NCBI GenBank assembly: GCA_003153775.1
Contig: PMBI01000083.1
Location: 1-64,000, forward strand
Reading direction: 5' to 3'
DNA from: Syntrophaceae bacterium
GTDB lineage: Bacteria; Desulfobacterota; Syntrophia; Syntrophales; UBA2185
Length of the DNA: 64,000 nucleotides
Shown: positions 1 through 64,000 of the stretch, piece by piece
How positions within the stretch are numbered: the stretch's first letter is position 1
How the letters are laid out: every line of letters begins with the position of its first letter
Translations under genes and position numbers: made by a program
The notes under the pieces: model-generated
Databases searched by the model: none
Seen by the model: the letters and a program-made list of their open reading frames with translations, nothing else
Told to the model about the DNA's origin: nothing

Positions 1-275
1 AGATCTTTGTACATTTCGGCGGTCATATAGGTACTGTGTGGATCAAGGGACTTCATCATCCCGTTAATCGCCCCTTCTAACAGTTTTTTTGAATCCACAT
101 CCTCGACGTAATTCTTCTGCACCATGTCGAGCACTTCATTGAAAGTCTTTAGGTTCTTGTATATGCTCCTTTCCAGTGCGGCTGACACCTGAGAATCCCC
201 CTGAAGGCCGAGCAGGAGAAGGCAGGCAAGCAGACACAGAGGCAAAAGCACTTTCTTGGGCGAAAAGTTTTTCAT
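1..275 (-). CDS. S41 family C-terminal processing protease, N-terminal part (runs off left edge)
   Basis: Reading leftwards from an ATG at 275-273, the frame stays open to the window edge (91 codons). The protein starts with a lysine-containing signal peptide with a Leu-rich core, then has the N-terminal helical segment of periplasmic CtpA/Prc-type serine proteases: a stretch ending NYVEDVDSKKL, then GAINGMMKSLDPHSTYM, which is highly typical of the family. A GGAGG ribosome site lies five bases before the ATG. The PDZ domain and the Ser/Lys catalytic dyad are outside the window. Such proteases trim or degrade periplasmic proteins, including cell-wall hydrolases. Identification rests on this short conserved N-terminus, but the SLDPHS motif is distinctive. 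Confidence 0.85.
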   Translation of the reverse strand, partial: MKNFSPKKVLLPLCLLACLLLLGLQGDSQVSAALERSIYKNLKTFNEVLDMVQKNYVEDVDSKKLLEGAINGMMKSLDPHSTYMTAEMYKD

Positions 276-657
276 TCAATCCTCCACTGCGGACATTGAT
301 TCAATCCGCATCAGGTAATTATTATAGGCACGATAGCATTATTTTTATTCATTTTTCCATAACTTTTTAGAATGCTCCGCAAGAACGGACGCGTGGCGAG
401 CCTTTCAGGTCTCACCGCGAAGGACTCTTACGAAAGGAAGCGATATTGCTGCCGGGAATGCGCGATCGCAGCCCCTTTGCAAAAAAAAGCAATAGGGTAG
501 CCGGCGCGTCCGTGGGTTCAGATCGTGTCCATGCACAATTCGTTCTCAAGAACTTGTGCAGCCCTATTATATGCTCTTACGAACCTGCCCTCTATTTTAT
601 CCGGGTCACTGCGTGCGCTGATGTTGGCAAGGCTGTGGCTTTAAAGAATATCGTGGC
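276..657. other. Intergenic region between bactofilin and S41 protease genes
   Basis: About 380 bases without a convincing gene. On the minus strand 518-640 is an open stretch of 40 codons with protein-like composition (…DPDKIEGRFVRAYNRAAQ…) but no ATG, GTG or TTG near its beginning, so it is at best a gene remnant. No clear terminator or promoter was recognised. Confidence 0.4.
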
Positions 658-1014
658 TCAATCAAGGGGGCTGCTCTGGGGAGTTTCAGCTGATATAAAT
701 TTGACGCTGCCGTTTATGATTCCGCCTTCATCAATGACTAAGTTGCGGCATTTGATATTACCTCTTACATCCGCGGATTTCATAAGTGTAAGAGTGCCTG
801 TGACTTCAATTTCCCCTTCGAAATTTCCGGCTATGGTCAGGGAGGTCGCGCTTACTTGCGCTTTCACGTTGCTGTCTTTCTCCGTGAAAACAGTTTCCGC
901 AAGGAGCGTTCCCTCGATGAGTCCTTCGACAATCAGATGCCCTCTGAAATGCAGGATTCCTTCAATTTTGCAATCCCGGGTTACTATGGAAATATTGTTG
1001 TTTTTTACGCTCAC
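658..1014 (-). CDS. Bactofilin family cytoskeletal protein
   Basis: A 118-residue protein with the short repetitive hydrophobic/Gly pattern of the bactofilin beta-helix (for example GTLLAETVFTEKD, NFEGEIEVTGTLTL, DVRGNIKCRNLVIDEGG). Bactofilins polymerise without nucleotide into filaments at the inner membrane and act as scaffolds for cell-wall enzymes, stalks or flagella. The start is GTG at 1014. The upstream gene on the same strand encodes a membrane-anchored protein ending 31 bases before, so the two are probably co-transcribed; the S41 protease gene follows 380 bases downstream. There is only a very short N-terminal tail before the core and an acidic/Ser-rich C-terminal tail. The family call is firm; the cellular role is open. 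Confidence 0.85.
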   Translation of the reverse strand: MSVKNNNISIVTRDCKIEGILHFRGHLIVEGLIEGTLLAETVFTEKDSNVKAQVSATSLTIAGNFEGEIEVTGTLTLMKSADVRGNIKCRNLVIDEGGIINGSVKFISAETPQSSPLD

Positions 1015-1045
1015 CTTCGGGTGTTCCCCTCATCTCTTTTTCTCG

Positions 1046-1678
1046 TCAGGTCTTCAAATTAAAAATTTCTCGTAATACAAGTTTGCCGTCGTCTGAAAAA
1101 ACAAATATTGAGGCGGAATCGTAGACATGTTGTATGGAGATGTCCTTTGCTATGACTTTATGTCTGGTGATGGAAAAAGGATTGCCGTCCCTGAAATTTT
1201 GTGGGACTCCATTGGACAGATCAGTTTGGGGATCAGCGAGCCAGCGTTCCGCCCCCGTCCCATCCGATTTCAGAATGAGGAAGATGTACCCCGACGCCGG
1301 GGTATTTTTCGAGGTCTTGTTTTTCAGAAGAAACGAATAGCGAAATAATTTTCTTGAAAGGTCGAAGTTGGCTTCGAAATTTTCTATAGACAAATTGTAA
1401 GATTGTGTGACGGCGATTACCGGTTCCGTATCAGTTGATACAGAGCTCTTTGCTGCATCCGAAGATTTACCGTGAGTTCCAATATTAGCCGTGAGCTCTT
1501 CTTTAGAACCTCCCATCCGGTTGTGGAGGAGAACTGCGGCAAAAGAGATAATACACAGGCCAATGACTGTTACCAGGCAGACCGTTAAGAAGTTCATCGG
1601 AAGCTTAAAGGAACACAGTCGCCGCTCGTCCTGAATTACAATTATAGTGAACTTCTTTTGTCTCTTGTCTGAGTGCAT
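1046..1678 (-). CDS. Single-pass membrane protein of unknown function next to bactofilin
   Basis: A 210-residue protein with a short basic cytoplasmic N-terminus (FTIIVIQDERR, like the start of membrane-anchored M23 peptidases), one membrane helix around residues 28-50, a low-complexity Ser/Thr/Lys linker, and a C-terminal domain from about residue 90 rich in alternating hydrophobic residues that looks like a beta-sandwich. No catalytic motif was seen. It lies directly upstream of the bactofilin gene, so it may be a membrane partner or anchor for it; this is inference from position. The start at 1678 has no good ribosome site, and a small frame (1642-1764) overlaps it. Confidence 0.6.
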   Translation of the reverse strand: MHSDKRQKKFTIIVIQDERRLCSFKLPMNFLTVCLVTVIGLCIISFAAVLLHNRMGGSKEELTANIGTHGKSSDAAKSSVSTDTEPVIAVTQSYNLSIENFEANFDLSRKLFRYSFLLKNKTSKNTPASGYIFLILKSDGTGAERWLADPQTDLSNGVPQNFRDGNPFSITRHKVIAKDISIQHVYDSASIFVFSDDGKLVLREIFNLKT

Positions 1679-1764
1679 TTAAGAAAGGTTTCACATAGAA
1701 ATTCTTCTAAATCCGCCTGCGTGGGATCAAGCTTCCCTCTTGCAGTATCATGTTCCCTCTTCAT
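1642..1764 (-). CDS. Possible 40-residue small protein overlapping the next gene
   Basis: An ATG-started frame of 40 codons whose last 37 bases overlap the start of the membrane protein gene in another frame. The predicted peptide contains an acidic amphipathic stretch (DPTQADLEEFLCETFLKC) that looks protein-like. No convincing ribosome site precedes it. It could be a translationally coupled leader peptide or a chance frame. Confidence 0.2.
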   Translation of the reverse strand: MKREHDTARGKLDPTQADLEEFLCETFLKCTQTRDKRSSL

Positions 1765-2063
1765 GCGGAATGATTGAAGCATCTGTGACGCGAAAAGAAA
1801 GAGATTTCAAGGCATCTGTCAAGCATCTGATATATTTATTGACGCATATTCATAATGACTTACATAAAAGTTGTCAAGGCAAAATACTGATGTGGACCAT
1901 TTGCGACTAAGACCCTTTCGTAATTCTGCATTACTAAGATGGGAGAATCTCATCAGCCTGCCACCGTAAAGAAGCAAGAAAAATCATTGATTACGACTGT
2001 GAAATCCTGTATGAGCAAACTGACGGGGATTTTTCCTGGAGGTAATTGGGAAAAGGAACAAAG
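1765..2063. other. Divergent intergenic region before the MotE-like gene
   Basis: About 300 bases between divergently transcribed genes, so it should contain promoters for both. A TTGACG at 1839-1844 could be a -35 element for the plus-strand gene and a TTGACA on the minus strand (near 1818-1823) one for the minus-strand genes, but neither has a good -10 box. No sigma-54 or sigma-28 consensus was found. Confidence 0.3.
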
Positions 2064-3236
2064 ATGAAAAGATCAGTCAGCTTATGTGGCACAAAATTTT
2101 GGTTGTCTATTATTTTTCTCGTGTTTTTCTTTATGGGTGCCGCGGTCGAAAATATGGACATCTCCGGCCAGTCTTTGTGGTTCGTCGCTCCCGTGCTTGC
2201 CCAGTCTCGTCCGAATGAGGTCGGGGCTCCCAAAGAAGAGACCAAGGTTCAAGCTGCGCAGGAAAGCACTCTCATGCATAATTTACTGGAAAAGCAGAAA
2301 GAACTTGACAGTCGGGAAAAGGCGTTAAAAGAGGAAGAACTGAAGGTCGAGGCCTTAAAAAAGGATGTAGCGGAAAAAATGGAGGCCCTCAGGGTTCTTG
2401 AGGAAAGAATGTCGCCGACGATGGAAAGTCAAAAAGGCGAGAGGGACAAGAGATATCAGTCGTTGGCAAGAATATACGAAGGCACTCCTCCTGAAAAAGC
2501 GGCGGCCATATTCGAAAAAATGGATAGAAAAATGGCGGCTGAAATCATGATGCGCATGAACAGCAAGAAAGCCGGCGCCATCTGGGCGCAGATAAATCAT
2601 GAAACTGGCGTACAGATTGCGAGAGAGATTACCTCATCACAAAGTGTGGATGCCGCTAAAGCGACAAAGATTGCTAAAGAAATCGCTGGAGCCGAAGCGG
2701 TTAAACAGGCGGCCGTGCAAAGTCCTGATGACGGTGCCGTAACGCCTCCAGGAGAAATCAAGGGAGCGGAAGCGCCCAAGCCGGAGACTCAGCAGAGTCC
2801 CGCTACTGCAGGTTCGCCGGGAACTGCCAAAGAAATTGCTGCGGAGAAAGTAATCAAACCGCAGCCTTCGCAAAAAGAAGGGGCAAAGACACCCGCTAAA
2901 CGCGAAATAAAAGCGGCCAAATCGAAAAAGGCAAGGTTAAAGAACGTCCGGTCCCAAGCGTTGAAGCCGTTTGCTATACAGATCAAGGCTGTTCGCGGCA
3001 GTGAGATGGCTGCCGAGTTTACGAAGATGCTCAGAGACGAAGGCGTTGATGCCTATTGGTCTGAATTGAGCGCGAAAGACGGCGGAACTTTATACAGAAT
3101 TCTTGTCGGTCATTTTGCAAGCCGCGAGGAAGCGCTGACTTACATGAAAAAGAAACGTATCGATATTAATTATCCCGGCAGTTATATTCAGAAGACCGAA
3201 CAGGTAATTCCCCCCAAAAAGGAAAAGAAACAGTAA
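2064..3236 (+). CDS. MotE-like protein (MgtE N-terminal-type domain) with C-terminal SPOR domain
   Basis: A 390-residue protein if started at ATG 2064, which has AAGGA six bases upstream; a TTG at 2046 would add six residues. Order: membrane/signal helix (about 10-32), charged coiled coil (about 65-120), a helical domain with GTPPEKAAAIFEKMDRKMAAEIMMRM and KKAGAIWAQIN as in MotE and MgtE N-termini (about 130-190), a long Ala/Pro/Lys linker, and a C-terminal SPOR domain (about 305-375, FAIQIKAV…ILVGHFASREEALTYMKKK). MotE-type proteins act with the flagellar stator and export apparatus; SPOR domains bind peptidoglycan stripped of stem peptides. A paralogue without SPOR lies after fliJ at 19093. 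Its separate position suggests a distinct role, perhaps tethering to the cell wall. Confidence 0.75.
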   Translation: MKRSVSLCGTKFWLSIIFLVFFFMGAAVENMDISGQSLWFVAPVLAQSRPNEVGAPKEETKVQAAQESTLMHNLLEKQKELDSREKALKEEELKVEALKKDVAEKMEALRVLEERMSPTMESQKGERDKRYQSLARIYEGTPPEKAAAIFEKMDRKMAAEIMMRMNSKKAGAIWAQINHETGVQIAREITSSQSVDAAKATKIAKEIAGAEAVKQAAVQSPDDGAVTPPGEIKGAEAPKPETQQSPATAGSPGTAKEIAAEKVIKPQPSQKEGAKTPAKREIKAAKSKKARLKNVRSQALKPFAIQIKAVRGSEMAAEFTKMLRDEGVDAYWSELSAKDGGTLYRILVGHFASREEALTYMKKKRIDINYPGSYIQKTEQVIPPKKEKKQ

Positions 3237-3457
3237 CGACAGTGCATGAGCAAGTGAAATCGGCTGTGCCGGGATTTCAATATTTGCCACCCCCTATCAT
3301 TTCCGACGCTTCAATTGAACCCCGTAAATGTTTCTGCGGTTTTGAACGTCATGTGACGGCTGCCGCAGGGTTAAGATACAGCCGAACGCCTGGCTTCTTC
3401 CGGGTGTATGGGGGGATACATTAAGAGTGCAAGAGTGATTTACTCTTGACAGACTGG

Positions 3458-5032
3458 TTACACAACATGCCCGGTATCAGTCATAATTCCGCGGGGCGAG
3501 ATGGTTGATCCCCGACGAAGGGTGCTAATGAAGTAGTTCACGATTTCCTCGTCAAATTGACGATTAACATTTCTTTTCAACTCGGCGACCGCTGCTTCTA
3601 CGTCCATAGCTTTTCGGTACGGTCGGTTGTTGGTCATGGCGTCAAATGCATCCGCAACTGCCAGCATCCTCGAAAAAAGAGGAATATTGGTGCCCGCGAG
3701 GCCATCAGGATAACCATTACCATCCCACCGCTCATGGTGATGGCGGATTATTAATCTTTCCGTATCCAGGATGGGAAGTGGCTTCAAGATATTTTCTCCA
3801 ATCACGGGGTGGTTCTTTATAACATCGAATTCGTAAGTAGTGAGTCGGCCGGGTTTAAGCAGGATGTCGTCAGGTATGGAGATTTTTCCTATGTCATGAA
3901 GAGTTGCCGCTATCTTCAGCGATTCGATTTCGCTCGGGGAGCAACTCATTGCTTCTGCCGTTTTTATAACAATATCCGTTACCCTCATGGAGTGCTCTTC
4001 CGTGTAATAATCGCGGGCTTGAATGGAAGCAACGAGCGATTGAAAGGTACTCAAGAGATTCGTGTACAGACTTTCGTACAGAAGCCTATTCTCGATATTG
4101 AGAGACGCCCTGTTGGCGATACTCTGGATATAATAAAGATCTCTTTCCGTGTAGACATGTTCGTTGCTTTTTCCGGAAAGAGCTATGATGCCGAATACCT
4201 GGTCCCTAATTTTCAAGGGCGAACAGATGACAGAAGAATATGCCGTGTTCTTGATGAGATTTCTCAGCAAAGGTTCCTTCCTGCGGACGGTGTCTCTGAG
4301 TATGGAATGTAAGGACGGTATGATTACGCTCTTGAAAAAAGTCTGTGAGACTCCTTTCACGACTACAGCATCAAATTCCTGATGATCCTTATCGTACAAG
4401 AGTATAGAACATGCTTCGCCGCCGACGACCTTCAGAGCAAGATCAACCATTTCCTGAAAGATTTCGTCATTGTTTTTCGTAAGCTCGATCTTGTCATATA
4501 TATAGCTGCGAGTAGATAAGTCGCTTATCTTGGTAGTTAAGGAAGTGGCCGTCGTCTGCTTGTCGTATTCACCGAGAATTGTCTTTGCCCGTAAATAGAC
4601 ATCAACCTTATATAAGAGATCATCAATATTGAACGGCTTTGCCAGGAAGTCTACCGCGCCCGTCTTCATCGCGGAAACGGTCAGTCCGATGGTCGGGTAG
4701 GCCGTAATAAGAATCACGTGCGTCGTCGGTTTGATTTCCCTGATCTTGTCGAGGAGATCCATGCCGTTCATGCCGGGCATCATGACATCGCATATGACCA
4801 TATCAAAATGGTTTTCTCCCAGCCTTTCCAGGCCTTCAACGCCGTCTGACGCCTCGGTAACTGCATAGGCGCCCGCCTGACATATGGCATCTACGACAAG
4901 CGATCTGGTGCCGATGTCGTCATCGACTACGAGAATGGATTTTCTTTCTGAACTTACTTCATTCGTACTTAACATATGCGCTCTATCATGGGCATTGTCT
5001 GCGGAAAAAGGTAAATGATCCCGCTCAGTCAT
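3458..5032 (-). CDS. Response regulator with GAF and HD-GYP domains (probable cyclic di-GMP phosphodiesterase)
   Basis: 524 residues. A receiver domain starts near residue 32 with the acidic triad DDD and the phospho-acceptor Asp82 in VICDVMMPGM; a GAF-like domain spans about 180-320; the C-terminal half is an HD-GYP domain with LHDIGK, HHHERWDGNGYP and the usual following conserved segment. HD-GYP domains hydrolyse cyclic di-GMP, lowering the signal that represses motility. The start overlaps by eight bases the stop of the small FlgM-like gene, implying coupled translation from the sigma-28 promoter at 5281-5307. This would make it a late flagellar gene. The gene converges on the MotE-like gene; the 220 bases between hold only a weak inverted repeat (3430-3448) without a T run. 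Confidence 0.9.
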   Translation of the reverse strand: MTERDHLPFSADNAHDRAHMLSTNEVSSERKSILVVDDDIGTRSLVVDAICQAGAYAVTEASDGVEGLERLGENHFDMVICDVMMPGMNGMDLLDKIREIKPTTHVILITAYPTIGLTVSAMKTGAVDFLAKPFNIDDLLYKVDVYLRAKTILGEYDKQTTATSLTTKISDLSTRSYIYDKIELTKNNDEIFQEMVDLALKVVGGEACSILLYDKDHQEFDAVVVKGVSQTFFKSVIIPSLHSILRDTVRRKEPLLRNLIKNTAYSSVICSPLKIRDQVFGIIALSGKSNEHVYTERDLYYIQSIANRASLNIENRLLYESLYTNLLSTFQSLVASIQARDYYTEEHSMRVTDIVIKTAEAMSCSPSEIESLKIAATLHDIGKISIPDDILLKPGRLTTYEFDVIKNHPVIGENILKPLPILDTERLIIRHHHERWDGNGYPDGLAGTNIPLFSRMLAVADAFDAMTNNRPYRKAMDVEAAVAELKRNVNRQFDEEIVNYFISTLRRGSTISPRGIMTDTGHVV

Positions 5033-5243
5033 TATTCTTTTTGGATTTCAGGAGAATATCCATCAGGCTGTATGAGATCTTATCGTAAGCAGCTGTTTTA
5101 TCGCCGGAGGCCAGAGTAACTACGTCGGCATACTTCGCACCTTTGGCCATGTCCGGTTGAAGCGATGCTCCGATCTTGACCCTGTTCTGCTTACTATACG
5201 CCTTTAGAATATTATCAATTTGATAAGATGAAATCGTCATCAT
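5025..5243 (-). CDS. Small FlgM-like protein upstream of the HD-GYP regulator
   Basis: A 72-residue protein with an N-terminal helix (SSYQIDNILKAYSKQ), a flexible middle, and a C-terminal part DVVTLASGDKTAAYDKISYSLMDILLK. The end resembles the sigma-factor-binding end of the FlgM encoded at 44227 (motif KVNLS…YDV…SLLDILA), but the protein is about 30 residues shorter. It is translationally coupled to the HD-GYP gene and has its own sigma-28-type promoter. It could be a second anti-sigma factor or a partner of the regulator; similarity to FlgM is judged by eye and is weak. The gene itself looks real. Confidence 0.55.
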   Translation of the reverse strand: MMTISSYQIDNILKAYSKQNRVKIGASLQPDMAKGAKYADVVTLASGDKTAAYDKISYSLMDILLKSKKNND

Positions 5244-5280
5244 TCAACCCCACCAAGTGTATTCTCATCCCTCGTTTATT

Positions 5281-5307
5281 GTATCGGAAGAAAACAGCAG
5301 AACTTTA
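5281..5307 (-). promoter_or_regulatory. Sigma-28 (FliA) promoter for the FlgM-like/HD-GYP pair
   Basis: On the minus strand TAAAGTTC is followed by 11 bases and TCCGATAC (TAAA-N15-TCCGATAC), near the enterobacterial FliA consensus TAAAGTTT-N11-GCCGATAA. It lies about 40 bases before the start codon at 5243. Confidence 0.65.
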
Positions 5308-5473
5308 ACTCTTTTTTTTGGTCAGCGTATGAATATTGGAAAATCTCAATCATAAATGGCTATTATATTAATATTCTATTTGACTATTGTTCAATTTTTG
5401 TTAACATTGTGCGTCGCAATGTCCAGATGTATCTTATATCGTCTCAACCGAGGATCTTCTTGAAGAATCTATT

Positions 5474-6853
5474 ATGAAGAATGCAAAGATATTGATTGCT
5501 GAGGACAATGAACTAAGCAGGGAGAACCTATCCGAGCTTCTGAAAAGTCATGGCTGTGAGGTCACGGCTGTCGAAGACGGCAGGCAAGCCAGGGATGCCT
5601 TTATCGAAGATAAATACGACCTCGTGATAACTGATTTGAAGATGCCGAATATGGATGGTCTTCAGCTTCTGGAGTTCATCCAGGAAATCAGTCCGGAGAA
5701 TATCGTAATTATAATTACCGGCCACGGCACTATCAATACGGCCGTAGCGGCGATAAAGCTTGGCGCTTTTGACTATATCACCAAACCACTAAAAGATGAT
5801 CTTGTGACACTGACGATTGAAAGGGCGTTATCCTACGCAAAACTGAGGCAGGAAAATATATCCCTCAAGAGAAGTTTGAAAAAGCGATATGATTTCGATA
5901 ATATGATCGGCTATAGCGATGGCATGAAAAAGATCTTTGATACGATTGAAAAAGTCGCTACTTCCGATAGTACGGTCATGATCTACGGCGAAAGCGGCAC
6001 AGGCAAAGAATTAGTTGCCAAGGCCGTACATTTCAACAGTGAAAGAATAAATTTTCCGCTTGTTGCCGTAAACTGCGGCGCTATTCCCGAAGAGTTGCTG
6101 GAAAGTGAGTTATTCGGCCACGAGAAAGGCGCCTTTACGGGCGCACTACGCACCAGAATCGGCCGATTTGAATTAGCCAATGGCGGGACGATATTTCTGG
6201 ATGAGATCGGTGATATGAGTCCTGCACTGCAGGTGAAGGTGTTAAGAGTGCTTCAGGAGAAGCAATTTGAGCGCATCGGAGGAGTGAAGACGCTGCAGGT
6301 TGATGTAAGAATTATCGCCGCAACCAACCAGGATTTGGAAAAGGCGATAGAGGAAAAAAGATTTCGGGAAGATCTGTTCTACCGTATAAATGTTATACCT
6401 ATAGATCTGCCGCCTCTGAGGGAAAGAAAGGTTGACATCCCGATCTTGGCTAACCACTTCCTCTCGAAATTCAACAAACTAAAGAGAAAGGGCGTGGTTC
6501 GGATCACCCCGGAAGCGATGGAGTACCTGCTTAAGTATTCCTGGCCTGGAAATGTCAGAGAACTCGAAAATTTAATCGAGATGCTCGTTGTCCTAAAAGA
6601 GGAAGGTGAAATAGAGGTTCAAGACCTTCCGGAAAAAATAGGAATGGCGCACTCCCATGGCGTTGTCAAGAGCGGTGTAGAAATAACGGATGAAGGGATC
6701 AATTATAATGCCTACGTTGATCAGCTTGAAAAGGATTTGCTTTCGAGAGCCCTGGAAAAGGCCGGCGGAGCAAAAAACAAGGCTGCAAAATTACTGAACC
6801 TAAATAGAACAACTTTTGTTGAGAAATTGAAGAGATTCAAAATTGGTCAGTAG
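5474..6853 (+). CDS. NtrC-family sigma-54-dependent response regulator
   Basis: 459 residues with the full NtrC layout: receiver domain 1-120 with phospho-acceptor Asp54 (VITDLKMP), AAA+ domain from about 150 with Walker A GESGTGKE, the sigma-54 contact loop GAFTGA near 219 and a Walker B of type IFLDEIGD, then a Fis-type helix-turn-helix at the C-terminus (NKAAKLLNLNRTTFVEKLKRF). It activates transcription from sigma-54 promoters. No kinase gene is adjacent; it stands alone between the HD-GYP gene and the TPR-kinase-regulator operon. It may be the upper-level regulator that switches on the operon starting at 7284, but this is inferred from position only. Confidence 0.9.
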   Translation: MKNAKILIAEDNELSRENLSELLKSHGCEVTAVEDGRQARDAFIEDKYDLVITDLKMPNMDGLQLLEFIQEISPENIVIIITGHGTINTAVAAIKLGAFDYITKPLKDDLVTLTIERALSYAKLRQENISLKRSLKKRYDFDNMIGYSDGMKKIFDTIEKVATSDSTVMIYGESGTGKELVAKAVHFNSERINFPLVAVNCGAIPEELLESELFGHEKGAFTGALRTRIGRFELANGGTIFLDEIGDMSPALQVKVLRVLQEKQFERIGGVKTLQVDVRIIAATNQDLEKAIEEKRFREDLFYRINVIPIDLPPLRERKVDIPILANHFLSKFNKLKRKGVVRITPEAMEYLLKYSWPGNVRELENLIEMLVVLKEEGEIEVQDLPEKIGMAHSHGVVKSGVEITDEGINYNAYVDQLEKDLLSRALEKAGGAKNKAAKLLNLNRTTFVEKLKRFKIGQ

Positions 6854-7283
6854 CTGTCGGCCGTTGCGCAAGCAAATATCTTCTCAGGCGCAGGGCATTG
6901 GCTGCTATCGTGTCTGGTCCTCTATCCCTCGTTGTCACAACAGAGAGTATCTCCCGCGATTTCGTTAAGGCTGAGAAATCGTCCGGCAATAGTTCACTAT
7001 CAACCCGCTGATTTTTTCTGTTCCAGTCAGTTGATGCACTCCGCACCTTCAACAAGAATCCCTTTGATAAACAGCAATAACCGCCTTCAAATCAAGATAT
7101 TCATGCCGAAGAGATGGAGACGCAAATAAGGATGCATTTTACAATATGCGCCTCGCGATCCGGTCAAAAAATTGGCCGACATGGTGACTATTTGACGTAA
7201 GTTACGCTCAGATGGTGGCATCATGTGGTAGGAAACATCCTTAAGCTTCCGTTTATTAAGAGAAAAGCTCTTTCGCAAATGGA
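6854..7283. other. Intergenic region upstream of the sigma-54 promoter at 7284
   Basis: About 430 bases with no credible gene; short frames on both strands have no recognisable features. An imperfect palindrome at 7162-7177 (GGTCAAAAAATTGGCC, one mismatch) lies about 115 bases upstream of the promoter and is a possible activator site. It does not match the GGGMAAWWTTTKCCC palindromes found before flgB, fliK and flgF. Confidence 0.35.
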
Positions 7284-7299
7284 TGGTATATAAATTGCT
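7284..7299 (+). promoter_or_regulatory. Sigma-54 promoter of the TPR-kinase-regulator operon
   Basis: TGGTATATAAATTGCT has the invariant GG (7285-7286) and GC (7297-7298) separated by exactly ten bases, with the usual TTGC at -12. The predicted transcription start is near 7310, about 175 bases before the first gene. Confidence 0.8.
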
Positions 7300-7320
7300 C
7301 AGGAAATTAGACTGAACTAA

Positions 7321-7435
7321 CTCTCAGAGGATATTTCTACGCAGTACGGAAACATCTCCGAAAGGTGAAAGCGGAAAAAGCCCGGTTGCAAATGCCTTCG
7401 AACCCCCGTTATCCGGAGATGAAAACTAACGAGAG
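7321..7435 (+). promoter_or_regulatory. Possible structured 5' leader of the TPR-kinase-regulator operon
   Basis: Between the sigma-54 start site and the coding region, a perfect 8-base inverted repeat (CATCTCCG at 7353-7360 with CGGAGATG at 7414-7421) encloses 53 bases and is itself flanked by CTCTC (7321-7325) and GAGAG (7431-7435). Inside are a small stem with a GAAA tetraloop and a GCGGAAA…GCC stretch that faintly recalls cyclic-dinucleotide riboswitches of the GEMM type, but the P3 hairpin is not evident. It is a candidate only. Confidence 0.3.
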
Positions 7436-7485
7436 AATTGAATTGCGGGAGTCTCTGGCTCTCGACACATTTGATGTTTAGAAGA

Positions 7486-9654
7486 ATGAAGAAATTCATA
7501 ATCTCATCTGCCCTAATACTAATGCTCATAATCCAGCTCAGCGGCTCGACTCACGGCAGCAACGGCGACGGGCAAGGTCAGGGAACAGGCCAGGCGAATG
7601 CAGTGACAACAGCCAGTCATAGCGCAGCATCCAACAATTCTCTTTATGACCAGGCCATGGGAGACTTTCAACGGGGAGGATATGCCGAAGCGCTGGAAAA
7701 GTTCAAAGCTGTCTTACAGCAGGAGTCCGGAGAATCCTCCCAAAAGGAAAGGGCTATGAGATCCATGGCGGAATGCCATTATTTCCTCGGAATAAAGGGG
7801 AATAAGAATAGTCTCTTGAATGCGGTCGATCTTTACAAGAACATTGTGCAGAAGTACCCCGATTCGCGCGATGACAATGCCATTGCGTTATACAGAGCAG
7901 CAAACGCCTATGCTGCCTTGGATTTCTATTATGAAGCGAAGCGGGAATTTGAAAATCTATACGCAAAGTATCCTGATTCTCATTACGTTCCGGAGATTAC
8001 GTTCCGGATCGGTGAAATGCTTTACAAAGCGAGAAAATTTAGCGAGAGCGCTCAGAAGTATGAGGAGTATGTCCGCAAGTTCCCGGCGGGGGAATACATT
8101 AAGACGGCTTACTTTAATCTCGGTGATTGCTACTCGCAAGTGCATCAGGAGGAAATTGCTGATAAATGGTACAGCGATGCCTTGAAGAAGTGGCCTGAAT
8201 TGGAAAGCATCCCCGAAGATGTCCTTTTAAACGTGGGGTTTCATTTCTTTCGGAGCATGAAATATCGCGATGCACTGAAGACATTCTTCTTCTATGTCAA
8301 CGTATTCCCGGAGAAGGAGAGCAAAAAGGAAGTTCTTTTTGCCATTGCCCGTTCCTTTATGGAACTCGATCAACTTCCCCTTTCACTCAAGATTTTCAGT
8401 CTTTTGATAGAAAAATATCCGAGCAGCCGTGAAGCAATGGAAAGTGCAATTCTCATGGCCAATCTCGGTGCAAAGAAGCCGGGGATGAAATTGCCGGCAT
8501 ATTTTCAGGGAATGCGGAATTATCAGGACCCGCTTAAGACTTATAACGACCTCTTGGCCGGACAGCCTTCGGGCGATTATCTGGAGGAGCTGCTCTTTCA
8601 AAAAGGTTACTTCCTGTATAAGAATGGCAGACATAGGGAGAGCTTTGATACATATGCCCTCTTACTCTCTCGCTTTCCCAATGGAAGGTACAAGGGAGAG
8701 GTCGTCAAGTATTTCATGATATCTGCCGACCGGGTCGTGGACGAGAATTATACGGTCGGAGATCATCTGGCAGTTTCAGAGATATACTTTAAATCTCGAG
8801 ACCACGGTCTTGTCACAGGAGATAATTTCAAAGCTGCATACTGTATGGGTGACAGTCTCAGACGGGTTGGCCTCTATGATGAGGCAGCCGAAGTCTTTGA
8901 GAAACTCCTGAAGACCTCCGGAAGTGTTGACGATAGAAACAAGATATTGATTGCTATCGCTGATATCGACTGCGAGAGACGGAATTACGATAATGTCGAA
9001 AGGATACTCCAGCGGTTATCAGTGGCTCCGCCGGAAAAAGATCGAGGTTCGACCAGGAATCGCCGCCAAGCAAAATCTCAGGGCAAAGCGATAGTCCAAC
9101 ATTCATCGCCGGACGGGCATATACAGTTACACGTAAACAGAATCTTGGGGAACGTTTACTTTAAAAAAGGCCTGTTTGACAAGGCCGCCGCTTCTTATGC
9201 CAGGGTATTGGCTCATGGAGAAGGCATTGAAGGCATGGCCGAGGTCTACCTGAAGAATGCCGACTGCCTGAAGGCAATAAATTCTCTGGAAGCGTCTATG
9301 GCCAGTTATCGCAAGGCTATCGAAATCTACAGTAAGGAAAGCAAGAAATACTCCGTTGATGTTCTGATTGCTTCATACAGGGGTCTTGGTGATTGCCTGT
9401 TTGAGAAAAAGGAATACCAGGAGGCCATATCCATGTACAGGCAATCGGCGTCATATCTTGGCGGGCGCGCCGAAGGCTTATGGTCGCTCTATGGGATAGG
9501 GAAGGGGTACACAGGTTTAAAGAATTCGGAGATGGCGGACAAGACTTTCTCAGAATTGAAGAATAAGGGTGGTGAAGGTTTCTGGTCTAATCTCGCCGAT
9601 TATGCACTGAGGGAATACAGCTGGAATGAGAAGTATGATGCTAATAATCCGTAA
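7486..9654 (+). CDS. Large periplasmic TPR-repeat protein
   Basis: About 720 residues. It begins with a signal peptide (MKKFIISSALILML…), then a Gly/Asn/Gln-rich linker, then many tetratricopeptide-type repeats along the whole length (for example YDQAMGDFQRGGYAEALEKFKAVLQ and YFKKGLFDKAAASYARVLAH). TPR arrays mediate protein-protein contacts. No enzyme domain was seen. ATG 7486 is chosen because the signal peptide starts there; an in-frame ATG at 7474 is possible, and neither has a good ribosome site. It is the first gene of an operon with a histidine kinase and an NtrC-type regulator, so it may sense or scaffold a periplasmic state and pass it to the kinase; that is inference. Confidence 0.75.
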   Translation: MKKFIISSALILMLIIQLSGSTHGSNGDGQGQGTGQANAVTTASHSAASNNSLYDQAMGDFQRGGYAEALEKFKAVLQQESGESSQKERAMRSMAECHYFLGIKGNKNSLLNAVDLYKNIVQKYPDSRDDNAIALYRAANAYAALDFYYEAKREFENLYAKYPDSHYVPEITFRIGEMLYKARKFSESAQKYEEYVRKFPAGEYIKTAYFNLGDCYSQVHQEEIADKWYSDALKKWPELESIPEDVLLNVGFHFFRSMKYRDALKTFFFYVNVFPEKESKKEVLFAIARSFMELDQLPLSLKIFSLLIEKYPSSREAMESAILMANLGAKKPGMKLPAYFQGMRNYQDPLKTYNDLLAGQPSGDYLEELLFQKGYFLYKNGRHRESFDTYALLLSRFPNGRYKGEVVKYFMISADRVVDENYTVGDHLAVSEIYFKSRDHGLVTGDNFKAAYCMGDSLRRVGLYDEAAEVFEKLLKTSGSVDDRNKILIAIADIDCERRNYDNVERILQRLSVAPPEKDRGSTRNRRQAKSQGKAIVQHSSPDGHIQLHVNRILGNVYFKKGLFDKAAASYARVLAHGEGIEGMAEVYLKNADCLKAINSLEASMASYRKAIEIYSKESKKYSVDVLIASYRGLGDCLFEKKEYQEAISMYRQSASYLGGRAEGLWSLYGIGKGYTGLKNSEMADKTFSELKNKGGEGFWSNLADYALREYSWNEKYDANNP

Positions 9655-9686
9655 AGGAGAATTGGTTACAAGGATCGGACTCTATC

Positions 9687-10967
9687 ATGAATGATCAAGA
9701 TATGGCACAAGACCATTATCTCTTCCTGCAGAAATCCTTCGATGAATTTAATCAGGCCACCGAACGGCTTCAGAATTCCTTTGCAAGTCTTGAGCTGCGG
9801 TTTCAAGAGATAAACAGGGAATTGGAATTGAGGAATGAGGAGCTTAAGAGAACAATAGCGGAAAAAGAGGAGGTAAAGAACTATCTTCGCAACATACTTG
9901 AAAGCCTGACTACCGGCGTTGTTGTCACAGACGGCGCCGGATGGATAACTACGCTAAACAAATGTGCCGAGACGTTTTTCAATGTCTCCCAGAAGCAGGT
10001 CACTGGAAAACATATAAGTGTTTTATTTGGTGACCTCGCGGTTCTGGACAGAAATGCATTGTCCTATGCAGATCATTTTGCGGATACCGGAAAGAAAGTG
10101 AATTTGAAAGACAGGGTCGTAGAGATTTTCGCGTCTCCGATGAAAACGGAACAGGGCGAGATCATAGGGGAAGTTTTTATATTGCGCGATGTTACGAGAG
10201 TCGAGAAACTGGAGGAAATGGCAAAGCGAACGGAAAAGCTCATGGCCATGGGTGAGATGGCGGCAAACATAGCGCATGAAATCAGAAATCCACTCGGGAG
10301 TATCGAGTTATTTGCCTCGCTGTTGATGAAGGATATGAAAGACAAAGCTCATCAGGAAAGATTGTCGCATATTATCACCTCGGTAAAGAATATGGACAAT
10401 AAGATTTCCAACCTTCTGCTGTTCACAACGCAGAAGCACCCCATGATGAGAAAGGTTAACCTTCATCGCATAGTGAAAGAAGTGCTTCGATTTTCGGACC
10501 CCATTATCAAGCAGGAAGACATATCGCTGTCAGTGAAGTACTCAAGTATTGAGCCCTGTGTCAGAGGTGATGCGGAGATGCTCAAGCAGGTTTTTCTCAA
10601 CATTTTGCTAAACGCCATACAGGCGATGACGGATGGTGGGCGTCTTGGGATTGAAACGGTTGTATCTCCCCTGCGCCTGGAAGACGGTATGAGAAGCGTT
10701 GAAGTCAAGATATCAGATACGGGCGTCGGCATAACGAGGGATGATCTAAAAAAGATATTTGATCCCTTCTTCAGCACCAGGGAGAGGGGCTCCGGTTTAG
10801 GCCTCGCGATTGTTCATAATATTGTTCATGCTCACGGCGGCTCCATCGATGTAGACAGCAGAGAAAAAGAAGGGACGATCCTGAGTATTACCCTGCCTCT
10901 GTTTCAAGAGACGCGTGAGCCTGAAGTAACTAATTATTTGAGTATCTTGGGTGACAGACATGCATGA
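9687..10967 (+). CDS. PAS-domain histidine kinase, FlrB/FleS type
   Basis: 426 residues, no membrane helix. An N-terminal coiled coil (about 10-75) is followed by a PAS domain (about 75-180), a HisKA domain with the phospho-acceptor near residue 196 in AHEIRNPLGSIELFASLL, and an HATPase domain with N-box (NILLNAIQAM), DTGVGI and GSGLGLAIV motifs. All catalytic boxes are intact. Soluble kinases of this layout (FlrB, FleS, FlgS) phosphorylate NtrC-type flagellar activators in response to basal-body assembly. The gene lies between the TPR gene (32 bases) and the regulator gene (8-base overlap), which supports a kinase-regulator pair controlling class III flagellar genes. Confidence 0.88.
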   Translation: MNDQDMAQDHYLFLQKSFDEFNQATERLQNSFASLELRFQEINRELELRNEELKRTIAEKEEVKNYLRNILESLTTGVVVTDGAGWITTLNKCAETFFNVSQKQVTGKHISVLFGDLAVLDRNALSYADHFADTGKKVNLKDRVVEIFASPMKTEQGEIIGEVFILRDVTRVEKLEEMAKRTEKLMAMGEMAANIAHEIRNPLGSIELFASLLMKDMKDKAHQERLSHIITSVKNMDNKISNLLLFTTQKHPMMRKVNLHRIVKEVLRFSDPIIKQEDISLSVKYSSIEPCVRGDAEMLKQVFLNILLNAIQAMTDGGRLGIETVVSPLRLEDGMRSVEVKISDTGVGITRDDLKKIFDPFFSTRERGSGLGLAIVHNIVHAHGGSIDVDSREKEGTILSITLPLFQETREPEVTNYLSILGDRHA

Positions 10968-12318
10968 GAGACCGGTTTTGGTAGTTGACGATGATCCATC
11001 CATGAGGATGGCTTTGTCTGAATCTCTGTTGAGCTGCGGATATCAAGTGGAAGCAGCAGTGGACGGGGCAGATGCCCTGAAGAAATTTACCAAAGGGCAG
11101 TTTGACGTCGTTATTACGGATATGCGAATGCCCAAAGTGGGCGGGATGGATGTGCTAAGAGGCGTCAAGAAGATTTCACCGAGAACGCATGTCATCGTGA
11201 TAACCGCTTACGGTACTGTTAATACGGCGGTTCAGGCCATGAAGGAAGGGGCTTCCGATTTCATTATGAAACCCTTTTCCCTTGAAGACCTCGAGTCGGT
11301 TGTAAAAAATGTATTCTCGCATCATGATACAAATGAAGGAGAATCGAGAAATAAGGAAGAAACGCAGTCATCATCGAAAGAGATTATCACCTGTGACAAG
11401 AAGATGATTGCCGTGCTTGAATTATTGAAATGCGTATCAAAAAGCAAATCCAGCGTCTTGATTCAAGGTGAAAGCGGCACGGGCAAGGAGCTATTTGCCA
11501 GGTACATTCATCGTCACAGCAATAGAGCACTTATGCCCTTCGTCGCCGTTAACTGTGCCGCTGTTCCTCACACTCTTCTGGAAAGCGAAATGTTCGGATA
11601 CGAGAAGGGGGCTTTTACCGGCGCAATGCAGAGAAGATTAGGTAAATTCGAACTGGCTGACGGGGGGACATTATTGCTTGATGAGATTAGCGAGATGGAC
11701 ATACAGCTTCAGGCGAAGCTGCTCCGGGCCATTCAGGAGGGGGAAATCGACAGGTTGGGAGGAAGAGAAACGATTCCCATAGACGTGAGGATTATTGCTA
11801 CGACAAATTCAGACCTGAAAAAGGTCATTTCCGAAAAAAAGTTCAGGGAGGATCTTTTTTACAGACTGAACGTCATTCCCGTGAACGTACCGCCTCTGAG
11901 GAGCAGGGCAGGCGATATTCCTCTACTGAATGAATATTTTCTCAAGAAATACGGCGAGCTTACGGGAAGAAAAAACCCTCTCTTGTCCGAGGGGGCAGCA
12001 GCCTTGTTGCAGAACTATTCTTGGCCCGGGAACGTCAGAGAACTCGAGAATGTTATCGAGAGGGCCGTATTGATGGCCGACAGAGGTCCGATACAGCCGG
12101 AACATTTGTGCCTTGAGGGAAATGAAGGGGAGCCAATAGATGCGGATCTGTCAAGCGTCCCCCTTAAGGGGTCAACCCTATGGGAGGTGGAGAGGAACCT
12201 CATTTTCGACACCCTCAAAGAGGTCAACGGCAATAAGACGAAAGCTTCCAAAATTCTGGGCATAAGCGTTCGTACAATGCGCAATAAGCTGCACGAGTAT
12301 GAAATGACGAATTTATGA
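10960..12318 (+). CDS. Sigma-54-dependent flagellar response regulator, FlrC/FleR type
   Basis: 452 residues from ATG 10960 (a GTG at 10951 is also in frame); the start overlaps the kinase stop. Receiver domain with VDDDPS and phospho-acceptor Asp in VITDMRMP, AAA+ domain with Walker A GESGTGKE (about residue 170), the GAFTGA loop and LLLDEISEM, and a C-terminal Fis-type helix-turn-helix (KTKASKILGISVRTMRNKL). Together with the kinase it should activate sigma-54 promoters of the middle flagellar genes. Good candidates in this window are those before flgB, fliK and flgF, which share an upstream palindrome, and also fliL. The symbol is left blank because orthology cannot be proven here. Confidence 0.88.
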   Translation: MHERPVLVVDDDPSMRMALSESLLSCGYQVEAAVDGADALKKFTKGQFDVVITDMRMPKVGGMDVLRGVKKISPRTHVIVITAYGTVNTAVQAMKEGASDFIMKPFSLEDLESVVKNVFSHHDTNEGESRNKEETQSSSKEIITCDKKMIAVLELLKCVSKSKSSVLIQGESGTGKELFARYIHRHSNRALMPFVAVNCAAVPHTLLESEMFGYEKGAFTGAMQRRLGKFELADGGTLLLDEISEMDIQLQAKLLRAIQEGEIDRLGGRETIPIDVRIIATTNSDLKKVISEKKFREDLFYRLNVIPVNVPPLRSRAGDIPLLNEYFLKKYGELTGRKNPLLSEGAAALLQNYSWPGNVRELENVIERAVLMADRGPIQPEHLCLEGNEGEPIDADLSSVPLKGSTLWEVERNLIFDTLKEVNGNKTKASKILGISVRTMRNKLHEYEMTNL

Positions 12319-12725
12319 TCAGGGCAGTCAAAAAAATGCCCCTCGGGGATGTTTTTGAGAAGGTATCCGTAACGATGCCAAATCTTTTTCTTCGGCCCCG
12401 TGGTTGAAGACAGAAGCTCAGTCAGAAACTGACGTCTAACAGAATGTCGAGCCGGACAAAAGATATCTTGATTCAGCTTAGAGATTACCCCGTTGAAATC
12501 ATTTGGCGGTTTCTCCTTAAGAGCCGGGAAAAATTTTCCCGGTTTCGGCAAAGATATTGATCTGGTATCGGTTTCCCTTCTTTCCGCAAGGCACTCGCAT
12601 CGGCCAGTGCATGGCTTCCGAAAAGGTTGAAGACCGACAAAATGTGGCCTCGCAGGATATTTCAGGACCAGGTTCAAAAAAAATCATTTCATTTATGCGG
12701 TATGCTCATTTTCTTGGGGCGGTTT
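12319..12725. other. Regulatory intergenic region upstream of flgB
   Basis: About 400 bases without a gene. A short hairpin just after the regulator stop (GGGCA 12322-12326 with TGCCC 12337-12341, and a TTTTT at 12352) may be a weak terminator. A 19-base palindrome at 12524-12542 is described separately. A long frame on the minus strand across this region runs into the regulator gene and looks spurious. Confidence 0.4.
12524..12542. promoter_or_regulatory. Palindromic candidate enhancer site upstream of flgB
   Basis: Nine-base arms around one central base form a perfect inverted repeat with the core GGGAAAAATTTTCCC (12526-12540). Its centre is 194 bases upstream of the GG of the flgB sigma-54 promoter. 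The same 15-base pattern occurs before the flgF and fliK promoters, which fits the binding site of a Fis-type NtrC-family activator. A transcription terminator is an alternative reading. Confidence 0.55.
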
Positions 12726-12741
12726 TGGTATATCATTTGCA
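12726..12741 (+). promoter_or_regulatory. Sigma-54 promoter of the flgB operon
   Basis: TGGTATATCATTTGCA with GG at 12727-12728 and GC at 12739-12740, spaced by ten bases. The predicted start near 12752 gives a leader of about 50 bases before flgB. Confidence 0.85.
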
Positions 12742-12802
12742 GTTATAATTCCGAAAACTGTAATTCTTCATTTTTTCACGGCGGATAAAGGTAGGTAGGC
12801 TT

Positions 12803-13177
12803 ATGGATTTTCAGTTTGACAAGACAATGAAACTTCTGTCTTCCATGATGGATTTCCGTTCCCAGAAGCACCAGTTAATTACTTCAAATATCGCGAATAT
12901 CGATACACCGGGATACACATCCAAGGATCTGCAGTTCAAAGGCATCATTGGGCAAGAGATGCAAAAGAAGTTGGCCGGTACAGACAAGAGGCACTTTTCC
13001 GGACAGTTTACGAATACCGGGTCAATAGACTGTGAGGTCGCGGATTCCGGAGAGAGGGTAAATCTCGATACGGAGATGACGAATCTTGCGGAAAATCATC
13101 TCATGTATAATACGTCTGTTGAGCTGTTGTCGAGAAAGCTGCGAAGTATGAAAATCATATTTAATGAGGTTAAATAA
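12803..13177 (+). CDS. flgB: Flagellar basal-body rod protein FlgB
   Basis: 124 residues, the usual length. It has the N-terminal rod/hook signature (SNIANIDTPGYTSKDLQF) and the C-terminal helix (NLAENHLMYNTSVELLSRKL) that pack in the axial core. FlgB forms the proximal rod joined to FliE and the MS ring and is exported by the flagellar type III system without a signal peptide. AGGTAGG precedes the ATG. It is the first gene of the sigma-54-driven flgBC-fliEFGHIJ-motE operon; flgC follows after two bases. Confidence 0.95.
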   Translation: MDFQFDKTMKLLSSMMDFRSQKHQLITSNIANIDTPGYTSKDLQFKGIIGQEMQKKLAGTDKRHFSGQFTNTGSIDCEVADSGERVNLDTEMTNLAENHLMYNTSVELLSRKLRSMKIIFNEVK

Positions 13178-13179
13178 AC

Positions 13180-13611
13180 ATGGAATTCTTTACACCCTTT
13201 AAGATTTGTGGAGAAGGGCTTGCGGCCCAGCGGGCGAAGATGGACGTCATCGTAAGCAATATTGCCAATATTCATACAACCAGAACTCCCGAAGGAGGTC
13301 CTTATAAGAGACAGGTCGTTGTTTTTTCATCTGAAAATGTCGGCGGCAATTTTGACTCTCAACTGAAAGATGCCGTTAAAACGGTAAAAGTCGACGGCGT
13401 CCAGGAGGCTCAAGATGCCGAGGCCGTCAAGACAATGCATAATCCAGGACATCCTGATGCTGATGCCAAGGGTTTCGTGGCCATGCCGAACATAAACGCG
13501 GTCACGGAAATGGTGGATATGATGCTGGCTAACAGGGCCTATGAGGCATGTGTTACTGCTTTCGATGCATCGAAGAATATGGCCCTCAAGACATTGGAAA
13601 TGGGAAAGTAA
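13180..13611 (+). CDS. flgC: Flagellar basal-body rod protein FlgC
   Basis: 143 residues with the conserved N-terminal segment (QRAKMDVIVSNIANIHTTRTPEGGPYKRQ), the central GHPDADAKGFVAMPNIN motif typical of FlgC, and the C-terminal MMLANRAYEACVTAFDASKNM helix. It forms part of the proximal rod and is exported through the flagellar apparatus. It lies between flgB and fliE, the common order in many bacteria. Confidence 0.95.
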   Translation: MEFFTPFKICGEGLAAQRAKMDVIVSNIANIHTTRTPEGGPYKRQVVVFSSENVGGNFDSQLKDAVKTVKVDGVQEAQDAEAVKTMHNPGHPDADAKGFVAMPNINAVTEMVDMMLANRAYEACVTAFDASKNMALKTLEMGK

Positions 13612-13664
13612 AGAGTGAACAAGACGCGGTAATTATGCCCTAAAGAGTGGGAGGTAATATAAAA

Positions 13665-13967
13665 ATGAGCGATATACCAATCAGAGGCGATGCACTTCAG
13701 CCTTCAACAACGGCGGCGAGGTTAAAGGACGCCGCACAGGGGGGAAAAACAGAATTTGGCGCAATCCTCAAGGATAAGGTTAACGAGATCAACCAGCTGC
13801 AGCTGGATGCCGACCAGGCTATCACGAAGGTCGAAATGGGAAATTCCGGGAGCATCCATGATGCTGTCATTGCTCTCGAGAAGGCGGATCTCTCGTTCAG
13901 AAAGATGATACAGGTGCGAAACAAGATTTTGGAGGCCTATCAGGAAGTCATGAGAATGCAGGTATAA
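13665..13967 (+). CDS. fliE: Flagellar hook-basal body protein FliE
   Basis: 100 residues from ATG 13665. A GTG at 13647 is in frame but sits inside the GGGAGG ribosome site of the ATG, so the shorter form is chosen. The protein has the FliE C-terminal pattern (ADLSFRKMIQVRNKILEAYQEVMRMQV). FliE links the MS ring (FliF) to the proximal rod and is one of the first exported proteins. It lies between flgC and fliF. Confidence 0.93.
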   Translation: MSDIPIRGDALQPSTTAARLKDAAQGGKTEFGAILKDKVNEINQLQLDADQAITKVEMGNSGSIHDAVIALEKADLSFRKMIQVRNKILEAYQEVMRMQV

Positions 13968-13996
13968 TCCATCATTAAATTATTTTGGTAAATACT

Positions 13997-15592
13997 ATGA
14001 ATCCTATCACTCAATTTCTTGGCCCGATCTGGAAAGGCTTCAGCACGTTGGAGCCTGCAAAAAAGTTGTCCCTTCTCGCGATAGCCGCGGTCACTTTTAT
14101 CGGAATCGGCACGATGGTCTACTGGACGGGAATGCCGGAGTATCGTGTACTATTTTCAAATCTTAATTCTGAAGACGCCGGCAACATCGTCTCAAGACTC
14201 CAGGAAAAAAAGGTGCCATATAAGATGTCCGCTGCGGGTGATTCCATCCTTGTTCCCTCTGAGAAAATTTCCGAAACAAGATTGGAACTGGCATCTTTTG
14301 GGCTGCCTCAGGGAGGAGGAGTCGGCTTTGAGATTTTTGACAATAAACCTCTCGGGGCAACGGAGTTTGTTCAACAGCTGAATTACCAGAGGGCTCTCCA
14401 GGGCGAACTATCCCGCACCATAAACGGGTTGGACGAGATACAGCAAAGCAGGGTGCACTTAGTTATACCGAAGAAATCTCTTTTCGTAGAGGACCAGAAA
14501 AAGCCGACTGCTTCCGTGATCATTAAATTGAAGTCTGGAAGAATCTTGCGCCCGCCGCAGATAGAAGGCATCGTTCATCTCGTGGCAAGCAGTATAGAGG
14601 GAATGAATCCCTCTGACGTCATGGTCGTTGATAACGGCGGGAAGGTGCTGTCTAAGATACAAGATGAATCAAAACTCGCGAGGATGTCGAATTCTCAGGT
14701 TGAGTATCAGAGAAACGTCGAGAAGGATTTAACCGGCAGAGTACAGTCAATGCTGGAAAAGGTGGTGGGAGAAGGAAGGGCCGTGGTCAGAGTCTCTGCA
14801 GACCTTGATTTTCGGATTACGGAAAAAACAGAGGAGAAGTATGATCCGGAAGAGCCGGTGGTGAGAAGCACGCAGCGCCAGTCACAGAAGTCAAGTTCCA
14901 CCGCCGCCACCGCGGGCGGGCAGTCTTCAGTTGCTCCTGTAGGCGGAAAACAAGCAGCTACGACACCGGCGAAACAGGGAACCGGCAGTGAACGCCTGGA
15001 TGAAGTTGTAAACTATGAGATAAACAAGGTTGTCAGCAAGACGGTTATGCCCACCGGGGATGTGAAAAAGCTGTCTGTGGCCGTATTGATAGACGGGCCG
15101 TATGTAAAGAATGATAAGGGGGCCGAGGAGTTCCAGCCGCGCTCAAAGAAGGAACTCACCGATCTGGAGGAACTGGTGAAGAAGGCGGCAGGCTTTGATG
15201 CGAAAAGGGGTGACCAGGTTGTCATCACCAACATCCCCTTCAACAAGGGCGAATTCGATGCCGGAGCTGCCGGTAAAGAGACATGGCAGGAGAAGATAAC
15301 CGTATTCTATCCTGTGGTTTATCCTATAGTGAAATATATCGTAATGATCATAGGTATTTTTCTCGCGATCATAGCCATACGGCCGCTCATCACGATGTTA
15401 ATGGCGCGGGGCAAAATGCCGGAGTATGCTGCCCGGGGAGCTGTGGCGCAGACTGGCGGTGAACTGGAAGGAAATGCAGCTCCCTTGGCTCTGGGGGAGA
15501 AGACAATAGGGGGAGAAACGGATATTGTAAGACAGATGGCCAGTGCGGATGCGAGGCGATTTGCTGAATTACTGAGGATGTGGCTAAGATAG
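13997..15592 (+). CDS. fliF: Flagellar MS-ring protein FliF
   Basis: 531 residues from ATG 13997 (a TTG at 13985 is also in frame). An N-terminal membrane helix (about 25-45) is followed by the ring-building motifs with the conserved stretches LASFGLPQGGGVGFEIFD and GELSRTINGLDEIQQSRVHLV, a long periplasmic part with an Ala/Gly/Ser-rich insertion (about 300-330), a second membrane helix (about 445-470), and a C-terminal tail ending ADARRFAELLRMWL, the FliG-binding segment. FliF forms the MS ring in the inner membrane, the base on which the motor and export gate are built. Confidence 0.96.
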   Translation: MNPITQFLGPIWKGFSTLEPAKKLSLLAIAAVTFIGIGTMVYWTGMPEYRVLFSNLNSEDAGNIVSRLQEKKVPYKMSAAGDSILVPSEKISETRLELASFGLPQGGGVGFEIFDNKPLGATEFVQQLNYQRALQGELSRTINGLDEIQQSRVHLVIPKKSLFVEDQKKPTASVIIKLKSGRILRPPQIEGIVHLVASSIEGMNPSDVMVVDNGGKVLSKIQDESKLARMSNSQVEYQRNVEKDLTGRVQSMLEKVVGEGRAVVRVSADLDFRITEKTEEKYDPEEPVVRSTQRQSQKSSSTAATAGGQSSVAPVGGKQAATTPAKQGTGSERLDEVVNYEINKVVSKTVMPTGDVKKLSVAVLIDGPYVKNDKGAEEFQPRSKKELTDLEELVKKAAGFDAKRGDQVVITNIPFNKGEFDAGAAGKETWQEKITVFYPVVYPIVKYIVMIIGIFLAIIAIRPLITMLMARGKMPEYAARGAVAQTGGELEGNAAPLALGEKTIGGETDIVRQMASADARRFAELLRMWLR

Positions 15593-15613
15593 AGTGATTG
15601 GATCACAAACATT

Positions 15614-16618
15614 ATGAACGATGAAAAAGTAGCAATTTTGCTCTTGTCTTTAGACGAGGAAGTAGCCGCAAAGGTAATGAAAAATTTTAACTCTGCGGAG
15701 ATTGAACGCATTGGCAAGCATATGAGCCGGCTCGACAGTGTGTCCATGGAAGAAGTGGGCAATGTGGCCAAAGAGTTCTGTAACCTGGCAAGGCAGAAGG
15801 GGGGGGTTTTGCCGGTTCACGGTGACACTCTGCGAAATCTTATCGTCAAGGCCGCAGGAGCGGATACGGCGCACGATATATTGGTCAATATTGAAAGAAC
15901 GGCGCCGCAGGGCGAATCGTATAATAATCCTCTGATCAAAAAGCTGCAGGAAATTGATCCCCAGGTATTGATCGATTTTACAAAAACCGAACATCCCCAG
16001 ACGATTGCCTTGATCCTCTCTTACATGGGAATTGAGCAGGCGGCAAACATCCTGGAAGGTCTTTCCCCTGAGCTCACGAGCGATATTATAAAACGAATGG
16101 CCACCCTGAAGAGCGTGCCCCATGAGTTCATAGCGGATATTGCGAAGACCCTTGAAAAAGAAATCATCGTCGGCGGTGTAAGCAATCTTCAGCCGGGGGG
16201 CATTACCCTTGTTGCCGACATTATGAATAAGATGAACCGGAGCACCGAGAACGCTATTATGAAATCGCTTGATGATAATGTTCCGGAGATAGCGACTGAG
16301 ATACGCAAGAAGATGTTCACATTCGAAGACATCCTCAAGCTGGACGACAGGAGTATTCAGGAGTTATTGAGGGAAGTGTCCACGGAGGATCTGGGGCGCG
16401 CATTGAAGGTTGTAGATGAAGAGATGCGAGGTGTTATCTTCAAAAATATGTCCAAGCGCGGTGCGGAAATGCTGAAAGAGGATATAGAGATGATGCCCCC
16501 TATAAGGCTCTCGGAGATAGAAAAAAGCCAGAGAATCATTATTGATGCGACGAAGAAATTAGAAGGGGAAGGTAAGATTGTCATCATCCGCGGCGAGGGA
16601 GGCGACCAATTTGTCTGA
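15614..16618 (+). CDS. fliG: Flagellar motor switch protein FliG
   Basis: 334 residues, the normal length. It has the FliF-binding N-terminal domain, the middle domain with EHPQTIALILSYM and the GGV-type linker, and the C-terminal domain with MFTFEDILKLDDRSIQELLREV and the charged torque helix (MSKRGAEMLKEDIEMM). FliG is the rotor protein that interacts with the stator and sits on the MS ring. The stop overlaps the start of fliH by eight bases. Confidence 0.96.
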   Translation: MNDEKVAILLLSLDEEVAAKVMKNFNSAEIERIGKHMSRLDSVSMEEVGNVAKEFCNLARQKGGVLPVHGDTLRNLIVKAAGADTAHDILVNIERTAPQGESYNNPLIKKLQEIDPQVLIDFTKTEHPQTIALILSYMGIEQAANILEGLSPELTSDIIKRMATLKSVPHEFIADIAKTLEKEIIVGGVSNLQPGGITLVADIMNKMNRSTENAIMKSLDDNVPEIATEIRKKMFTFEDILKLDDRSIQELLREVSTEDLGRALKVVDEEMRGVIFKNMSKRGAEMLKEDIEMMPPIRLSEIEKSQRIIIDATKKLEGEGKIVIIRGEGGDQFV

Positions 16619-17285
16619 GAAGGTCATCAAATCTGAAAACATTGACCTGGTGAGTTCCGCCCTTGGCAAGAAACGAGAATTCATAAGATTTTACCCTAAG
16701 GGGAAGGGGGATGTTGGCACAAGCGGCGGGAATAAAGGGAAAGACCCGAACAATTCAATTCACGCCGAACTTTCATCGAAGACTGAGAAGATCGAGAAAG
16801 AAGCCTATGCCAAAGGATTTGCTGAAGGTCTAAAAGCAGGTACTGAGAGCGAGAGAAGGAGGTTGTCTGACGCCATGGAGGCCCTTGCAAATTCTATGAG
16901 GGAACTGGATAGATTGAGGAATGGATGCCTCGAAGGAAATGAAGAAAAGATTTTGGACCTCATCTTTTCTGTAACGGAAAAGGTTATTAACCGCGAGATT
17001 TCCACAAGCAGAGACATAGTCCACGGCGTTCTGAAGAGTGCAATAAAACAGGTCATCGACAAGGATGGGATAACTATCAGGCTGAACCCCGAGGATTACC
17101 GGTATATGATGGAGATGAATCCCGGGGTAATCGATGGCTTCGATGACATAAGGAATATGTCTATAGTGGAGGACAGCAGCATCAGGCGGGGCGGGGTTGT
17201 TATAGATACATCGTCCGGCGAAGTGGATGCGAGATTGGATCAACAACTTCATGAGGTGAGAAAGGCCATGTCCGGCAAGAGATGA
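16611..17285 (+). CDS. fliH: Flagellar assembly protein FliH
   Basis: About 224 residues from TTG 16611, preceded by GGGAGG at a good distance; a TTG at 16578 would place the start well inside fliG. The N-terminus (LSEKVIKSENIDL) is typical of FliH. A Glu/Lys-rich helical middle with the glycine-spaced EAYAKGFAEGLKAG segment leads to a C-terminal domain (ILDLIFSVTEKVINREI…VDARLDQQLHEVRKAM) related to the ATPase stator subunits. FliH binds FliI and keeps the export ATPase in place at the C ring. Confidence 0.92.
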   Translation: MSEKVIKSENIDLVSSALGKKREFIRFYPKGKGDVGTSGGNKGKDPNNSIHAELSSKTEKIEKEAYAKGFAEGLKAGTESERRRLSDAMEALANSMRELDRLRNGCLEGNEEKILDLIFSVTEKVINREISTSRDIVHGVLKSAIKQVIDKDGITIRLNPEDYRYMMEMNPGVIDGFDDIRNMSIVEDSSIRRGGVVIDTSSGEVDARLDQQLHEVRKAMSGKR

Positions 17286-17306
17286 TGGCAGAGAGAGGCA
17301 CAAAGG

Positions 17307-18641
17307 ATGAATGAGGCAACAGCCGGCATTCTATTTGATTACGACAGATATAAGAAGTTAATTGCACATGCTAACCCTATTAAGGTTTTCGGTAAGGTAA
17401 GCCAGGTGATTGGCCTGGTGGTGGAAGGCCGTGGTCCCTGCACTTCAATCGGAGAAATGTGTGAAATTTTTGCAGATGGTAACGGTGAACCGCTCAGCGC
17501 CGAGGTCGTAGGTTTCAAGACCGGCAAGGTTCTCATGATGCCGCTTGAGGGTAATCGCGGCGTGGGACCCGGGTGCAAGATTGTATCGCTCGGTAAGAAG
17601 GCCGATGTCAGAGTGGGTAGAGGCCTTCTCGGGCGTGTGATTGACGGCATGGGGAATCCTATTGATGGAAAAGGGCGGATCGAATTTCAAACGGAGTACC
17701 CCATCTATTTCAGTCCCATCAACCCCATGTGGAGGAAGAGGGTTACGGACGTTATGGATCTCGGAATAAGATCCATAAACAGTCTGCTCTCCTGCGGAAA
17801 GGGACAGAAGATGGGTATTTTCTCCGGGTCGGGTGTCGGTAAGAGTGTTCTCTTAGGGATGATGGCAAAGAACACGAGGGCGGATGTAAATGTCATAGGC
17901 CTCATCGGTGAGAGAGGGCGGGAGGTTCGGGAGTTCCTGGAAAAGAATCTCGGTAAGGAAGGTCTTGATAGATCGGTCGTTGTTGTTGCTACATCGGATA
18001 CACACCCCATCATAAGGATGAGGGCCGCTTACGTGGCCACATCGATTGCCGAGTATTTCCGGGACCAGGGCAGTGACGTGCTCCTTATGGTAGATTCTCT
18101 GACAAGATTTGCTATGGCCCAGCGAGAAGTCGGGCTTTCCATCGGCGAGCCGCCGACGACAAAAGGATACACCCCTTCGGTATTCAGTCTCATGCCGAAG
18201 CTGCTCGAAAGGGTCGGTGCCGTGGAAGGAAAGGGAAGCATAACGGGACTGTATGCAATCCTGGTGGAGGGCAATGATTTTGATGAGCCTATAGCAGATG
18301 CAGCAAGATCTATTCTGGACGGCCACATCGTACTGTCCCGCAGCCTGGCAGCGAAGAATCATTACCCGGCAGTGGATGTTTTAAACAGCATCAGCAGGGT
18401 GATGATTGATATTGTGGATAAGGAACACAAAATAAAAGCCAACCATATCCTGAATATCCTCGCAACATACAGAAAAGCGGAAGACCTCATAAATATTGGA
18501 GCCTATGTCAAGGGCAGCAACCCTGAAGTGGATTATGCGATGGAGATGATTGGCAGAGTAAATGCCTTTCTGATGCAGGCCATTGACGAGAAGGTAGGTT
18601 TTGCGGAAAGCAGAAAGGATATGTTTGCGCTATTGGCATAG
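17307..18641 (+). CDS. fliI: Flagellum-specific export ATPase FliI
   Basis: 444 residues. It has the F1-beta-like fold motifs: Walker A GSGVGKSVL near residue 174, Walker B with DVLLMVDSLTRFAMAQREV, and the type III ATPase signature GEPPTTKGYTPSVF. FliI hydrolyses ATP at the base of the export gate, with FliH and FliJ, to help unfold and load substrates. It lies between fliH and fliJ as in most flagellar operons. Confidence 0.96.
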   Translation: MNEATAGILFDYDRYKKLIAHANPIKVFGKVSQVIGLVVEGRGPCTSIGEMCEIFADGNGEPLSAEVVGFKTGKVLMMPLEGNRGVGPGCKIVSLGKKADVRVGRGLLGRVIDGMGNPIDGKGRIEFQTEYPIYFSPINPMWRKRVTDVMDLGIRSINSLLSCGKGQKMGIFSGSGVGKSVLLGMMAKNTRADVNVIGLIGERGREVREFLEKNLGKEGLDRSVVVVATSDTHPIIRMRAAYVATSIAEYFRDQGSDVLLMVDSLTRFAMAQREVGLSIGEPPTTKGYTPSVFSLMPKLLERVGAVEGKGSITGLYAILVEGNDFDEPIADAARSILDGHIVLSRSLAAKNHYPAVDVLNSISRVMIDIVDKEHKIKANHILNILATYRKAEDLINIGAYVKGSNPEVDYAMEMIGRVNAFLMQAIDEKVGFAESRKDMFALLA

Positions 18642-18652
18642 GTTGGAGCGGT

Positions 18653-19096
18653 ATGTTTCAATTTGATCTGGAAGCGGTATTAAAATACAGGGTACGAATT
18701 GAGGAGCAGTGTCAACTCGCGCTGGCCGAAGCGGCAAAACGTCTGCAATATGCCCTGGATGTCCTGGAAGGTTTGCAAAAGGAAAAAAATGATATAATCC
18801 GGCATTTCGTAAAAATGCAGGAAAACGTCATAACATCAGATGTCATAAAGAGGCACTTCAGCTTCATAGAATATCTGAAATCCAGAGAAGAAAAGCAGGA
18901 AGCGATCATCATGAAAATGAAAGAGGAGGTGAGTTCTGAGAGACAGAACCTCCTCGAAGCTGCAAAGAAGAGGAAGGCGATGGAAGCTCTACGCGAAAAG
19001 AAAATGGCGGCATACGATTCCGAGATGGCGGCCAAGGACCGTAAGGAACTCGATGACTTTGCCGTAATCAAATTCGGTAATGGTATGAGAAAATGA
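18653..19096 (+). CDS. fliJ: Flagellar export protein FliJ
   Basis: 147 residues, almost wholly helical and highly charged, starting FQFDLEAVLKYRVRIEEQCQ as FliJ proteins do, and forming a long antiparallel coiled coil. FliJ acts as the central stalk of the FliI ring and interacts with the export gate protein FlhA. It starts 11 bases after fliI and its end overlaps the start of the MotE gene by four bases (ATGA). Sequence conservation in this family is low; the call relies on pattern and position. Confidence 0.9.
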   Translation: MFQFDLEAVLKYRVRIEEQCQLALAEAAKRLQYALDVLEGLQKEKNDIIRHFVKMQENVITSDVIKRHFSFIEYLKSREEKQEAIIMKMKEEVSSERQNLLEAAKKRKAMEALREKKMAAYDSEMAAKDRKELDDFAVIKFGNGMRK

Positions 19097-19677
19097 AAAA
19101 GATAATTATCGCAATTGAAATTCTCGTTGTATTTCTGTTTATAGCAAAGATTCTTGCTATAGGAGAAATTGTGAAGAGGTCTGACATTTCCGACTATCTG
19201 TTGTGGACCGTCAAGTCCGCGCTCGCTGATTCGTCATCGTCAACGACTGCCGGCTCTTTGTCAACAAGAGACATTTCCGTAGATGCGCTGGCTTCTGAAA
19301 GAAGTCTTATATCTACCTTGTCGGATAGACGGAGGCAATTGGAGAACAAGGAAAATCTCATAAGGTTTGAGGAAAAGAAGATCAGTTCGCTGAGGAACGA
19401 GATTGCAGCAAGAATAGAGATGATCCGGGGTCGGGAAGAAAAGATGACGTCTCCTCAGGAATCTGTCAGATCCCAAGATAACACAAGATTCAAAGAATTG
19501 GCAAAGGTGTATGAAGCGACTCCCCCCGATAAAGTCGGTGCCCTATTAAACAACATGGATAGCAAAACAGCAGCGGGGATTATCATGCAGATGAATGTGA
19601 AAAAAGCCGGCGCCGTATGGGGACAACTTAATCCGGAGAAGGCTGTAGAAATCACCAAAGCCATAGCCAATATATAA
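19093..19677 (+). CDS. MotE-like flagellar protein (MgtE N-terminal-type domain)
   Basis: 194 residues: an N-terminal membrane helix (about 1-22), a Ser-rich stretch, a coiled coil (about 70-115) and a C-terminal helical domain with YEATPPDKVGALLNNMDSKTAAGIIMQM and KKAGAVWGQLNPEKAVEI. This is the usual gene after fliJ in many Gram-negative clusters; family members called MotE act as chaperones for the stator protein MotC in rhizobia, and their role elsewhere is less clear. A longer paralogue with a SPOR domain is at 2064. A short hairpin (19684-19699) follows the stop. Confidence 0.85.
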   Translation: MKKIIIAIEILVVFLFIAKILAIGEIVKRSDISDYLLWTVKSALADSSSSTTAGSLSTRDISVDALASERSLISTLSDRRRQLENKENLIRFEEKKISSLRNEIAARIEMIRGREEKMTSPQESVRSQDNTRFKELAKVYEATPPDKVGALLNNMDSKTAAGIIMQMNVKKAGAVWGQLNPEKAVEITKAIANI

Positions 19678-19683
19678 TACCTT

Positions 19684-19699
19684 CCGGAATTCTTTCCGG
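19684..19699. terminator. Hairpin after the MotE gene, possible weak terminator
   Basis: CCGGAA (19684-19689) and TTCCGG (19694-19699) form a six-base-pair stem with a TTCT loop immediately after the stop codon. No T run follows, so it may instead protect the transcript end. Confidence 0.3.
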
Positions 19700-19980
19700 A
19701 TCATTACAAGAGCGACTCAGCGTCTGATTAAGCATCATCTCGCTCCTGCGGAAAAAATCAATCCCATCTTCCCTTGCAGCCATGGCCACTCCTGCCTGAG
19801 GCCGATCCAGCAGGCCCTCTTCGAAGAAAATCTTCTTAAGAGGACAAGCTACGACCTGCTCCCGGTTTATTCTACCGCAGCCGGGGACTTGCAGAATCTA
19901 CTCTCGGCGAGTCCTGTGAAATACCAACGGCATTCTTGTGGTTACGCAGGTATTTTTTGTAGGCGGCCCGGTGGGAGGGT

Positions 19981-19995
19981 GGGCAATATTTGCCC
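19981..19995. promoter_or_regulatory. Palindromic candidate enhancer site upstream of fliK
   Basis: GGGCAATATTTGCCC is a perfect six-base inverted repeat with a TAT centre and matches the pattern GGGMAAWWTTTKCCC shared with sites upstream of flgB and flgF. Its centre lies 81 bases upstream of the GG of the fliK sigma-54 promoter. The other approximately 280 bases from 19700 to 19980 hold no gene that I can support. Confidence 0.5.
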
Positions 19996-20067
19996 TCTTT
20001 GAACTTCTATCAGCTTTATCTTTCTATAACATCTCAAAGTTATTCATCATTTAATTAGTGTAGGCCG

Positions 20068-20083
20068 TGGCATATCTCTTGCT
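20068..20083 (+). promoter_or_regulatory. Sigma-54 promoter of the fliK-flgD-flgE operon
   Basis: TGGCATATCTCTTGCT, near-perfect to the consensus, with GG (20069-20070) and GC (20081-20082) ten bases apart. Transcription should start near 20094, leaving a leader of only about 20 bases before the preferred fliK start at 20116. Confidence 0.88.
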
Positions 20084-20115
20084 CATGCCCATTCTTAAAA
20101 ATGCCAGAGGATAAA

Positions 20116-21684
20116 ATGGATTCTTCAATTGCCGAGGTGACATTGAAAGGAAGCCCAAGTGATCAGCCCGCTGGTCAGGGTCTCTCCTCTATTAAGAAAA
20201 GGGAAAAGGGAAATGCTATCACAGCAGACATTGCCGCCCTGATCGGGGCGCCTGGCTCATTTGCAAGTTTGCTCAGCAAGAAAGGTGATGGCGGCAAAGA
20301 GGGCGCCGTAAGCCCGCAGGCAGAATCAGCAGCCGGAAAGGATGAGGTGGGAAAGGCTTCAGGTGGCGGCATTAACAGCGGCCGAGAATCTTTCTTGCTA
20401 AAGACGGCGATAGGACATGCGGGAATAGAGGCTGTTGCACTCGGAGCGGAGACATCATCTGAGAAGAATGCCAATACTGTTCCTGCAATTCCGACAACAG
20501 GAGATGTTTCAGAGATAAAAATGAGAGGGAAATGGAATCCTGAGACCGCAGCAAAGACCCAAATCATCAAGGAGGGAGAAGTCACGGGTGAAGACGATGC
20601 GGTGAATCCGTCGAAGGGGTCCTCAACTCAGGGAGGGGAGGCTTTACGCAGCGGATCCGTTTCAGAACAAGGGAAGAGGATATTATTGAATGAGGGAATA
20701 AGTGAATTGGGCAATGCAGAAAAGTTGCCTTCAGGGGACGCAAAGCCTCCGGATGGTGAAGCAGGCAGAGAGTCGGCAGCATTGTCAACAGACGCATTGA
20801 AGGGAAACAGCTTTACAAAGAAGAGCGCAGCCGACGGAGCGAGAGTTCTTTCCGGTGATGAAGTGGGAGATCAGAAAATCCGAGGCGGCCAAGACTTGCT
20901 GAAAGGATCGGACGTTAAAGGATCAAGCATCAGCAACGTTTCACCGGATTCCAAGGGACGCGAGATGTCGTCAATAAAGGAAGGCGCCCAATACTCTGCC
21001 GACTTTGTGAAAGACAATGTGACTTCCATCCGTCAGATAGAGACGGAAAATGAGAAGGTAGATAATCTTAGGAATCTCTCCGCTGCGGGTCTCAAATCGG
21101 AAAGACCTCTTCAAAACGGGGCTGAAGATATACAGGCAGGCAAGACCGATTCGCCACTGCCATCAACACAGACTGATTTTTCCATGGTGAATGGCATTTG
21201 GAGCGATGTAAGAACAAGCGTGAATGATAGATTCGCTGCCCCTCCCGTATTTCAGGAAATTGCCGGCCAAATCATAGACGGCGCATCGAATATGCTGATG
21301 AAAGGTTCCAGCAGGATCGTCATCACCTTGGAGCCGCCCAACCTCGGCACATTGAATATGGATGTCAGGGTCCAGCACGATATGGTCAGGATGGTGTTGA
21401 TTGCTGATAACAATGAGGTTAAGCAGGTCTTGCACGCCAATCTCGACCAGCTGAAAACAGCGCTGCAGGGTCAGGGGTTAAACATCGACCGTTTCGATGT
21501 CCTCGTTCATGACAGATCGTATGAGGGAAACCAGGGATTTCAGCCGGGAGGGGGCGCCCTCTTTGACGGCGGTCGAGGCGGAAGGAGCGATACAAAAGGC
21601 GATGGCTTGCCGTCTCAGATGTTGCCGTCCGGAGGAAATGAAATAAATGAACCATATTTGGGAATTATAAGTTTATTTGTGTAG
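20116..21684 (+). CDS. fliK: Flagellar hook-length control protein FliK
   Basis: 522 residues from ATG 20116, which has AGAGG five bases upstream; an ATG at 20101 in frame lies too close to the sigma-54 start site to carry a ribosome site. The first 370 residues are low-complexity, rich in Ser, Gly, Lys and Glu, as in the ruler part of FliK. The C-terminal Flg_hook domain (about 390-490) contains ITLEPPNLGTLNMDVRVQHDMVRMVLIADNNEVKQVL. FliK measures the hook and triggers the export switch through FlhB. It is followed by flgD and flgE, the hook genes it controls. A second FliK-like protein is encoded at 37810. Confidence 0.9.
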   Translation: MDSSIAEVTLKGSPSDQPAGQGLSSIKKREKGNAITADIAALIGAPGSFASLLSKKGDGGKEGAVSPQAESAAGKDEVGKASGGGINSGRESFLLKTAIGHAGIEAVALGAETSSEKNANTVPAIPTTGDVSEIKMRGKWNPETAAKTQIIKEGEVTGEDDAVNPSKGSSTQGGEALRSGSVSEQGKRILLNEGISELGNAEKLPSGDAKPPDGEAGRESAALSTDALKGNSFTKKSAADGARVLSGDEVGDQKIRGGQDLLKGSDVKGSSISNVSPDSKGREMSSIKEGAQYSADFVKDNVTSIRQIETENEKVDNLRNLSAAGLKSERPLQNGAEDIQAGKTDSPLPSTQTDFSMVNGIWSDVRTSVNDRFAAPPVFQEIAGQIIDGASNMLMKGSSRIVITLEPPNLGTLNMDVRVQHDMVRMVLIADNNEVKQVLHANLDQLKTALQGQGLNIDRFDVLVHDRSYEGNQGFQPGGGALFDGGRGGRSDTKGDGLPSQMLPSGGNEINEPYLGIISLFV

Positions 21685-21714
21685 TTAATTAATTAGATAT
21701 GTGAGGTGAATAGC

Positions 21715-22356
21715 ATGAGTACGGTAGCAGGCGTCAGCAGCGGAACCACAAATGCCGCTGCAACCAACAAGGTACTGGGGCAGGATGACTTCCTCAAGAT
21801 GTTGATTGCTCAGCTGCAGAATCAGGACCCCCTTAATCCCCTTCAGGGAGCCGATTTTGCCGCCCAGCTCGCCCAGTTTTCGAGTCTCGATCAGCTAACG
21901 CAGATGAATACACAACTGAGCGCTTTGACATCATCTCTTTCTTCGACGAACAACAGTCAATTGGTTGGTCTCATCGGAGATGCAGTTGTCGCGAACGGAA
22001 ACTCTATCACAGTGAGTGGTGCGACAACCCAACTGGCTTATAATTTATCGCAGAACGCCCGCCAGGGAACTATCAAAATTAATGATAGTCAGGGTAATCT
22101 CGTACAAACACTCACATTCGGGTCGCAACAGGCAGGCAGTAACACGATGAACTGGAACACTGCGGGCGTGCAGCCGGGAACGTATACTTTCACGGTATCC
22201 GCTGTAGATGCCAAGGGAGGTCCAGTGACTGCGAGTACAATGACTACGGGTCTCGTAACGGGTGTCACATTCCAAAATGGTGTGCCGTATCTTTCCGTCA
22301 ATGGACAGAGTATTGCTTTCGGAGATATTTTGTACATCACAAAGTCCGGGATTTGA
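21715..22356 (+). CDS. flgD: Flagellar hook assembly protein FlgD
   Basis: 213 residues from ATG 21715 (GAGGTG six bases upstream; a GTG at 21706 also in frame). The N-terminus has the FlgD signature LGQDDFLKMLIAQLQNQDPLNPLQGADFAAQLAQFSS-type stretch, followed by a tudor-like and Fn3-like C-terminal half (LSQNARQGTIKINDSQG). FlgD caps the growing hook while FlgE subunits add and is then replaced by FlgK. It lies between fliK and flgE. Confidence 0.95.
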   Translation: MSTVAGVSSGTTNAAATNKVLGQDDFLKMLIAQLQNQDPLNPLQGADFAAQLAQFSSLDQLTQMNTQLSALTSSLSSTNNSQLVGLIGDAVVANGNSITVSGATTQLAYNLSQNARQGTIKINDSQGNLVQTLTFGSQQAGSNTMNWNTAGVQPGTYTFTVSAVDAKGGPVTASTMTTGLVTGVTFQNGVPYLSVNGQSIAFGDILYITKSGI

Positions 22357-22458
22357 TGGCACGGGATGGCAGATTTCTGCGATAAGGTCGATGATCCATT
22401 ATAAAGTCTGCAAGTAGAGACGCTAAGCATAATATAAGACATAAGGAGGTCATGAAAA

Positions 22459-23988
22459 ATGGGTAGTGCATTATGGGCGGGAATTTCGGGTTTGAATGCC
22501 AGCTCCACGGAGATGGACGTTATTGCAAACAACGTTGCTAACGTCAATACGATTGGTTACAAGGCCGGGAAGACATACTTCTCCGACGTTTTAAGCCAGA
22601 GTCTTTCAGGCGGTACAGGCTCAATGCAGGTGGGCCGCGGCGTCCAGGTGACGGAGGTCGGCACCCAGTTCGGCCCCGGTTCATTTGAGACGACGGGAAA
22701 CGCGACGGACGTTGCCATTGACGGGGATGGTTTCTTTATGGTGAACGACAAGAACAACGCATCATATTACACCCGTGCGGGATCATTTCACCTTGACAGT
22801 GCCGGCAATCTTGTCGAGACAAACGGGTATAAGCTTCAGGGCTACAATTTCTTCGGCGGCGCAATGAATAATATTACGGATTTAAACCTGAGTAATGTCC
22901 AGTCAGCACCCTTGGCGACCACCATTTTCTCCGTCGGCGCGAATCTGGACGCCGGCACAGCGACAGGCGATACCTTTTCGACGACACAGACGGTGTATGA
23001 TACCCTGGGGGAGAAGCACAGCCTCGGTGTTACATTTCGAAAGACAGAGACGAATAATATGTGGAGCTTCCAATGCGCCTTAGATGGAGTGAATGCGACG
23101 GCCCAGACCTATGAGGGCCTCAAGTTTGATAACACCACAGGGGATCTCAGTAAAATATACACAGGGACCGTAGGTGCTCTCGCGGTTGGCGTCGGCGCCG
23201 GCGCAGGAACGATTGCTCTTAATCAGCCGGGGCAGATTTATCAGACAGGGACTATGATTCTGACGAAGACGGGAGCGGGGGATACGGCTTCAGACTGGTC
23301 TATAACGAATTTCGGCGGCTACACTAATGCCACGATTCTTTCCGCTACGGCAGCGGCGGTTACCGTCGATCTTGACGGCAATGGCGGCGCTGATTTGACT
23401 CTCAACCAGACTACGCATTTCGCGCAGAACAGCACGGGCACATTCACGCTAACGCACACGGAAGCGACGCCTGTGGATCTCTCTGTAACCTTTACCGCGC
23501 CCAGCAATGGTGCGACAATCGGCGCCGGTAATGTGGTCACGTGGGATTTGGCCGGCAATACCTCTTTGCCGATTACGGACTATGCGAGCACGTCGGTCAT
23601 TAATTCACTCTCAAATGACGGTTATGCCTCCGGGCTCTTGAAGAGCCTCTCGATAACAAATGACGGAAAGATCAGCGGCTTCTTCACCAACGGTCAAACA
23701 GCAGATGTTGCGCAGATCGTGCTGGCTAATTTCAGCGACCCTCGGGGCCTGAAGAAAATGGGTTCCAATCTGTTCGGCGAGACGGTAAATTCGGGACCGG
23801 CAATAATGAACGTCCCGGGGGCCTCGGGTATGGGCAACGTTGCCTCAAACAGCCTCGAGATGTCTAATACAGACATCGCTACGGAATTCATCAACATGAT
23901 CACGGCTCAGAAATCCTACTCCGCAAATGCAAGGGTAATTACTACTGAGGACCAGATGCTCACAGAGCTGATAAATATCAAGAGATAA
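22459..23988 (+). CDS. flgE: Flagellar hook protein FlgE
   Basis: 509 residues with AAGGAGG upstream of the ATG. The N-terminal axial motif (SSTEMDVIANNVANVNTIGYK) and the C-terminal one (NSLEMSNTDIATEFINMITAQKSYSANARVI) frame a Thr/Gly/Asp-rich central part with beta-sheet character that would be the exposed D1/D2 domains. FlgE builds the curved hook that joins rod and filament. The size is slightly above the shortest forms. The gene ends the fliK-flgDE operon: a strong hairpin follows. Confidence 0.95.
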   Translation: MGSALWAGISGLNASSTEMDVIANNVANVNTIGYKAGKTYFSDVLSQSLSGGTGSMQVGRGVQVTEVGTQFGPGSFETTGNATDVAIDGDGFFMVNDKNNASYYTRAGSFHLDSAGNLVETNGYKLQGYNFFGGAMNNITDLNLSNVQSAPLATTIFSVGANLDAGTATGDTFSTTQTVYDTLGEKHSLGVTFRKTETNNMWSFQCALDGVNATAQTYEGLKFDNTTGDLSKIYTGTVGALAVGVGAGAGTIALNQPGQIYQTGTMILTKTGAGDTASDWSITNFGGYTNATILSATAAAVTVDLDGNGGADLTLNQTTHFAQNSTGTFTLTHTEATPVDLSVTFTAPSNGATIGAGNVVTWDLAGNTSLPITDYASTSVINSLSNDGYASGLLKSLSITNDGKISGFFTNGQTADVAQIVLANFSDPRGLKKMGSNLFGETVNSGPAIMNVPGASGMGNVASNSLEMSNTDIATEFINMITAQKSYSANARVITTEDQMLTELINIKR

Positions 23989-24004
23989 TAAACGAGTTAA
24001 CCGA

Positions 24005-24045
24005 AAAGGAAAGGGCTGAGGACGGTTTCCCCAGCCCTTTCCTTT
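24005..24045 (+). terminator. Terminator after flgE
   Basis: A perfect 14-base-pair stem (24005-24018 with 24032-24045) and a 13-base loop, 17 bases after the flgE stop, ending in TTT. It should end the fliK-flgDE transcript. Confidence 0.75.
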
Positions 24046-24272
24046 CTCGTCAAATTTCTGACTATTCGTCAAAAAGACCCTAATGGAAATATCTGCGGCA
24101 ACACTTCAATGAATTTATTCAATATGGGGTTTTAGCTTGCCTCACCTTCCAGATTTATAAAATACGAGTTATATCAGCATAGTAAGCGCTTAGCATCGTC
24201 AGGGTTATACCCTTACATTTTGAGTTGCGCGTCGGGCTTTCGTCGGGCCGTGCGCATATGTCTTTATCTGTC

Positions 24273-24288
24273 TGGTATATTATTTGCT
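24273..24288 (+). promoter_or_regulatory. Sigma-54 promoter of the fliL-fliMNOPQR operon
   Basis: TGGTATATTATTTGCT with GG (24274-24275) and GC (24286-24287) ten bases apart, about 75 bases before fliL. The region between the flgE terminator and this promoter holds no gene; a short palindrome GGGTTATACCC (24202-24212) differs in length from the sites before flgB, fliK and flgF. Confidence 0.85.
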
Positions 24289-24364
24289 ACTACAGTTCGT
24301 GAAGAATTGAGGTCAGGACTTTCAGAAGTAAACAAAAAAATCTTATTATGATTACGAGGGGACG

Positions 24365-24850
24365 ATGGCAAGAGAAGAAAAGGAAGAGCCGGCCGTAGAA
24401 GATGTTCCGCAAAAGAAGAAATTACCTATCAAGAAACTTATCATTATAGGTGTTGCCGCGTTGATCCTGGTGGGCGGCGGCACCGGAGGGGCTATCTACT
24501 ATAAGAAGATGTCCGAAAAGAAGGAGCAGGCGCAGCAGCAGGCGCCGGTGAGCGCAGTATGGCCTATGGAGCCTTTTATTGTGAACATACTTGATCAGGG
24601 CACCGATCGGTATTTGAAGATTATTATAGAGCTCGACATTTCGGACAAGAACTGCATCGCAGAGCTTAACCAGTTGAAGCCAAAACTGAGGGACAATGTC
24701 TTGGACCTTCTCTCATCAAAATCCTATAAGGATATTGTGGATATTAATGGCAAGCAGCGCCTGCGCGACGAGATACTGATGCGTCTCAACACATTTCTCA
24801 CGGGAGGAAAAATCGTCAAGGTTTATTTCACGGAATTCGTCGTCCAATAG
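24365..24850 (+). CDS. fliL: Flagellar basal body-associated protein FliL
   Basis: 161 residues: a short charged cytoplasmic tail, one membrane helix (about 25-45), a Gln/Lys linker, and the periplasmic FliL domain with YLKIIIELDISD, LRDNVLDLLSSKSYKDI and a C-terminal VYFTEFVVQ. FliL rings surround the stator and support torque. It is the first gene of the fliLMNOPQR group. A second FliL-like gene is at 34912. Confidence 0.92.
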   Translation: MAREEKEEPAVEDVPQKKKLPIKKLIIIGVAALILVGGGTGGAIYYKKMSEKKEQAQQQAPVSAVWPMEPFIVNILDQGTDRYLKIIIELDISDKNCIAELNQLKPKLRDNVLDLLSSKSYKDIVDINGKQRLRDEILMRLNTFLTGGKIVKVYFTEFVVQ

Positions 24851-25039
24851 TTGATTACGAGAGCCATACGATGCATTGCGGGTATATTTTTTGACACGAA
24901 GGCATGAAAAAGAAATTGATGGAATGTGTCAAATCAATTTGTCTGAGAGCCGCCTTTTTATTGTGGGGACTCGATTACAGAAACCGATCGGAGAAACGGG
25001 CCGGTCATTTAAGACATAACGTGCAATAAGGGTTTTCTC

Positions 25040-26041
25040 ATGTCCCAAATACTATCACAGGAAGAGGTAGACGCCCTTCTCAAGGGGATATCTGATGGTG
25101 ATGTCGAAACGGAGTCGCAGAAAGAACAGGACCCCTCAGTCGCCGTCCGCTATGATCTGACCAGCCAGGATCGCATAATCCGGGGGAGAATGCCCACCCT
25201 CGAGATGACAAATGAAAAGTTTGCCCGCTTATTCAGGGCCTCTCTTTCAGCATTGCTTAGAAAGGTTGTCAGTGTCAGCGCCCTGTCCATTGATACCATA
25301 AAGTACGGAGACTTCCTCAAAACATTGCCCGTTCCCACGAGCCTGCATCTTTTCCGGATAGATCCGTTGAGAGGGAATGCGATCGTCGTTGTTGAGTCAA
25401 AAGTCATATTCACCTTGGTAGACATAGTCTTCGGAGGTTCGGGAAGAGAGGCGTACAAAGTAGAGGGCAGAGAATTCACGGCAATTGAGAATAACCTGAT
25501 CAAGAAGGTTGTCATGAGCGCACTCCTTGACCTCGAAAAAGCATGGAAGACGCTCTTAGATGCAAGAATGACCTATCAGAGGTCTGAAATCAATCCTCAG
25601 TTTGCCCATATTGTTCCTTTGACTGACGTTGTCATCGTCGTTAATTTTGAGATCGAGATGGATTATACCTCAGGCGTCATGTCTTTGTGTATCCCATATT
25701 CTACGTTGGAACCGATCAGGGATAAGTTACAAGCGGGGTTTCAAAGCGATCAACTCGAGGTCGATAAAGATTGGGAAAAACGTTTGAAGGAAGAGTTGAT
25801 GTCTTCCGGCCTTGAGATGGTGGCGCAGTTGGGACGCACCCATCTTTTGACCCGGGATGTTAGAGATCTCAAGATAGGGGACGTCATCCTGCTGGATCGC
25901 TATGCATCGGACAGCATAGATATCTACGTGGAAGGTATTCCTAAGTTCAAGGCGTTTCCGGGCGTGCACAGGGGAAATCAGGCGTTACAGATCCAACACT
26001 TAAACAGCAGAAAAGAGGTTACTCAGTATGGAGCAGAATGA
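25040..26041 (+). CDS. fliM: Flagellar motor switch protein FliM
   Basis: 333 residues. It starts with the CheY-P-binding motif LSQEEVDALLKGI, followed by the CheC-like middle domain (MPTLEMTNEKFARLFRASL) and a C-terminal SpoA domain ending in VEGIPKFKAFPGVHRGNQALQI. FliM forms the wall of the C ring with FliG and FliN and receives the chemotactic signal. The 189 bases before it contain an inverted repeat TTGACAC (24891-24897) with GTGTCAA (24926-24932). Its 3' end overlaps fliN by 14 bases. Confidence 0.96.
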   Translation: MSQILSQEEVDALLKGISDGDVETESQKEQDPSVAVRYDLTSQDRIIRGRMPTLEMTNEKFARLFRASLSALLRKVVSVSALSIDTIKYGDFLKTLPVPTSLHLFRIDPLRGNAIVVVESKVIFTLVDIVFGGSGREAYKVEGREFTAIENNLIKKVVMSALLDLEKAWKTLLDARMTYQRSEINPQFAHIVPLTDVVIVVNFEIEMDYTSGVMSLCIPYSTLEPIRDKLQAGFQSDQLEVDKDWEKRLKEELMSSGLEMVAQLGRTHLLTRDVRDLKIGDVILLDRYASDSIDIYVEGIPKFKAFPGVHRGNQALQIQHLNSRKEVTQYGAE

Positions 26042-26468
26042 AATAGATAATCTGACAAAGGGACTGAATTCTGACAGCAAAGGGGATGAGAACGTTTCCT
26101 GGGATGACGTCAAGGAGGATCTGGAGGCCTCGAAGAAGCAGACGAAAACCGCAGCAAGTGAGGCGAATTTTGAAGAGCTTCAGAATACCGGGCGGAAAAA
26201 TAGCGGAGCTATAGATATTGACTTTATTCTGGACATTCCTCTCACCGTAACCGTTGAACTGGGCAGGGCAAGAATGTTGATCGGAGAGCTTCTGCAGCTC
26301 GGGCAGGGGTCTATCGTGGAGCTGGCAAAATTCGCCGGAGAACCGATGGATGTCTTCATTAACCAGAGGTTGATAGCCAAGGGTGAAGTGGTGGTAGTCA
26401 ACGAAAAGTTCGGCATTCGTTTAACCGATATTGTTTCCCCTACAGAGAGAGTCGGGAAGCTCAAATAG
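26028..26468 (+). CDS. fliN: Flagellar motor switch protein FliN
   Basis: 146 residues with an acidic, variable N-terminal half and the SpoA domain in the C-terminal half: DIPLTVTVELGRARMLIGELLQL and VFINQRLIAKGEVVVVNEKFGIRLTDIVSP. FliN forms the base of the C ring and docks FliH. It overlaps the end of fliM and is followed by fliO. Confidence 0.95.
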   Translation: MEQNEIDNLTKGLNSDSKGDENVSWDDVKEDLEASKKQTKTAASEANFEELQNTGRKNSGAIDIDFILDIPLTVTVELGRARMLIGELLQLGQGSIVELAKFAGEPMDVFINQRLIAKGEVVVVNEKFGIRLTDIVSPTERVGKLK

Positions 26469-26478
26469 GAGAATTCAG

Positions 26479-26883
26479 ATGGGTGCGGTTGATTTCTTTT
26501 CCTCGTTGCTGAAAATGATATCGGCCCTTGCGGTCGTCCTGGGCATAATGATAGGTGCAATGTTTTTTCTCAAGAAGTTTATAAAGGGGACGGGAACGAA
26601 CCTTGATGACGGGAATTACATAAAAATCATATCAACCAGATATATAGGACCGAAATGCAGCATAATGCTCATGGATGTCCTAAACAGCATCGTAGTCGTA
26701 GGCATCGCAAATAATCAGATTACCATGCTCACAACAATTTCAGACCCCAAATCCCTGGAGCAACTGAAGGATTCCGAAAGAGTAAAGAAAAGCCCGATCT
26801 CGCTTCTCAATAATCTGAGTTCATACAGAAGCAGGTTGCTTGCCCAAGGCCACAAGAGGAAGGGTTCAAGAGAAAATGAATAG
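26479..26883 (+). CDS. fliO: Flagellar export protein FliO
   Basis: 134 residues from ATG 26479, which has AGGAG seven bases upstream; an in-frame ATG at 26431 would lie inside fliN. One N-terminal membrane helix (about 8-30) is followed by a small cytoplasmic domain (IKIISTRYIGPKCSIMLMDVLNSIVVVGI) and a basic tail. FliO helps FliP assemble into the export gate. Position between fliN and fliP supports the call. Confidence 0.88.
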   Translation: MGAVDFFSSLLKMISALAVVLGIMIGAMFFLKKFIKGTGTNLDDGNYIKIISTRYIGPKCSIMLMDVLNSIVVVGIANNQITMLTTISDPKSLEQLKDSERVKKSPISLLNNLSSYRSRLLAQGHKRKGSRENE

Positions 26884-27661
26884 GCGGGGCCATAAAAATC
26901 GAATTAGGTATGTGGCTTCATTCCTGGTTCTTGCCGGGCTCTTGTTCTTAATTGTCCCTTCCGCGTGGTCTGAACCCCTCCCTATTCCCACTATTAATTT
27001 GAATATCGGCGGTTCCGGGGAATCAGGCCAGGTGTCGACGGTTCTCAAGCTCCTTCTCCTGCTTACTATATTGGCGCTTGCTCCCTCCATCCTCATTATG
27101 CTGACTTCATTTACGAGAATCGTTGTTGTGTTCTCACTTCTGAGGCATGCGCTCGGCACGCAACAGCTCCCTCCCAATCAGGTCATCGTCGGGCTTTCGC
27201 TTTTTCTCACTTTCTTTATTATGACGCCCGTCTGGGAGAAGGTGAATACCCAGGCCCTTCAGCCATATTTCAATAATCAGATATCGGGCGAGAAGGCCTT
27301 TGAGCTCAGCAGTCAACCGGTCAGGGATTTCATGATGAAACAGACGCGGGAAAAGGATCTCGCCCTCTTCGTAAAGATGTCCAAAGCGAAAAGACCCGAA
27401 TCGCCGGCGGATATATCCCTGTCCGTGTTAATCCCCTCCTTCGTAATCAGTGAGTTAAGAACAGCCTTTCAGATCGGATTCCTGATATATATGCCGTTTC
27501 TGGTGCTGGACATGGTCGTTGCGAGCGTACTCCTTTCCATGGGAATGCTCATGCTTCCGCCGATCATGGTAAGCCTGCCCTTCAAGTTGCTGCTCTTCGT
27601 ACTCGTCGATGGCTGGTACCTGATCGTGGGGTCTCTGGTTCAAAGCTTCGGGCCCTCCTAA
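26876..27661 (+). CDS. fliP: Flagellar export gate protein FliP
   Basis: 261 residues from ATG 26876, overlapping the fliO stop; a TTG at 26840 is less likely. It has a cleavable signal peptide (to about residue 33) and four membrane helices, with the family motifs LTSFTRIVVVFSLLRHALGTQQLPPNQVIVGLSLF-type segment, FVISELRTAFQIGFLIYMPFLVLDMVV and GMLMLPPIMVSLPFKLLLFV. Five FliP subunits with FliQ and FliR form the export channel. Confidence 0.95.
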   Translation: MNRRGHKNRIRYVASFLVLAGLLFLIVPSAWSEPLPIPTINLNIGGSGESGQVSTVLKLLLLLTILALAPSILIMLTSFTRIVVVFSLLRHALGTQQLPPNQVIVGLSLFLTFFIMTPVWEKVNTQALQPYFNNQISGEKAFELSSQPVRDFMMKQTREKDLALFVKMSKAKRPESPADISLSVLIPSFVISELRTAFQIGFLIYMPFLVLDMVVASVLLSMGMLMLPPIMVSLPFKLLLFVLVDGWYLIVGSLVQSFGPS

Positions 27662-27684
27662 TTCAACTTCAGAGGATATTGGTA

Positions 27685-27954
27685 ATGTCGAGTGATTTCG
27701 TAATAGGTATGGCAGTAGAGACCATTAAGGTGACCCTTTTGATATCGGCGCCGATGCTGCTTATGGGTCTCGTTATCGGACTCGCCATCAGTATCTTCCA
27801 GGCCGTAACGCAGATCCAAGAGATGACATTGGTTTTTGTCCCCAAGATCGTGGCTGTCTTGATTGCTCTCATCATATCATTGCCTTGGATGCTGAATATA
27901 ATGATTACGTACACCCAAAACATCTTGTCAAATTTTCCCGCGTACATACGGTGA
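27685..27954 (+). CDS. fliQ: Flagellar export gate protein FliQ
   Basis: 89 residues from ATG 27685 (a TTG six bases earlier is in frame). It has two hydrophobic helices, with LISAPMLLMGLVIGLAISIFQA and QEMTLVFVPKIVAV as in the family. It forms part of the helical FliPQR export channel, between fliP and fliR as usual. Confidence 0.95.
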   Translation: MSSDFVIGMAVETIKVTLLISAPMLLMGLVIGLAISIFQAVTQIQEMTLVFVPKIVAVLIALIISLPWMLNIMITYTQNILSNFPAYIR

Positions 27955-28022
27955 TCTGAAGTGAAGATATTTTTGACACTTGTATCAAGCATGAAATTCT
28001 CCGGATAGTTCATCTTTCGCAT

Positions 28023-28796
28023 ATGCCGAATATGTCAGCAGAACAGGTGGAAATATTAGTTCTGATCTTTCTTCGGGTCAGTGCCATGATTGTGACAATT
28101 CCCATAGTGGGAGACAGTACGGTTCCCTTGAAGGTCAAGGGAGGGTTATCGCTATTGATTACACTTCTCCTCTTCCCCATCGTTCCCACGGGGGCATGGA
28201 AGCTGAGTTCCGATATTTTCTCTCTGATATTCCGCATGGCCGGTGAGATCATGATCGGCGTCATGGTTGGGTTCGCCTCCCGGATGGTCTTTGACGGGAT
28301 CCAGCTTGCCGGGCAGCTTATAGGTTTTCAAATGGGCTTCTCCATTGTGAATGTAATCGATCCCATCAATAATGAGCAGGTGTCCATCATATCTCAGTTT
28401 CAGTATCTTGTTGCCGTCTTGATATTCCTGATCATGAACGGCCATCACATCTTCTTATACGCGATGGGAGAAAGTTTCAGAATAATTCCACCTCTCGGGT
28501 TTCATTTTTCGGGAGAGTTGATGCAGTTGCTTCTCCGCTTCGTGAATAATATGCTGGAGGTTGCAATCAAGACAGGAGCGCCCATAATAGCCGTTTTGAT
28601 GTTCATGAGCGTGGGTATGGGATTGGTGGCAAGGACGGTACCGCAGATTAATATATTCATCGTCGGTTTTCCCCTGCAGATAGCCGTTGGTCTTATCGGT
28701 ATCGGATTAACACTGCCTATCTTTCTGCGGGTTGTGGAGGGCTATTTCTCAAATCTTGAGGGAGAGATCATTTCGCTTCTCCGTCTCATGCAGTAA
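28023..28796 (+). CDS. fliR: Flagellar export gate protein FliR
   Basis: 257 residues with about six hydrophobic helices and the FliR motifs FLRVSAMIVTIPIVGD, FDGIQLAGQLIGFQMGFSIVNVIDP and RTVPQINIFIVGFPLQIAVGL. A single FliR closes the FliP5-FliQ4-FliR1 export channel. No good ribosome site precedes ATG 28023. flhB follows after about 115 bases. Confidence 0.95.
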   Translation: MPNMSAEQVEILVLIFLRVSAMIVTIPIVGDSTVPLKVKGGLSLLITLLLFPIVPTGAWKLSSDIFSLIFRMAGEIMIGVMVGFASRMVFDGIQLAGQLIGFQMGFSIVNVIDPINNEQVSIISQFQYLVAVLIFLIMNGHHIFLYAMGESFRIIPPLGFHFSGELMQLLLRFVNNMLEVAIKTGAPIIAVLMFMSVGMGLVARTVPQINIFIVGFPLQIAVGLIGIGLTLPIFLRVVEGYFSNLEGEIISLLRLMQ

Positions 28797-28912
28797 ATGA
28801 AGACAGTTTTTTGACTGAGCGTCATCAAATCTTCAAGAGGCGCGTGCTTAATGCGGCGGCTCTGATAAAGGCTTCTTAAGGACCATTCGGGAGATATCGC
28901 AGAGACTGAGTC

Positions 28913-29989
28913 ATGGCAGACAACGATAAAGACCAGGAAAAAACAGAGCAGGCAACACCGAGAAGAAAGGAAGAGGCAAGAAAAAAGGGGCAGGTTGCAA
29001 AAAGTCAGGAAGTGGCCTCGGTTGCGATCCTGCTTGCCTGTCTTACATATTTTAATTTTGACTCAGCACGCCTGGTCAGGAAGATGATGGAAAACTTAAG
29101 CGGATTCCTGAGATCATCCGGGACCCTGCTTATCAACACCGATAATATTCAGTCGCTTGCCGTCAATTGGACGTATGAATTCTTTATCCTTATTGCGCCG
29201 TTACTTCTGACGGTCTTTATCGCGGGACTCTTAGCCAACTTTGTCCAGGTCGGATTCTTGTTTTCGACAGAAGCAATCGCACCACAGTTCTCCAAGATTG
29301 ATCCTTTCAAAGGGTTTCAGAGACTGTTTTCCCTGAAATCATTTGCCGAACTCATCAAGAATATAATAAAGCTGTGCGTCGTAAGTTATGTCGCCTATGT
29401 CACGGTAAAGGGTGAAATAGACGGACTTCCTTCCCTGATGGATAGCAGTGTAGGGGATATAACAGTCTATATGGGGGCGGTTTCCTTCAAAATCATCTTG
29501 AGGACCTCGTGGGTGCTGGTCGTCCTGGCGGTTCTTGATTATGTGTACCAGCGTTGGGAGTATGAGAAGGGACTCAGGATGTCAAGGCAGGAGATAAAGG
29601 ATGAATTCAGACAGACCGAGGGAGACCCTCTGATAAAGGCGAGGATAAAGCGGATTCAGAGGGAAATGGCCAGGAAGAGGATGATGGCCAGCGTGCCGAA
29701 GGCGGACGTAGTGATCACAAACCCTGACCACATCGCAGTGGCGTTGGTGTATGATCAAATGAAGATGTTTGCTCCTGTTGTTGTGGCCAAAGGAGCAGGT
29801 TTTCTCGCTGAAAGGATAAGAGAGCTGGCAAGGCAAAACAATGTGCCCGTGATTGAGAACAAGCCTTTGGCACAGGTATTGTATAGAATGGTGAAGGTGG
29901 AAGAGACAATACCGGAGAATCTATACAGGGCCGTAGCCGAGGTGCTGGCTTATATTTACGGCTTGAAGGAAAAAAGGGTGGCGGTGTAA
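28913..29989 (+). CDS. flhB: Flagellar export switch protein FlhB, with NPDH in place of NPTH
   Basis: 358 residues: a basic N-terminus (EKTEQATPRRKEEARKKGQVAKS), four membrane helices, and the cytoplasmic switch domain. The self-cleavage loop is NPDH (Asn270-Pro271-Asp272-His273) rather than the common NPTH; Asn and Pro, between which the chain is cut, are kept. FlhB controls the change from rod/hook to filament export together with FliK. The downstream genes flhA, flhF, flhG and fliA are tightly spaced and probably form one operon. A free C-terminal FlhB-like domain is encoded at 39082. Confidence 0.95.
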   Translation: MADNDKDQEKTEQATPRRKEEARKKGQVAKSQEVASVAILLACLTYFNFDSARLVRKMMENLSGFLRSSGTLLINTDNIQSLAVNWTYEFFILIAPLLLTVFIAGLLANFVQVGFLFSTEAIAPQFSKIDPFKGFQRLFSLKSFAELIKNIIKLCVVSYVAYVTVKGEIDGLPSLMDSSVGDITVYMGAVSFKIILRTSWVLVVLAVLDYVYQRWEYEKGLRMSRQEIKDEFRQTEGDPLIKARIKRIQREMARKRMMASVPKADVVITNPDHIAVALVYDQMKMFAPVVVAKGAGFLAERIRELARQNNVPVIENKPLAQVLYRMVKVEETIPENLYRAVAEVLAYIYGLKEKRVAV

Positions 29990-29995
29990 AGCAAA

Positions 29996-32065
29996 ATGGC
30001 GACTGGCGCAAGGGCTGATTCTATTCAAGGGTGGGAAAAGAGCGGGACCGCCATTCTGGGCATCGGCGTTATCGGTGTGCTTGTAATCATGATCGTACCG
30101 CTGCCGACATTCCTCCTCGATTTGCTTCTTTCGTTCAATATTACCATCTCCATTGTTATCCTGCTTATGTCCATGTATGTCCTGAGGCCATTGGATCTGT
30201 CCTCTTTTCCGTCCATCCTGCTTACTGTAACCCTTCTGCGCTTATCACTCAATGTGGCTTCAACGCGGCTGATTCTGCTTCGCGGCAATGAAGGAGCCGC
30301 GGCCGCCGGCCAGGTTATCAAGGCCTTCGGCACGTTTGTGGTGGGTGGAAATTATCTCGTCGGTCTCATAGTATTCCTCGTTCTTACCCTCATCAATTTT
30401 GTTGTCATCACCAAGGGCGCCACGAGAATAGCGGAGGTCGCAGCACGGTTCACACTGGATGCAATGCCCGGCAAGCAGATGAGCATTGACGCAGACCTGA
30501 ATGCAGGCCTCATCACAGAGGCGGATGCACGAAGGAGGAGGGCCGATACTGAAAGAGAAGCTGATTTCTACGGAGCGATGGATGGAGCAAGTAAGTTTGT
30601 CAGGGGTGATGCAATCGCGGGCATAGTCATAATATTAATCAATATCGTGGGCGGGTTGATTATCGGGGTATTGCAGAAAGGCATGGATGTGGGAGATGCG
30701 GCACGCGCGTATACTCTTCTTACTATCGGTGACGGTCTGGTAACGCAGGTGCCTGCTCTCATCGTGTCAACTGCCGCGGGCATGCTGGTCACGAGATCCA
30801 CCGCTTCCTCCAATCTCGGCGCGGACCTTACCGGCCAGCTTCTCGTCCAGCCTAAGGCCATAGCGACGGCGTCGGCAATGCTCTTCATATTCGGACTTAT
30901 TCCCGGTATGCCTAAAGTTTCATTCATGATCATTTCGCTGCTCAGCGGTCTTTTGGCATTCAACCTCTTTAGACGTGCAAAGAAAATAGAAGTAATCAAG
31001 GAGGAAGCGCCGGCAGTTCCAACTAAAGAGTCTGTAGAAAGGCTCTTGGCGTTGGATCTCATGGAACTTGAAGTCGGCTATGGCCTGATTCCCCTCGTCG
31101 ATGCGGTGCAGGGCGGGGAACTGCTGCAGAGAATCAAGTCTTTGAGAAAGCAATTGGCTCTCGACATGGGGTTCATCATACCGGCGATCCATATCAGGGA
31201 TAATCTTCAGCTTAAACCCAACGAATATTCGTTTCTTCTGAAAGGGGTCGAAATAGCGAGGGGTGAATTAATGCCAGGATCATTTCTTACCATAGCGCCC
31301 GAGGAAAGAGGTGCAATCATAAAGGGCGTGGAAACGAAGGAACCGGCATTCGGCCTTCCGGCATTCTGGGTGGGTGAAAAGGAAAAGGAGAATATCCAGG
31401 CGAGGGGGCTTATAGTTGTTGACTGCGCAACTGTGGCTACGACTCATTTGACGGAAATAATCAAATCACATGCCGACGAGTTACTCGGCAGGGAAGAAGT
31501 CAGAGCACTCCTGGACAATTTAGCCCTCAGTCATCCCAAGGTAGTTGAGGAACTTGTTCCCAATGTCATTCCTCTCGGAACGGTTCAGAAGGTCTTGCAG
31601 AGGCTCCTGAGGGAACGGATCTCCGTTCGCGACCTCCTTACGATACTGGACACTCTGGCGGACTACGTGCCGATCACAAAAAATGTCGATCTGCTAACCA
31701 GCTATGTGAGGCAGGCATTGGCGAGGACTATATCAAAACAGTATAAGGACGACAGAGGAAACATCTCTGTTGTAATTGTCTCGCCGGAGATTGAAGATCA
31801 TATCAACAATGCCATCCAGCATACCGAACATGAATCGTACCTTGTCGCAGATCCCAATCTGATACAGAGAATAGTCAATAATCTTCAGAGATTTATCAGT
31901 ACATTTACTACAAGAGGACTTCAGCCGATAGTCCTCTGTTCGCCAAAAATAAGGGTTCATTTAAGGAAGGTATTGGAAAGGTTTTACCCAAATATAATTA
32001 TCCTTTCCCACAATGAGATCACGCACGACGTGAATATTAATTCGCTGGGCATGGTGGAGTTGTAA
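29996..32065 (+). CDS. flhA: Flagellar export gate protein FlhA
   Basis: 689 residues, normal length. Eight hydrophobic helices in the first half surround the conserved FHIPEP-family segment (AEVAARFTLDAMPGKQMSIDADLNAG and RRADTEREADFYGAMDGASKFV). The cytoplasmic C-terminal half forms the nonameric ring that docks chaperone-substrate complexes and FliJ. It starts six bases after flhB. Confidence 0.97.
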   Translation: MATGARADSIQGWEKSGTAILGIGVIGVLVIMIVPLPTFLLDLLLSFNITISIVILLMSMYVLRPLDLSSFPSILLTVTLLRLSLNVASTRLILLRGNEGAAAAGQVIKAFGTFVVGGNYLVGLIVFLVLTLINFVVITKGATRIAEVAARFTLDAMPGKQMSIDADLNAGLITEADARRRRADTEREADFYGAMDGASKFVRGDAIAGIVIILINIVGGLIIGVLQKGMDVGDAARAYTLLTIGDGLVTQVPALIVSTAAGMLVTRSTASSNLGADLTGQLLVQPKAIATASAMLFIFGLIPGMPKVSFMIISLLSGLLAFNLFRRAKKIEVIKEEAPAVPTKESVERLLALDLMELEVGYGLIPLVDAVQGGELLQRIKSLRKQLALDMGFIIPAIHIRDNLQLKPNEYSFLLKGVEIARGELMPGSFLTIAPEERGAIIKGVETKEPAFGLPAFWVGEKEKENIQARGLIVVDCATVATTHLTEIIKSHADELLGREEVRALLDNLALSHPKVVEELVPNVIPLGTVQKVLQRLLRERISVRDLLTILDTLADYVPITKNVDLLTSYVRQALARTISKQYKDDRGNISVVIVSPEIEDHINNAIQHTEHESYLVADPNLIQRIVNNLQRFISTFTTRGLQPIVLCSPKIRVHLRKVLERFYPNIIILSHNEITHDVNINSLGMVEL

Positions 32066-32066
32066 A

Positions 32067-33215
32067 ATGCAGATCAAAAGGTATGAAGTAGGCAGCATTC
32101 AGGAAGCAATGAACAAGATTAGGAAGGATTTAGGGGAAGAAGCCGTTGTCCTGTCGACAAAGAGGTTGAGGGGCGGGAAAGTGCCGCTCTTTGAGGTAAC
32201 CGCCGCCAGGGATGCAAGCAAAATAGATGTTGATTCCCAAAAGCCGCGTGAGACGCATGAAAGCGGCGGCAAGCGCCCGAGCGTCCCGGCAGAGATGGAT
32301 ATGATCAGAAGCGATCTTACTGAGATGAAATCTCTTATCAGGGACATGAGAAAAGAAGATTCCATTCGCAGAGAACTCAGTGAATTAAGGGAGCATATGA
32401 ACACCCTGATGAATGTTCTCGGCACCTGGGAGAAGAATTTGTTTCCCGGGCCGGCATCGAAGATCTATTATCTCTTGGTGGCGAACGGCGTATCCCGTGA
32501 AAGGGCTTACAAGTTGGCCAGTACAATAGACGAGGCGGATAATTTCGATAATACTTGCAAGCTATTGGAAGATAAGATCACGGGTTCCATCCCTGTTACG
32601 AGTCAGAGAAGGAGAAAAGGTGTCATCGCCTTTGTCGGTCCCACAGGTGTCGGTAAGACGACGACCTTGGCCAAACTGGCGGCCCGGTATGCAATGAGTG
32701 AGAAAATGAGAGTCGGTCTTATATCGGCAGATACCTACAGAATAGCAGCGGCCGATCAATTAAAGACCTATGCAAAGATAATGGGGCTTCCCATAAAGGT
32801 GGTTTCCGAAAAGGCGGATTTTAAAGAGGCCTTAAGCAGGTTTTCCGACAGAGACCTGGTCATGGTTGATACACCGGGAAAGAGTCGCAAAGATCAGGGC
32901 TACATAGAAAAACTGCAAGATTTTTTGAGCATCGGCGTTCCTGTTGAGACCAATCTCCTTTTGAGTTTGACGGCGAGCAGGGAAAATATGCTGGAGGCAG
33001 CTTCCAGGTTCAACATGGTTAATTACGATAATATCATATTTACAAAACTGGACGAAGCGACAGGCTTAGGCGCCATGTATGATGTGATTGATGAAGTTGG
33101 CAAACCAGTTTCTTATCTGACCGTTGGGCAGAATGTGCCTAATGACATAGAAGATGCTAATCCGGGAAGAATTGCGAAACTAATAATGCATCAGTCGCAG
33201 ATTATGGAGGAATAA
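32067..33215 (+). CDS. flhF: Flagellar placement GTPase FlhF
   Basis: 382 residues. The N-terminal 60 residues (MQIKRYEVGSIQEAMNKIRKDLGEEAVVLST) are typical of FlhF, followed by a charged linker and the SRP-type NG domain with G1 GPTGVGKTTTLAKLAARYA, G3 MVDTPGKS and G4 FTKLDEA. FlhF marks the cell pole where a flagellum is built, with FlhG controlling its activity. Note PGKS instead of the more usual PAGR/PGRS after the G3 Asp-Thr. Confidence 0.95.
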   Translation: MQIKRYEVGSIQEAMNKIRKDLGEEAVVLSTKRLRGGKVPLFEVTAARDASKIDVDSQKPRETHESGGKRPSVPAEMDMIRSDLTEMKSLIRDMRKEDSIRRELSELREHMNTLMNVLGTWEKNLFPGPASKIYYLLVANGVSRERAYKLASTIDEADNFDNTCKLLEDKITGSIPVTSQRRRKGVIAFVGPTGVGKTTTLAKLAARYAMSEKMRVGLISADTYRIAAADQLKTYAKIMGLPIKVVSEKADFKEALSRFSDRDLVMVDTPGKSRKDQGYIEKLQDFLSIGVPVETNLLLSLTASRENMLEAASRFNMVNYDNIIFTKLDEATGLGAMYDVIDEVGKPVSYLTVGQNVPNDIEDANPGRIAKLIMHQSQIMEE

Positions 33216-33216
33216 A

Positions 33217-34134
33217 GTGGATCAGGCCGCGGTTCTCAGAATGATGAAGGAAACAGACAAAGGGGTTCATAAGATGGCGTCAATAATCAAGCATGAAGGC
33301 GATGCAGCCGGCGACGGGGGAAAAGAGAACATCAGGGTCATTGCAGTTACCAGCGGAAAAGGAGGGGTAGGAAAGACGTTCGTAACGGCTAATCTTGCCT
33401 ATATGCTTTCGAGAATGAAGAAGAAAACTCTAATTCTTGATGCGGACATGGGGCTCGCTAATATCGATGTCATCCTGGGGATATCCACTGAATACAACAT
33501 GCATCACGTCTTCCTCGGCGAGAAGTCCGTGGCGGAAGTGATTGTACCCGGCCCGGGCGGCATCAAGATATTGCCTGCCGCTTCCGGCATCCAGGAGATG
33601 GCGGAACTCTCCAAAGGCCAGAAGCTTGCACTCATTGACGAACTGAATGACTTGAACGATGGTTTTGAATTTGTGTTTATCGATACGGCGGCCGGCATAA
33701 CGGGAAACGTTCTATATTTTAATATGGCTGCCAAGGAGATAATTGTCGTTGTTTCGCCGGAACCGACTTCCCTGACGGACGCATATGCCCTGATTAAATT
33801 GCTCTATCAGGGTCGCGCCGAAAAGAGAATATTGCTCATCGTCAATATGGTAAAGAATTCCCACGAGGCCAAGGAGGTTTTTACGAAATTAAGCAAAGCT
33901 ACGGAGCACTTCCTCGATCTTTCCATTGAATATCTTGGCTATATAATCTATGATGACAAAGTAACGGAAGCAGTGAAGCAGCAGAGGATGTTCACGGAAA
34001 TCTACCCTTATGCGCAAGCGACCAAATGTCTGTCATCAATAGCTAAGAAGATATCCCGTGAAAGACCCGAGAAGTATAATTTCGGAAGCATGAAATTTTT
34101 TTCACGAGCCATCGTTGGTGGGGATCATGGATAG
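33217..34134 (+). CDS. flhG: MinD-like flagellar number regulator FlhG
   Basis: 305 residues from GTG 33217, directly after flhF. The N-terminal helix (DQAAVLRMMKE) resembles the FlhF-activating DQAxxLR motif. A deviant Walker A TSGKGGVGKTF with the MinD signature lysine follows, then DADMGLANIDVILG and switch II FIDTAAGI. FlhG ATPase restricts flagellar number and interacts with FlhF and FliM/FliN. Its stop overlaps the start of fliA. Confidence 0.95.
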   Translation: MDQAAVLRMMKETDKGVHKMASIIKHEGDAAGDGGKENIRVIAVTSGKGGVGKTFVTANLAYMLSRMKKKTLILDADMGLANIDVILGISTEYNMHHVFLGEKSVAEVIVPGPGGIKILPAASGIQEMAELSKGQKLALIDELNDLNDGFEFVFIDTAAGITGNVLYFNMAAKEIIVVVSPEPTSLTDAYALIKLLYQGRAEKRILLIVNMVKNSHEAKEVFTKLSKATEHFLDLSIEYLGYIIYDDKVTEAVKQQRMFTEIYPYAQATKCLSSIAKKISRERPEKYNFGSMKFFSRAIVGGDHG

Positions 34135-34879
34135 AAAAAGGCGTGATGAACTCGTCACGGACAGGAAGAAGCGTGATGAATTCGTCATGAAATATGCCCC
34201 TCTCGTGAAAAATATAGTCGAGAGGATTTCCGCAAGGCTGCCATCACATTTAAATGTCAAGGAAGATTTGATAAATGTGGGTGTCATCGGTTTGATTTCA
34301 TCCATCGAAAAGTTTGATAAGAAAAGAAATGTGAAGTTCGAAACATATGCCAGCTTCAGAATCCGGGGCGCTGTGCTCGATGAACTGAGGGCAAGGGACT
34401 GGATGCCCCGCTCGACGAGGAGCAAGCATTCAAAGCTGGAGGAATCCTTCTCTTCCCTTCAAAAAATGCTGGGCAGGCCGCCGGATGAAGAGGAGATGTG
34501 CCGGTATCTCAATATTTCCCTCGAGAAATACCATAAGGTACTTGATGAGGCAAAAGGGATAACGCTTCTCAGCAGCGAAGACCTTCCTCCGGATTATCAT
34601 GAGACTTATAAGAATTACGATTTTCTCGAAGACGTAGAGCAGAAGAACCCCTTCTCATTTCTCGCGACCAATGAATTGAAGGGTATATTGAAGAAGGCCA
34701 TAGAGACGCTGCCCGAGAAAGAGAGATTGGTCTTGTCGCTTTATTACTATGAGGAACTGACCATGAAAGAGATAGGCAGGGTGGTGAATCTGACGGAGTC
34801 AAGGGTCTGCCAACTTCATACGCAGGCCATTTTGAGACTGAGAGGAAGCCTGAAGGAACTCCGGGGAGTATATCGTTAA
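34127..34879 (+). CDS. fliA: Flagellar sigma factor FliA (sigma-28)
   Basis: 250 residues from ATG 34127, with GTGGGG just upstream; the start lies inside flhG. Region 2 has NVKEDLINVGVIGLISSIEKFD and FETYASFRIRGAVLDELRARDWMPRSTR, the FliA signature; regions 3 and 4 follow, with LPEKERLVLSLYYYEELTMKEIGRVVNLTESRVCQLHTQAI. It directs transcription of late genes; candidate promoters in this window precede flgM, flaG, fliD, fliC and the FlgM-like/HD-GYP pair. FlgM (44227) is its expected anti-sigma factor. Confidence 0.96.
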   Translation: MDRKRRDELVTDRKKRDEFVMKYAPLVKNIVERISARLPSHLNVKEDLINVGVIGLISSIEKFDKKRNVKFETYASFRIRGAVLDELRARDWMPRSTRSKHSKLEESFSSLQKMLGRPPDEEEMCRYLNISLEKYHKVLDEAKGITLLSSEDLPPDYHETYKNYDFLEDVEQKNPFSFLATNELKGILKKAIETLPEKERLVLSLYYYEELTMKEIGRVVNLTESRVCQLHTQAILRLRGSLKELRGVYR

Positions 34880-34911
34880 AGTCTGTTTTGATATGAAAAA
34901 GGTCCATTGAT

Positions 34912-35451
34912 ATGGTGCGAAAAGTAGATCTTGATCTCTTGGATGAATTGGATGTTCCCGCTGCAGAGGAGCCTCATGAGGAAGGGGAGACGGCGGGAAG
35001 AAAAAAAGGCTGGAAATGGCTGACGAGAAAAAAGCTTATCGTCACGGCCGTCCTTTTCACCTTCCTTTGTGTTATCGGCGTCTCTTTCATGATATTTCCT
35101 GCAAGGAATGATTCGCATATCGACTCCGGGAGAGAACTTGCAGAGGCGAGACCAATACCGGAAAATGTCGAGACCCTTGATAATTTCATAATTGACCTCA
35201 CGGACGAACAGGGGCACTACCGGGTGCTTGTCTGTGATATTACGCTCGTGATGAATCCGGACAAGAATATCTCAGCAAACAAACTGGATACAAGAAAGAA
35301 GGCATATGATGCCTTAAAGAATAAGGGCAAGTATGCGCTGATATCGTCAAAATCCTACAGCATCGTGAAAAAGGAAATGCGGGATGAATTAGACCGCGTC
35401 CTCGGCGGAGGAATAAAGGAAGTATATTTTACGAGATTTATGTTACTATGA
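34912..35451 (+). CDS. Second FliL-like membrane protein
   Basis: 179 residues: acidic cytoplasmic start, one membrane helix (about 43-62), then a periplasmic domain with LDNFIIDLTDEQGHYRVLVCDITLVMN and a FliL-like end (ISSKSYSIVKKEMRDELDRVLGGGIKEVYFTRFML). The end KEVYFTRFML parallels KVYFTEFVV of FliL at 24365. It is 32 bases after fliA and probably in the same transcript. A paralogue of FliL may work at the stator or the export gate; its exact role is unknown. A GC hairpin (35529-35548) follows it. Confidence 0.75.
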   Translation: MVRKVDLDLLDELDVPAAEEPHEEGETAGRKKGWKWLTRKKLIVTAVLFTFLCVIGVSFMIFPARNDSHIDSGRELAEARPIPENVETLDNFIIDLTDEQGHYRVLVCDITLVMNPDKNISANKLDTRKKAYDALKNKGKYALISSKSYSIVKKEMRDELDRVLGGGIKEVYFTRFMLL

Positions 35452-35596
35452 AATCTCGTCTCCATGTAATTGCTGAATTCGGCAGCGGGTGAATGCCGGA
35501 TGATACTGTTCGTTAAGAATTGAAAATTCTCCGCACTTTGCCGCGGAGGGCTTCAATAAATATCAGTTTTATCAGCTAACCGGAAGGAATGACGCC

Positions 35597-35929
35597 ATGA
35601 AGAATGTTCTTCTTGCTCTGCTGTTTATTTTCGTGAATATTTCTTTGAGTCCATGCTATGCATTGACGCCCGATCAGATCATAAAGTTAAAGAAGGCGGG
35701 CGTGAGCGATAAAACAATTCAAATGATGCTGGAACAGGAGAGGGATGCAAGGCAGGAGAATCCTTCCGACCAGATGGGCGTGAGGGAAGTGAAGGACAAG
35801 GAAGGCAACGTTGTTACGATATACTCTACCGGCCGTCCAGCAAAAGAAAGCCCAGGTGATGCCGAAGAGGTAAAAGCGGAGAAGGCCTGGAAGATGTTGC
35901 AGAACACGATCATCAATAACAGGAAATGA
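35597..35929 (+). CDS. Small secreted protein of unknown function
   Basis: 110 residues. A clear signal peptide (about 1-22, ending near CYA) is followed by LTPDQIIKLKKAGVSDKTIQMMLEQE, a helical motif often found in short secreted proteins that end or start with SHOCT-like helices, then a polar stretch (KDKEGNVVTIYSTGRP). AAGGAA lies nine bases before the ATG. It is four bases before the degenerate kinase gene. No function can be assigned. Confidence 0.65.
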   Translation: MKNVLLALLFIFVNISLSPCYALTPDQIIKLKKAGVSDKTIQMMLEQERDARQENPSDQMGVREVKDKEGNVVTIYSTGRPAKESPGDAEEVKAEKAWKMLQNTIINNRK

Positions 35930-35933
35930 GATT

Positions 35934-36791
35934 GTGTTTGGCGAAGACCGTAAAGATCAGGGAACAGGGGAAATGAAGCCCGCTGATCAGAAAGAAAATA
36001 AGAATATGCATTACCAGGAAATTCAGAGCTTTCTGGAGAAATCGTTTCAGGAAACATTTACCGAAGAACTGGTGCCCGGCATAGTTCATAATTTTGCTAA
36101 TCCCTTAAACGGCATCATGGGGCGCTCCAGGCTGCTGCAGAGAAAACTAATGGATATCATGAAGAGAGCTGATGCGGAAAGTGATACGTCTAATCAGGAG
36201 AGCAACAAAAAACTGGTCCGTGACGTTGACTCCATCGCGCGTGAAGCTGACAGACTCTCCGGACTTCTTCAGACCGTCATGGGGAAATTTTGTGCCATCG
36301 GCGATCGGACCGCACAAAAAGTAAACCTGTCAGAACTTATTGAACTCGAGATGAGATTTTTCGATTTTTATCTGGATTTCAAGCATAGCGTCAAGAAGAC
36401 TCTCCAGCTCGACAGAGAACTACCGGAGGTCAGAGGAGCCCCGGCTGACTATTCCCTGGCCTTTTCAACATTGATCAGGTACGCGACGGTTGCCATGAAG
36501 GAAAGTGCCACGAAGGAACTATATGTTTCAACACAACTTGAAAATGGACAGGTATGCGTGAAGGTCCAGAATCGTGGGCTTCCCATTTCCGATAATCTCA
36601 AGAGACTATTGCTCGACGAAGTGCAGGGTCCTGCTTCTTCTCCGGAAGGAACCGGAGAAGGTGCTCTGCATTGCGCTTTTTCGCTGTTGAGAAAATGGGG
36701 CGCCGGCTTTGACATAACAAGCGAGGAAGGTTTGAATACTATAAGCGTATTGATCCCTTTTTACCAGGCGAAACGCCAATACGGAGACTAA
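35934..36791 (+). CDS. Histidine kinase-like protein with degenerate ATP-binding domain
   Basis: 285 residues from GTG 35934 (an ATG at 35973 is in frame). It has a phospho-acceptor helix with His52 in GIVHNFANPLNGIMGR and a dimerisation helix pair, then a reduced ATPase-like domain. The N-box (TLIRYATVAM) lacks its Asn, the G1 box reads VQNRGLP without the Asp, and the G2 box is GTGEGALHCAFSLL. It has no sensor or receiver domain. Such a protein may act as a phosphotransferase like ChpT rather than as a kinase. It is in the accessory block after fliA. Confidence 0.65.
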   Translation: MFGEDRKDQGTGEMKPADQKENKNMHYQEIQSFLEKSFQETFTEELVPGIVHNFANPLNGIMGRSRLLQRKLMDIMKRADAESDTSNQESNKKLVRDVDSIAREADRLSGLLQTVMGKFCAIGDRTAQKVNLSELIELEMRFFDFYLDFKHSVKKTLQLDRELPEVRGAPADYSLAFSTLIRYATVAMKESATKELYVSTQLENGQVCVKVQNRGLPISDNLKRLLLDEVQGPASSPEGTGEGALHCAFSLLRKWGAGFDITSEEGLNTISVLIPFYQAKRQYGD

Positions 36792-36816
36792 AGTTAAAGG
36801 GCTGTTATGACGATTA
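36789..36816 (+). promoter_or_regulatory. Possible sigma-28 promoter before the accessory genes at 37 kb
   Basis: TAAA (36789-36792), 16 bases, then GACGATTA, six of eight matches to GCCGATAA and the same 16-base spacing as the promoters of flgM, flaG, fliD and fliC. The -35 box overlaps the stop codon of the kinase-like gene. Confidence 0.4.
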
Positions 36817-36842
36817 ATGATATACATACTTCTTTATGTTGT

Positions 36843-36958
36843 ATTGCCGCAGCAAACCCGGGTGAGTTACACGGGGAAGAATGGTAAGAGGGCAATCCGT
36901 ATCTTCTTGATCGCGCATCCTGAGAGACGGATCGCTGAACCTACGGGAAACGCAGGTT
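36843..36958 (+). promoter_or_regulatory. Possible structured leader before the 37-kb genes
   Basis: In the 185 bases before the gene at 37002, ATTGCC (36843-36848) pairs with GGCAAT (36891-36896) around an inner GTG/CAC hairpin, ATCCGT (36895-36900) can pair with ACGGAT (36927-36932), and AACCTACG (36938-36945) with CGCAGGTT (36951-36958, two mismatches) is followed by TT. The order of alternative stems and a T-tailed hairpin would suit an attenuator, but no known riboswitch class is recognised. Confidence 0.25.
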
Positions 36959-37001
36959 TTGCCCAGGTTTCTCACGATTAAGAGAGGGGAGTTGAAGAGT
37001 C

Positions 37002-37322
37002 GTGCTCAGGCCCGTTGATTTACAGCAAATACTGACTCAGTCAAATTCCATGGAGCGTGTCCAACAGACGCAGCAGCAGCATCCGGACATGCAGCAGAGA
37101 TATTTCAGTGTTCAGTTGAGTGAGGAGACGAAGCACCTGAAAGAGGCTGTAAAGAATTCTGAAGAGACGGAAAAGTCAAAAATAAGAGGTGAGGAGGAGA
37201 AGGAAAGACGCCAGAAGAAAATGAAATCCGAGGCAGAAGGCGCAGAAGAGATGGAAATGAAGCAAGAAACCGGAGATGCGGATGACCCTGAACAGGGGGG
37301 TCTGATCGATATAAAGGTCTGA
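37002..37322 (+). CDS. Small charged flagellar-cluster protein of unknown function
   Basis: 106 residues from GTG 37002. The first 45 residues contain VDLQQILTQSNSMERVQQTQQQHPDMQQRYFSVQL, and the rest is nearly all Lys, Glu, Arg and Gln, a single long charged helix. The stop is two bases before the next gene, so the two are translated together. No known domain is recognised; the position among flagellar genes suggests an accessory role in motility. Confidence 0.6.
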   Translation: MLRPVDLQQILTQSNSMERVQQTQQQHPDMQQRYFSVQLSEETKHLKEAVKNSEETEKSKIRGEEEKERRQKKMKSEAEGAEEMEMKQETGDADDPEQGGLIDIKV

Positions 37323-37323
37323 T

Positions 37324-37794
37324 ATGAGCGTGAACCTACTACTTTTCAGCCTGCTGCTTGCTGATGTAATCCTGTGTCTCGCAATTATAATTCTAATTGT
37401 CATCGTCAACAGGGAAGTCAAGAAGAGACGGGGGGGACTTGATGAAAATTCCCTCATGGAATTCAGGAACCTGCTTGGCGAGTCTCAGGTCTCTACGAAC
37501 CATCTCCTGGAAGTAATGAACGAAAGCAGGAAGGCATTAAAAGAGATCGCCTATATCCTGGACGAAAAAGAAGGCAAGTTGAGAACCTTGGTTGAAGAAT
37601 CAAGGATTGAATATAAAAAGCTCTTGGCCGCTGTTCCCCGTGCCGATAAGGATAATCTGGATAACAGGTATGAGCAGGTCATTTCCCTGGTAAAGCAGGG
37701 TCTATCCAGGAAAGAAATATCGCAAAGATTGGAACTGACGGAAGGGGAGATAGATCTGATCATCGATCTCGATAGCACCAGGCACAAGCCTTAA
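37324..37794 (+). CDS. Membrane-anchored protein, DUF2802-like
   Basis: 156 residues: an N-terminal membrane helix (about 3-27), a coiled coil (about 40-105) and a C-terminal helix-turn-helix-like end (YEQVISLVKQGLSRKEISQRLELTEGEIDLIIDL). This layout and end are those of the DUF2802 family often found beside fliA or flhF in Gram-negative flagellar clusters. The function of the family is not known. It lies between the small charged protein and the FliK-like gene. Confidence 0.7.
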   Translation: MSVNLLLFSLLLADVILCLAIIILIVIVNREVKKRRGGLDENSLMEFRNLLGESQVSTNHLLEVMNESRKALKEIAYILDEKEGKLRTLVEESRIEYKKLLAAVPRADKDNLDNRYEQVISLVKQGLSRKEISQRLELTEGEIDLIIDLDSTRHKP

Positions 37795-37809
37795 ATATAA
37801 GAATATCTG

Positions 37810-38961
37810 ATGTCTTTCATTTTTGTTCCGACAATTTCCAATCCGAAGCTAAATCCAGCACAGATACACGGCAAAAATCCCATCACTTTTCCCGGCATAT
37901 CGATTGGTGAAATACTGGAAGCCGGTATTATCGATAAAATGGGTGACGAGAAGATGCTGATAACGCTCAAGGGCGTCAGTATGCAGGCGGATTCCGAGGT
38001 GCAATTAAATGCCGGCGACAGGATCCAGGTGAAGGTGGAAACCGTTCATCCGCAGTTAGTCTTGCGCATTGTCGAAGGAGGTTTCTCGGAGGAATCCGAT
38101 CTTGCAAGCTACCTGAAATGGCACAGGTCAAATCCTGATGCCCTGTCAAACATGATGACAGAGGCTATAAGGCAATTCAATTCAGCCGATCTCGGCAAAC
38201 TCTTGCGTTATCTGCCCAGGGCGGATTTTCAGAAAATATTCACTCTTTTGAAATCACTGCTCTATTCAGCGGAGACGAAGGGCAGTAATTTTCTCGCAGA
38301 CTATCTTAGCAAGCTCGGCCTCACCATGGAGAGCCAGTTGAGGAAGGTTGCCGAGGGAAGATCGAATATCGGCAACGGCGATATTCAAGCTGCAAATCTG
38401 AAGACCCTATTGACGGAGTTGTCTTCTGATCTTCATAATCTGCTCATGAACCAGGACTCCCTTGACCGTGAAGAAAAGATAGCGCTCGCCGGTCTCTCTA
38501 AGCACGTTGATTCATCCATCAAGACAATTGAATCCCAACAGATTATTAATATCGTTTTGCAAGAGGCCGAGAACAAGTATCTCTTCCAGATCCCGATCGT
38601 ATTCCCGGACGGTATAAGAAAGGGCGACATATTTGTGGAATATGACCGTAGTTCCAAAAATGAGGGAGAGAAAGGTCAATATCGCATAATCTTCTTTTTG
38701 AGCATGGATATTCTCGGCGACATGATAATCAATGCAGAGTTGAAAGGAGATAAGATCGACTGTGTTCTCAAATGTGCGGATAAGAATGTATGTGATCTTA
38801 TTTCGTCCTCACTCATAGAACTTCGGAAAAGTCTTCTCGCTCTCGGCTGTAAGATCGACACGTTAAACTGTGTTAAAGGACTGGATTTAGAAAAAGAAAA
38901 GTTAGACTATTATCAGGACCGTGCAGTGTTTAACAGTGAGGTAATCGATCTCTTTGCCTAA
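37810..38961 (+). CDS. FliK-like protein (second hook-length-control-type protein)
   Basis: 383 residues. The N-terminal part has a compact beta-rich segment (MLITLKGVSMQADSEVQLNAGDRIQVKVE), the middle is helical, and the C-terminal 110 residues follow the Flg_hook pattern: FVEYDR…GQYRIIFFLSMDILGDMIINAEL, then IDCVLKCADKNVCDLISSSLIELRKSLLALGCKIDTLNCV. Unlike FliK at 20116 it has no long low-complexity ruler. Together with the FlhB-like FlhX immediately after, it may form an alternative switch pair. The FliK relation is judged by eye and moderate. Confidence 0.6.
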   Translation: MSFIFVPTISNPKLNPAQIHGKNPITFPGISIGEILEAGIIDKMGDEKMLITLKGVSMQADSEVQLNAGDRIQVKVETVHPQLVLRIVEGGFSEESDLASYLKWHRSNPDALSNMMTEAIRQFNSADLGKLLRYLPRADFQKIFTLLKSLLYSAETKGSNFLADYLSKLGLTMESQLRKVAEGRSNIGNGDIQAANLKTLLTELSSDLHNLLMNQDSLDREEKIALAGLSKHVDSSIKTIESQQIINIVLQEAENKYLFQIPIVFPDGIRKGDIFVEYDRSSKNEGEKGQYRIIFFLSMDILGDMIINAELKGDKIDCVLKCADKNVCDLISSSLIELRKSLLALGCKIDTLNCVKGLDLEKEKLDYYQDRAVFNSEVIDLFA

Positions 38962-39081
38962 ATGGGTGTGAAGCGTCTTCCTGAAACTTGCTTTGTTTTG
39001 TGGTCAAGCCGTCTTCTGGCTTAAGGAAGGGACGCCCGCTTTTAAGAAAATTTCGCAATTTAGTGTATACGGAAAATCGTA

Positions 39082-39378
39082 ATGGCAAAAAAAGATGAAA
39101 AGATACGCGTGGCGGCGGCTATTAAGTATGACCCCGCGAAGGACGCGGCGCCGGTGCTTGCTGCTAAAGGTCGGGGCCTTGTCGCGGAAAAAATTATCGA
39201 TATAGCGAAGAAAAACAGGATACCTATAAAGGAAGATCCGAATCTCGTCCAGATTTTGAGTAAACTTGAAATCGACGAGCAGATCCCGCCCGTCTTGTAC
39301 AAAGCTGTTGCTGAGATACTTGCCTTTGTCTATTCTCTCAATGAGAAGGCAAGAAGGGAAAATTTTTCCCGGCCATAA
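39082..39378 (+). CDS. FlhX: free-standing FlhB C-terminal domain homologue
   Basis: 98 residues that align with the end of FlhB after its cleavage site: AAAIKYDPAKDAAPVLAAKGRGLVAEKIIDIAKKNRIPIKEDPNLVQILSKLEIDEQIPPVLYKAVAEILAFVYSLNEK-type sequence, without any membrane helices and without NPTH. Such proteins (FlhX, YlqH) can replace or assist the FlhB C-terminal fragment in export switching. It follows the FliK-like gene by 120 bases that include a short hairpin (39005-39022). The last 15 bases overlap the palindrome described at 39356. Confidence 0.85.
   Translation: MAKKDEKIRVAAAIKYDPAKDAAPVLAAKGRGLVAEKIIDIAKKNRIPIKEDPNLVQILSKLEIDEQIPPVLYKAVAEILAFVYSLNEKARRENFSRP
39356..39370. promoter_or_regulatory. 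Palindromic candidate enhancer site upstream of flgF
   Basis: GGGAAAATTTTTCCC is a perfect inverted repeat with one central base, at the 3' end of the flhX gene. Its centre lies 196 bases upstream of the GG of the flgF sigma-54 promoter, almost the same distance as the matching palindrome upstream of flgB (194). See the sites at 12524 and 19981. Confidence 0.55.
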
Positions 39379-39557
39379 CTATTTGCCTACCCCTTCTGGT
39401 CCGCGATTATCGATGTTGCCCGATAGACCGTTCCGTTGCCCCGCATCTCCCATAGACGTAAAGAAATATTCTTTTGATTTCCAATTCTTACATTGCATCT
39501 CTGTATGCCATTATGCTTGGTGATTCGGGAGTCCAAGATGCGCAGTTATTTTGTCAT

Positions 39558-39573
39558 TGGCATGTGAATTGCA
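39558..39573 (+). promoter_or_regulatory. Sigma-54 promoter of the flgF-flgG-flgAHIJ operon
   Basis: TGGCATGTGAATTGCA with GG (39559-39560) and GC (39571-39572) ten bases apart; the start site would be near 39584, about 23 bases before the flgF start codon, with GGAGG in between. Confidence 0.85.
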
Positions 39574-39606
39574 CTTTGGAAGCTCAAACGTGGAGGGGCA
39601 AGAATA

Positions 39607-40305
39607 ATGATCTACAGCATCGGCGAAATGTCAAATGTTTACCAGCAGACATTCGATCAGCTGGATTTCATCGCAAACAATGTCGTCAACAGCAGCACCA
39701 ACGGATTCAAGGCGGTGAAGTTATTTTACAATACACCCGACCCGGATAAAGGGATGGCATTTATTCCCAAGGTCGTTGTCGATTATTCCCCCGGCACAAT
39801 ACATCGAACCGACAATCCTCTGGATATTGCTATTAATGGTGAGGGGTTCTTTACCATTCAGTCCAAAGACGGGACGAGTTACACGAAACAGGGCAATTTT
39901 ACAATCGACAAAGAGGGTAATTTGGTTACGACGGATGGCGGTTATGTCCTTGGCAAGGCCGGCAAGATCAAGCTTCCTGACGGCAAAATAAATGTAGGTG
40001 AAAAAGGTGATATCATGGTGGACGGCAATCCCGTTGATACCTTGAAGATCGTTAGCTTCAAGAATCCCCAGGCCTTAACAAGGGTGGAGGGGTGTCTTTT
40101 TTCGGACCCAGGGAATGCCGGCGTTGCGGACAAGGATGACTCCTTAGTCAGGCAAGGTCATATCGAGCTCTCGAATGTGCAGGTCGTAAAAGAGATGTCT
40201 GACATGATTGACCTGCACCGGTCTGTAGAATTTTATCAGAAGGTCATTCAGACGATATCGGATCAGGATAAGTTAGCGACGAGTCAAATAGGAAGATTAG
40301 CGTAA
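39607..40305 (+). CDS. flgF: Flagellar rod protein FlgF
   Basis: 232 residues. It has the axial N-terminal motif (QLDFIANNVVNSSTNGFKAVK), the conserved AINGEGFFTIQ and the C-terminal axial helix (HIELSNVQVVKEMSDMIDLHRSVEFYQKVIQ). FlgF is a proximal-rod protein. GGAGGGG precedes the ATG. The order flgF-flgG matches most clusters; flgG follows after 36 bases. Confidence 0.93.
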   Translation: MIYSIGEMSNVYQQTFDQLDFIANNVVNSSTNGFKAVKLFYNTPDPDKGMAFIPKVVVDYSPGTIHRTDNPLDIAINGEGFFTIQSKDGTSYTKQGNFTIDKEGNLVTTDGGYVLGKAGKIKLPDGKINVGEKGDIMVDGNPVDTLKIVSFKNPQALTRVEGCLFSDPGNAGVADKDDSLVRQGHIELSNVQVVKEMSDMIDLHRSVEFYQKVIQTISDQDKLATSQIGRLA

Positions 40306-40341
40306 TAACATCATGCAGGTTATGATTAAGGGAGGTTTTGT

Positions 40342-41127
40342 ATGATAAGGTCTTTATGGACAGCGGCGACCGGAATGGAGGCGCAGCAGCTCAATCTGGA
40401 TGTAGTGGCGAACAACCTGGCCAATGTGAATACCGTGGGTTTCAAGAAAGCAAGGGCTGAATTTCAGGATCTTCTCTATCAGGCGGGTAAGAAAGCCGGA
40501 ACGGAGACATCGGCAGGGAACCAGGTTCCCGTTGGCGTGGAGGTCGGTATGGGGTCAAGAATATCGGCGACTAAAAAAATGTTCACGCAGGGCGATTTTA
40601 AGCAGACTGATAGTGCGTATGACTGGGTAATTGAAGGTGATGGGTTCTTCCAGGTTACCGATGATGGCGGACGCACGGTCTACACAAAGGCGGGCAGCCT
40701 CATGACTAATAAGGATGGCGCACTGGTCAATCCTGAAGGCCTCAAGCTCACCCCTCAGGTGACCGTCCCGCAGGATGCAGTCAGCTTCCAGATACTTCAG
40801 GACGGGACATGGGCAGCGATGGATAAGAGCGGAAACAAACTCTCAAGCGGCAGGGTTGAACTTGTCCGGTTTATCAATCCCGCCGGTTTGAAGAGTATCG
40901 GAAGAAACCTTTACGACGTGAGTGATGCCTCCGGGTCCCCTGTAAAGGGAAATCCAGGAGAGACGGGATTTGGCACAATTACGCAGAACGCCGTCGAGAT
41001 GTCGAATGTCAATGTTGTCGATGAGATGGTCCAAATGATAGCAGGCCAGAGGGCCTACGAAATGAATACGAAGGCGATTCAAACCGCGGACCAGATACTA
41101 CAGATGGTCAGCAGTCTAAAGAGATAG
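40342..41127 (+). CDS. flgG: Flagellar distal rod protein FlgG
   Basis: 261 residues, the standard length. Hallmarks are MIRSLWTAATGMEAQQLNLDVVANNLANVNT, VIEGDGFFQV and a C-terminal AVEMSNVNVVDEMVQMIAGQRAYEMNTKAIQTADQIL segment. FlgG forms the distal rod that passes through the P and L rings. AAGGGAGG precedes the ATG. Confidence 0.96.
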   Translation: MIRSLWTAATGMEAQQLNLDVVANNLANVNTVGFKKARAEFQDLLYQAGKKAGTETSAGNQVPVGVEVGMGSRISATKKMFTQGDFKQTDSAYDWVIEGDGFFQVTDDGGRTVYTKAGSLMTNKDGALVNPEGLKLTPQVTVPQDAVSFQILQDGTWAAMDKSGNKLSSGRVELVRFINPAGLKSIGRNLYDVSDASGSPVKGNPGETGFGTITQNAVEMSNVNVVDEMVQMIAGQRAYEMNTKAIQTADQILQMVSSLKR

Positions 41128-41152
41128 GAATATAAAACTGGGTGAAGAGACA

Positions 41153-41881
41153 ATGAAAATACATAAGCTGACCGGTGTGATTCTTACTTTAATGATATTT
41201 CTTCTTGCAACTGCGGTACCGCCATCGCTTGCTGGACAGGTCGCATCCATTAAAGGAAAGGAATTAAAAGCGCTGGTGAAGAAATATATAGAGACCAATA
41301 TGCCATGGAAAGAGGATAACCTGAGAATAGAATTCCTGAGCAGAATAACCGATCCGCCCGTACAGGGAGAGAAAATCAGCTGTCAGGTGAAAAGCAGGCA
41401 GGATGAGGCCTATATCGGTGATTCGGTCTTTACAGTGGGGATATACGATGACGGTACACTCATCAGAGAGGAATCGGTGCGCGTCAGGATGGAAGTGGCA
41501 ATGGACATCGTAGTGAGCGCCAAATTCCTGCCGCGAGATACGGAAATAAATGCAGATGATGTAAAACTTGTCCGCAGGTGGTTTAACCAGAGCCCTGCAA
41601 ATATTGTAACGCAGATGGAAGATGTGGTCGGCAAGCATGCTTACAGTGATATACGACAGAATATGGAAATCAAGCGGAACATGCTTAAGACCGTAAAGAC
41701 TATAAAACGGGGTAAGATGGTAAAGATCGTGCTGGAAAATGGACCCATGATGATCGTGACTTTCGGACTTTCCGAGGAAGACGGAAGCCGCGGCGATTTC
41801 ATAAAAGTAAGAAATATATCATCAAACAAAATCGTCTATGCAAAAGTCATCGACGATTCTTCCGTCAGAGTAGATTTTTAG
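41153..41881 (+). CDS. flgA: P-ring assembly chaperone FlgA
   Basis: 242 residues with a signal peptide (about 1-27, ending near SLA), an N-terminal domain, and a C-terminal SAF domain (AKFLPRDTEINADDVKLVRRWF, later GKMVKIVLENGPMMIVTFG and IKVRNISSNKIVYAKVIDDSSVRV). FlgA is a periplasmic chaperone for FlgI polymerisation into the P ring. It lies between flgG and flgH. Confidence 0.92.
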   Translation: MKIHKLTGVILTLMIFLLATAVPPSLAGQVASIKGKELKALVKKYIETNMPWKEDNLRIEFLSRITDPPVQGEKISCQVKSRQDEAYIGDSVFTVGIYDDGTLIREESVRVRMEVAMDIVVSAKFLPRDTEINADDVKLVRRWFNQSPANIVTQMEDVVGKHAYSDIRQNMEIKRNMLKTVKTIKRGKMVKIVLENGPMMIVTFGLSEEDGSRGDFIKVRNISSNKIVYAKVIDDSSVRVDF

Positions 41882-41892
41882 AGGGCAATAAC

Positions 41893-42588
41893 ATGACACG
41901 TTCCAGATATGTTGAGACTTTACTGATATGTTGCGCATTTATCTTTGCTGTGGGGTGTTCGAAGAACCTTTATCATCAGGCCGATCATCCGCAATTTGCT
42001 CCTCCGGAGATTAAGAAGACAGCTCTTCCGGGAACTATCTGGGCGGGCGAAAATTCAGCAAATTCTCTCTTCGCGGACAGGAGGGCAAAGCGCGTAAATG
42101 ATGTGGTAACGATTGTGGTGAGTGAAAGCTCCGTGGGAGGCAATAATGCGAACACGACTACCAGCAGGGATACAACTAATAGTTCAAGTGTTACGTCTTT
42201 CTTGGGATTAGAATCGGGAGTACTGGATTTACTGAGAAAGGGTACAACCAGCATAAGTTCCGGCGGCGCATCTTCCAATTCTCTCAAGGGAGTGGGGCAA
42301 ACCAAACGGGACGGTAATCTGACGGCGACGATGTCGGCGAGGGTGATGAATATCCTGGAAAACGGGAATTTTATCATCGAGGGGAGAAGACAAGTCACCG
42401 TCAATGCAGAAGATCAGTATTTGATACTGACGGGTATTATCAGACCTGATGACATAGCAACAGACAACACAATCCTGTCCCAATATCTTGCCGATGCAAA
42501 GATTGTCTATACCGGTAAGGGCGTGGTGGATGACAAAATGAGGCCGGGCTGGCTCACCCGCATCGTGGACTGGGTATGGCCGTTCTAA
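41893..42588 (+). CDS. flgH: Flagellar L-ring lipoprotein FlgH
   Basis: 231 residues. A signal peptide ends in the lipobox FAVGC, whose Cys would be lipidated. The FlgH signature follows: SLFADRRAKRVNDVVTIVVSESS, ISARVMNILENGNFIIEGRRQVTVN-like segment and GIIRPDDIATDNTILSQYLADAKIVYTGKG. It forms the L ring in the outer membrane, direct evidence that the organism has an outer membrane. Confidence 0.95.
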   Translation: MTRSRYVETLLICCAFIFAVGCSKNLYHQADHPQFAPPEIKKTALPGTIWAGENSANSLFADRRAKRVNDVVTIVVSESSVGGNNANTTTSRDTTNSSSVTSFLGLESGVLDLLRKGTTSISSGGASSNSLKGVGQTKRDGNLTATMSARVMNILENGNFIIEGRRQVTVNAEDQYLILTGIIRPDDIATDNTILSQYLADAKIVYTGKGVVDDKMRPGWLTRIVDWVWPF

Positions 42589-42609
42589 TATTTTGAAGGA
42601 AGGCAGATT

Positions 42610-43794
42610 ATGGTAACGCGTACGAGACGTTTAGCAGAAATACGTATGATGATCGCATGCATCCTTTTCTCTCTAATTCTTGCGGACAGTGCGGCGGCGG
42701 CGAGGATAAAGGACATCGCAAGTATTGGCGGCGTCAGGGATAACCAGTTGATCGGTTACGGATTAGTCGTCGGTTTGAATGGTACGGGCGATGACGTGAA
42801 AAATGGGTTTACAAGGGAGACCCTTGTAAACATGTTGAATCGTCAGGGGCTTGTCATACCGACGAGCAGAGACGTGAAGGCCGATAATGTTGCAGCGGTA
42901 ATGATCACTGCGAAACTGCCGTCCTTCGTAAAATATGGATCACGGGTTGATGTTGACGTTTCCTCCATAGGCAATGCGAAGAGCCTTTTGGGCGGCACGC
43001 TGCTCATGACCCTCTTAAGAGGCGCCGACGGTGAGGTTTATGCGGTTGCCCAAGGGCCGGTAACTGTCGGCGGTTTCTCTGCAAGCGGCGCCGCCGGCGG
43101 AGGCGTCACGAAAAATCACACGACTGCCGGGCGTATTACAAACGGTGCTACCGTTGAGAAAGAGCTGCCATTTGAATTTGAAAAAACCAGGATGCTCGGC
43201 ATCAATCTCTACCAGCATGATTTTACTACATCGACTCATCTGGCAGAGGTGATCAACGGCTCAATACAGAATGTAGAGGCAAAGCTTGTCGATTCGGGTT
43301 CGGTCACGGTAAGAGTCAAGAAGAATGTGGATATGAGCATGGTGCAGCTTGTCGCGCTTGTCGAGAATCTCGATGTGCCTGTCGATTCCACCGCAGTAGT
43401 GGTTATGAGTGAAAAAACGGGTACGGTTGTCATGGGCGAGAACGTGAGAATATCTACGGTGGCGATAGCTCATGGAAACCTGAGTATTCAAATAAAGGAG
43501 GAAAAGAAGGTTTCCCAACCCCTTCCATTTGCACCGGGCGCACCTGTCGGGAGTGCGCCGATCAAAGACGGCGGCGTGATAATGGGTGCGGGCGGTCAAA
43601 CTGTGGTGACACCGGAGAGTCAGGTGACAGTGATGGAAGAAAAGAAGCAACTCCTCGTAGTCCCGAGGGGCGTTACGATCCAGGAGGTCGTGAGGGCCCT
43701 CAATGCAATCGGTGTTTCGCCGAGGGACCTCATAACCATCATGCAGGTGATAAAGGCTGCGGGTGCTCTGCAAGCTGATCTCAGGATTATATAG
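42610..43794 (+). CDS. flgI: Flagellar P-ring protein FlgI
   Basis: 394 residues with a signal peptide (an internal ATG at 42646 could be the true start). It has the conserved ARIKDIASIGGVRDNQLIGYGLVVGLNGTGDD and the C-terminal VQEVVRALNAIGVSPRDLITIMQVIKAAGALQADL. FlgI forms the P ring in the peptidoglycan layer around the distal rod. Confidence 0.96.
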   Translation: MVTRTRRLAEIRMMIACILFSLILADSAAAARIKDIASIGGVRDNQLIGYGLVVGLNGTGDDVKNGFTRETLVNMLNRQGLVIPTSRDVKADNVAAVMITAKLPSFVKYGSRVDVDVSSIGNAKSLLGGTLLMTLLRGADGEVYAVAQGPVTVGGFSASGAAGGGVTKNHTTAGRITNGATVEKELPFEFEKTRMLGINLYQHDFTTSTHLAEVINGSIQNVEAKLVDSGSVTVRVKKNVDMSMVQLVALVENLDVPVDSTAVVVMSEKTGTVVMGENVRISTVAIAHGNLSIQIKEEKKVSQPLPFAPGAPVGSAPIKDGGVIMGAGGQTVVTPESQVTVMEEKKQLLVVPRGVTIQEVVRALNAIGVSPRDLITIMQVIKAAGALQADLRII

Positions 43795-43817
43795 GTATTT
43801 CAGGACAGGGGCTAATC

Positions 43818-44141
43818 ATGCCGGATATGATCACAGATAAAATCGGACTTCTGAAGCAGGCGACACCTCAAAAAAGTGCCGGGAAACTGGAGGGGCAGGC
43901 GCCGGTTGACAAGGAAGGAAAGCTGAAAAAGACATGTGCCGATTTTGAATCCATTCTCGTGTACTACATGTTTAAGGCCATGCGGCAAAGCATTCCTAAA
44001 ACCGGCTATTTGAAAGAGAGTCCGGGTAAAGATACTTATAACATGATGCTTGATCAAAAAATTGCCGAAGAATTGGCAAATAAAGGGAAAGGAGCGGGCT
44101 TACAGGATACCCTTTTTAAACAGTTGAACAATCGTCTTTAG
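43818..44141 (+). CDS. flgJ: Flagellar rod-binding protein FlgJ (muramidase-less form)
   Basis: 107 residues corresponding to the N-terminal half of enterobacterial FlgJ: CADFESILVYYMFKAMRQSIPKTG and YNMMLDQKIAEELANKGKGAGL. The peptidoglycan hydrolase domain is absent, as in many bacteria, so a separate hydrolase must open the wall for the rod. It follows flgI directly. Confidence 0.9.
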   Translation: MPDMITDKIGLLKQATPQKSAGKLEGQAPVDKEGKLKKTCADFESILVYYMFKAMRQSIPKTGYLKESPGKDTYNMMLDQKIAEELANKGKGAGLQDTLFKQLNNRL

Positions 44142-44162
44142 GAGGGATAGAAGAGTTTTAAT

Positions 44163-44190
44163 TAAAGTTTTGTTGTCTTCTTGCCGATAA
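44163..44190 (+). promoter_or_regulatory. Sigma-28 (FliA) promoter of flgM
   Basis: TAAAGTTT (44163-44170) and GCCGATAA (44183-44190) are perfect matches to the FliA consensus, with TAAA-N16-GCCGATAA spacing. It lies about 37 bases before flgM, so FliA should activate the gene for its own inhibitor. Confidence 0.9.
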
Positions 44191-44226
44191 GTATGCTAAA
44201 GGAAGAATCATAAGGAGATTCGTAAG

Positions 44227-44532
44227 ATGAAAATTTCCAAAGTTGATGATGCCGCAATCCAGGCTGTTCAGCAGTACCAGAAGGCTGACAAGGTACAGGA
44301 AGAGTCAAGCCAGAAAGTAGGCGGAAATGCGGCACCGGAGGAGAAAGTAAATCTTTCCACCAAGGCAAGAGACATCCAGCAATTGCGGGACGCTGTTAAC
44401 CAGCTTCCTGATGTTCGCGAAGATAAGGTTCGCGAATTGAAGGATAAGGTTGATAAGGGCGCTTATGATGTAAACGGACAAAAAATTGCTGAGAAAATGG
44501 TGTCAGAGTCTCTTTTAGATATATTAGCCTAA
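44227..44532 (+). CDS. flgM: Anti-sigma-28 factor FlgM
   Basis: 101 residues, mostly polar and probably unfolded in the N-terminal half, with the sigma-binding C-terminal half EEKVNLSTKARDIQQLRDAVNQLPDVREDKVRELKD and YDVNGQKIAEKMVSESLLDILA. FlgM holds FliA inactive until the hook is complete and is then exported. AAGGAGA precedes the ATG, and the gene has its own FliA promoter, giving feedback control. Confidence 0.93.
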   Translation: MKISKVDDAAIQAVQQYQKADKVQEESSQKVGGNAAPEEKVNLSTKARDIQQLRDAVNQLPDVREDKVRELKDKVDKGAYDVNGQKIAEKMVSESLLDILA

Positions 44533-44624
44533 AAAATTCTTTCCATTTTCCTCAGATGTTTCATCCTCAAGAGCCCGCCGCATCATTCATGTAGATTGGG
44601 GCTGTGTTGCCTGACTCTGCATAA

Positions 44625-44640
44625 TGGCTGAGATTACGCA
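44625..44640 (+). promoter_or_regulatory. Weak candidate sigma-54 promoter before flgN
   Basis: TGGCTGAGATTACGCA keeps GG and GC ten bases apart but lacks the TT before GC, so it is less convincing than the other five. Without it the flgN-flgK-flgL-csrA-fliW genes would depend on read-through from flgM. Confidence 0.3.
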
Positions 44641-44763
44641 GAACTTTGAATAGCGGAGTCTGGTCATTGCACCGGGGGACTGCCTCGTTTTTACACTCCC
44701 TAGCAGTGATATTCTGGTCATTCATCTTGCGTACTGAGGTCGCTGCATATTTGGGATTTGGAT

Positions 44764-45303
44764 ATGATACAAGAGCAAAATATGAGTCTTCATACGGATC
44801 TGTATCCTCTTATTGATTCGCTGATAGGTCTTCTGAAAAGAGAAATCGTGGTTTACAGAGAGCTTCAAGCCACGATTGCGCACGAAAAGATAATACTATT
44901 GAAACCTTCGCTCGAGAGGCTTCTTGAAAGTAACAGCAAGAAGGAAACAGTAATACTGAAGGCGAAGATGTTGGAAGAGGGTAGACTAAAGCTTGTCAGG
45001 AAAATAGCAAAGACGCTCGATCTTGAAGAAGACGAGGTCAATCTAACCATCCTTTGTTCACACGCCGGTTCTGACCAGCAGACGGAGCTGCAGGAATGCC
45101 AATCCACGCTGAACACGCTCCTCGCCAAGAGCAGGCAAATGAATCAAAATAATAAAGAACTACTGAATTATTCGCTTCATTTCTTGCAGGGATCTGTCGA
45201 TTTTATTCATAGCCTCCTTTCTTCAGCTTCGGCCTGCTACATGCCGTCGGGGAAAATAAGGCCCGTAGCCAGAAATGGGAAATTAGTGCAAACGGAAGGG
45301 TGA
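44764..45303 (+). CDS. flgN: FlgK/FlgL export chaperone FlgN
   Basis: About 180 residues from ATG 44764 (alternatives: TTG 44758, ATG 44782), wholly helical. LYPLIDSLIGLLKREIVVYRELQATIAHEKIILLK and the following charged helices match the FlgN pattern. FlgN keeps the hook-filament junction proteins FlgK and FlgL export-competent and docks at FlhA. Those two genes follow directly, with four bases to flgK. Confidence 0.85.
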   Translation: MIQEQNMSLHTDLYPLIDSLIGLLKREIVVYRELQATIAHEKIILLKPSLERLLESNSKKETVILKAKMLEEGRLKLVRKIAKTLDLEEDEVNLTILCSHAGSDQQTELQECQSTLNTLLAKSRQMNQNNKELLNYSLHFLQGSVDFIHSLLSSASACYMPSGKIRPVARNGKLVQTEG

Positions 45304-45306
45304 ACC

Positions 45307-46713
45307 ATGGGAGATATAGGTCGTATATTAAATACTGCAAGGGACGCCATATTAGCCAATCTCACGGCGATGAATGTCACCGGTTCCAATGTAGCCAATG
45401 TTAATACCCCGGGGTATTCGAGATTGCGGCCCGACTTCGGGTCTATCGGCGTCTTTAATGCCGCGACGGATCAACAGCAAATCGGGGTTAAGATAACGGA
45501 TATAGAGAGGCTCTATGACAAGTATCTCGACGCACAGGTGGTTCAGCAGGAACAGTACGGTGCGTACAGTCAATCCCAGTTGGACGTCCTCAATAATGTG
45601 GAAGGTATTTTCAATGAAAGTACCGGCGGGGGTATAAGTGACCTGCTATCACAATTCTGGGGGGCCTGGTCGCAACTCTCTACCAATCCCAGCGACGTCA
45701 CTACGCGAGACAGCCTGGTTTCCGTCTCCCAGAGTTTGGCCTCCATGTTCCGGCAGAAGGCGAATGAACTTATTAATACGCAGAACGACACAAATAAGGA
45801 AATCTCCAACGACGTGACAGAACTGAACAACGATCTCGCCCAGATGGCCGATTATAATGATAAGATCGTTCAGATTGAGAACAGCGGCGGAACCGCGGCG
45901 GACCTGCGCGACAAGAGAACGGAGCTCTTACGGAAGATCAGCCAGATTGTGGATGTGAATTACTATGAAGAGGCCAATGGTTCGCTGAATGTTTTTATTT
46001 CCAACGGGAGATCCCTTGTGGAAGGGACGAATGTCTGGAATCTCCAAGTGAAAGTCAATACAAATAACGCGAGTTTCTATGATATTGTTTTTTCAGACAC
46101 GCCAAATGAGGTAATCAACGGCGACCTGAAGGGTGGAAAACTTGCCGGGCTCATTGACATCAGGGACACCAAGGTTGTGGGTTATCTCGATGACCTTAAC
46201 AGTATGGCATCAACAATCATCACGAGAGTCAATAGCCTGCACAGCTCAGGCTATGACCTGAATGGTAATGTGGGCGGGGACTTTTTCTCGACAGCCTCAA
46301 CTTCTGCCAGAGATATGCAAGTCGATCCATCAATTGTTGCCGACGTCAGGAAGATTGCCGCCGGGACAACTGTCAATACTGACGGCGATAACGCCAGTGC
46401 CATTGCAGCCATAAAGGATGATGCCTCATTGATGGGAAGCGGCATGACAATCGACAATTTTTATGAGTCTCTGACATCCCGCGTCGGCCAGGATGTTGTA
46501 AATGCACAAAACAGCCTTGACCATCAAACATCCGTAATGAACCAGGTGGAAAATCAGCGGGAGGCAGTCTCCGGTGTTTCTCTTGATGAAGAGATGTTGA
46601 ATCTCATTAAGTACCAGGCGGCTTATAACGCGGCGGGAAGGCTGGTAGCAACGGTTAATACAATGATGGGCACTCTAATTAATCTGGGGATTGACACTGC
46701 TATAAGTTCATAA
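45307..46713 (+). CDS. flgK: Hook-associated protein 1, FlgK
   Basis: 468 residues. N-terminal axial motif (NLTAMNVTGSNVANVNTPGYSRLRPDF), the FlgK-specific GGGISDLLSQFWGAWSQLSTNPSDVTTRDSLV region, and the C-terminal VSLDEEMLNLIKYQAAYNAAGRLVATVNTMMGTLI helix. FlgK is the first junction ring between hook and filament. GGAAGG precedes the ATG. Confidence 0.95.
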   Translation: MGDIGRILNTARDAILANLTAMNVTGSNVANVNTPGYSRLRPDFGSIGVFNAATDQQQIGVKITDIERLYDKYLDAQVVQQEQYGAYSQSQLDVLNNVEGIFNESTGGGISDLLSQFWGAWSQLSTNPSDVTTRDSLVSVSQSLASMFRQKANELINTQNDTNKEISNDVTELNNDLAQMADYNDKIVQIENSGGTAADLRDKRTELLRKISQIVDVNYYEEANGSLNVFISNGRSLVEGTNVWNLQVKVNTNNASFYDIVFSDTPNEVINGDLKGGKLAGLIDIRDTKVVGYLDDLNSMASTIITRVNSLHSSGYDLNGNVGGDFFSTASTSARDMQVDPSIVADVRKIAAGTTVNTDGDNASAIAAIKDDASLMGSGMTIDNFYESLTSRVGQDVVNAQNSLDHQTSVMNQVENQREAVSGVSLDEEMLNLIKYQAAYNAAGRLVATVNTMMGTLINLGIDTAISS

Positions 46714-46780
46714 TGAGTTAATATAGTTATCGAGATGGTGCATAACCTAATCTATTTGGGAAATGGAAAAAGGGGAGATT

Positions 46781-47986
46781 ATGATTACGCGTGTTGCCGA
46801 TCAAATGAAATTCAACCTGCTGAATAACAGTATATCCAATATTCAGAATGCTAATAACGAACTGATGATAAAATTGTCCAGCCAGAAGCAGGTTAACAAG
46901 CCGTCTGATGACCCTACCGGCATGGGTAAAATACTGAATTACAGGAGCGCAAAGGCGCAGATCAGCAATTACCAAAAGAACGTAGACAGCAGCAAGTCAT
47001 GGCTTTCCACCACTGAATCAAATTTGACGAGTGTGAATGATATTCTTAATTCAATTCAGCAGACAGTAATCTCGCAGTCCACCGCGACGGCATCGGCATC
47101 AACAAGGCAGATTGCAGCCGATTCCCTTCAGCCGCTTATTGACCAGGTCCTTTCTCTGGCTAATGCAAAGTTCGGAAACAGCTATATCTTTTCCGGCACA
47201 AGGACAGATACGGAGCCATTTTCCGCAGCTGCTCAGGCAGCGCACATAGATGTCCCCGTTAAAGCAAGCGGGGATGCCTATACGGGAGTAGTCAGCTTGG
47301 ATGCGAGCGCAGCATATACGGGGACCGCTAACAATACATACGCGGTGAAAATTGTGACGGGAGGCTTGCCATTGGGTGCAACTCCCTACCAGATTTCCTC
47401 CGATGGGGGCAAAACCTGGGGAATAGTAAAAACTGATCTTTCGGGGATTGTTGATTTGGGTGACGGAGTAAAACTGAATTTTACCGGTGGTGCCGGCACG
47501 TTTGCCGCAAACGATGTGTTCTATGCCCATGCCTATGCGGCCGGTTACTATAATGGTGACGGTCAAGAGCTTGCCAGTGAAGTCGGGAAGGGCGTCACGA
47601 TGAATTACAGCACCACGGGAGAGGCGGCGTTTACCAGTCAGGGACAAGGCACTGCCGACATTTTCCAGACGTTGAACGACTTGAAAACAGCCCTGCAGAA
47701 TAACGATGCGACGGGCATAGCAAATCAGCTTGATCCGCTCAAAAAGGCACAGGATCAAATCACACGTTACATTGCGCAATGTGGGACGCGGACAAACAGT
47801 TTGGATACATCGAGTTCCACACTCACCGATATGGATACGCGCATAACCGGGCTTACTTCGAATATCGAAGATGCTGACATGGCGAAGTTGATTACAGAAT
47901 ACCAAACGAAACAAGTAGCCCTGCAGGCTTCATATCAAATAGCATCGAATTTGACCAGTAATTCAATCTTGAATTTTATCAGGTAA
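46781..47986 (+). CDS. flgL: Hook-associated protein 3, FlgL
   Basis: 401 residues from ATG 46781, with GGGGAG three bases upstream; an earlier ATG at 46763 is in frame. The N-terminus (MITRVADQMKFNLLNNSISNIQNANNELMIKLSSQKQVNKPSDDPTG-type) and the flagellin-like C-terminus (DADMAKLITEYQTKQVALQASYQIASNLTSNSILNFI) identify it. FlgL is the second junction ring, next to the filament. csrA follows after 35 bases. Confidence 0.93.
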   Translation: MITRVADQMKFNLLNNSISNIQNANNELMIKLSSQKQVNKPSDDPTGMGKILNYRSAKAQISNYQKNVDSSKSWLSTTESNLTSVNDILNSIQQTVISQSTATASASTRQIAADSLQPLIDQVLSLANAKFGNSYIFSGTRTDTEPFSAAAQAAHIDVPVKASGDAYTGVVSLDASAAYTGTANNTYAVKIVTGGLPLGATPYQISSDGGKTWGIVKTDLSGIVDLGDGVKLNFTGGAGTFAANDVFYAHAYAAGYYNGDGQELASEVGKGVTMNYSTTGEAAFTSQGQGTADIFQTLNDLKTALQNNDATGIANQLDPLKKAQDQITRYIAQCGTRTNSLDTSSSTLTDMDTRITGLTSNIEDADMAKLITEYQTKQVALQASYQIASNLTSNSILNFIR

Positions 47987-48021
47987 CGGGGATTGGATAT
48001 CCTCGTGCGAAAGGTGGGGCG

Positions 48022-48279
48022 ATGTTAATCCTGACACGGAAGTTGGGTGAGTCGATCACGGTCGGTGATGATATTAAAATTACTTTTCTGGAAGCCAAGG
48101 GAAAACAGATCAAGTTGGGGATCGATGCCCCACCCCACATTGCCGTTCATCGGGAGGAAGTTTACCATCTCATAAGAGAACAGAATATGCAGGCCGTGAA
48201 GGTGGCGAGCATGGAGAAGGAAACCTTGCCTGACATCTGGGATGGATTGAAAAATCTCTTATCAAAAGAGGGAGGTTAA
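48022..48279 (+). CDS. csrA: RNA-binding translational regulator CsrA
   Basis: 85 residues with the canonical start MLILTRKLGESITVGDDIKI and the GIDAPPHIAVHREEVY segment including the RNA-contacting Arg; the tail is about 20 residues longer than the 61-residue E. coli form. CsrA binds GGA in hairpin loops and blocks translation. With fliW directly after it, the expected target is flagellin mRNA, whose leader (53940-54080) carries fitting sites. Confidence 0.95.
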   Translation: MLILTRKLGESITVGDDIKITFLEAKGKQIKLGIDAPPHIAVHREEVYHLIREQNMQAVKVASMEKETLPDIWDGLKNLLSKEGG

Positions 48280-48283
48280 CAGC

Positions 48284-48715
48284 GTGAATATTGTAACCAC
48301 GCGCTTCGGGGAGATCGATATAGATGAATCTAAGATCATCGATATGCGGGGAGGTATTCTCGGATTTGAACATCTGAAGAAATATGTATTGCATATAAGG
48401 GATGATAATAACCCCTTCTGGTGGTTGCAGTCTCTTGACGACGGTGCAATTGTGTTTGTCGTGATCAACCCATATTCTGTAAAAGCAGACTATGAACCGA
48501 TGCTAAGCGATAATGATGTAAAGCTTCTCGAAATAGAAGAAGCAGAGGACGTAGTCCTTCTGGCTATTTTGACTATCTGTCAAAATCCTTTTTCTGTATC
48601 CATGAATCTCAGAGCACCTCTCGTGATCAATGCCAAGAAGAAGATTGCAAAACAGATTGTCCTCGAGGACGTGAAATATCCTGTACAGTATTACTTGACA
48701 GCGACGGGCAAATAG
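48284..48715 (+). CDS. fliW: Flagellar assembly factor FliW
   Basis: 143 residues from GTG 48284 preceded by GGGAGG. Typical FliW features: FGEIDIDESKIIDMRGGILGFEHLKKYVLHI and the acidic middle, and NLRAPLVINAKKKIAKQIVLED near the end. FliW binds either flagellin or CsrA; when flagellin is exported, FliW is freed, traps CsrA and allows flagellin translation. It ends the plus-strand flagellar block; the next genes are on the minus strand. Confidence 0.95.
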   Translation: MNIVTTRFGEIDIDESKIIDMRGGILGFEHLKKYVLHIRDDNNPFWWLQSLDDGAIVFVVINPYSVKADYEPMLSDNDVKLLEIEEAEDVVLLAILTICQNPFSVSMNLRAPLVINAKKKIAKQIVLEDVKYPVQYYLTATGK

Positions 48716-48816
48716 CCAATGGGTTTTCTGTTGATCAAGGAAGTGAAAGGCAGGACGATTGCGAGGCAGCTACCCGATGGCGGGCAACTGGGATCAATAT
48801 GGCGCGGTATTATTCT

Positions 48817-49161
48817 TCAAACCGAATGACTGAAAATCAAGCCAATTAATTCCCCTATTTTCGTATGCAGGTCTTGAATGTCCTTAGGGGGGATTTCACG
48901 AATCACTTTTCCCGTATCTTTATCCGTGACAATCACAGATATTTCCTCACCTTTATTTCCGTATCTGGAGAAGCTTAGACCGATATTCATGGATTCCATG
49001 TTGCTTTGAATTTGCTGAAGCAATTGATCGGCCGCTGCGGCACTTATGGCGCTGGGTTCGTGAGACGCTTGTGCAGGGCTATTTCCCGCTGCAGAACCAG
49101 ACAATGTAATTGCAGGACTCATCGGTATCGCCGCATTTATATTTGAAATTGCCATGTCCAT
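48817..49161 (-). CDS. flaG: FlaG family protein
   Basis: 114 residues: an Ala/Ser-rich N-terminal half and the FlaG core MESMNIGLSFSRYGNKGEEISVIVTDKDTGKVIREIPPKDIQDLHTKIGELIGLIFS-type sequence. FlaG proteins affect filament length in polar flagellates; the mechanism is not well known. It is the last gene of the fliD-fliS-fliT-flaG minus-strand group and also has its own sigma-28 promoter at 49189-49216. Confidence 0.9.
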   Translation of the reverse strand: MDMAISNINAAIPMSPAITLSGSAAGNSPAQASHEPSAISAAAADQLLQQIQSNMESMNIGLSFSRYGNKGEEISVIVTDKDTGKVIREIPPKDIQDLHTKIGELIGLIFSHSV

Positions 49162-49188
49162 TTTCTCATACCGCTCCTTGTAATTTAT

Positions 49189-49216
49189 TTATCGGCATTT
49201 CCTGGAAAAACCTTAA
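49189..49216 (-). promoter_or_regulatory. Sigma-28 (FliA) promoter of flaG
   Basis: On the minus strand TTAA-N16-GCCGATAA, with a perfect -10 box, about 28 bases before the flaG start codon and lying between flaG and the fliT-like gene. Confidence 0.75.
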
Positions 49217-49230
49217 GCCTTTTTTGCACA

Positions 49231-49695
49231 CTATGTTTGAACGTCCAGGAAGCGAGGCTCCCAGGATTTTCCTCCATAACCCTTGAACCATTTTTCACGA
49301 TGGCCGAGTCCGGATAAACCCTCTCTCAGCTTGCTGAGCTCATTTTCCGCCGCCGCCTCACAATCCTGATTTAATCGCAAGGTTTTGCTAATGACATTCT
49401 CGACCATCTTCATGAGAGATTGCACGCGTTTCCGTGTTTCCGGGTCAAGCATTGCCTCGTAGGATGAATTTGTCTCCCTGATCATGCGAATTTCGTCGTC
49501 TATTCTGTTGATGAAGACTATATGGTCGTGACGCCGGGCAATCATCGTTTCAATGGCATCCACGTTATGCTCTTTAATCATATCCTTCAGGGATACAGTT
49601 GCTGAGATAAAGTCTTTAAAAATAGCGATTTTCTTCTCCAGTAAGCCGCAGAGCCTGGATAAGTCGGTGGATGCTGACCGTGATTTCTCTGTCAT
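49231..49695 (-). CDS. FliT/FlgN-like flagellar chaperone
   Basis: 154 residues, all helical (LCGLLEKKIAIFKDFISATVSLKDMI, then a long charged helix pair). It follows fliS by two bases, the usual place of fliT, the FliD chaperone; the length and helical pattern also resemble FlgN. A Trp/Gly-containing tail (EKWFKGYGGKSWEPRF) is unusual. The name is left open since family conservation is low. Confidence 0.65.
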   Translation of the reverse strand: MTEKSRSASTDLSRLCGLLEKKIAIFKDFISATVSLKDMIKEHNVDAIETMIARRHDHIVFINRIDDEIRMIRETNSSYEAMLDPETRKRVQSLMKMVENVISKTLRLNQDCEAAAENELSKLREGLSGLGHREKWFKGYGGKSWEPRFLDVQT

Positions 49696-49697
49696 TT

Positions 49698-50153
49698 CTA
49701 TGCCCTCATCTCTCTGGCCTGTGTGCTTTTTTTATCTATATCAGCAATGCGCCGCAGACCGGAGGTAATGTCCTTGGTGGAATTGCCGTTAAGGAGGATA
49801 TCCTCCCAGGCCAATTTCAGTTCCATGAGCATCCAGATTATGTGGTCTATCGCTCTTAAGTCTCTTTTCAAGTCCGCTTCCGTCAAACAAAGCATCATGT
49901 AATTGTAAAGGGCGCGCAAGTTTGAGGCTACTTCGCCTCCCTTTTTAAAATCGAGTGCGGAGTTGAGTTCACAAATAAAATCCTGCGCTTTAATTAACGC
50001 CGCCGCTTTTTCTTCGTAATCACGTGAGATGTACTTTGCTTTGGCAATCTTCAGGTTCCGTATCGCTTCCTCATAGCACATCAGAACCAGGCGCTTGGGG
50101 TCTGCTGTCAATACTCCTGTTCTCTGGTAGGCTCCGGTGCCTTTACCGTACAT
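49698..50153 (-). CDS. fliS: Flagellin export chaperone FliS
   Basis: 151 residues. GAYQRTGVLTADPKRLVLMCYEEAIRNLKIAKAKY is the FliS signature, followed by the four-helix core (LYNYMMLCLTEADLKRDLRAIDHIIWMLMELKLAWEDIL). FliS binds the C-terminal helices of flagellin and prevents early polymerisation. AGGAGGGA lies just before the ATG. It starts 33 bases after fliD. Confidence 0.94.
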   Translation of the reverse strand: MYGKGTGAYQRTGVLTADPKRLVLMCYEEAIRNLKIAKAKYISRDYEEKAAALIKAQDFICELNSALDFKKGGEVASNLRALYNYMMLCLTEADLKRDLRAIDHIIWMLMELKLAWEDILLNGNSTKDITSGLRRIADIDKKSTQAREMRA

Positions 50154-50186
50154 ATATTCCCTCCTCCTTATTTGAGACCATAATTG

Positions 50187-52490
50187 TCATAATGATTTCC
50201 ATCCGTTGGCTGCAGCAGTAGTCTGCGAGGTAAGCCAGTTGCTTTGATTCTGGATGTTAGTTAACGCTGTTTCCATTGCCACGAATTCATTGGTCATCTG
50301 CTCTTTTTTTTGTGCAATCTGGTCATTCATCCGGTTTATTTTTGTTGTGAAGTTATCGATACTGTTTTGAAGAGATGTCTCCTTGAAAGTGACGTAGCCA
50401 CTGTAAGGATCAGTAATATTAAAAAGTGTGCGGTCAAAAAGATCTGCCGTGCCGATGGTTAACTTGACGGTTCCGGCATCCCCAGTGGCTGTTCCGGTGT
50501 ACTTTACAGAAAGCCCTTCCGTGTTGGCGTTGCCGGACTTCCCTGTCAGAATCTGTCCGGCCCCGGTGGCGTCCTCACCGTTGATGGTTCCTGCTACGTC
50601 CGCACCGTTATTGACAGTTTGATCTGAGTTCCATAAAAGGTGGTTATCCTCCGATATGGTGAAGCTTTTACTTCCGTAGCTATTATTGGTGAGAACAAGG
50701 TGATCACTGCCGTCATTGGAAGCGGTTATGTCTAAAGATAAACCACCGGTCTGGCCGCCCGTATTGGTCGAGAGAACCGTGCCAAAATCAAGTCCTCTCC
50801 CGGAAGGTTCGCCAATGGCGAGGGCAAGCTGGCTGGATCCCGAAGATTTATCGGTGACTGAAATCCGGCCTGAGGCGTCTATGGATGCGGTCACGTTATT
50901 TGAGAAGGCATTCTCTACGGCCGTAAGTAGTCCCTGGACCGTGTCCGTCGCCACATCATTAATCGTGTAGCTTCCTGTGACGGAGCCTCCGCTCCGGTCA
51001 GTCCCGGAAAAATTGATAACATCACCATTTTGTAGGGTGGCGTTCTTGATATTGTTCCAGGCTGTCCCTACTGTAATCGGGCTTGAATCGTTTTGCTGGA
51101 GCTGAGCGCTTCCTATAAGTGTCTGCGCGGATACTGCCGTTTTTATGGCATCGATGATGTCATTTATGTCCATGTTCTGGGTAAGGGAAATATCTGCCCT
51201 TATATTTCCCTTAATCGTGAGGGTTTCGCCGGATAGTAGATTACCCACTGACTGGGAGGGATTTGATGTGCTCTGTTTCGCTGCGGTGTCAATATGAACC
51301 GTGTATTCCCCTGGCTGCGAATTTTGCGTGTGCGCTATGTAGGCAAGGCTGTTTGACGACGTAGTGCCCTGACCGGCAAAGAGTGACACGATATCGTTGA
51401 AGTTGGTCTGCAGATAATTTGTTAAGGTCGTGTCGTTGACACTCAATTGTCCTTTGTTATCGAGGTTTATCCCCGCAAGGCCCAGGATGGAGAACTGGCT
51501 GTTTACGCCCCATATGGGCTTGGTAATCGCGGATGTAAGATCAGACTTCACGGAAAGAAGCGTCCCATCACCGAAGAGAACGCCTCCCGTTGTATTTGTG
51601 GTGGTGTCATAGGAGGACTGTGTGCTGATATATGACATCACGTTATTGTAATCGGTTACAAAAGTTTTGATACTGTTCTTGATGGTGTCGGTGTCTCTTG
51701 TGATACCAAGGTTAATTGTTGTCTTGCCGTTGTCTGCATTGAGGATATTCAGGGTTACACCAGGTATAACGTCGTCGATAGTATTCGATGATTTGGTCAC
51801 GGTTACGCCGTCAATTTTTACCGTCGCATTTTGAGCGGGAACGATTTCATTACCCGCAACTTTCCATCCGAACAGATCGTTTGTTATGCTTATCCCCTGG
51901 GAGCCTGTTGCCGTACTCGTAATGATCAGCCGGTGATCAGTGGTGCTGTAGTTCAGCACGGATGCCGTAACTCCGGCGTTCAGGTTATTGATACTGTCTG
52001 CCACATCGGCCAATGTATCTGTTGAGCTGACTGTCAGCGTCTTGCCGTTGATGACTGTGCCTGAATAGCTGCTCCCGATTGGTGATGTGGCGTCGGCGAA
52101 GGTATTGGAAGACAGTTTCTGCGCCGTTGCCAGATTCACTACATTTATGGTGTAACTGTCTGGTGAAACAGACGTGTCTGCAGAGGCGGAGATCAGACTC
52201 CCGGCCTGAACGGTGCTGTCATCGGTAGACATGGCTGTCTTAAATACGTTATAGCTATCGGGATCATTAAGGGCATCGGCCGCCGTCTTCAGCGAGAGAA
52301 GCTGTGTGTTGAAAGACTGCCATGCCTGGAGTTTTGCCTGATAGTTAGTTTGCTGGTTTGAAACAAGAGTCACGCTTTGCTGATCAACGGCAATCAACTG
52401 ATTGACTATGCTGCTCCAGTCAATTCCGCTGGAGAGACCGCTGATAAAACTGGTCCCTGTGCCGCTGCCAACATTGGTAGTAGTAGCCAT
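50187..52490 (-). CDS. fliD: Filament cap protein FliD (long form)
   Basis: 767 residues, clearly longer than the roughly 450-500 of enterobacterial FliD. N-terminal helices (SGLSSGIDWSSIVNQLIAVDQQSV) and the C-terminal coiled coil (INRMNDQIAQKKEQMTNEFVAMETALTNIQNQSNWLTSQT) are conserved. The central part is an extended, Ser/Thr/Asn/Gly-rich beta region with several flagellin_IN-like units (for example TLTVSSTDTLADVADSINNLNAG and SITNDLFGWKV). FliD forms the filament cap and can bind surfaces. Transcription is from a sigma-28 promoter at 52561. Confidence 0.93.
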   Translation of the reverse strand: MATTTNVGSGTGTSFISGLSSGIDWSSIVNQLIAVDQQSVTLVSNQQTNYQAKLQAWQSFNTQLLSLKTAADALNDPDSYNVFKTAMSTDDSTVQAGSLISASADTSVSPDSYTINVVNLATAQKLSSNTFADATSPIGSSYSGTVINGKTLTVSSTDTLADVADSINNLNAGVTASVLNYSTTDHRLIITSTATGSQGISITNDLFGWKVAGNEIVPAQNATVKIDGVTVTKSSNTIDDVIPGVTLNILNADNGKTTINLGITRDTDTIKNSIKTFVTDYNNVMSYISTQSSYDTTTNTTGGVLFGDGTLLSVKSDLTSAITKPIWGVNSQFSILGLAGINLDNKGQLSVNDTTLTNYLQTNFNDIVSLFAGQGTTSSNSLAYIAHTQNSQPGEYTVHIDTAAKQSTSNPSQSVGNLLSGETLTIKGNIRADISLTQNMDINDIIDAIKTAVSAQTLIGSAQLQQNDSSPITVGTAWNNIKNATLQNGDVINFSGTDRSGGSVTGSYTINDVATDTVQGLLTAVENAFSNNVTASIDASGRISVTDKSSGSSQLALAIGEPSGRGLDFGTVLSTNTGGQTGGLSLDITASNDGSDHLVLTNNSYGSKSFTISEDNHLLWNSDQTVNNGADVAGTINGEDATGAGQILTGKSGNANTEGLSVKYTGTATGDAGTVKLTIGTADLFDRTLFNITDPYSGYVTFKETSLQNSIDNFTTKINRMNDQIAQKKEQMTNEFVAMETALTNIQNQSNWLTSQTTAAANGWKSL

Positions 52491-52560
52491 CCGGGAATCC
52501 TTTCTGATGCTTCCATCAAGCTGTAACCATGAGTCTTAAGAGCCCCATGTTTTATAATCA

Positions 52561-52588
52561 TTATCGGCAAAATATTCCCGACACTTGA
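52561..52588 (-). promoter_or_regulatory. Sigma-28 (FliA) promoter of the fliD-fliS-fliT operon
   Basis: Minus-strand TCAA-N16-GCCGATAA with a perfect -10 box, about 70 bases before the fliD start. The leader contains the ribosome site AAAGGA. Confidence 0.85.
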
Positions 52589-52753
52589 GTTCGGAGAGCT
52601 TTAATTCATCTATGGAGACATCGTTGCCACGTGCATGGCGAGGCGATAAACTATCGTCTTATCATCATGTTAGGCAACAGGCCCACTGCGGGCGCAATGA
52701 CCTATCCAGCATTGTGAAATCTCTCTTTTCATTAGGAAAGCAAGAAATCTGCC

Positions 52754-52788
52754 AAAAAAAGCCCCGCAATCGGGAATGATTGCGGGGC
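52754..52788 (-). terminator. Rho-independent terminator of the flagellin gene
   Basis: On the minus strand an 11-base-pair perfect stem (52788-52778 with 52771-52761), a six-base loop and a run of seven T, starting 27 bases after the fliC stop. It separates fliC from the fliD operon. Confidence 0.92.
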
Positions 52789-52814
52789 ATCCGGTTAAGG
52801 GTTAAAAAGTAAGG

Positions 52815-53939
52815 TTATTTGAACAGTGAGAGCACCTGCTGTGGTGCCGTGTTTGCCTGAGCTAACATCGCCGTACCGGCCTGGACGAGGATCTGGTTCT
52901 TCGTGTAGTTTGTCATTTCCGAAGCCATATCCACATCGCGGATTGTTGATTGCGCAGCGGTGTAGTTCTGAATTGTGGTGGAGAGGTTGGCATTAGCATA
53001 CCCGAGTCTGTTCTGCGCCGCTCCAACAGTGCCCTGTTTTTGACTCAACACCCCGATGGCGTTATCAACGATGGTGAGGAATGCCTTGGCTTCCGATGCA
53101 GTATCCAGTTGGTCGGCCACAAGACCAGCATCCAAAGAGGCGGCCTTTAAGCTCGCGAGCGTTACACCGATTCTGTCATTCGCCGTGTTTTTTGCGCCTA
53201 CCTGGAAATCAGATGGGGCACCTGCGCTGGAGATGATCGTCATGCCGGTGGCCGCGGTCGAGGTGAAATTATCGTTTAGCGTTATGGTCAATCCCAGACC
53301 CCCGAAAGTGACCGAAGCTGTCCCGCCTGTGCTGGGTTTGACGACGTTGTTGATCAGCTGCGACCCTGCCGTAGTGGCAACGGTCATGTTTACTTTCCCC
53401 GAACCATCGCCAGTGGTGGCAACGGTTAGCGTGTAAGTCGTAGATGCCTGCATACCTGAGGCTCCCCCCAGTCCCTTAGACGCATCAAAAGTGCCAGTCC
53501 CGGCATCTGTAACACCGAATGTGCCGTCAATAAGTTTGGAACCGGCATACGTTGTGGAGTTGGCGATACGATCGATTTCCAGAAGGATCTGATTGCCTTC
53601 CGCATTGATCTTGTCCAGGTTGGAACCCGCATTGGCCGATGATGCCTGGGTAGCCAGTTCTTTCAATCTGGTCAACATATTATCGATCTGATCCATGGCG
53701 CCGCCCGCAACCTGCAATAGCGCTGTTGCCTGGCTCACGTTCTGAGCCCCCACTTTGTAACTGGCGATATCGGCGCTGAACTGCTGAGAAATGGCCAGCC
53801 CCGCTGCATCGTCAGCGGCTGAATTGATACGATAACCTGAAGAAAGTTTTTCGAGAGACTTCTGCATTGCGTTTGAGGTAATATTAAGGTTTCTCTGCGC
53901 GTTTAATGCTACTATGTTACTTTGAATTACGAATCCCAT
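52815..53939 (-). CDS. fliC: Flagellin
   Basis: 374 residues. The conserved D0/D1 ends are complete: GFVIQSNIVALNAQRNLNITSNAMQKSLEKLSSGYRINSAADDAAGLAISQQF at the start and SEMTNYTKNQILVQAGTAMLAQANTAPQQVLSLF at the end. The middle (about 150-270) is a Gly/Thr/Ser-rich variable domain exposed on the filament, with many possible O-glycosylation sites. The gene has a sigma-28 promoter, a leader of about 140 bases with CsrA-type sites, and a strong terminator, so it is a single-gene transcript. It is the only flagellin in the window. Confidence 0.97.
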   Translation of the reverse strand: MGFVIQSNIVALNAQRNLNITSNAMQKSLEKLSSGYRINSAADDAAGLAISQQFSADIASYKVGAQNVSQATALLQVAGGAMDQIDNMLTRLKELATQASSANAGSNLDKINAEGNQILLEIDRIANSTTYAGSKLIDGTFGVTDAGTGTFDASKGLGGASGMQASTTYTLTVATTGDGSGKVNMTVATTAGSQLINNVVKPSTGGTASVTFGGLGLTITLNDNFTSTAATGMTIISSAGAPSDFQVGAKNTANDRIGVTLASLKAASLDAGLVADQLDTASEAKAFLTIVDNAIGVLSQKQGTVGAAQNRLGYANANLSTTIQNYTAAQSTIRDVDMASEMTNYTKNQILVQAGTAMLAQANTAPQQVLSLFK

Positions 53940-54080
53940 GATTTTATCCTCCTTGATACTTTTTTTGTTTTTGGCATCCTTGCCAATTGTTTTAAAAGGT
54001 TATTGTTCACGACCGGTGTTCCTCAGTTTCCTATGCCGGTCACAGCACCAAGATTTCTTTCACCTCCCTCCATAGTCTTT
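53940..54080 (-). promoter_or_regulatory. Flagellin mRNA leader with candidate CsrA-binding sites
   Basis: On the transcript, TTGGCAAGGATGCCAA (53986-53971) is a six-base-pair hairpin with AGGA in the loop, and GTATCAAGGAGGAT (53959-53946) covers the ribosome site and resembles the CsrA consensus RUACARGGAUGU. Further upstream GACCGG and CCGGTC (54041-54011) enclose a 19-base loop with two more AGGA motifs. This arrangement parallels the two-site CsrA control of hag in Bacillus subtilis. Confidence 0.6.
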
Positions 54081-54087
54081 GGCCGTA

Positions 54088-54115
54088 TTATCGGTTGAAA
54101 GGTGGAAACACTTGA
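54088..54115 (-). promoter_or_regulatory. Sigma-28 (FliA) promoter of the flagellin gene
   Basis: Minus-strand TCAA-N16-ACCGATAA, seven of eight matches in the -10 box. It lies just after the stop of the large glycosyltransferase gene and about 150 bases before the fliC start. Confidence 0.85.
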
Positions 54116-54146
54116 GAAAAAAAACCCGTAAGGGAAAGAATAAGAA

Positions 54147-57100
54147 TCAAGGTCTGCTGGAAGGCAGCAAGGAGGAGAGGTTGGATACCTGTGTAGAGAG
54201 GTCACTATTATGCATCAGCGCATTATTAATTTCGTGTAAGATGCCGGACATATCTTCAACTTTATCAATATTTCTCTCCCTGTTCAACCGAAGTTCTTTC
54301 AGTATCAGATCGCACCAGCGTATAAAGTCAACGATGCGATTTTGCCTGAGCTCGATTTCGCAGAGGTATAAAAGGGATTTGAGCATTCCTTTTTCAAGAT
54401 TATGGACACGTTCGAAAAACGGCCGTGCATTGTCGAATTGACCGAGTTGCATGGAGATTTCTCCGAGATGAAGCCATGGCGCCGCTCCTTGAGGATTGAT
54501 CTCTATTGCCTTACCGAAAGATTCCATGGCACGGTCAAGATCATTTTGCCGCCGGTAAAGGAGGCCGAGATTGCATAACGCGGCGTGGTTCTGAGGATCT
54601 ATTTTCATCAGGGCGTTCAGCGCCTGATGTGCCGTTGTCAGATCATCTGTGGAGATGGACAAGTCGGCAAGACGGGTCAGAGCCATAACATCCTGACTGC
54701 CAAGTTCGAAAAGCCGCGATAGGCATCGCTTTTCGTCCTTGCAGTTCTCCGTCCTGCTGTTCCATTTTGCCAACATGTACCAGACTTGAGGTTCATCGGG
54801 CGCTTCCTCCAGGGCAATATCAAGATAGCGACGGGCTAGCCTGAGATCGCCCGAATGGTCCAGATGGAAGATCCCGATTCTCCACCAGGTCTGCCATTTA
54901 TCCTCCGACATCCGATAAGCGGCCTGGTAGTGCATAGCCATACTCGCATCATTATTCAGGGCATGGTACGCATGACCGACAAGGAGATGAAGCTTATGCC
55001 CTTCTCCTAAGGTCGTGTTAATGATTACGCCTGCTTTCTCAGGATCATTCTCATAATCGTCGCGCAGCTCCAAGAAGCGCAAACCGTAATGGAGCACATC
55101 ATTCCATTGTTTTTCCCCGGCCGAGGTAATGGTCATTATATATAATGAATCAAGATGATCAGGAAATTTTTTCAGGGCGCGCAAAGAATGGTCCCGTGCG
55201 TCTTTAAACTCTCCGAGATGACAAAAGGCGAATGCTGCGTTATAATGAGTGGACAGATATAGCGCATCTTCGTTCCCCTGATTCTCTGCAAGACGAATGG
55301 CGAGGGTCGATTCCTCCATGCCTTCTTTATACATCCCCCGGGCAACATAGGAGTTCCCCAGATAATGATGCAGCCTGGGATCGTCCGGCTTCTCCCGAAT
55401 TTGCATCTTCAGGAGTTCAACGGTTCTCAGGAATTTTTCATTCGCTTTTTTTTCTTCGACATTGTATCCATAGTGCATCAGTTCAATCTGTGACATTATG
55501 CTTTGCTGCACGCCGATTACCCGGTTGTGCACACTGCCTTCATAATGAATGACGCCATTGTTCCGGAGGATTCTTTGAGAATTATGCCTGGCGGTCTTTC
55601 GGCCACCGCTGTAGATGCTGATCACGCTGGCATATATAGCGTCTGCCGATGCTGCTTCCCGAACAGCCTGCCGTAAGAGTTCGCCAGAACCTGCAACCAG
55701 CTCCTCGTCGGCATCGATCGTAAATATCCAGTCGCCGGTTGCATAACTCATGGCATGATTTCGCGCCTCACTGAAGCTGTTTTCCCATGGGTGAAAAAAA
55801 ACCTTTTCCGTATATCGCCTGGCAATGTCCACCGTTTTGTCTATTGACCCCGTATCTACGATAATTATCTCGTCCACATAATCTTTTACACTTTTCAGGC
55901 ATGCTTCCAGAAAGGCTTCTTCATCTCTTACAATCATACAGCAACTGATCGTCGGCGCTTCTTGGTCTTTCTCGGTCTTGTTTGAAATATTCGCCAGTAA
56001 CTTATTAACCGTTTCATCATTGGAATTTAGCTGTCTTGCCTTCTCAAGATATACAAGAGATTTGGCCATATCATTCTTATTGTAAGAATAAATGCCGATC
56101 GCCCGCAGAGCGATAAATGGTTCCGGTGCGGATTGAATTGCCTTTTCGAACGATCTTTGGGAATTCGCCGCTTGCCCAAGTTCCGCGCAAGCGATACCCG
56201 TCAGGACGTGCATGTTCCATTCTTCATTGAGGGAGCAGGTTATAAGATTACCAAACTTGGCGGGATCGGTATTAAGATTATCGACAAGCTGAAGATATCG
56301 ATCTGCATGGTAGATTAAATCTTTCCAACACTTCTCATCGAAACAGATCATGATCATCATAAAATGTGAATCGATATGGTGGGGACACTTTTTGAGTGCA
56401 CCGATTGCCATGTCCTTGGCGATGTTCAGATTGTTCGACCGATAATACGCAAGAGAGAGATTATAGTAGGTCCAGAGGAACAGCATATCCTGGTTGTTTT
56501 TGGCTTCTGCCAGCCTGGTGGCCTTGAGACCATGCTCGATGGTTTCCTCGTACATCCCCAGGCTCAGGTAAGAACAACTGAGATAGTGATGTGTGGCGGG
56601 ATTATCCGGACTGTCCTCGAGATCCTTCTTCAAGAGCGAGACGGTCCGTTCAAATTTTTTGCCGGTGTCACCCTCCATGATATCATAACCGTAGTGGAGG
56701 ATTCTGAGCGGATATATTTTTGGCGAGGTCACACCGACGACACGGTTATGCACGCGGCCTTCATAATGAATGACCCCATTGTTACGAAGAATCCGTTCAC
56801 TGTTGTGAACAGCCTTGCTCCGACCTCTATGGGCGGCACTGACGACCTGGGCTACAATGGCATCGATGCCTGCCTCCTGGACGGCATTCAGGACATTCGG
56901 GATATCCTCTTTGACGAGTTCCTCGTCCGCGTCGATTGTAAGGATCCAGTCGCCCTTTGCATAGTGCATGGCCTGGTTGCGGGCCTCGCTGAAATTGTCG
57001 TTCCAGGGATGAAAATAAATTTTGTCGGTATATTTTCTGGCAATATCCACGGTTCGGTCCGTCGAGCCTGTATCCACAAAGATGATCTCATCGGCAACCG

Positions 57101-57230
57101 GTTTGACACTCCTCAGGCATTGTTCAATATATTTCTCTTCATTTTTAGCGATCATGCATACCGAGATCAGAGGTCTCACTGATTGCTTCAGAGTTGTGAT
57201 TGTCGTCTTTGCCTTTTTTTTCTTCTTCAT
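54147..57230 (-). CDS. Large protein with two family 2 glycosyltransferase domains and TPR repeats
   Basis: 1027 residues with an internal duplication. Unit one (about 20-400) has ISVCMIAKNEEKYIEQCL, FVDTGSTDRTVDIARKYTDKIYFHPWNDNFSEARN and the acidic DADEEL motif, followed by TPR-type helices. Unit two (about 425-800) repeats this with ISCCMIVRDEEAFLEACL, VDTGSIDKTVDIARRY and DADEEL, then a longer TPR array to about 960 (for example AALCNLGLLYRRQNDLDRAMESFGKAIEINPQGAAPW). GT2 domains transfer nucleotide-activated sugars; TPR-fused forms often glycosylate proteins. It lies directly upstream of flagellin and follows a TylF-type methyltransferase gene, so flagellin glycosylation is a reasonable inference. 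Confidence 0.85.
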   Translation of the reverse strand: MKKKKKAKTTITTLKQSVRPLISVCMIAKNEEKYIEQCLRSVKPVADEIIFVDTGSTDRTVDIARKYTDKIYFHPWNDNFSEARNQAMHYAKGDWILTIDADEELVKEDIPNVLNAVQEAGIDAIVAQVVSAAHRGRSKAVHNSERILRNNGVIHYEGRVHNRVVGVTSPKIYPLRILHYGYDIMEGDTGKKFERTVSLLKKDLEDSPDNPATHHYLSCSYLSLGMYEETIEHGLKATRLAEAKNNQDMLFLWTYYNLSLAYYRSNNLNIAKDMAIGALKKCPHHIDSHFMMIMICFDEKCWKDLIYHADRYLQLVDNLNTDPAKFGNLITCSLNEEWNMHVLTGIACAELGQAANSQRSFEKAIQSAPEPFIALRAIGIYSYNKNDMAKSLVYLEKARQLNSNDETVNKLLANISNKTEKDQEAPTISCCMIVRDEEAFLEACLKSVKDYVDEIIIVDTGSIDKTVDIARRYTEKVFFHPWENSFSEARNHAMSYATGDWIFTIDADEELVAGSGELLRQAVREAASADAIYASVISIYSGGRKTARHNSQRILRNNGVIHYEGSVHNRVIGVQQSIMSQIELMHYGYNVEEKKANEKFLRTVELLKMQIREKPDDPRLHHYLGNSYVARGMYKEGMEESTLAIRLAENQGNEDALYLSTHYNAAFAFCHLGEFKDARDHSLRALKKFPDHLDSLYIMTITSAGEKQWNDVLHYGLRFLELRDDYENDPEKAGVIINTTLGEGHKLHLLVGHAYHALNNDASMAMHYQAAYRMSEDKWQTWWRIGIFHLDHSGDLRLARRYLDIALEEAPDEPQVWYMLAKWNSRTENCKDEKRCLSRLFELGSQDVMALTRLADLSISTDDLTTAHQALNALMKIDPQNHAALCNLGLLYRRQNDLDRAMESFGKAIEINPQGAAPWLHLGEISMQLGQFDNARPFFERVHNLEKGMLKSLLYLCEIELRQNRIVDFIRWCDLILKELRLNRERNIDKVEDMSGILHEINNALMHNSDLSTQVSNLSSLLPSSRP

Positions 57231-57295
57231 GAAGTTGCTTTCCTCATTTGCAGGGGTAGATGATTGAACCGATGGTGAAGGATTCTATAATACGT

Positions 57296-58189
57296 TTATC
57301 TATTCTTCCGCCAGAATACCCCTGTCCAATCTATCCGTTCGATGGTCTCTGCAATATCATGCTCCGCGCGGAATTCATCCACCGCTGCCCTGCATGGTGC
57401 AAAATCACCGTAATCGTCGATGATGACAAAGCCGCCGGGAACGACTTTATGGTAAAGGTTTACCAGGGCATCGCGCGTGGATTCATAGAGGTCGCCATCG
57501 AGGCGAAGGAGAGCCAGTTGCTTTACCGGCAGATGCGGAAGGCTTTCATTAAACCAACCCTTTACGAATTGCACCTGTTCGTCGAGGAGGTTATATTTGG
57601 CAAACAGATGTTGCACCTCTTCGAGGGTGATGGCCAAGATGGGGTGTACATCCGCACTAAAATCGTAGCCGGCGTCCTGGGGCGCCGCGGGTTTGGGCAG
57701 GCCCGCGAACGAATCTGCGGCCCACACGGTACGATCCGTAATGTTATATGCTGCAAGATAGCCCCTCATGAAAACGACGGCGCCTCCCCGCCACACGCCC
57801 GTCTCCATCAGATCGCCCGGTACCTGTTCCCGCCTGATCACATCGAGGCAGTGGTGAATGTTGTCGAGTCGTTTGCTGCCGATCATCGTGTGCGCGACCT
57901 CTGTCGCATCGCGGAGGTTTATGGACTTTGACTCTCCGCTCTTCGCATCGACATAGTTCCAGATGAACTGGATCTGACCTTCCTCACGCTTACTCCGCAG
58001 AACCTTCATGATGGGGTGGTCGTTTTTTTCTATGTTTCGGACGGTTGCGACCTCTATCGGTGAGTTGGAGACAATCGTATGCAGGATGTAAATAAGCCTT
58101 GCCTCATTTTCCAGATAGAGCAGATTGGTTAAAGATCTTTTCAGGAGATCGAGGTATCGCGCTTCCGGGGGCATCGCTTCCATCAGCAT
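57296..58189 (-). CDS. TylF/MycF-type SAM-dependent sugar O-methyltransferase
   Basis: 297 residues. The core has the SAM-binding motif GDLMETGVWRGGAVVFMRGYL (about 125-147), WAADSFAGLPKP, LRLDGDLYESTRDALVNLYHKVVPGGFVIIDDYGDF with metal-binding acidic residues, and RIDWTGVFWRK at the end, the pattern of macrocin O-methyltransferases. Such enzymes methylate hydroxyl groups of sugars. An N-terminal extension of about 90 residues precedes the core. Its start overlaps the end of the glycosyltransferase gene upstream by seven bases, so the pair is co-translated, and the large GT2 gene follows after 65 bases. Confidence 0.88.
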   Translation of the reverse strand: MLMEAMPPEARYLDLLKRSLTNLLYLENEARLIYILHTIVSNSPIEVATVRNIEKNDHPIMKVLRSKREEGQIQFIWNYVDAKSGESKSINLRDATEVAHTMIGSKRLDNIHHCLDVIRREQVPGDLMETGVWRGGAVVFMRGYLAAYNITDRTVWAADSFAGLPKPAAPQDAGYDFSADVHPILAITLEEVQHLFAKYNLLDEQVQFVKGWFNESLPHLPVKQLALLRLDGDLYESTRDALVNLYHKVVPGGFVIIDDYGDFAPCRAAVDEFRAEHDIAETIERIDWTGVFWRKNR

Positions 58190-59760
58190 TCTATCCTTTC
58201 GTTTTTGTGGGAATCATCTGTCTGCGGCACCGCGAGGGTCTGCGCTTTTTTTGCCATATCCTCCGCCGCTGACTTCTCCCCAATTTGCATTAGGACTGAG
58301 GCTACGCGGGCGTAAGGAATCTCATACTCGGGAAAGATCTCCGCTGCCGACTCGAATGCCTTGAGCGATGCGACCGCATTTCCCTCACGCGCGAAAGCCT
58401 CGCCCAAGATTGTCCAGGCTTTGATCGAGCGGGGGTTGAGAGCTAACGCATGCTTCAGAGACATTATCGCATCCTCCGTTGAATTTGCTCCGAAGAGGCA
58501 TGGCAGGTAACTTTTTGGCTCCAGGCGAGACGCTTCTGCAAAGTGAGCTTGCGCCTGCGCGCGCTCCCCATCCGCCTGGGCAAGAACAAGGCCATCGTGA
58601 AGAAGCGCTTCAAATCGCGTTGGCATAAGCCTGAGGTATCGGTCCTCGCGGATGGCCCCTTCCAATTTGGATAATGTCTTAAACGTGGAAGACTTTTCTT
58701 TCGCGTCCGCATTGCGCCAACCTATCTCAGACAGCAGACGCCGATAGAATCCGATCCGGTTGCTGGCGTGATTCTGCTCAAGGCGCTCCTCAATCACATA
58801 TGCGCGGCCTCTTTTCGCCACTCGGTCCATCAGATCCCGATCCGCGCCCAGCCTGTCGAGAATGTCTATCAATTCATCCGGACTGCGGAAGAAAAAACCC
58901 GTTTCCCCGTCCCGCACCGTGTCCCGGTAGGGAATCAAGTCATTGACTACGGAAACGACTCCGGATATGGCATACTCGAGAAACTTCACGTCCGATCGGG
59001 AGCGATTGAAGGCCGTGTCGCGAAGCGGAGCTAACCCAATATCGATTGTTTCAAGAAAAGCGTAGTAGTCCTCGATGGCGCTGGGCTTAACCCGCTTTTT
59101 CCTGTCTGGAGGCAGGTCGTGGAAAAGCTCCCAGATTGGTTCAGAACACATGAGGCGGAGATGAATTTTTTTATTCTCCCGTATCCACCTGATAAGCGCC
59201 GGTGCAATGTCCGCCATGTCTTCCAGATGCCCGTGCGAGCCTCCCCAGCCGATGCTCAGATCACTTGTTTTCTTCTCAGACTTTTCCGTCGGTATCATCG
59301 TTATCTGGTTCGGGAAGACCTCGCTCACGGGGTTCAGATAGCCGTAAATCTTCCTCAACTCTTCAACGGTGAACTGCATGGCGTCGCTCAGTCGCGCCAA
59401 TCTTCTCGAAAGACCGAAATTTTCCGGATTCCGGTAGAAAAAGTAGACGGGGCTCCATGGCTGAACGGCGTTGATATCATCGGCGATTTCGAATACGGTA
59501 AGACGCTTCCGGGCTTTTCTCTCCCTGATAAGGGGAAGCAGGTCCGGATCGCAGACGTTCTTGAGGACAAGAACATCAGCAGAACGCATGATTTGCTCTT
59601 TCCTCCGGTGAATATTCGTCAAGTTGATGACATAAACACCGTCTTCCCGCGCCATCGTCCTGCCGGGTGCCAGGGTGCGGTAATAATAATCGCCGCCCTC
59701 TTCGTTCTGCGGCGGCTCAACCTGTGCTATTAATATAGGTTGCAGATTCACAAGCATCAT
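58183..59760 (-). CDS. Glycosyltransferase (GT4-like) with C-terminal TPR repeats
   Basis: 525 residues. The first 340 have the look of a two-lobed glycosyltransferase: an N-terminal Rossmann-like part (VLVLKNVCDPDLLPLIRERK, FEIADDIN) and SDLSIGWGGSHGHLEDMADI, then DIGLAPLRDTAFNRSRSDVKFLEYAISGVVSVVNDLIPYRDTVRDGETGFFF, typical of GT-B enzymes of family 4. TPR-like helices fill about 380-500. GGAG directly precedes an ATG-ATG start. It is the first gene of the minus-strand modification operon that leads to flagellin. Confidence 0.82.
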   Translation of the reverse strand: MMLVNLQPILIAQVEPPQNEEGGDYYYRTLAPGRTMAREDGVYVINLTNIHRRKEQIMRSADVLVLKNVCDPDLLPLIRERKARKRLTVFEIADDINAVQPWSPVYFFYRNPENFGLSRRLARLSDAMQFTVEELRKIYGYLNPVSEVFPNQITMIPTEKSEKKTSDLSIGWGGSHGHLEDMADIAPALIRWIRENKKIHLRLMCSEPIWELFHDLPPDRKKRVKPSAIEDYYAFLETIDIGLAPLRDTAFNRSRSDVKFLEYAISGVVSVVNDLIPYRDTVRDGETGFFFRSPDELIDILDRLGADRDLMDRVAKRGRAYVIEERLEQNHASNRIGFYRRLLSEIGWRNADAKEKSSTFKTLSKLEGAIREDRYLRLMPTRFEALLHDGLVLAQADGERAQAQAHFAEASRLEPKSYLPCLFGANSTEDAIMSLKHALALNPRSIKAWTILGEAFAREGNAVASLKAFESAAEIFPEYEIPYARVASVLMQIGEKSAAEDMAKKAQTLAVPQTDDSHKNERIEC

Positions 59761-60228
59761 CTCCGATGATACCCGACCAGCGATAAAAGAGAGAGAGAAA
59801 AGAATATCTGCGCGCAGGCATAATATATCATACTGTTTATATTAATTAATTTAAGAATATGCCGAAAAGGGTGGCAGCATCCGTCCATGATGATTGCGCG
59901 GCACTCTTTTGAGGGTTCGTTTCTTAATCCTTTTGCCATTGTACCGAATGACGCAGACATCTTCAGTGTTTGAACACCTTCATCGTGTTGGGTTATGGCC
60001 TGTTGTTCCCCAATTTGCGCTTCACATGATTACACATAAGTGATGCAAAACTCGTTCCTGACAAGCGGCTAACTTTGCGGGAACTGGCTTCGCCTGACGC
60101 GCACTAAGAATCTTCTCGTCCCGATAAAGGCTACAGAACGGGGGAGTAGACACCCCATGTTCACTGATACCTTATTTGGTATAAATATTGCGTACAATTA
60201 TCTGAGGAAATTACACAGGTGGCAAAAT
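59761..60228. other. Divergent intergenic region before the AT-rich glycosyltransferase gene
   Basis: About 470 bases between two divergent genes. On the minus strand near 59820-59850 the DNA is very AT-rich (TATGATATATTATG) and could hold a promoter for the modification operon. No sigma-54 or sigma-28 site was seen. The last 72 bases (60157-60228) are in frame with the next gene but probably untranslated. Confidence 0.35.
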
Positions 60229-62115
60229 ATGAATGTAGAAGAAATAATGAAAACCGGTGAATCATTGGTTCGTGAAAATAAATTACAGGAAGCGGAAAAA
60301 CAATTCTTGCTCGTTGTTAAATATGATCCCGACAATAAAGAAGCCATTAATAATCTGGGGTTTATTGCTTTTTCTCAAGGAGATATGGAAAAGGCCATTT
60401 CACTCTTCAAGCAAGCTATCAATATTGACCCGTTATACATGGATGCCCTGTTAAACTTATGTTATGCCTTGCAATCCGCAAACTCCCTCGATTTGGCACT
60501 TCCTTTCATAGAAAAGGCCCTTACATTGAATCCCGAAGATGAGGAGCTTAGGCGGATCAAAAAGGAAGCAGATCGGGAAAGTATCACGAAACAAGTGAGG
60601 ACAGGTTCGGAACGCAATGGAGATGTTCAAAATGAAACGATGTACCAAAACAGGGCTTTCAGACCGAAAAGATCGATAAAGGTCATCCATTTGCCCCTCA
60701 TAATCGCCAATAATGCCATTGCTTTGTCAAAGTATTTAAATCGCATGGGCATAGAATCAAAGGTCATTTCATACTTTCGCACCTGGCTGCAATACGAAGG
60801 CGACATCAACCTTGAGCTGGATGGATTGAATGTTTCGGATAGGAATAAGAAAGTCAGAAAATTTGTAGATTATTTCTTTGAACACGAAGCACGCAAGTAT
60901 GACATCTTTCATTTTCATTTTTTTGATAGTTTGTCTACGGGAACATCTTTTGGTGGTTGGAAATCACATGCTGAACGGGAGGATTACTGGGACCTTCAGA
61001 ACCTAAAGAAAATGGGCAAGAAAATTATTGTTAGTAGTTGGGGAAGTGATGTGCGCAACAACAGCAAGCTGGTTTATTACCAATTGAAATATAACGATCC
61101 GGCAATCCAAATCCCCTACCCACCACTAAATCGTAAAGATCAATACCTTAAAATATGGCACTTTGCGCAGTATGCCGACGCAATCGTGCATGGCGATTGC
61201 GAATTGGTTAAACATACACCCTATGGAAAGATGATTCCCATAGGAGTTGATTTGGAACTGTTCGACCTCTTGATGAAAGAAAATACTGTAACAGACAATA
61301 GAATATCCATATTATATGCTCCATCCAACCAGTTCTATAAAGGAACTAATTATACAGAGGCAGTATTAAAGAGAATAAATGAACGCTATGGAGAAAAGAT
61401 AGAAATTCGAAAGATTCACGGCCTTCCCTACCAGGAAGCGATAAAGCGATATTTGGGCAAGGGTGCAGCTATTGACGATATTAATTTCGCATTTGGATTG
61501 TTTGGAGTGGAGGCCATGTATCTCGGTAGAACGGTTTTTACTACTTTTCGGAAAGAAGAATATTTCGGAGAAGATCCAAAATTAGTTGCACCAATAATAT
61601 CGGTTGATAATGAGGACGATTTTTATAATAAATTAGCTGAATTTATAGAGTCAGATTATATTGACCGTAGCGATAGCTACAAGAAATTTATTCGTGAAAA
61701 CTTTTCATCTGTAGTTATCGCTGAAAGATACAAGAATCTATATGAAATGGCTATGTCGGGAGAAAAGATAGAACAGTATGTAAGCCAGGATTGGAATAAG
61801 GAATTCAATTCCTTCATTTCCAAGGAAAAAATTGATAAGCAGGATTACTATACGAAGGTAACGGACATACTCTTGAAGGAAAATGACTTCGAAAAATTAT
61901 TACATGAGGTACAAATGGGTATGGGTTTGAATGACGATGTTGACCTATTGGCTAAATACATTCTCGTTTTCGAGTTAACGAATCAAAAAGACAAAGCATT
62001 AGAAGCAAGAACGAACAATAATCATATTGTGTCAACAGGAGCATTTGCTAATAGTTATAATAGGGCGAAAGAATTATATTTTTCAAATAACACCAAGTCT
62101 AATCAGTCTTCTTGA
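60229..62115 (+). CDS. TPR-glycosyltransferase fusion in AT-rich DNA
   Basis: 628 residues from ATG 60229, with AGGTGG upstream; an in-frame ATG at 60157 would add 24 residues. TPR repeats (about 1-115: NKLQEAEKQFLLVVKYDPDNKEAINNLGFIAFSQGDMEKAISLFKQAI) precede a GT-B-like domain (about 150-540) with FHFHFFDSLS, VSSWGSDVRNNSKL, IPIGVDLELFD, ILYAPSNQFYKGTNYTEAV and FAFGLFGVEAMYLGRTVFTTF. The C-terminal 100 residues are helical. The gene is much richer in A and T than its neighbours, mainly by its codon use, suggesting recent transfer. Its target is unknown; it is oriented away from the flagellin operon. Confidence 0.8.
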   Translation: MNVEEIMKTGESLVRENKLQEAEKQFLLVVKYDPDNKEAINNLGFIAFSQGDMEKAISLFKQAINIDPLYMDALLNLCYALQSANSLDLALPFIEKALTLNPEDEELRRIKKEADRESITKQVRTGSERNGDVQNETMYQNRAFRPKRSIKVIHLPLIIANNAIALSKYLNRMGIESKVISYFRTWLQYEGDINLELDGLNVSDRNKKVRKFVDYFFEHEARKYDIFHFHFFDSLSTGTSFGGWKSHAEREDYWDLQNLKKMGKKIIVSSWGSDVRNNSKLVYYQLKYNDPAIQIPYPPLNRKDQYLKIWHFAQYADAIVHGDCELVKHTPYGKMIPIGVDLELFDLLMKENTVTDNRISILYAPSNQFYKGTNYTEAVLKRINERYGEKIEIRKIHGLPYQEAIKRYLGKGAAIDDINFAFGLFGVEAMYLGRTVFTTFRKEEYFGEDPKLVAPIISVDNEDDFYNKLAEFIESDYIDRSDSYKKFIRENFSSVVIAERYKNLYEMAMSGEKIEQYVSQDWNKEFNSFISKEKIDKQDYYTKVTDILLKENDFEKLLHEVQMGMGLNDDVDLLAKYILVFELTNQKDKALEARTNNNHIVSTGAFANSYNRAKELYFSNNTKSNQSS

Positions 62116-62189
62116 ATTATCACATCATCAAATTTTGAATTTTTTGCAGTCATCTCTTTTTGCGCCCCCCAGAGGTCGAAAATGATTCT

Positions 62190-63629
62190 TTACAGGATTT
62201 TTTGCGGAATTACCTTCATGCAGCGATTGTAGGCCAGGAACATTTCCCACTCTTTTTTGAAGCGGATGTCGCGAGCCTTCCATCGCTGCCAAGCCGTCTC
62301 CTTAAGATAGGAGAACCACTGCATCTCAAAGTCACTCCGCCGGTAGGACTTTTCGCTGGTGAACAGCAAGCAGCTCATTCCGTAGAGATCGCTGAAGTTC
62401 TCGGCCTTGGCGTCGATCCAGGGCATGGTAACCTTGCCCAGCCCAAAGTCCCGCCAGTCACGAAGATCTTTCGGCGGGCGATAGCCGTACTTCTGCGCCA
62501 GCACATACAGCTCAGTGCCGGGGAAGGGTGTGGTCAGAAAGAAAGGAGAAATGACTGAGCGGGGGTTCTGTACTCGCAGCATGTCGGCGTAGTCCATGTT
62601 GGCCAGTGTTTCCTCGCGCGTCTCTTCAGGGAAGGCAGTCATGAAGGACCAGACCGGGCGTATCTTGGAGCGGGCCAGTACCTGCGAAGCCTGCGTGATG
62701 TCGTCAACGTTGTTGTCCTTGCAGATCATCTTGCGGATACGCGGCGAAACGTGTTCAACGCCTATGAACAGCTCTTCGCAGATGTTGTCGATCTCGGTGA
62801 CCAGTTTCTCGTCCACGTTCTCGGCGCGGATGGCCGTGTGGAAGGAATAGCCGAACTTCGCCGTTAGCTTGGCCATGCTTACGATGCGCTTATGGTTAAA
62901 GCCGATTTCGTCCGCTAGAAGCGAGATGTGCTTGACGTGCGGGGCCATCTTTGTGATGATCCTGATCTCTGCCTCGATCACCTCCAGCGGCTTCTGACGA
63001 TACTTGCGACGATTGAAAACGGTGTTGTAGCAGAAAGCGCAATGGAATGGGCAGCCACGCGCCACCTGCGTCTTGCCTATCGGATAGTACTGGTACAGGT
63101 GCAGTGAACTTTGCGTGATCGGGGCGACCGCGTCGGCCATGTTCATGAAAGGCCTCTGGCCGTTGATGACGATGCTGCCGTCCTTCTTTTTCCAGCCCAC
63201 GCCCATGATGTTGGATAAATCTTCCTTCTTGCTTTTGAGCTCCTGCACCAATTCTAACAGGGTAATTTCACCTTCGCCGATAACGACAAAATCAACCAAC
63301 GGATCGGAAAGTGTCTGCTCGGGGAGTAGTGAGGCATGCACGCCCCCTAAGACCGTTTTTATTCCAGGCTGCCGCTTCTTAACGGTCTCAAGCACGTCCA
63401 TGGTTCCAACCAATTGGAAACCCGTCATGGAGGAGACGCCAACCAGTGAAGGCCCCTTGTCCAACTCGTCGAGTAGTGTCTGCAGGGGCTGTACACGCAG
63501 GTCCACGTAAGACACGCTCACACCCGCCCGCTCGAGATGTGCACCCACATACAGGATTGATAGCGGTGGTGAGATCGTATCGGCCTGCTCCTCGCTGGGA
63601 GGCGGGAAAACTAGAAGCACAGGATACAT
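62190..63629 (-). CDS. B12-binding-domain-type radical SAM protein
   Basis: 479 residues. The N-terminal 150 residues form a cobalamin-binding-like Rossmann domain (SILYVGAHLERAGVSVSYVDLRV, TVLGGVHASLLPEQTL, VVIGEGEITLLELV), but the usual DxHxxG cobalamin motif is not visible. The radical SAM core starts with the cluster motif CPFHCAFC (Cys193, Cys197, Cys200) and contains IGVEHVSPRIRKMI and TAFPEETREETLANMDYADML. Members act on lipids, sugars or tailoring of secondary metabolites; the substrate here cannot be named. The gene converges on the AT-rich glycosyltransferase gene and follows an acyltransferase-like gene 65 bases upstream. Confidence 0.85.
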   Translation of the reverse strand: MYPVLLVFPPPSEEQADTISPPLSILYVGAHLERAGVSVSYVDLRVQPLQTLLDELDKGPSLVGVSSMTGFQLVGTMDVLETVKKRQPGIKTVLGGVHASLLPEQTLSDPLVDFVVIGEGEITLLELVQELKSKKEDLSNIMGVGWKKKDGSIVINGQRPFMNMADAVAPITQSSLHLYQYYPIGKTQVARGCPFHCAFCYNTVFNRRKYRQKPLEVIEAEIRIITKMAPHVKHISLLADEIGFNHKRIVSMAKLTAKFGYSFHTAIRAENVDEKLVTEIDNICEELFIGVEHVSPRIRKMICKDNNVDDITQASQVLARSKIRPVWSFMTAFPEETREETLANMDYADMLRVQNPRSVISPFFLTTPFPGTELYVLAQKYGYRPPKDLRDWRDFGLGKVTMPWIDAKAENFSDLYGMSCLLFTSEKSYRRSDFEMQWFSYLKETAWQRWKARDIRFKKEWEMFLAYNRCMKVIPQKIL

Positions 63630-63693
63630 CGGGTCTCCAGAACAATAGGTTGTCCGACGGCGTATAGCCGCAACGGACTTAACTCATCTTTCG

Positions 63694-64000
63694 TCAACGC
63701 ATTTTCCATTCAAGGGTTTCACGCCAAAAGCCTTCAGCGCCAAAGGATTCCTTAAAGTGGAAAATGTTTGGACGCGATTGCATGTTCACCGATGAAGTCC
63801 CAAAATCGTAATAGTTGTATCCTGCCTTCTCTGATCTTTGCAAGGCATCCATTACCAAGAGAGATAGCCCTTGGACATCTTGATGATCTGGATCCTGGCA
63901 GAAATAGAATGAACTATTAACGCGCGAATTGACCACAAATTCGCAGACACCTGCAACAGGACGGCCTTTCATACGTGCAACATATATACTGATATGCTTT
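63694..64000 (-). CDS. GNAT/FemAB-type acyltransferase-like protein, C-terminal part (runs off right edge)
   Basis: The frame is open to the right edge; about 101 residues are visible. ISIYVARMKGRPVAGVCEFVV and the later DALQRSEKAGYNYYDFGTSSVNMQSRPNIFHFKESFGAEGFWRETLEW match the second acetyltransferase fold of FemAB-like (Acetyltransf_6) proteins, in which a YDFG…FKESFG segment is conserved. Such proteins transfer acyl or aminoacyl groups to sugars or peptidoglycan precursors. An internal ATG at 63972 is unlikely to be the real start. Confidence 0.7.
   Translation of the reverse strand, partial: KHISIYVARMKGRPVAGVCEFVVNSRVNSSFYFCQDPDHQDVQGLSLLVMDALQRSEKAGYNYYDFGTSSVNMQSRPNIFHFKESFGAEGFWRETLEWKMR

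Follow-up and report, generated by a model that had tools for sequence, protein, structure and literature searches.

It has long been asked how the flagellar export gate changes its substrates, and the hook-to-filament switch is generally regarded as irreversible. FipA and SwrB have both been connected with the licensing or activation of flagellar assembly; FipA binds FlhF and controls polar flagellation. In Salmonella, removal of the cleaved C-terminal domain of FlhB (FlhB-CCD) and of Fluke is reported to lock late secretion, FlhB-CCD being lost in a FliK-dependent manner (PMC13344023). Stand-alone homologues of this domain form the FlhX/FlhB-like family TIGR00789 (HP1575 in Helicobacter pylori), which has no membrane part and no NPTH motif; one paper, in its title, terms the H. 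pylori FlhB C-terminal homologue a “spare part”. FlhX is already known, but there seem to be few accounts of the conserved pairing between it and a FliK-like gene: among the papers listed on FlhX, YlqG/YlqH, FlhB/FliK paralogues, HP1575, DUF2802, and FipA with SwrB, none was seen to describe the pair, apart from one that names “flhX-fliK” in Nitratiruptor (PMC9321776).

The window analyzed here (the whole stretch of 64,000 nucleotides from a Syntrophaceae genome) carries seven open reading frames at 34912-39378, all on the same strand and immediately 3′ of fliA (Table 1). A sequence-only reading had listed these genes, under names that the reading frames and Pfam show to be mostly correct, and had set them against core flagellar counterparts; canonical FliK, FliL, and FlhB are indeed all found in the window. 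We find that the block is a composite, a patchwork inserted between fliA and flgF, with the two-gene FliK2-FlhX module as its core. The charged and FipA/SwrB-type proteins are separate, widely conserved fliA companions, and three members are local or lineage additions: FliL2, the kinase-dead HisKA protein, and the small secreted-looking protein.

Table 1. Coordinates of the block, its canonical counterparts, and nearby promoter-like sites, with the number of neighborhood stretches (of 33) that carry each gene.
Feature	Position	Strand	Description	Stretches
Canonical FliK (FliK1, counterpart)	20101..21684	+	PF02120 67.3 bits	
Sigma-54-like site before fliL1	24273..24287	+	Pattern picked after an earlier result was seen	
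Canonical FliL (fliL1, counterpart)	24365..24850	+	PF03748 84.5 bits	
Canonical FlhB (counterpart)	28913..29989	+	Cleavage motif NPDH in place of NPTH	
FliL2, second FliL-type membrane protein	34912..35451	+	PF03748 29.9 bits, above cut-off of 24.6	28
Small protein	35597..35929	+	Hydrophobic N-terminus; optional in block	10
Kinase-dead HisKA (DHp) protein, HK	35934..36791	+	Phosphoacceptor box HNFANPL retained, ATP-binding boxes lost	27
Small charged protein	37002..37322	+	Accompanies the DUF6115/FipA gene in two phyla	29
FipA/SwrB-type protein (DUF2802/DUF6115)	37324..37794	+	N-terminal hydrophobic segment, coiled-coil-like middle, HTH-like C-terminal domain	30
FliK2 (YlqG-type)	37810..38961	+	Beta-type domain at the N-terminus, helical middle, FliK switch domain at the C-terminus	
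FlhX	39082..39378	+	Stand-alone homologue of post-cleavage FlhB C-terminal domain; lacks membrane part and NPTH	
Sigma-54-like site before flgF	39558..39572	+	Same pattern as the 24273 site, picked after an earlier result was seen	

FlhX matches only the final 75 positions (261-335) of the FlhB model PF01312 (75.3 bits, cut-off 24.4), and its homology to FlhB starts at the cleavage point, which places it among stand-alone FlhB C-terminal domains. The FlhX profile aligns to the FlhB chain 3b1s_B over residues 3-84 of its 87, and NPTH is present in none of the FlhX frames of the order, the lone frame bearing it being a fragment of a truncated canonical FlhB. Its best NCBIfam match, TIGR00789, scores 99.2 bits, under the curated cut-off of 117.35, and we therefore call it FlhX-type rather than file it as a member of that family. 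A scan of genome contigs for FlhX returned five loci only. The window FliK2 scores 24.1 bits against Flg_hook (PF02120), below the cut-off of 29.8; among 60 relatives, the FliK2 frame of 28 genomes has a Flg_hook match, above cut-off in 14 of those 28, and the family profile aligns only to the C-terminal domain of canonical FliK (residues 395-471). These matches in relatives and this alignment favor placing 37810-38961 in the FliK family, with the window protein itself sub-threshold. The description in the sequence-only reading, a FliK-like protein without the ruler region, is too simple: a predicted structure of low confidence (mean pLDDT 50), whose PDB matches are weak and suggestive only, gives FliK2 a beta-type N-terminal domain of its own and a middle made of helices. 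Disorder tendency in the N-terminal half is lower than in FliK1 (TOP-IDP mean 0.074 vs. 0.179), and this composition argues against a disordered ruler.

These two homologues of substrate-switch proteins are paired, modular, and recurrent in other phyla. FliK2 is found in the genomes of 33 of the 60 relatives, 32 of which carry FlhX (the exception is interrupted by a contig end), and the two are adjacent in 31 of 33 stretches, contig ends interrupting the remaining two. Canonical FliK accompanies FliK2 in 32 of the 33 genomes, and FlhB was found in 29 of the 32 genomes with FlhX. Co-occurrence within the order partly reflects shared ancestry, the pair being present wherever the region is assembled. 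Across the wider phylum (198 genomes), a FliK2-profile match lies just upstream of 52 of 74 stand-alone FlhX matches, or of 53 of 72 after one addition found by hand and the removal of two contig-end cases. About a quarter of stand-alone FlhX genes in this sample are without an upstream FliK2, so FlhX can act without it; their neighbors include SLT, DUF4139, RNase E/G, and queuosine mannosyltransferase. One genus (g59) has FliK2-type genes close to FlhB and distant from FlhX. In Bacillota, the pair was found at 27 of the best 30 FlhX loci, Scopulibacillus included, and one Treponema locus shows the same adjacency. Over 15 loci, FliK2 and FlhX distances are coupled beyond FlhA and FlgI (0.38, a value that none of 300 permutations reached), evidence that is weak because the control pair FliK2-FlhF is also coupled (0.33, reached by 4 of 300).

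The FipA/SwrB-type protein exceeds the Pfam cut-offs for both DUF6115 (37.8 vs. 27 bits) and DUF2802 (33.9 vs. 33.5 bits), and the invariant G, E, and L that mark FipA are present in 30 of 30 family members. The spacing of the three residues is identical to that in FipA (G110/E126/L129 vs. G126/E142/L145), which likewise has a hydrophobic N-terminus and a gene downstream of flhF-flhG (PMC11620751); the window gene differs in lying five genes after fliA in another phylum, and FlhF binding by its product is putative. In Bacillota too, the DUF2802/DUF6115 gene and the charged gene come after fliA, and the charged protein stands beside DUF6115 at 20 of 30 loci. SwrB is stated to be conserved only in Bacillus (PMC4526659); in L134, the protein encoded at the fliA-x-rpsB position is matched by the family profile and retains the motif, at low similarity (E 9e-6, hhalign probability 55%). 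For B. subtilis itself, the PF19610 match is at the level of the genome, and the comparison with SwrB is made via this positional homologue. In Scopulibacillus, one weak match to the DUF6115 profile proved to be a LuxR-type regulator and was set aside. Judged by position and motif, the DUF2802/DUF6115 family contains, along with FipA, the protein at SwrB’s place, and the block suggests that two proteins studied separately are related. The suggestion of an export checkpoint survives here in another sense, as the DUF2802-like protein probably licenses assembly or export via FlhF or the FliP gate, as its relatives would suggest, but not as part of a one-system block.

The sequence-only reading had raised the possibility that the whole block works as another specificity switch or as an export checkpoint, to which the kinase-like protein would relay two-component signals. 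Gene order is maintained across the order (33 neighborhood stretches from 32 genomes) and is therefore non-random, and its retention in most stretches would fit a single system, as would the sigma-54-like sites, which would place the block in one operon: the site at 24273 is the probable start of an operon ending with flhX, and that at 39558 the probable start of the next transcription unit. Scans for sigma-70 promoters and terminators gave no enrichment over shuffles. However, in G006 and G043, FliL2, HK, and the DUF6115 gene have relocated together and fliA-charged-FliK2-FlhX-flgF remains, on which grounds the block as a single unit is rejected, and in Scopulibacillus FliK2-FlhX stands outside any flagellar cluster, in the order rnhB-FliK2-FlhX-sucC (gene names by eye). 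The parts thus occur without each other, an outcome that the sequence-only reading had itself named as refuting; the narrower claim stands, that FliK2 and FlhX act as a genomic unit. The kinase link fares no better: HK is missing in G023 and retained in four genomes where no FlhB match was found (G002, G003, G016, and G021). The divergence of HK shows no coupling to FliK2 (0.13, reached by 63 of 300 permutations over 15 loci) or to FlhX, so a regulatory role over the pair is rejected for now. HK has lost its kinase residues, and neither HisKA (26.0 vs. 26.9 bits, just under) nor HATPase_c (16.2 vs. 26.4, far under) passes its Pfam cut-off. Its fold model is of low confidence, with Foldseek matches in the PDB, suggestive only, that include ChpT, a DHp-type protein that, like HK and other kinase-dead HisKA proteins, keeps its histidine beside a decayed ATPase lobe; phosphotransfer by HK is putative, with the REC-GAF-HD regulator at window positions 3458-5032 as a candidate partner. 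An independent role for HK, considered from G002 and G003, was dropped since a 78-residue frame in L143, beginning like the sigma-54 regulator at window position 5474 (by eye and by a partial Response_reg match) and ending like the small secreted-looking protein, makes the cluster look deleted and HK a relic. The small protein has no family above cut-off in Pfam, NCBIfam, or PHROGs, and “secreted” can be kept only as secreted-looking, from a hydrophobic N-terminus judged by eye. Taken as one system, the block is a very improbable switch.

Two further readings concern the pair itself. It could be a second full length-control pair, for the rod or a hook of another length, with FliK2 exported like FliK. 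FliK2 retains the FliK C-domain, and its N-terminal domain is repeated in some relatives, as a variable-length ruler might show (three matches in G155, within one 740-aa frame, and two in G084, within a frame of 741 aa); we nevertheless consider this decidedly unlikely given the compact N-terminal half and the canonical FliK already present in nearly every FliK2 genome. Alternatively, both could be back-up or neutral paralogues, FlhX only rescuing damaged FlhB and FliK2 merely accompanying it, which the “spare part” title and the FlhX genes without adjacent FliK2 would favor; adjacency across two phyla plus the Treponema locus would be hard to maintain without selection, and this explanation seems unlikely to us. 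Homology, pairing, and the 2026 report that in Salmonella the cleaved FlhB domain is removed by FliK lead us to give an even chance to an auxiliary specificity switch. In it, FlhX would serve as an exchangeable lock domain of the FlhB kind, with FliK2 as a partner of the FliK type. FlhX comes preformed as the domain that the parent FlhB releases only by autocleavage, and would most likely dock on the export gate in place of FlhB-CCD. Because a compact N-terminal half replaces the long disordered ruler, FliK2 most likely works in the cytoplasm, loading, holding, or removing FlhX, and would not be exported as a length gauge. Together the two would tune or reset the hook-to-filament change. Rather more doubtful is a ruler-free second switch across phyla, in which FlhX would re-arm the gate after FliK ejects the FlhB domain, with FliK2 as dedicated loader or ejector, making the switch resettable or holdable.

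Because the newest model has FliK removing the cleaved FlhB domain, a free-standing copy of that domain with its own FliK-like protein is a natural test case of whether FlhX replaces the ejected lock. Compared with FliK, to whose C-terminal switch domain the family profile aligns, FliK2 has a compact N-terminal half in place of a long disordered ruler, and most members read “MDxLG” where FliK1 reads “PPNLG”. The window FlhX has the same stand-alone form as the TIGR00789 family of HP1575, but it lies within the main flagellar operon, next to a FliK2 of its own. The likeness to B. subtilis YlqG-YlqH is drawn through gene position in the Scopulibacillus homologues: the rnhB-x-x-sucC place is that of ylqG-ylqH, and YlqH, by position, is presumably of the FlhX/TIGR00789 type. 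Unlike the window pair, this YlqG-YlqH-type pair, as seen in Scopulibacillus, stands outside the flagellar operon.

The seven-frame block that the sequence-only reading placed after fliA is sound in its frame positions and family searches. It lies within a large flagellar gene cluster, with all frames on one strand between fliA (5') and flgF (3', assigned by profile), and canonical FliK (FliK1), FliL and FlhB are encoded upstream. In gene order, the searches returned FliL (FliL2), a small unnamed protein whose N-terminus is hydrophobic, a HisKA/HATPase protein scoring below threshold (HK), an unnamed charged protein, a DUF6115/DUF2802 protein, a Flg_hook protein (FliK2), and an FlhB C-terminal domain (FlhX). 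As to the proposed export-switch partners, the FlhB domain was recovered, and the Flg_hook match of FliK2 stayed below threshold. The alignment of FlhX to FlhB starts at the cleavage point. FliK2 and FliK1 share only their last domain.

Positions of features in the window and in relatives
Feature	Position	Strand	Remark
REC-GAF-HD response regulator	3458-5032	-	homologue (3461-5032) of HK neighbours in relatives
Sigma-54-like sites	7284, 12726, 20068, 24273, 39558, 60177		exact TGGYATN5TTGC
FliK1	20101-21684		canonical
FliL (fliL1)	24365-24850		canonical
FlhB	28913-29989		canonical
Seven-gene block	34912-39378	+	
HK	35934-36791	+	
Charged protein	37002-37322	+	
FliK2	37810-38961	+	
FlhX	39082-39378	+	
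Fusion and FliL2 remnants	L143:7295-7528; L142:8515-8709		loci of relatives
Long FliK2 relatives	G155:C1:2996427-2998568; G084:C12:342697-344052		genomes of relatives

Within the order, FliK2 is present in 33 of 60 relatives. The neighbourhoods of all 34 listed matches minus the window's own (33 stretches, 32 genomes) conserve the arrangement fliA-FliL2-(secreted)-HK-charged-DUF6115-FliK2-FlhX-flgF. Many of these stretches break off early, which makes the counts lower bounds: at least 31 of 33 for FlhX, 30 for DUF6115, 29 for the charged protein, 28 for FliL2, 27 for HK, and 10 for the secreted-looking protein. Both stretches lacking FlhX are interrupted by contig ends. Stand-alone FlhX occurs in 32 of the 60 genomes, all with FliK2, and only G045, whose FliK2 is itself cut by a contig end, has FliK2 without FlhX. 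FlhB-type frames occur in 32 genomes, and canonical FliK in 34, including 32 of the 33 with FliK2. FliK2 and FlhX were not found in three FlhB genomes (G001, G008, G041), where contigs stop inside or just before the block, so that true loss is indistinguishable from a gap.

Reading the whole block as one system fails, since the locus reads fliA-charged-FliK2-FlhX-flgF in two genomes, G006 and G043, whose FliL2-HK-DUF6115 genes sit together in another cluster, 3' of a FliI-like gene (named by eye). The FliK2-FlhX core survives as a candidate for a conserved auxiliary switch. Across 198 genomes of the phylum, 74 stand-alone FlhX rows were picked, and 52 have a same-strand FliK2-profile match upstream; the other 22 include one with a diverged FliK2 (G233), two at contig ends, and several with plainly unrelated neighbours. 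In 149 Bacillota genomes, the 30 FlhX loci with the highest scores were inspected, which biases the sample; 27 have the match directly upstream, and one of the 27, Scopulibacillus, itself belongs to the profile. The pair also occurs at one Treponema and one Olavius-symbiont locus. Two FliK2 relatives of about 740 residues have the N-terminal domain matched two to three times per frame.

Exact sigma-54-like sites number six in the window against 0.35 expected, for a pattern picked post hoc following a looser scan. Four precede flagellar operon starts (first rod gene, fliK1, fliL1, flgF). With such sites before fliL1 and flgF, the block is probably the tail of a fliL1-to-FlhX operon, made together with the export apparatus rather than with the flgF unit.

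HK occurs in 35 of 60 genomes (E <= 1e-20), including G002, G003, G016 and G021, where an FlhB match is absent. Its neighbour is a REC-GAF-HD regulator in G002, G003, G021 and G043, a sigma-54 regulator in G016, and a CheY-like regulator in G047; the window's REC-GAF-HD regulator is a possible partner. HK of G003 adjoins a fused remnant, apparently left by deletion of the cluster. In same-genus species (loci L143 and L142) the flagellar cluster appears to have been lost; what is left there is a fusion of regulator and secreted protein and a remnant of FliL2, adjoining an intact HK gene. Active HisKA kinases have an acidic residue after the His; here that place is Asn in 27 of 28 frames (HNFANPL in 26, HNFASPL and HDFASPL in one each), and the ATP-binding boxes are by eye unconserved. 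A ChpT-like role, in phosphotransfer or as a phosphatase, is our guess.

In the DUF2802/DUF6115 protein, G126, E142 and L145, which do not vary among 20 aligned homologues, are spaced like three FipA residues described as 100% conserved, two being required for FlhF binding (PMC11620751). The motif recurs in 30/30 frames of the order, 29/30 Bacillota frames, and 6/7 of a second Bacillota set. DUF6115 is found in 95 of 149 Bacillota genomes (74 exceed the cut-off); among 30 fetched loci, the charged protein adjoins in 20 and fliA is visible within the short stretch in 15. Locus L134 reads cheC-cheD-fliA-DUF6115-rpsB-tsf (names by eye, except fliA), which we take to match B. subtilis sigD-swrB-rpsB. 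Because of the motif spacing and this gene order, with DUF6115 at the SwrB place, FipA and SwrB are likely relatives, SwrB being compared by gene position. SwrB activates the export apparatus via FliP (PMC4526659). The charged protein, which adjoins the DUF6115/FipA gene in two phyla, ends in IDIKV (window; Bacillota loci L103-L130).

The window's FlhB has NPDH in place of NPTH, as do L038, L043, G001 (L141) and G008 (L144), with NPEH in L056 and NPTR in L067. With Asn-Pro kept, the NPDH form is probably still cleaved; more speculatively, an already-cut spare might be of greater use with the altered site. FlhX is the cleaved FlhB domain, encoded by a gene of its own. Most economically, FlhX would occupy that domain's site without any cleavage, with the adjacent FliK2 as its partner; it could act by re-locking, substituting or competing, among which the sequence does not decide. 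The comparison is with Salmonella, where the cleaved FlhB domain vanishes at hook completion in a FliK-dependent manner, and late secretion is locked when both this domain and the protein Fluke are removed (PMC13344023).
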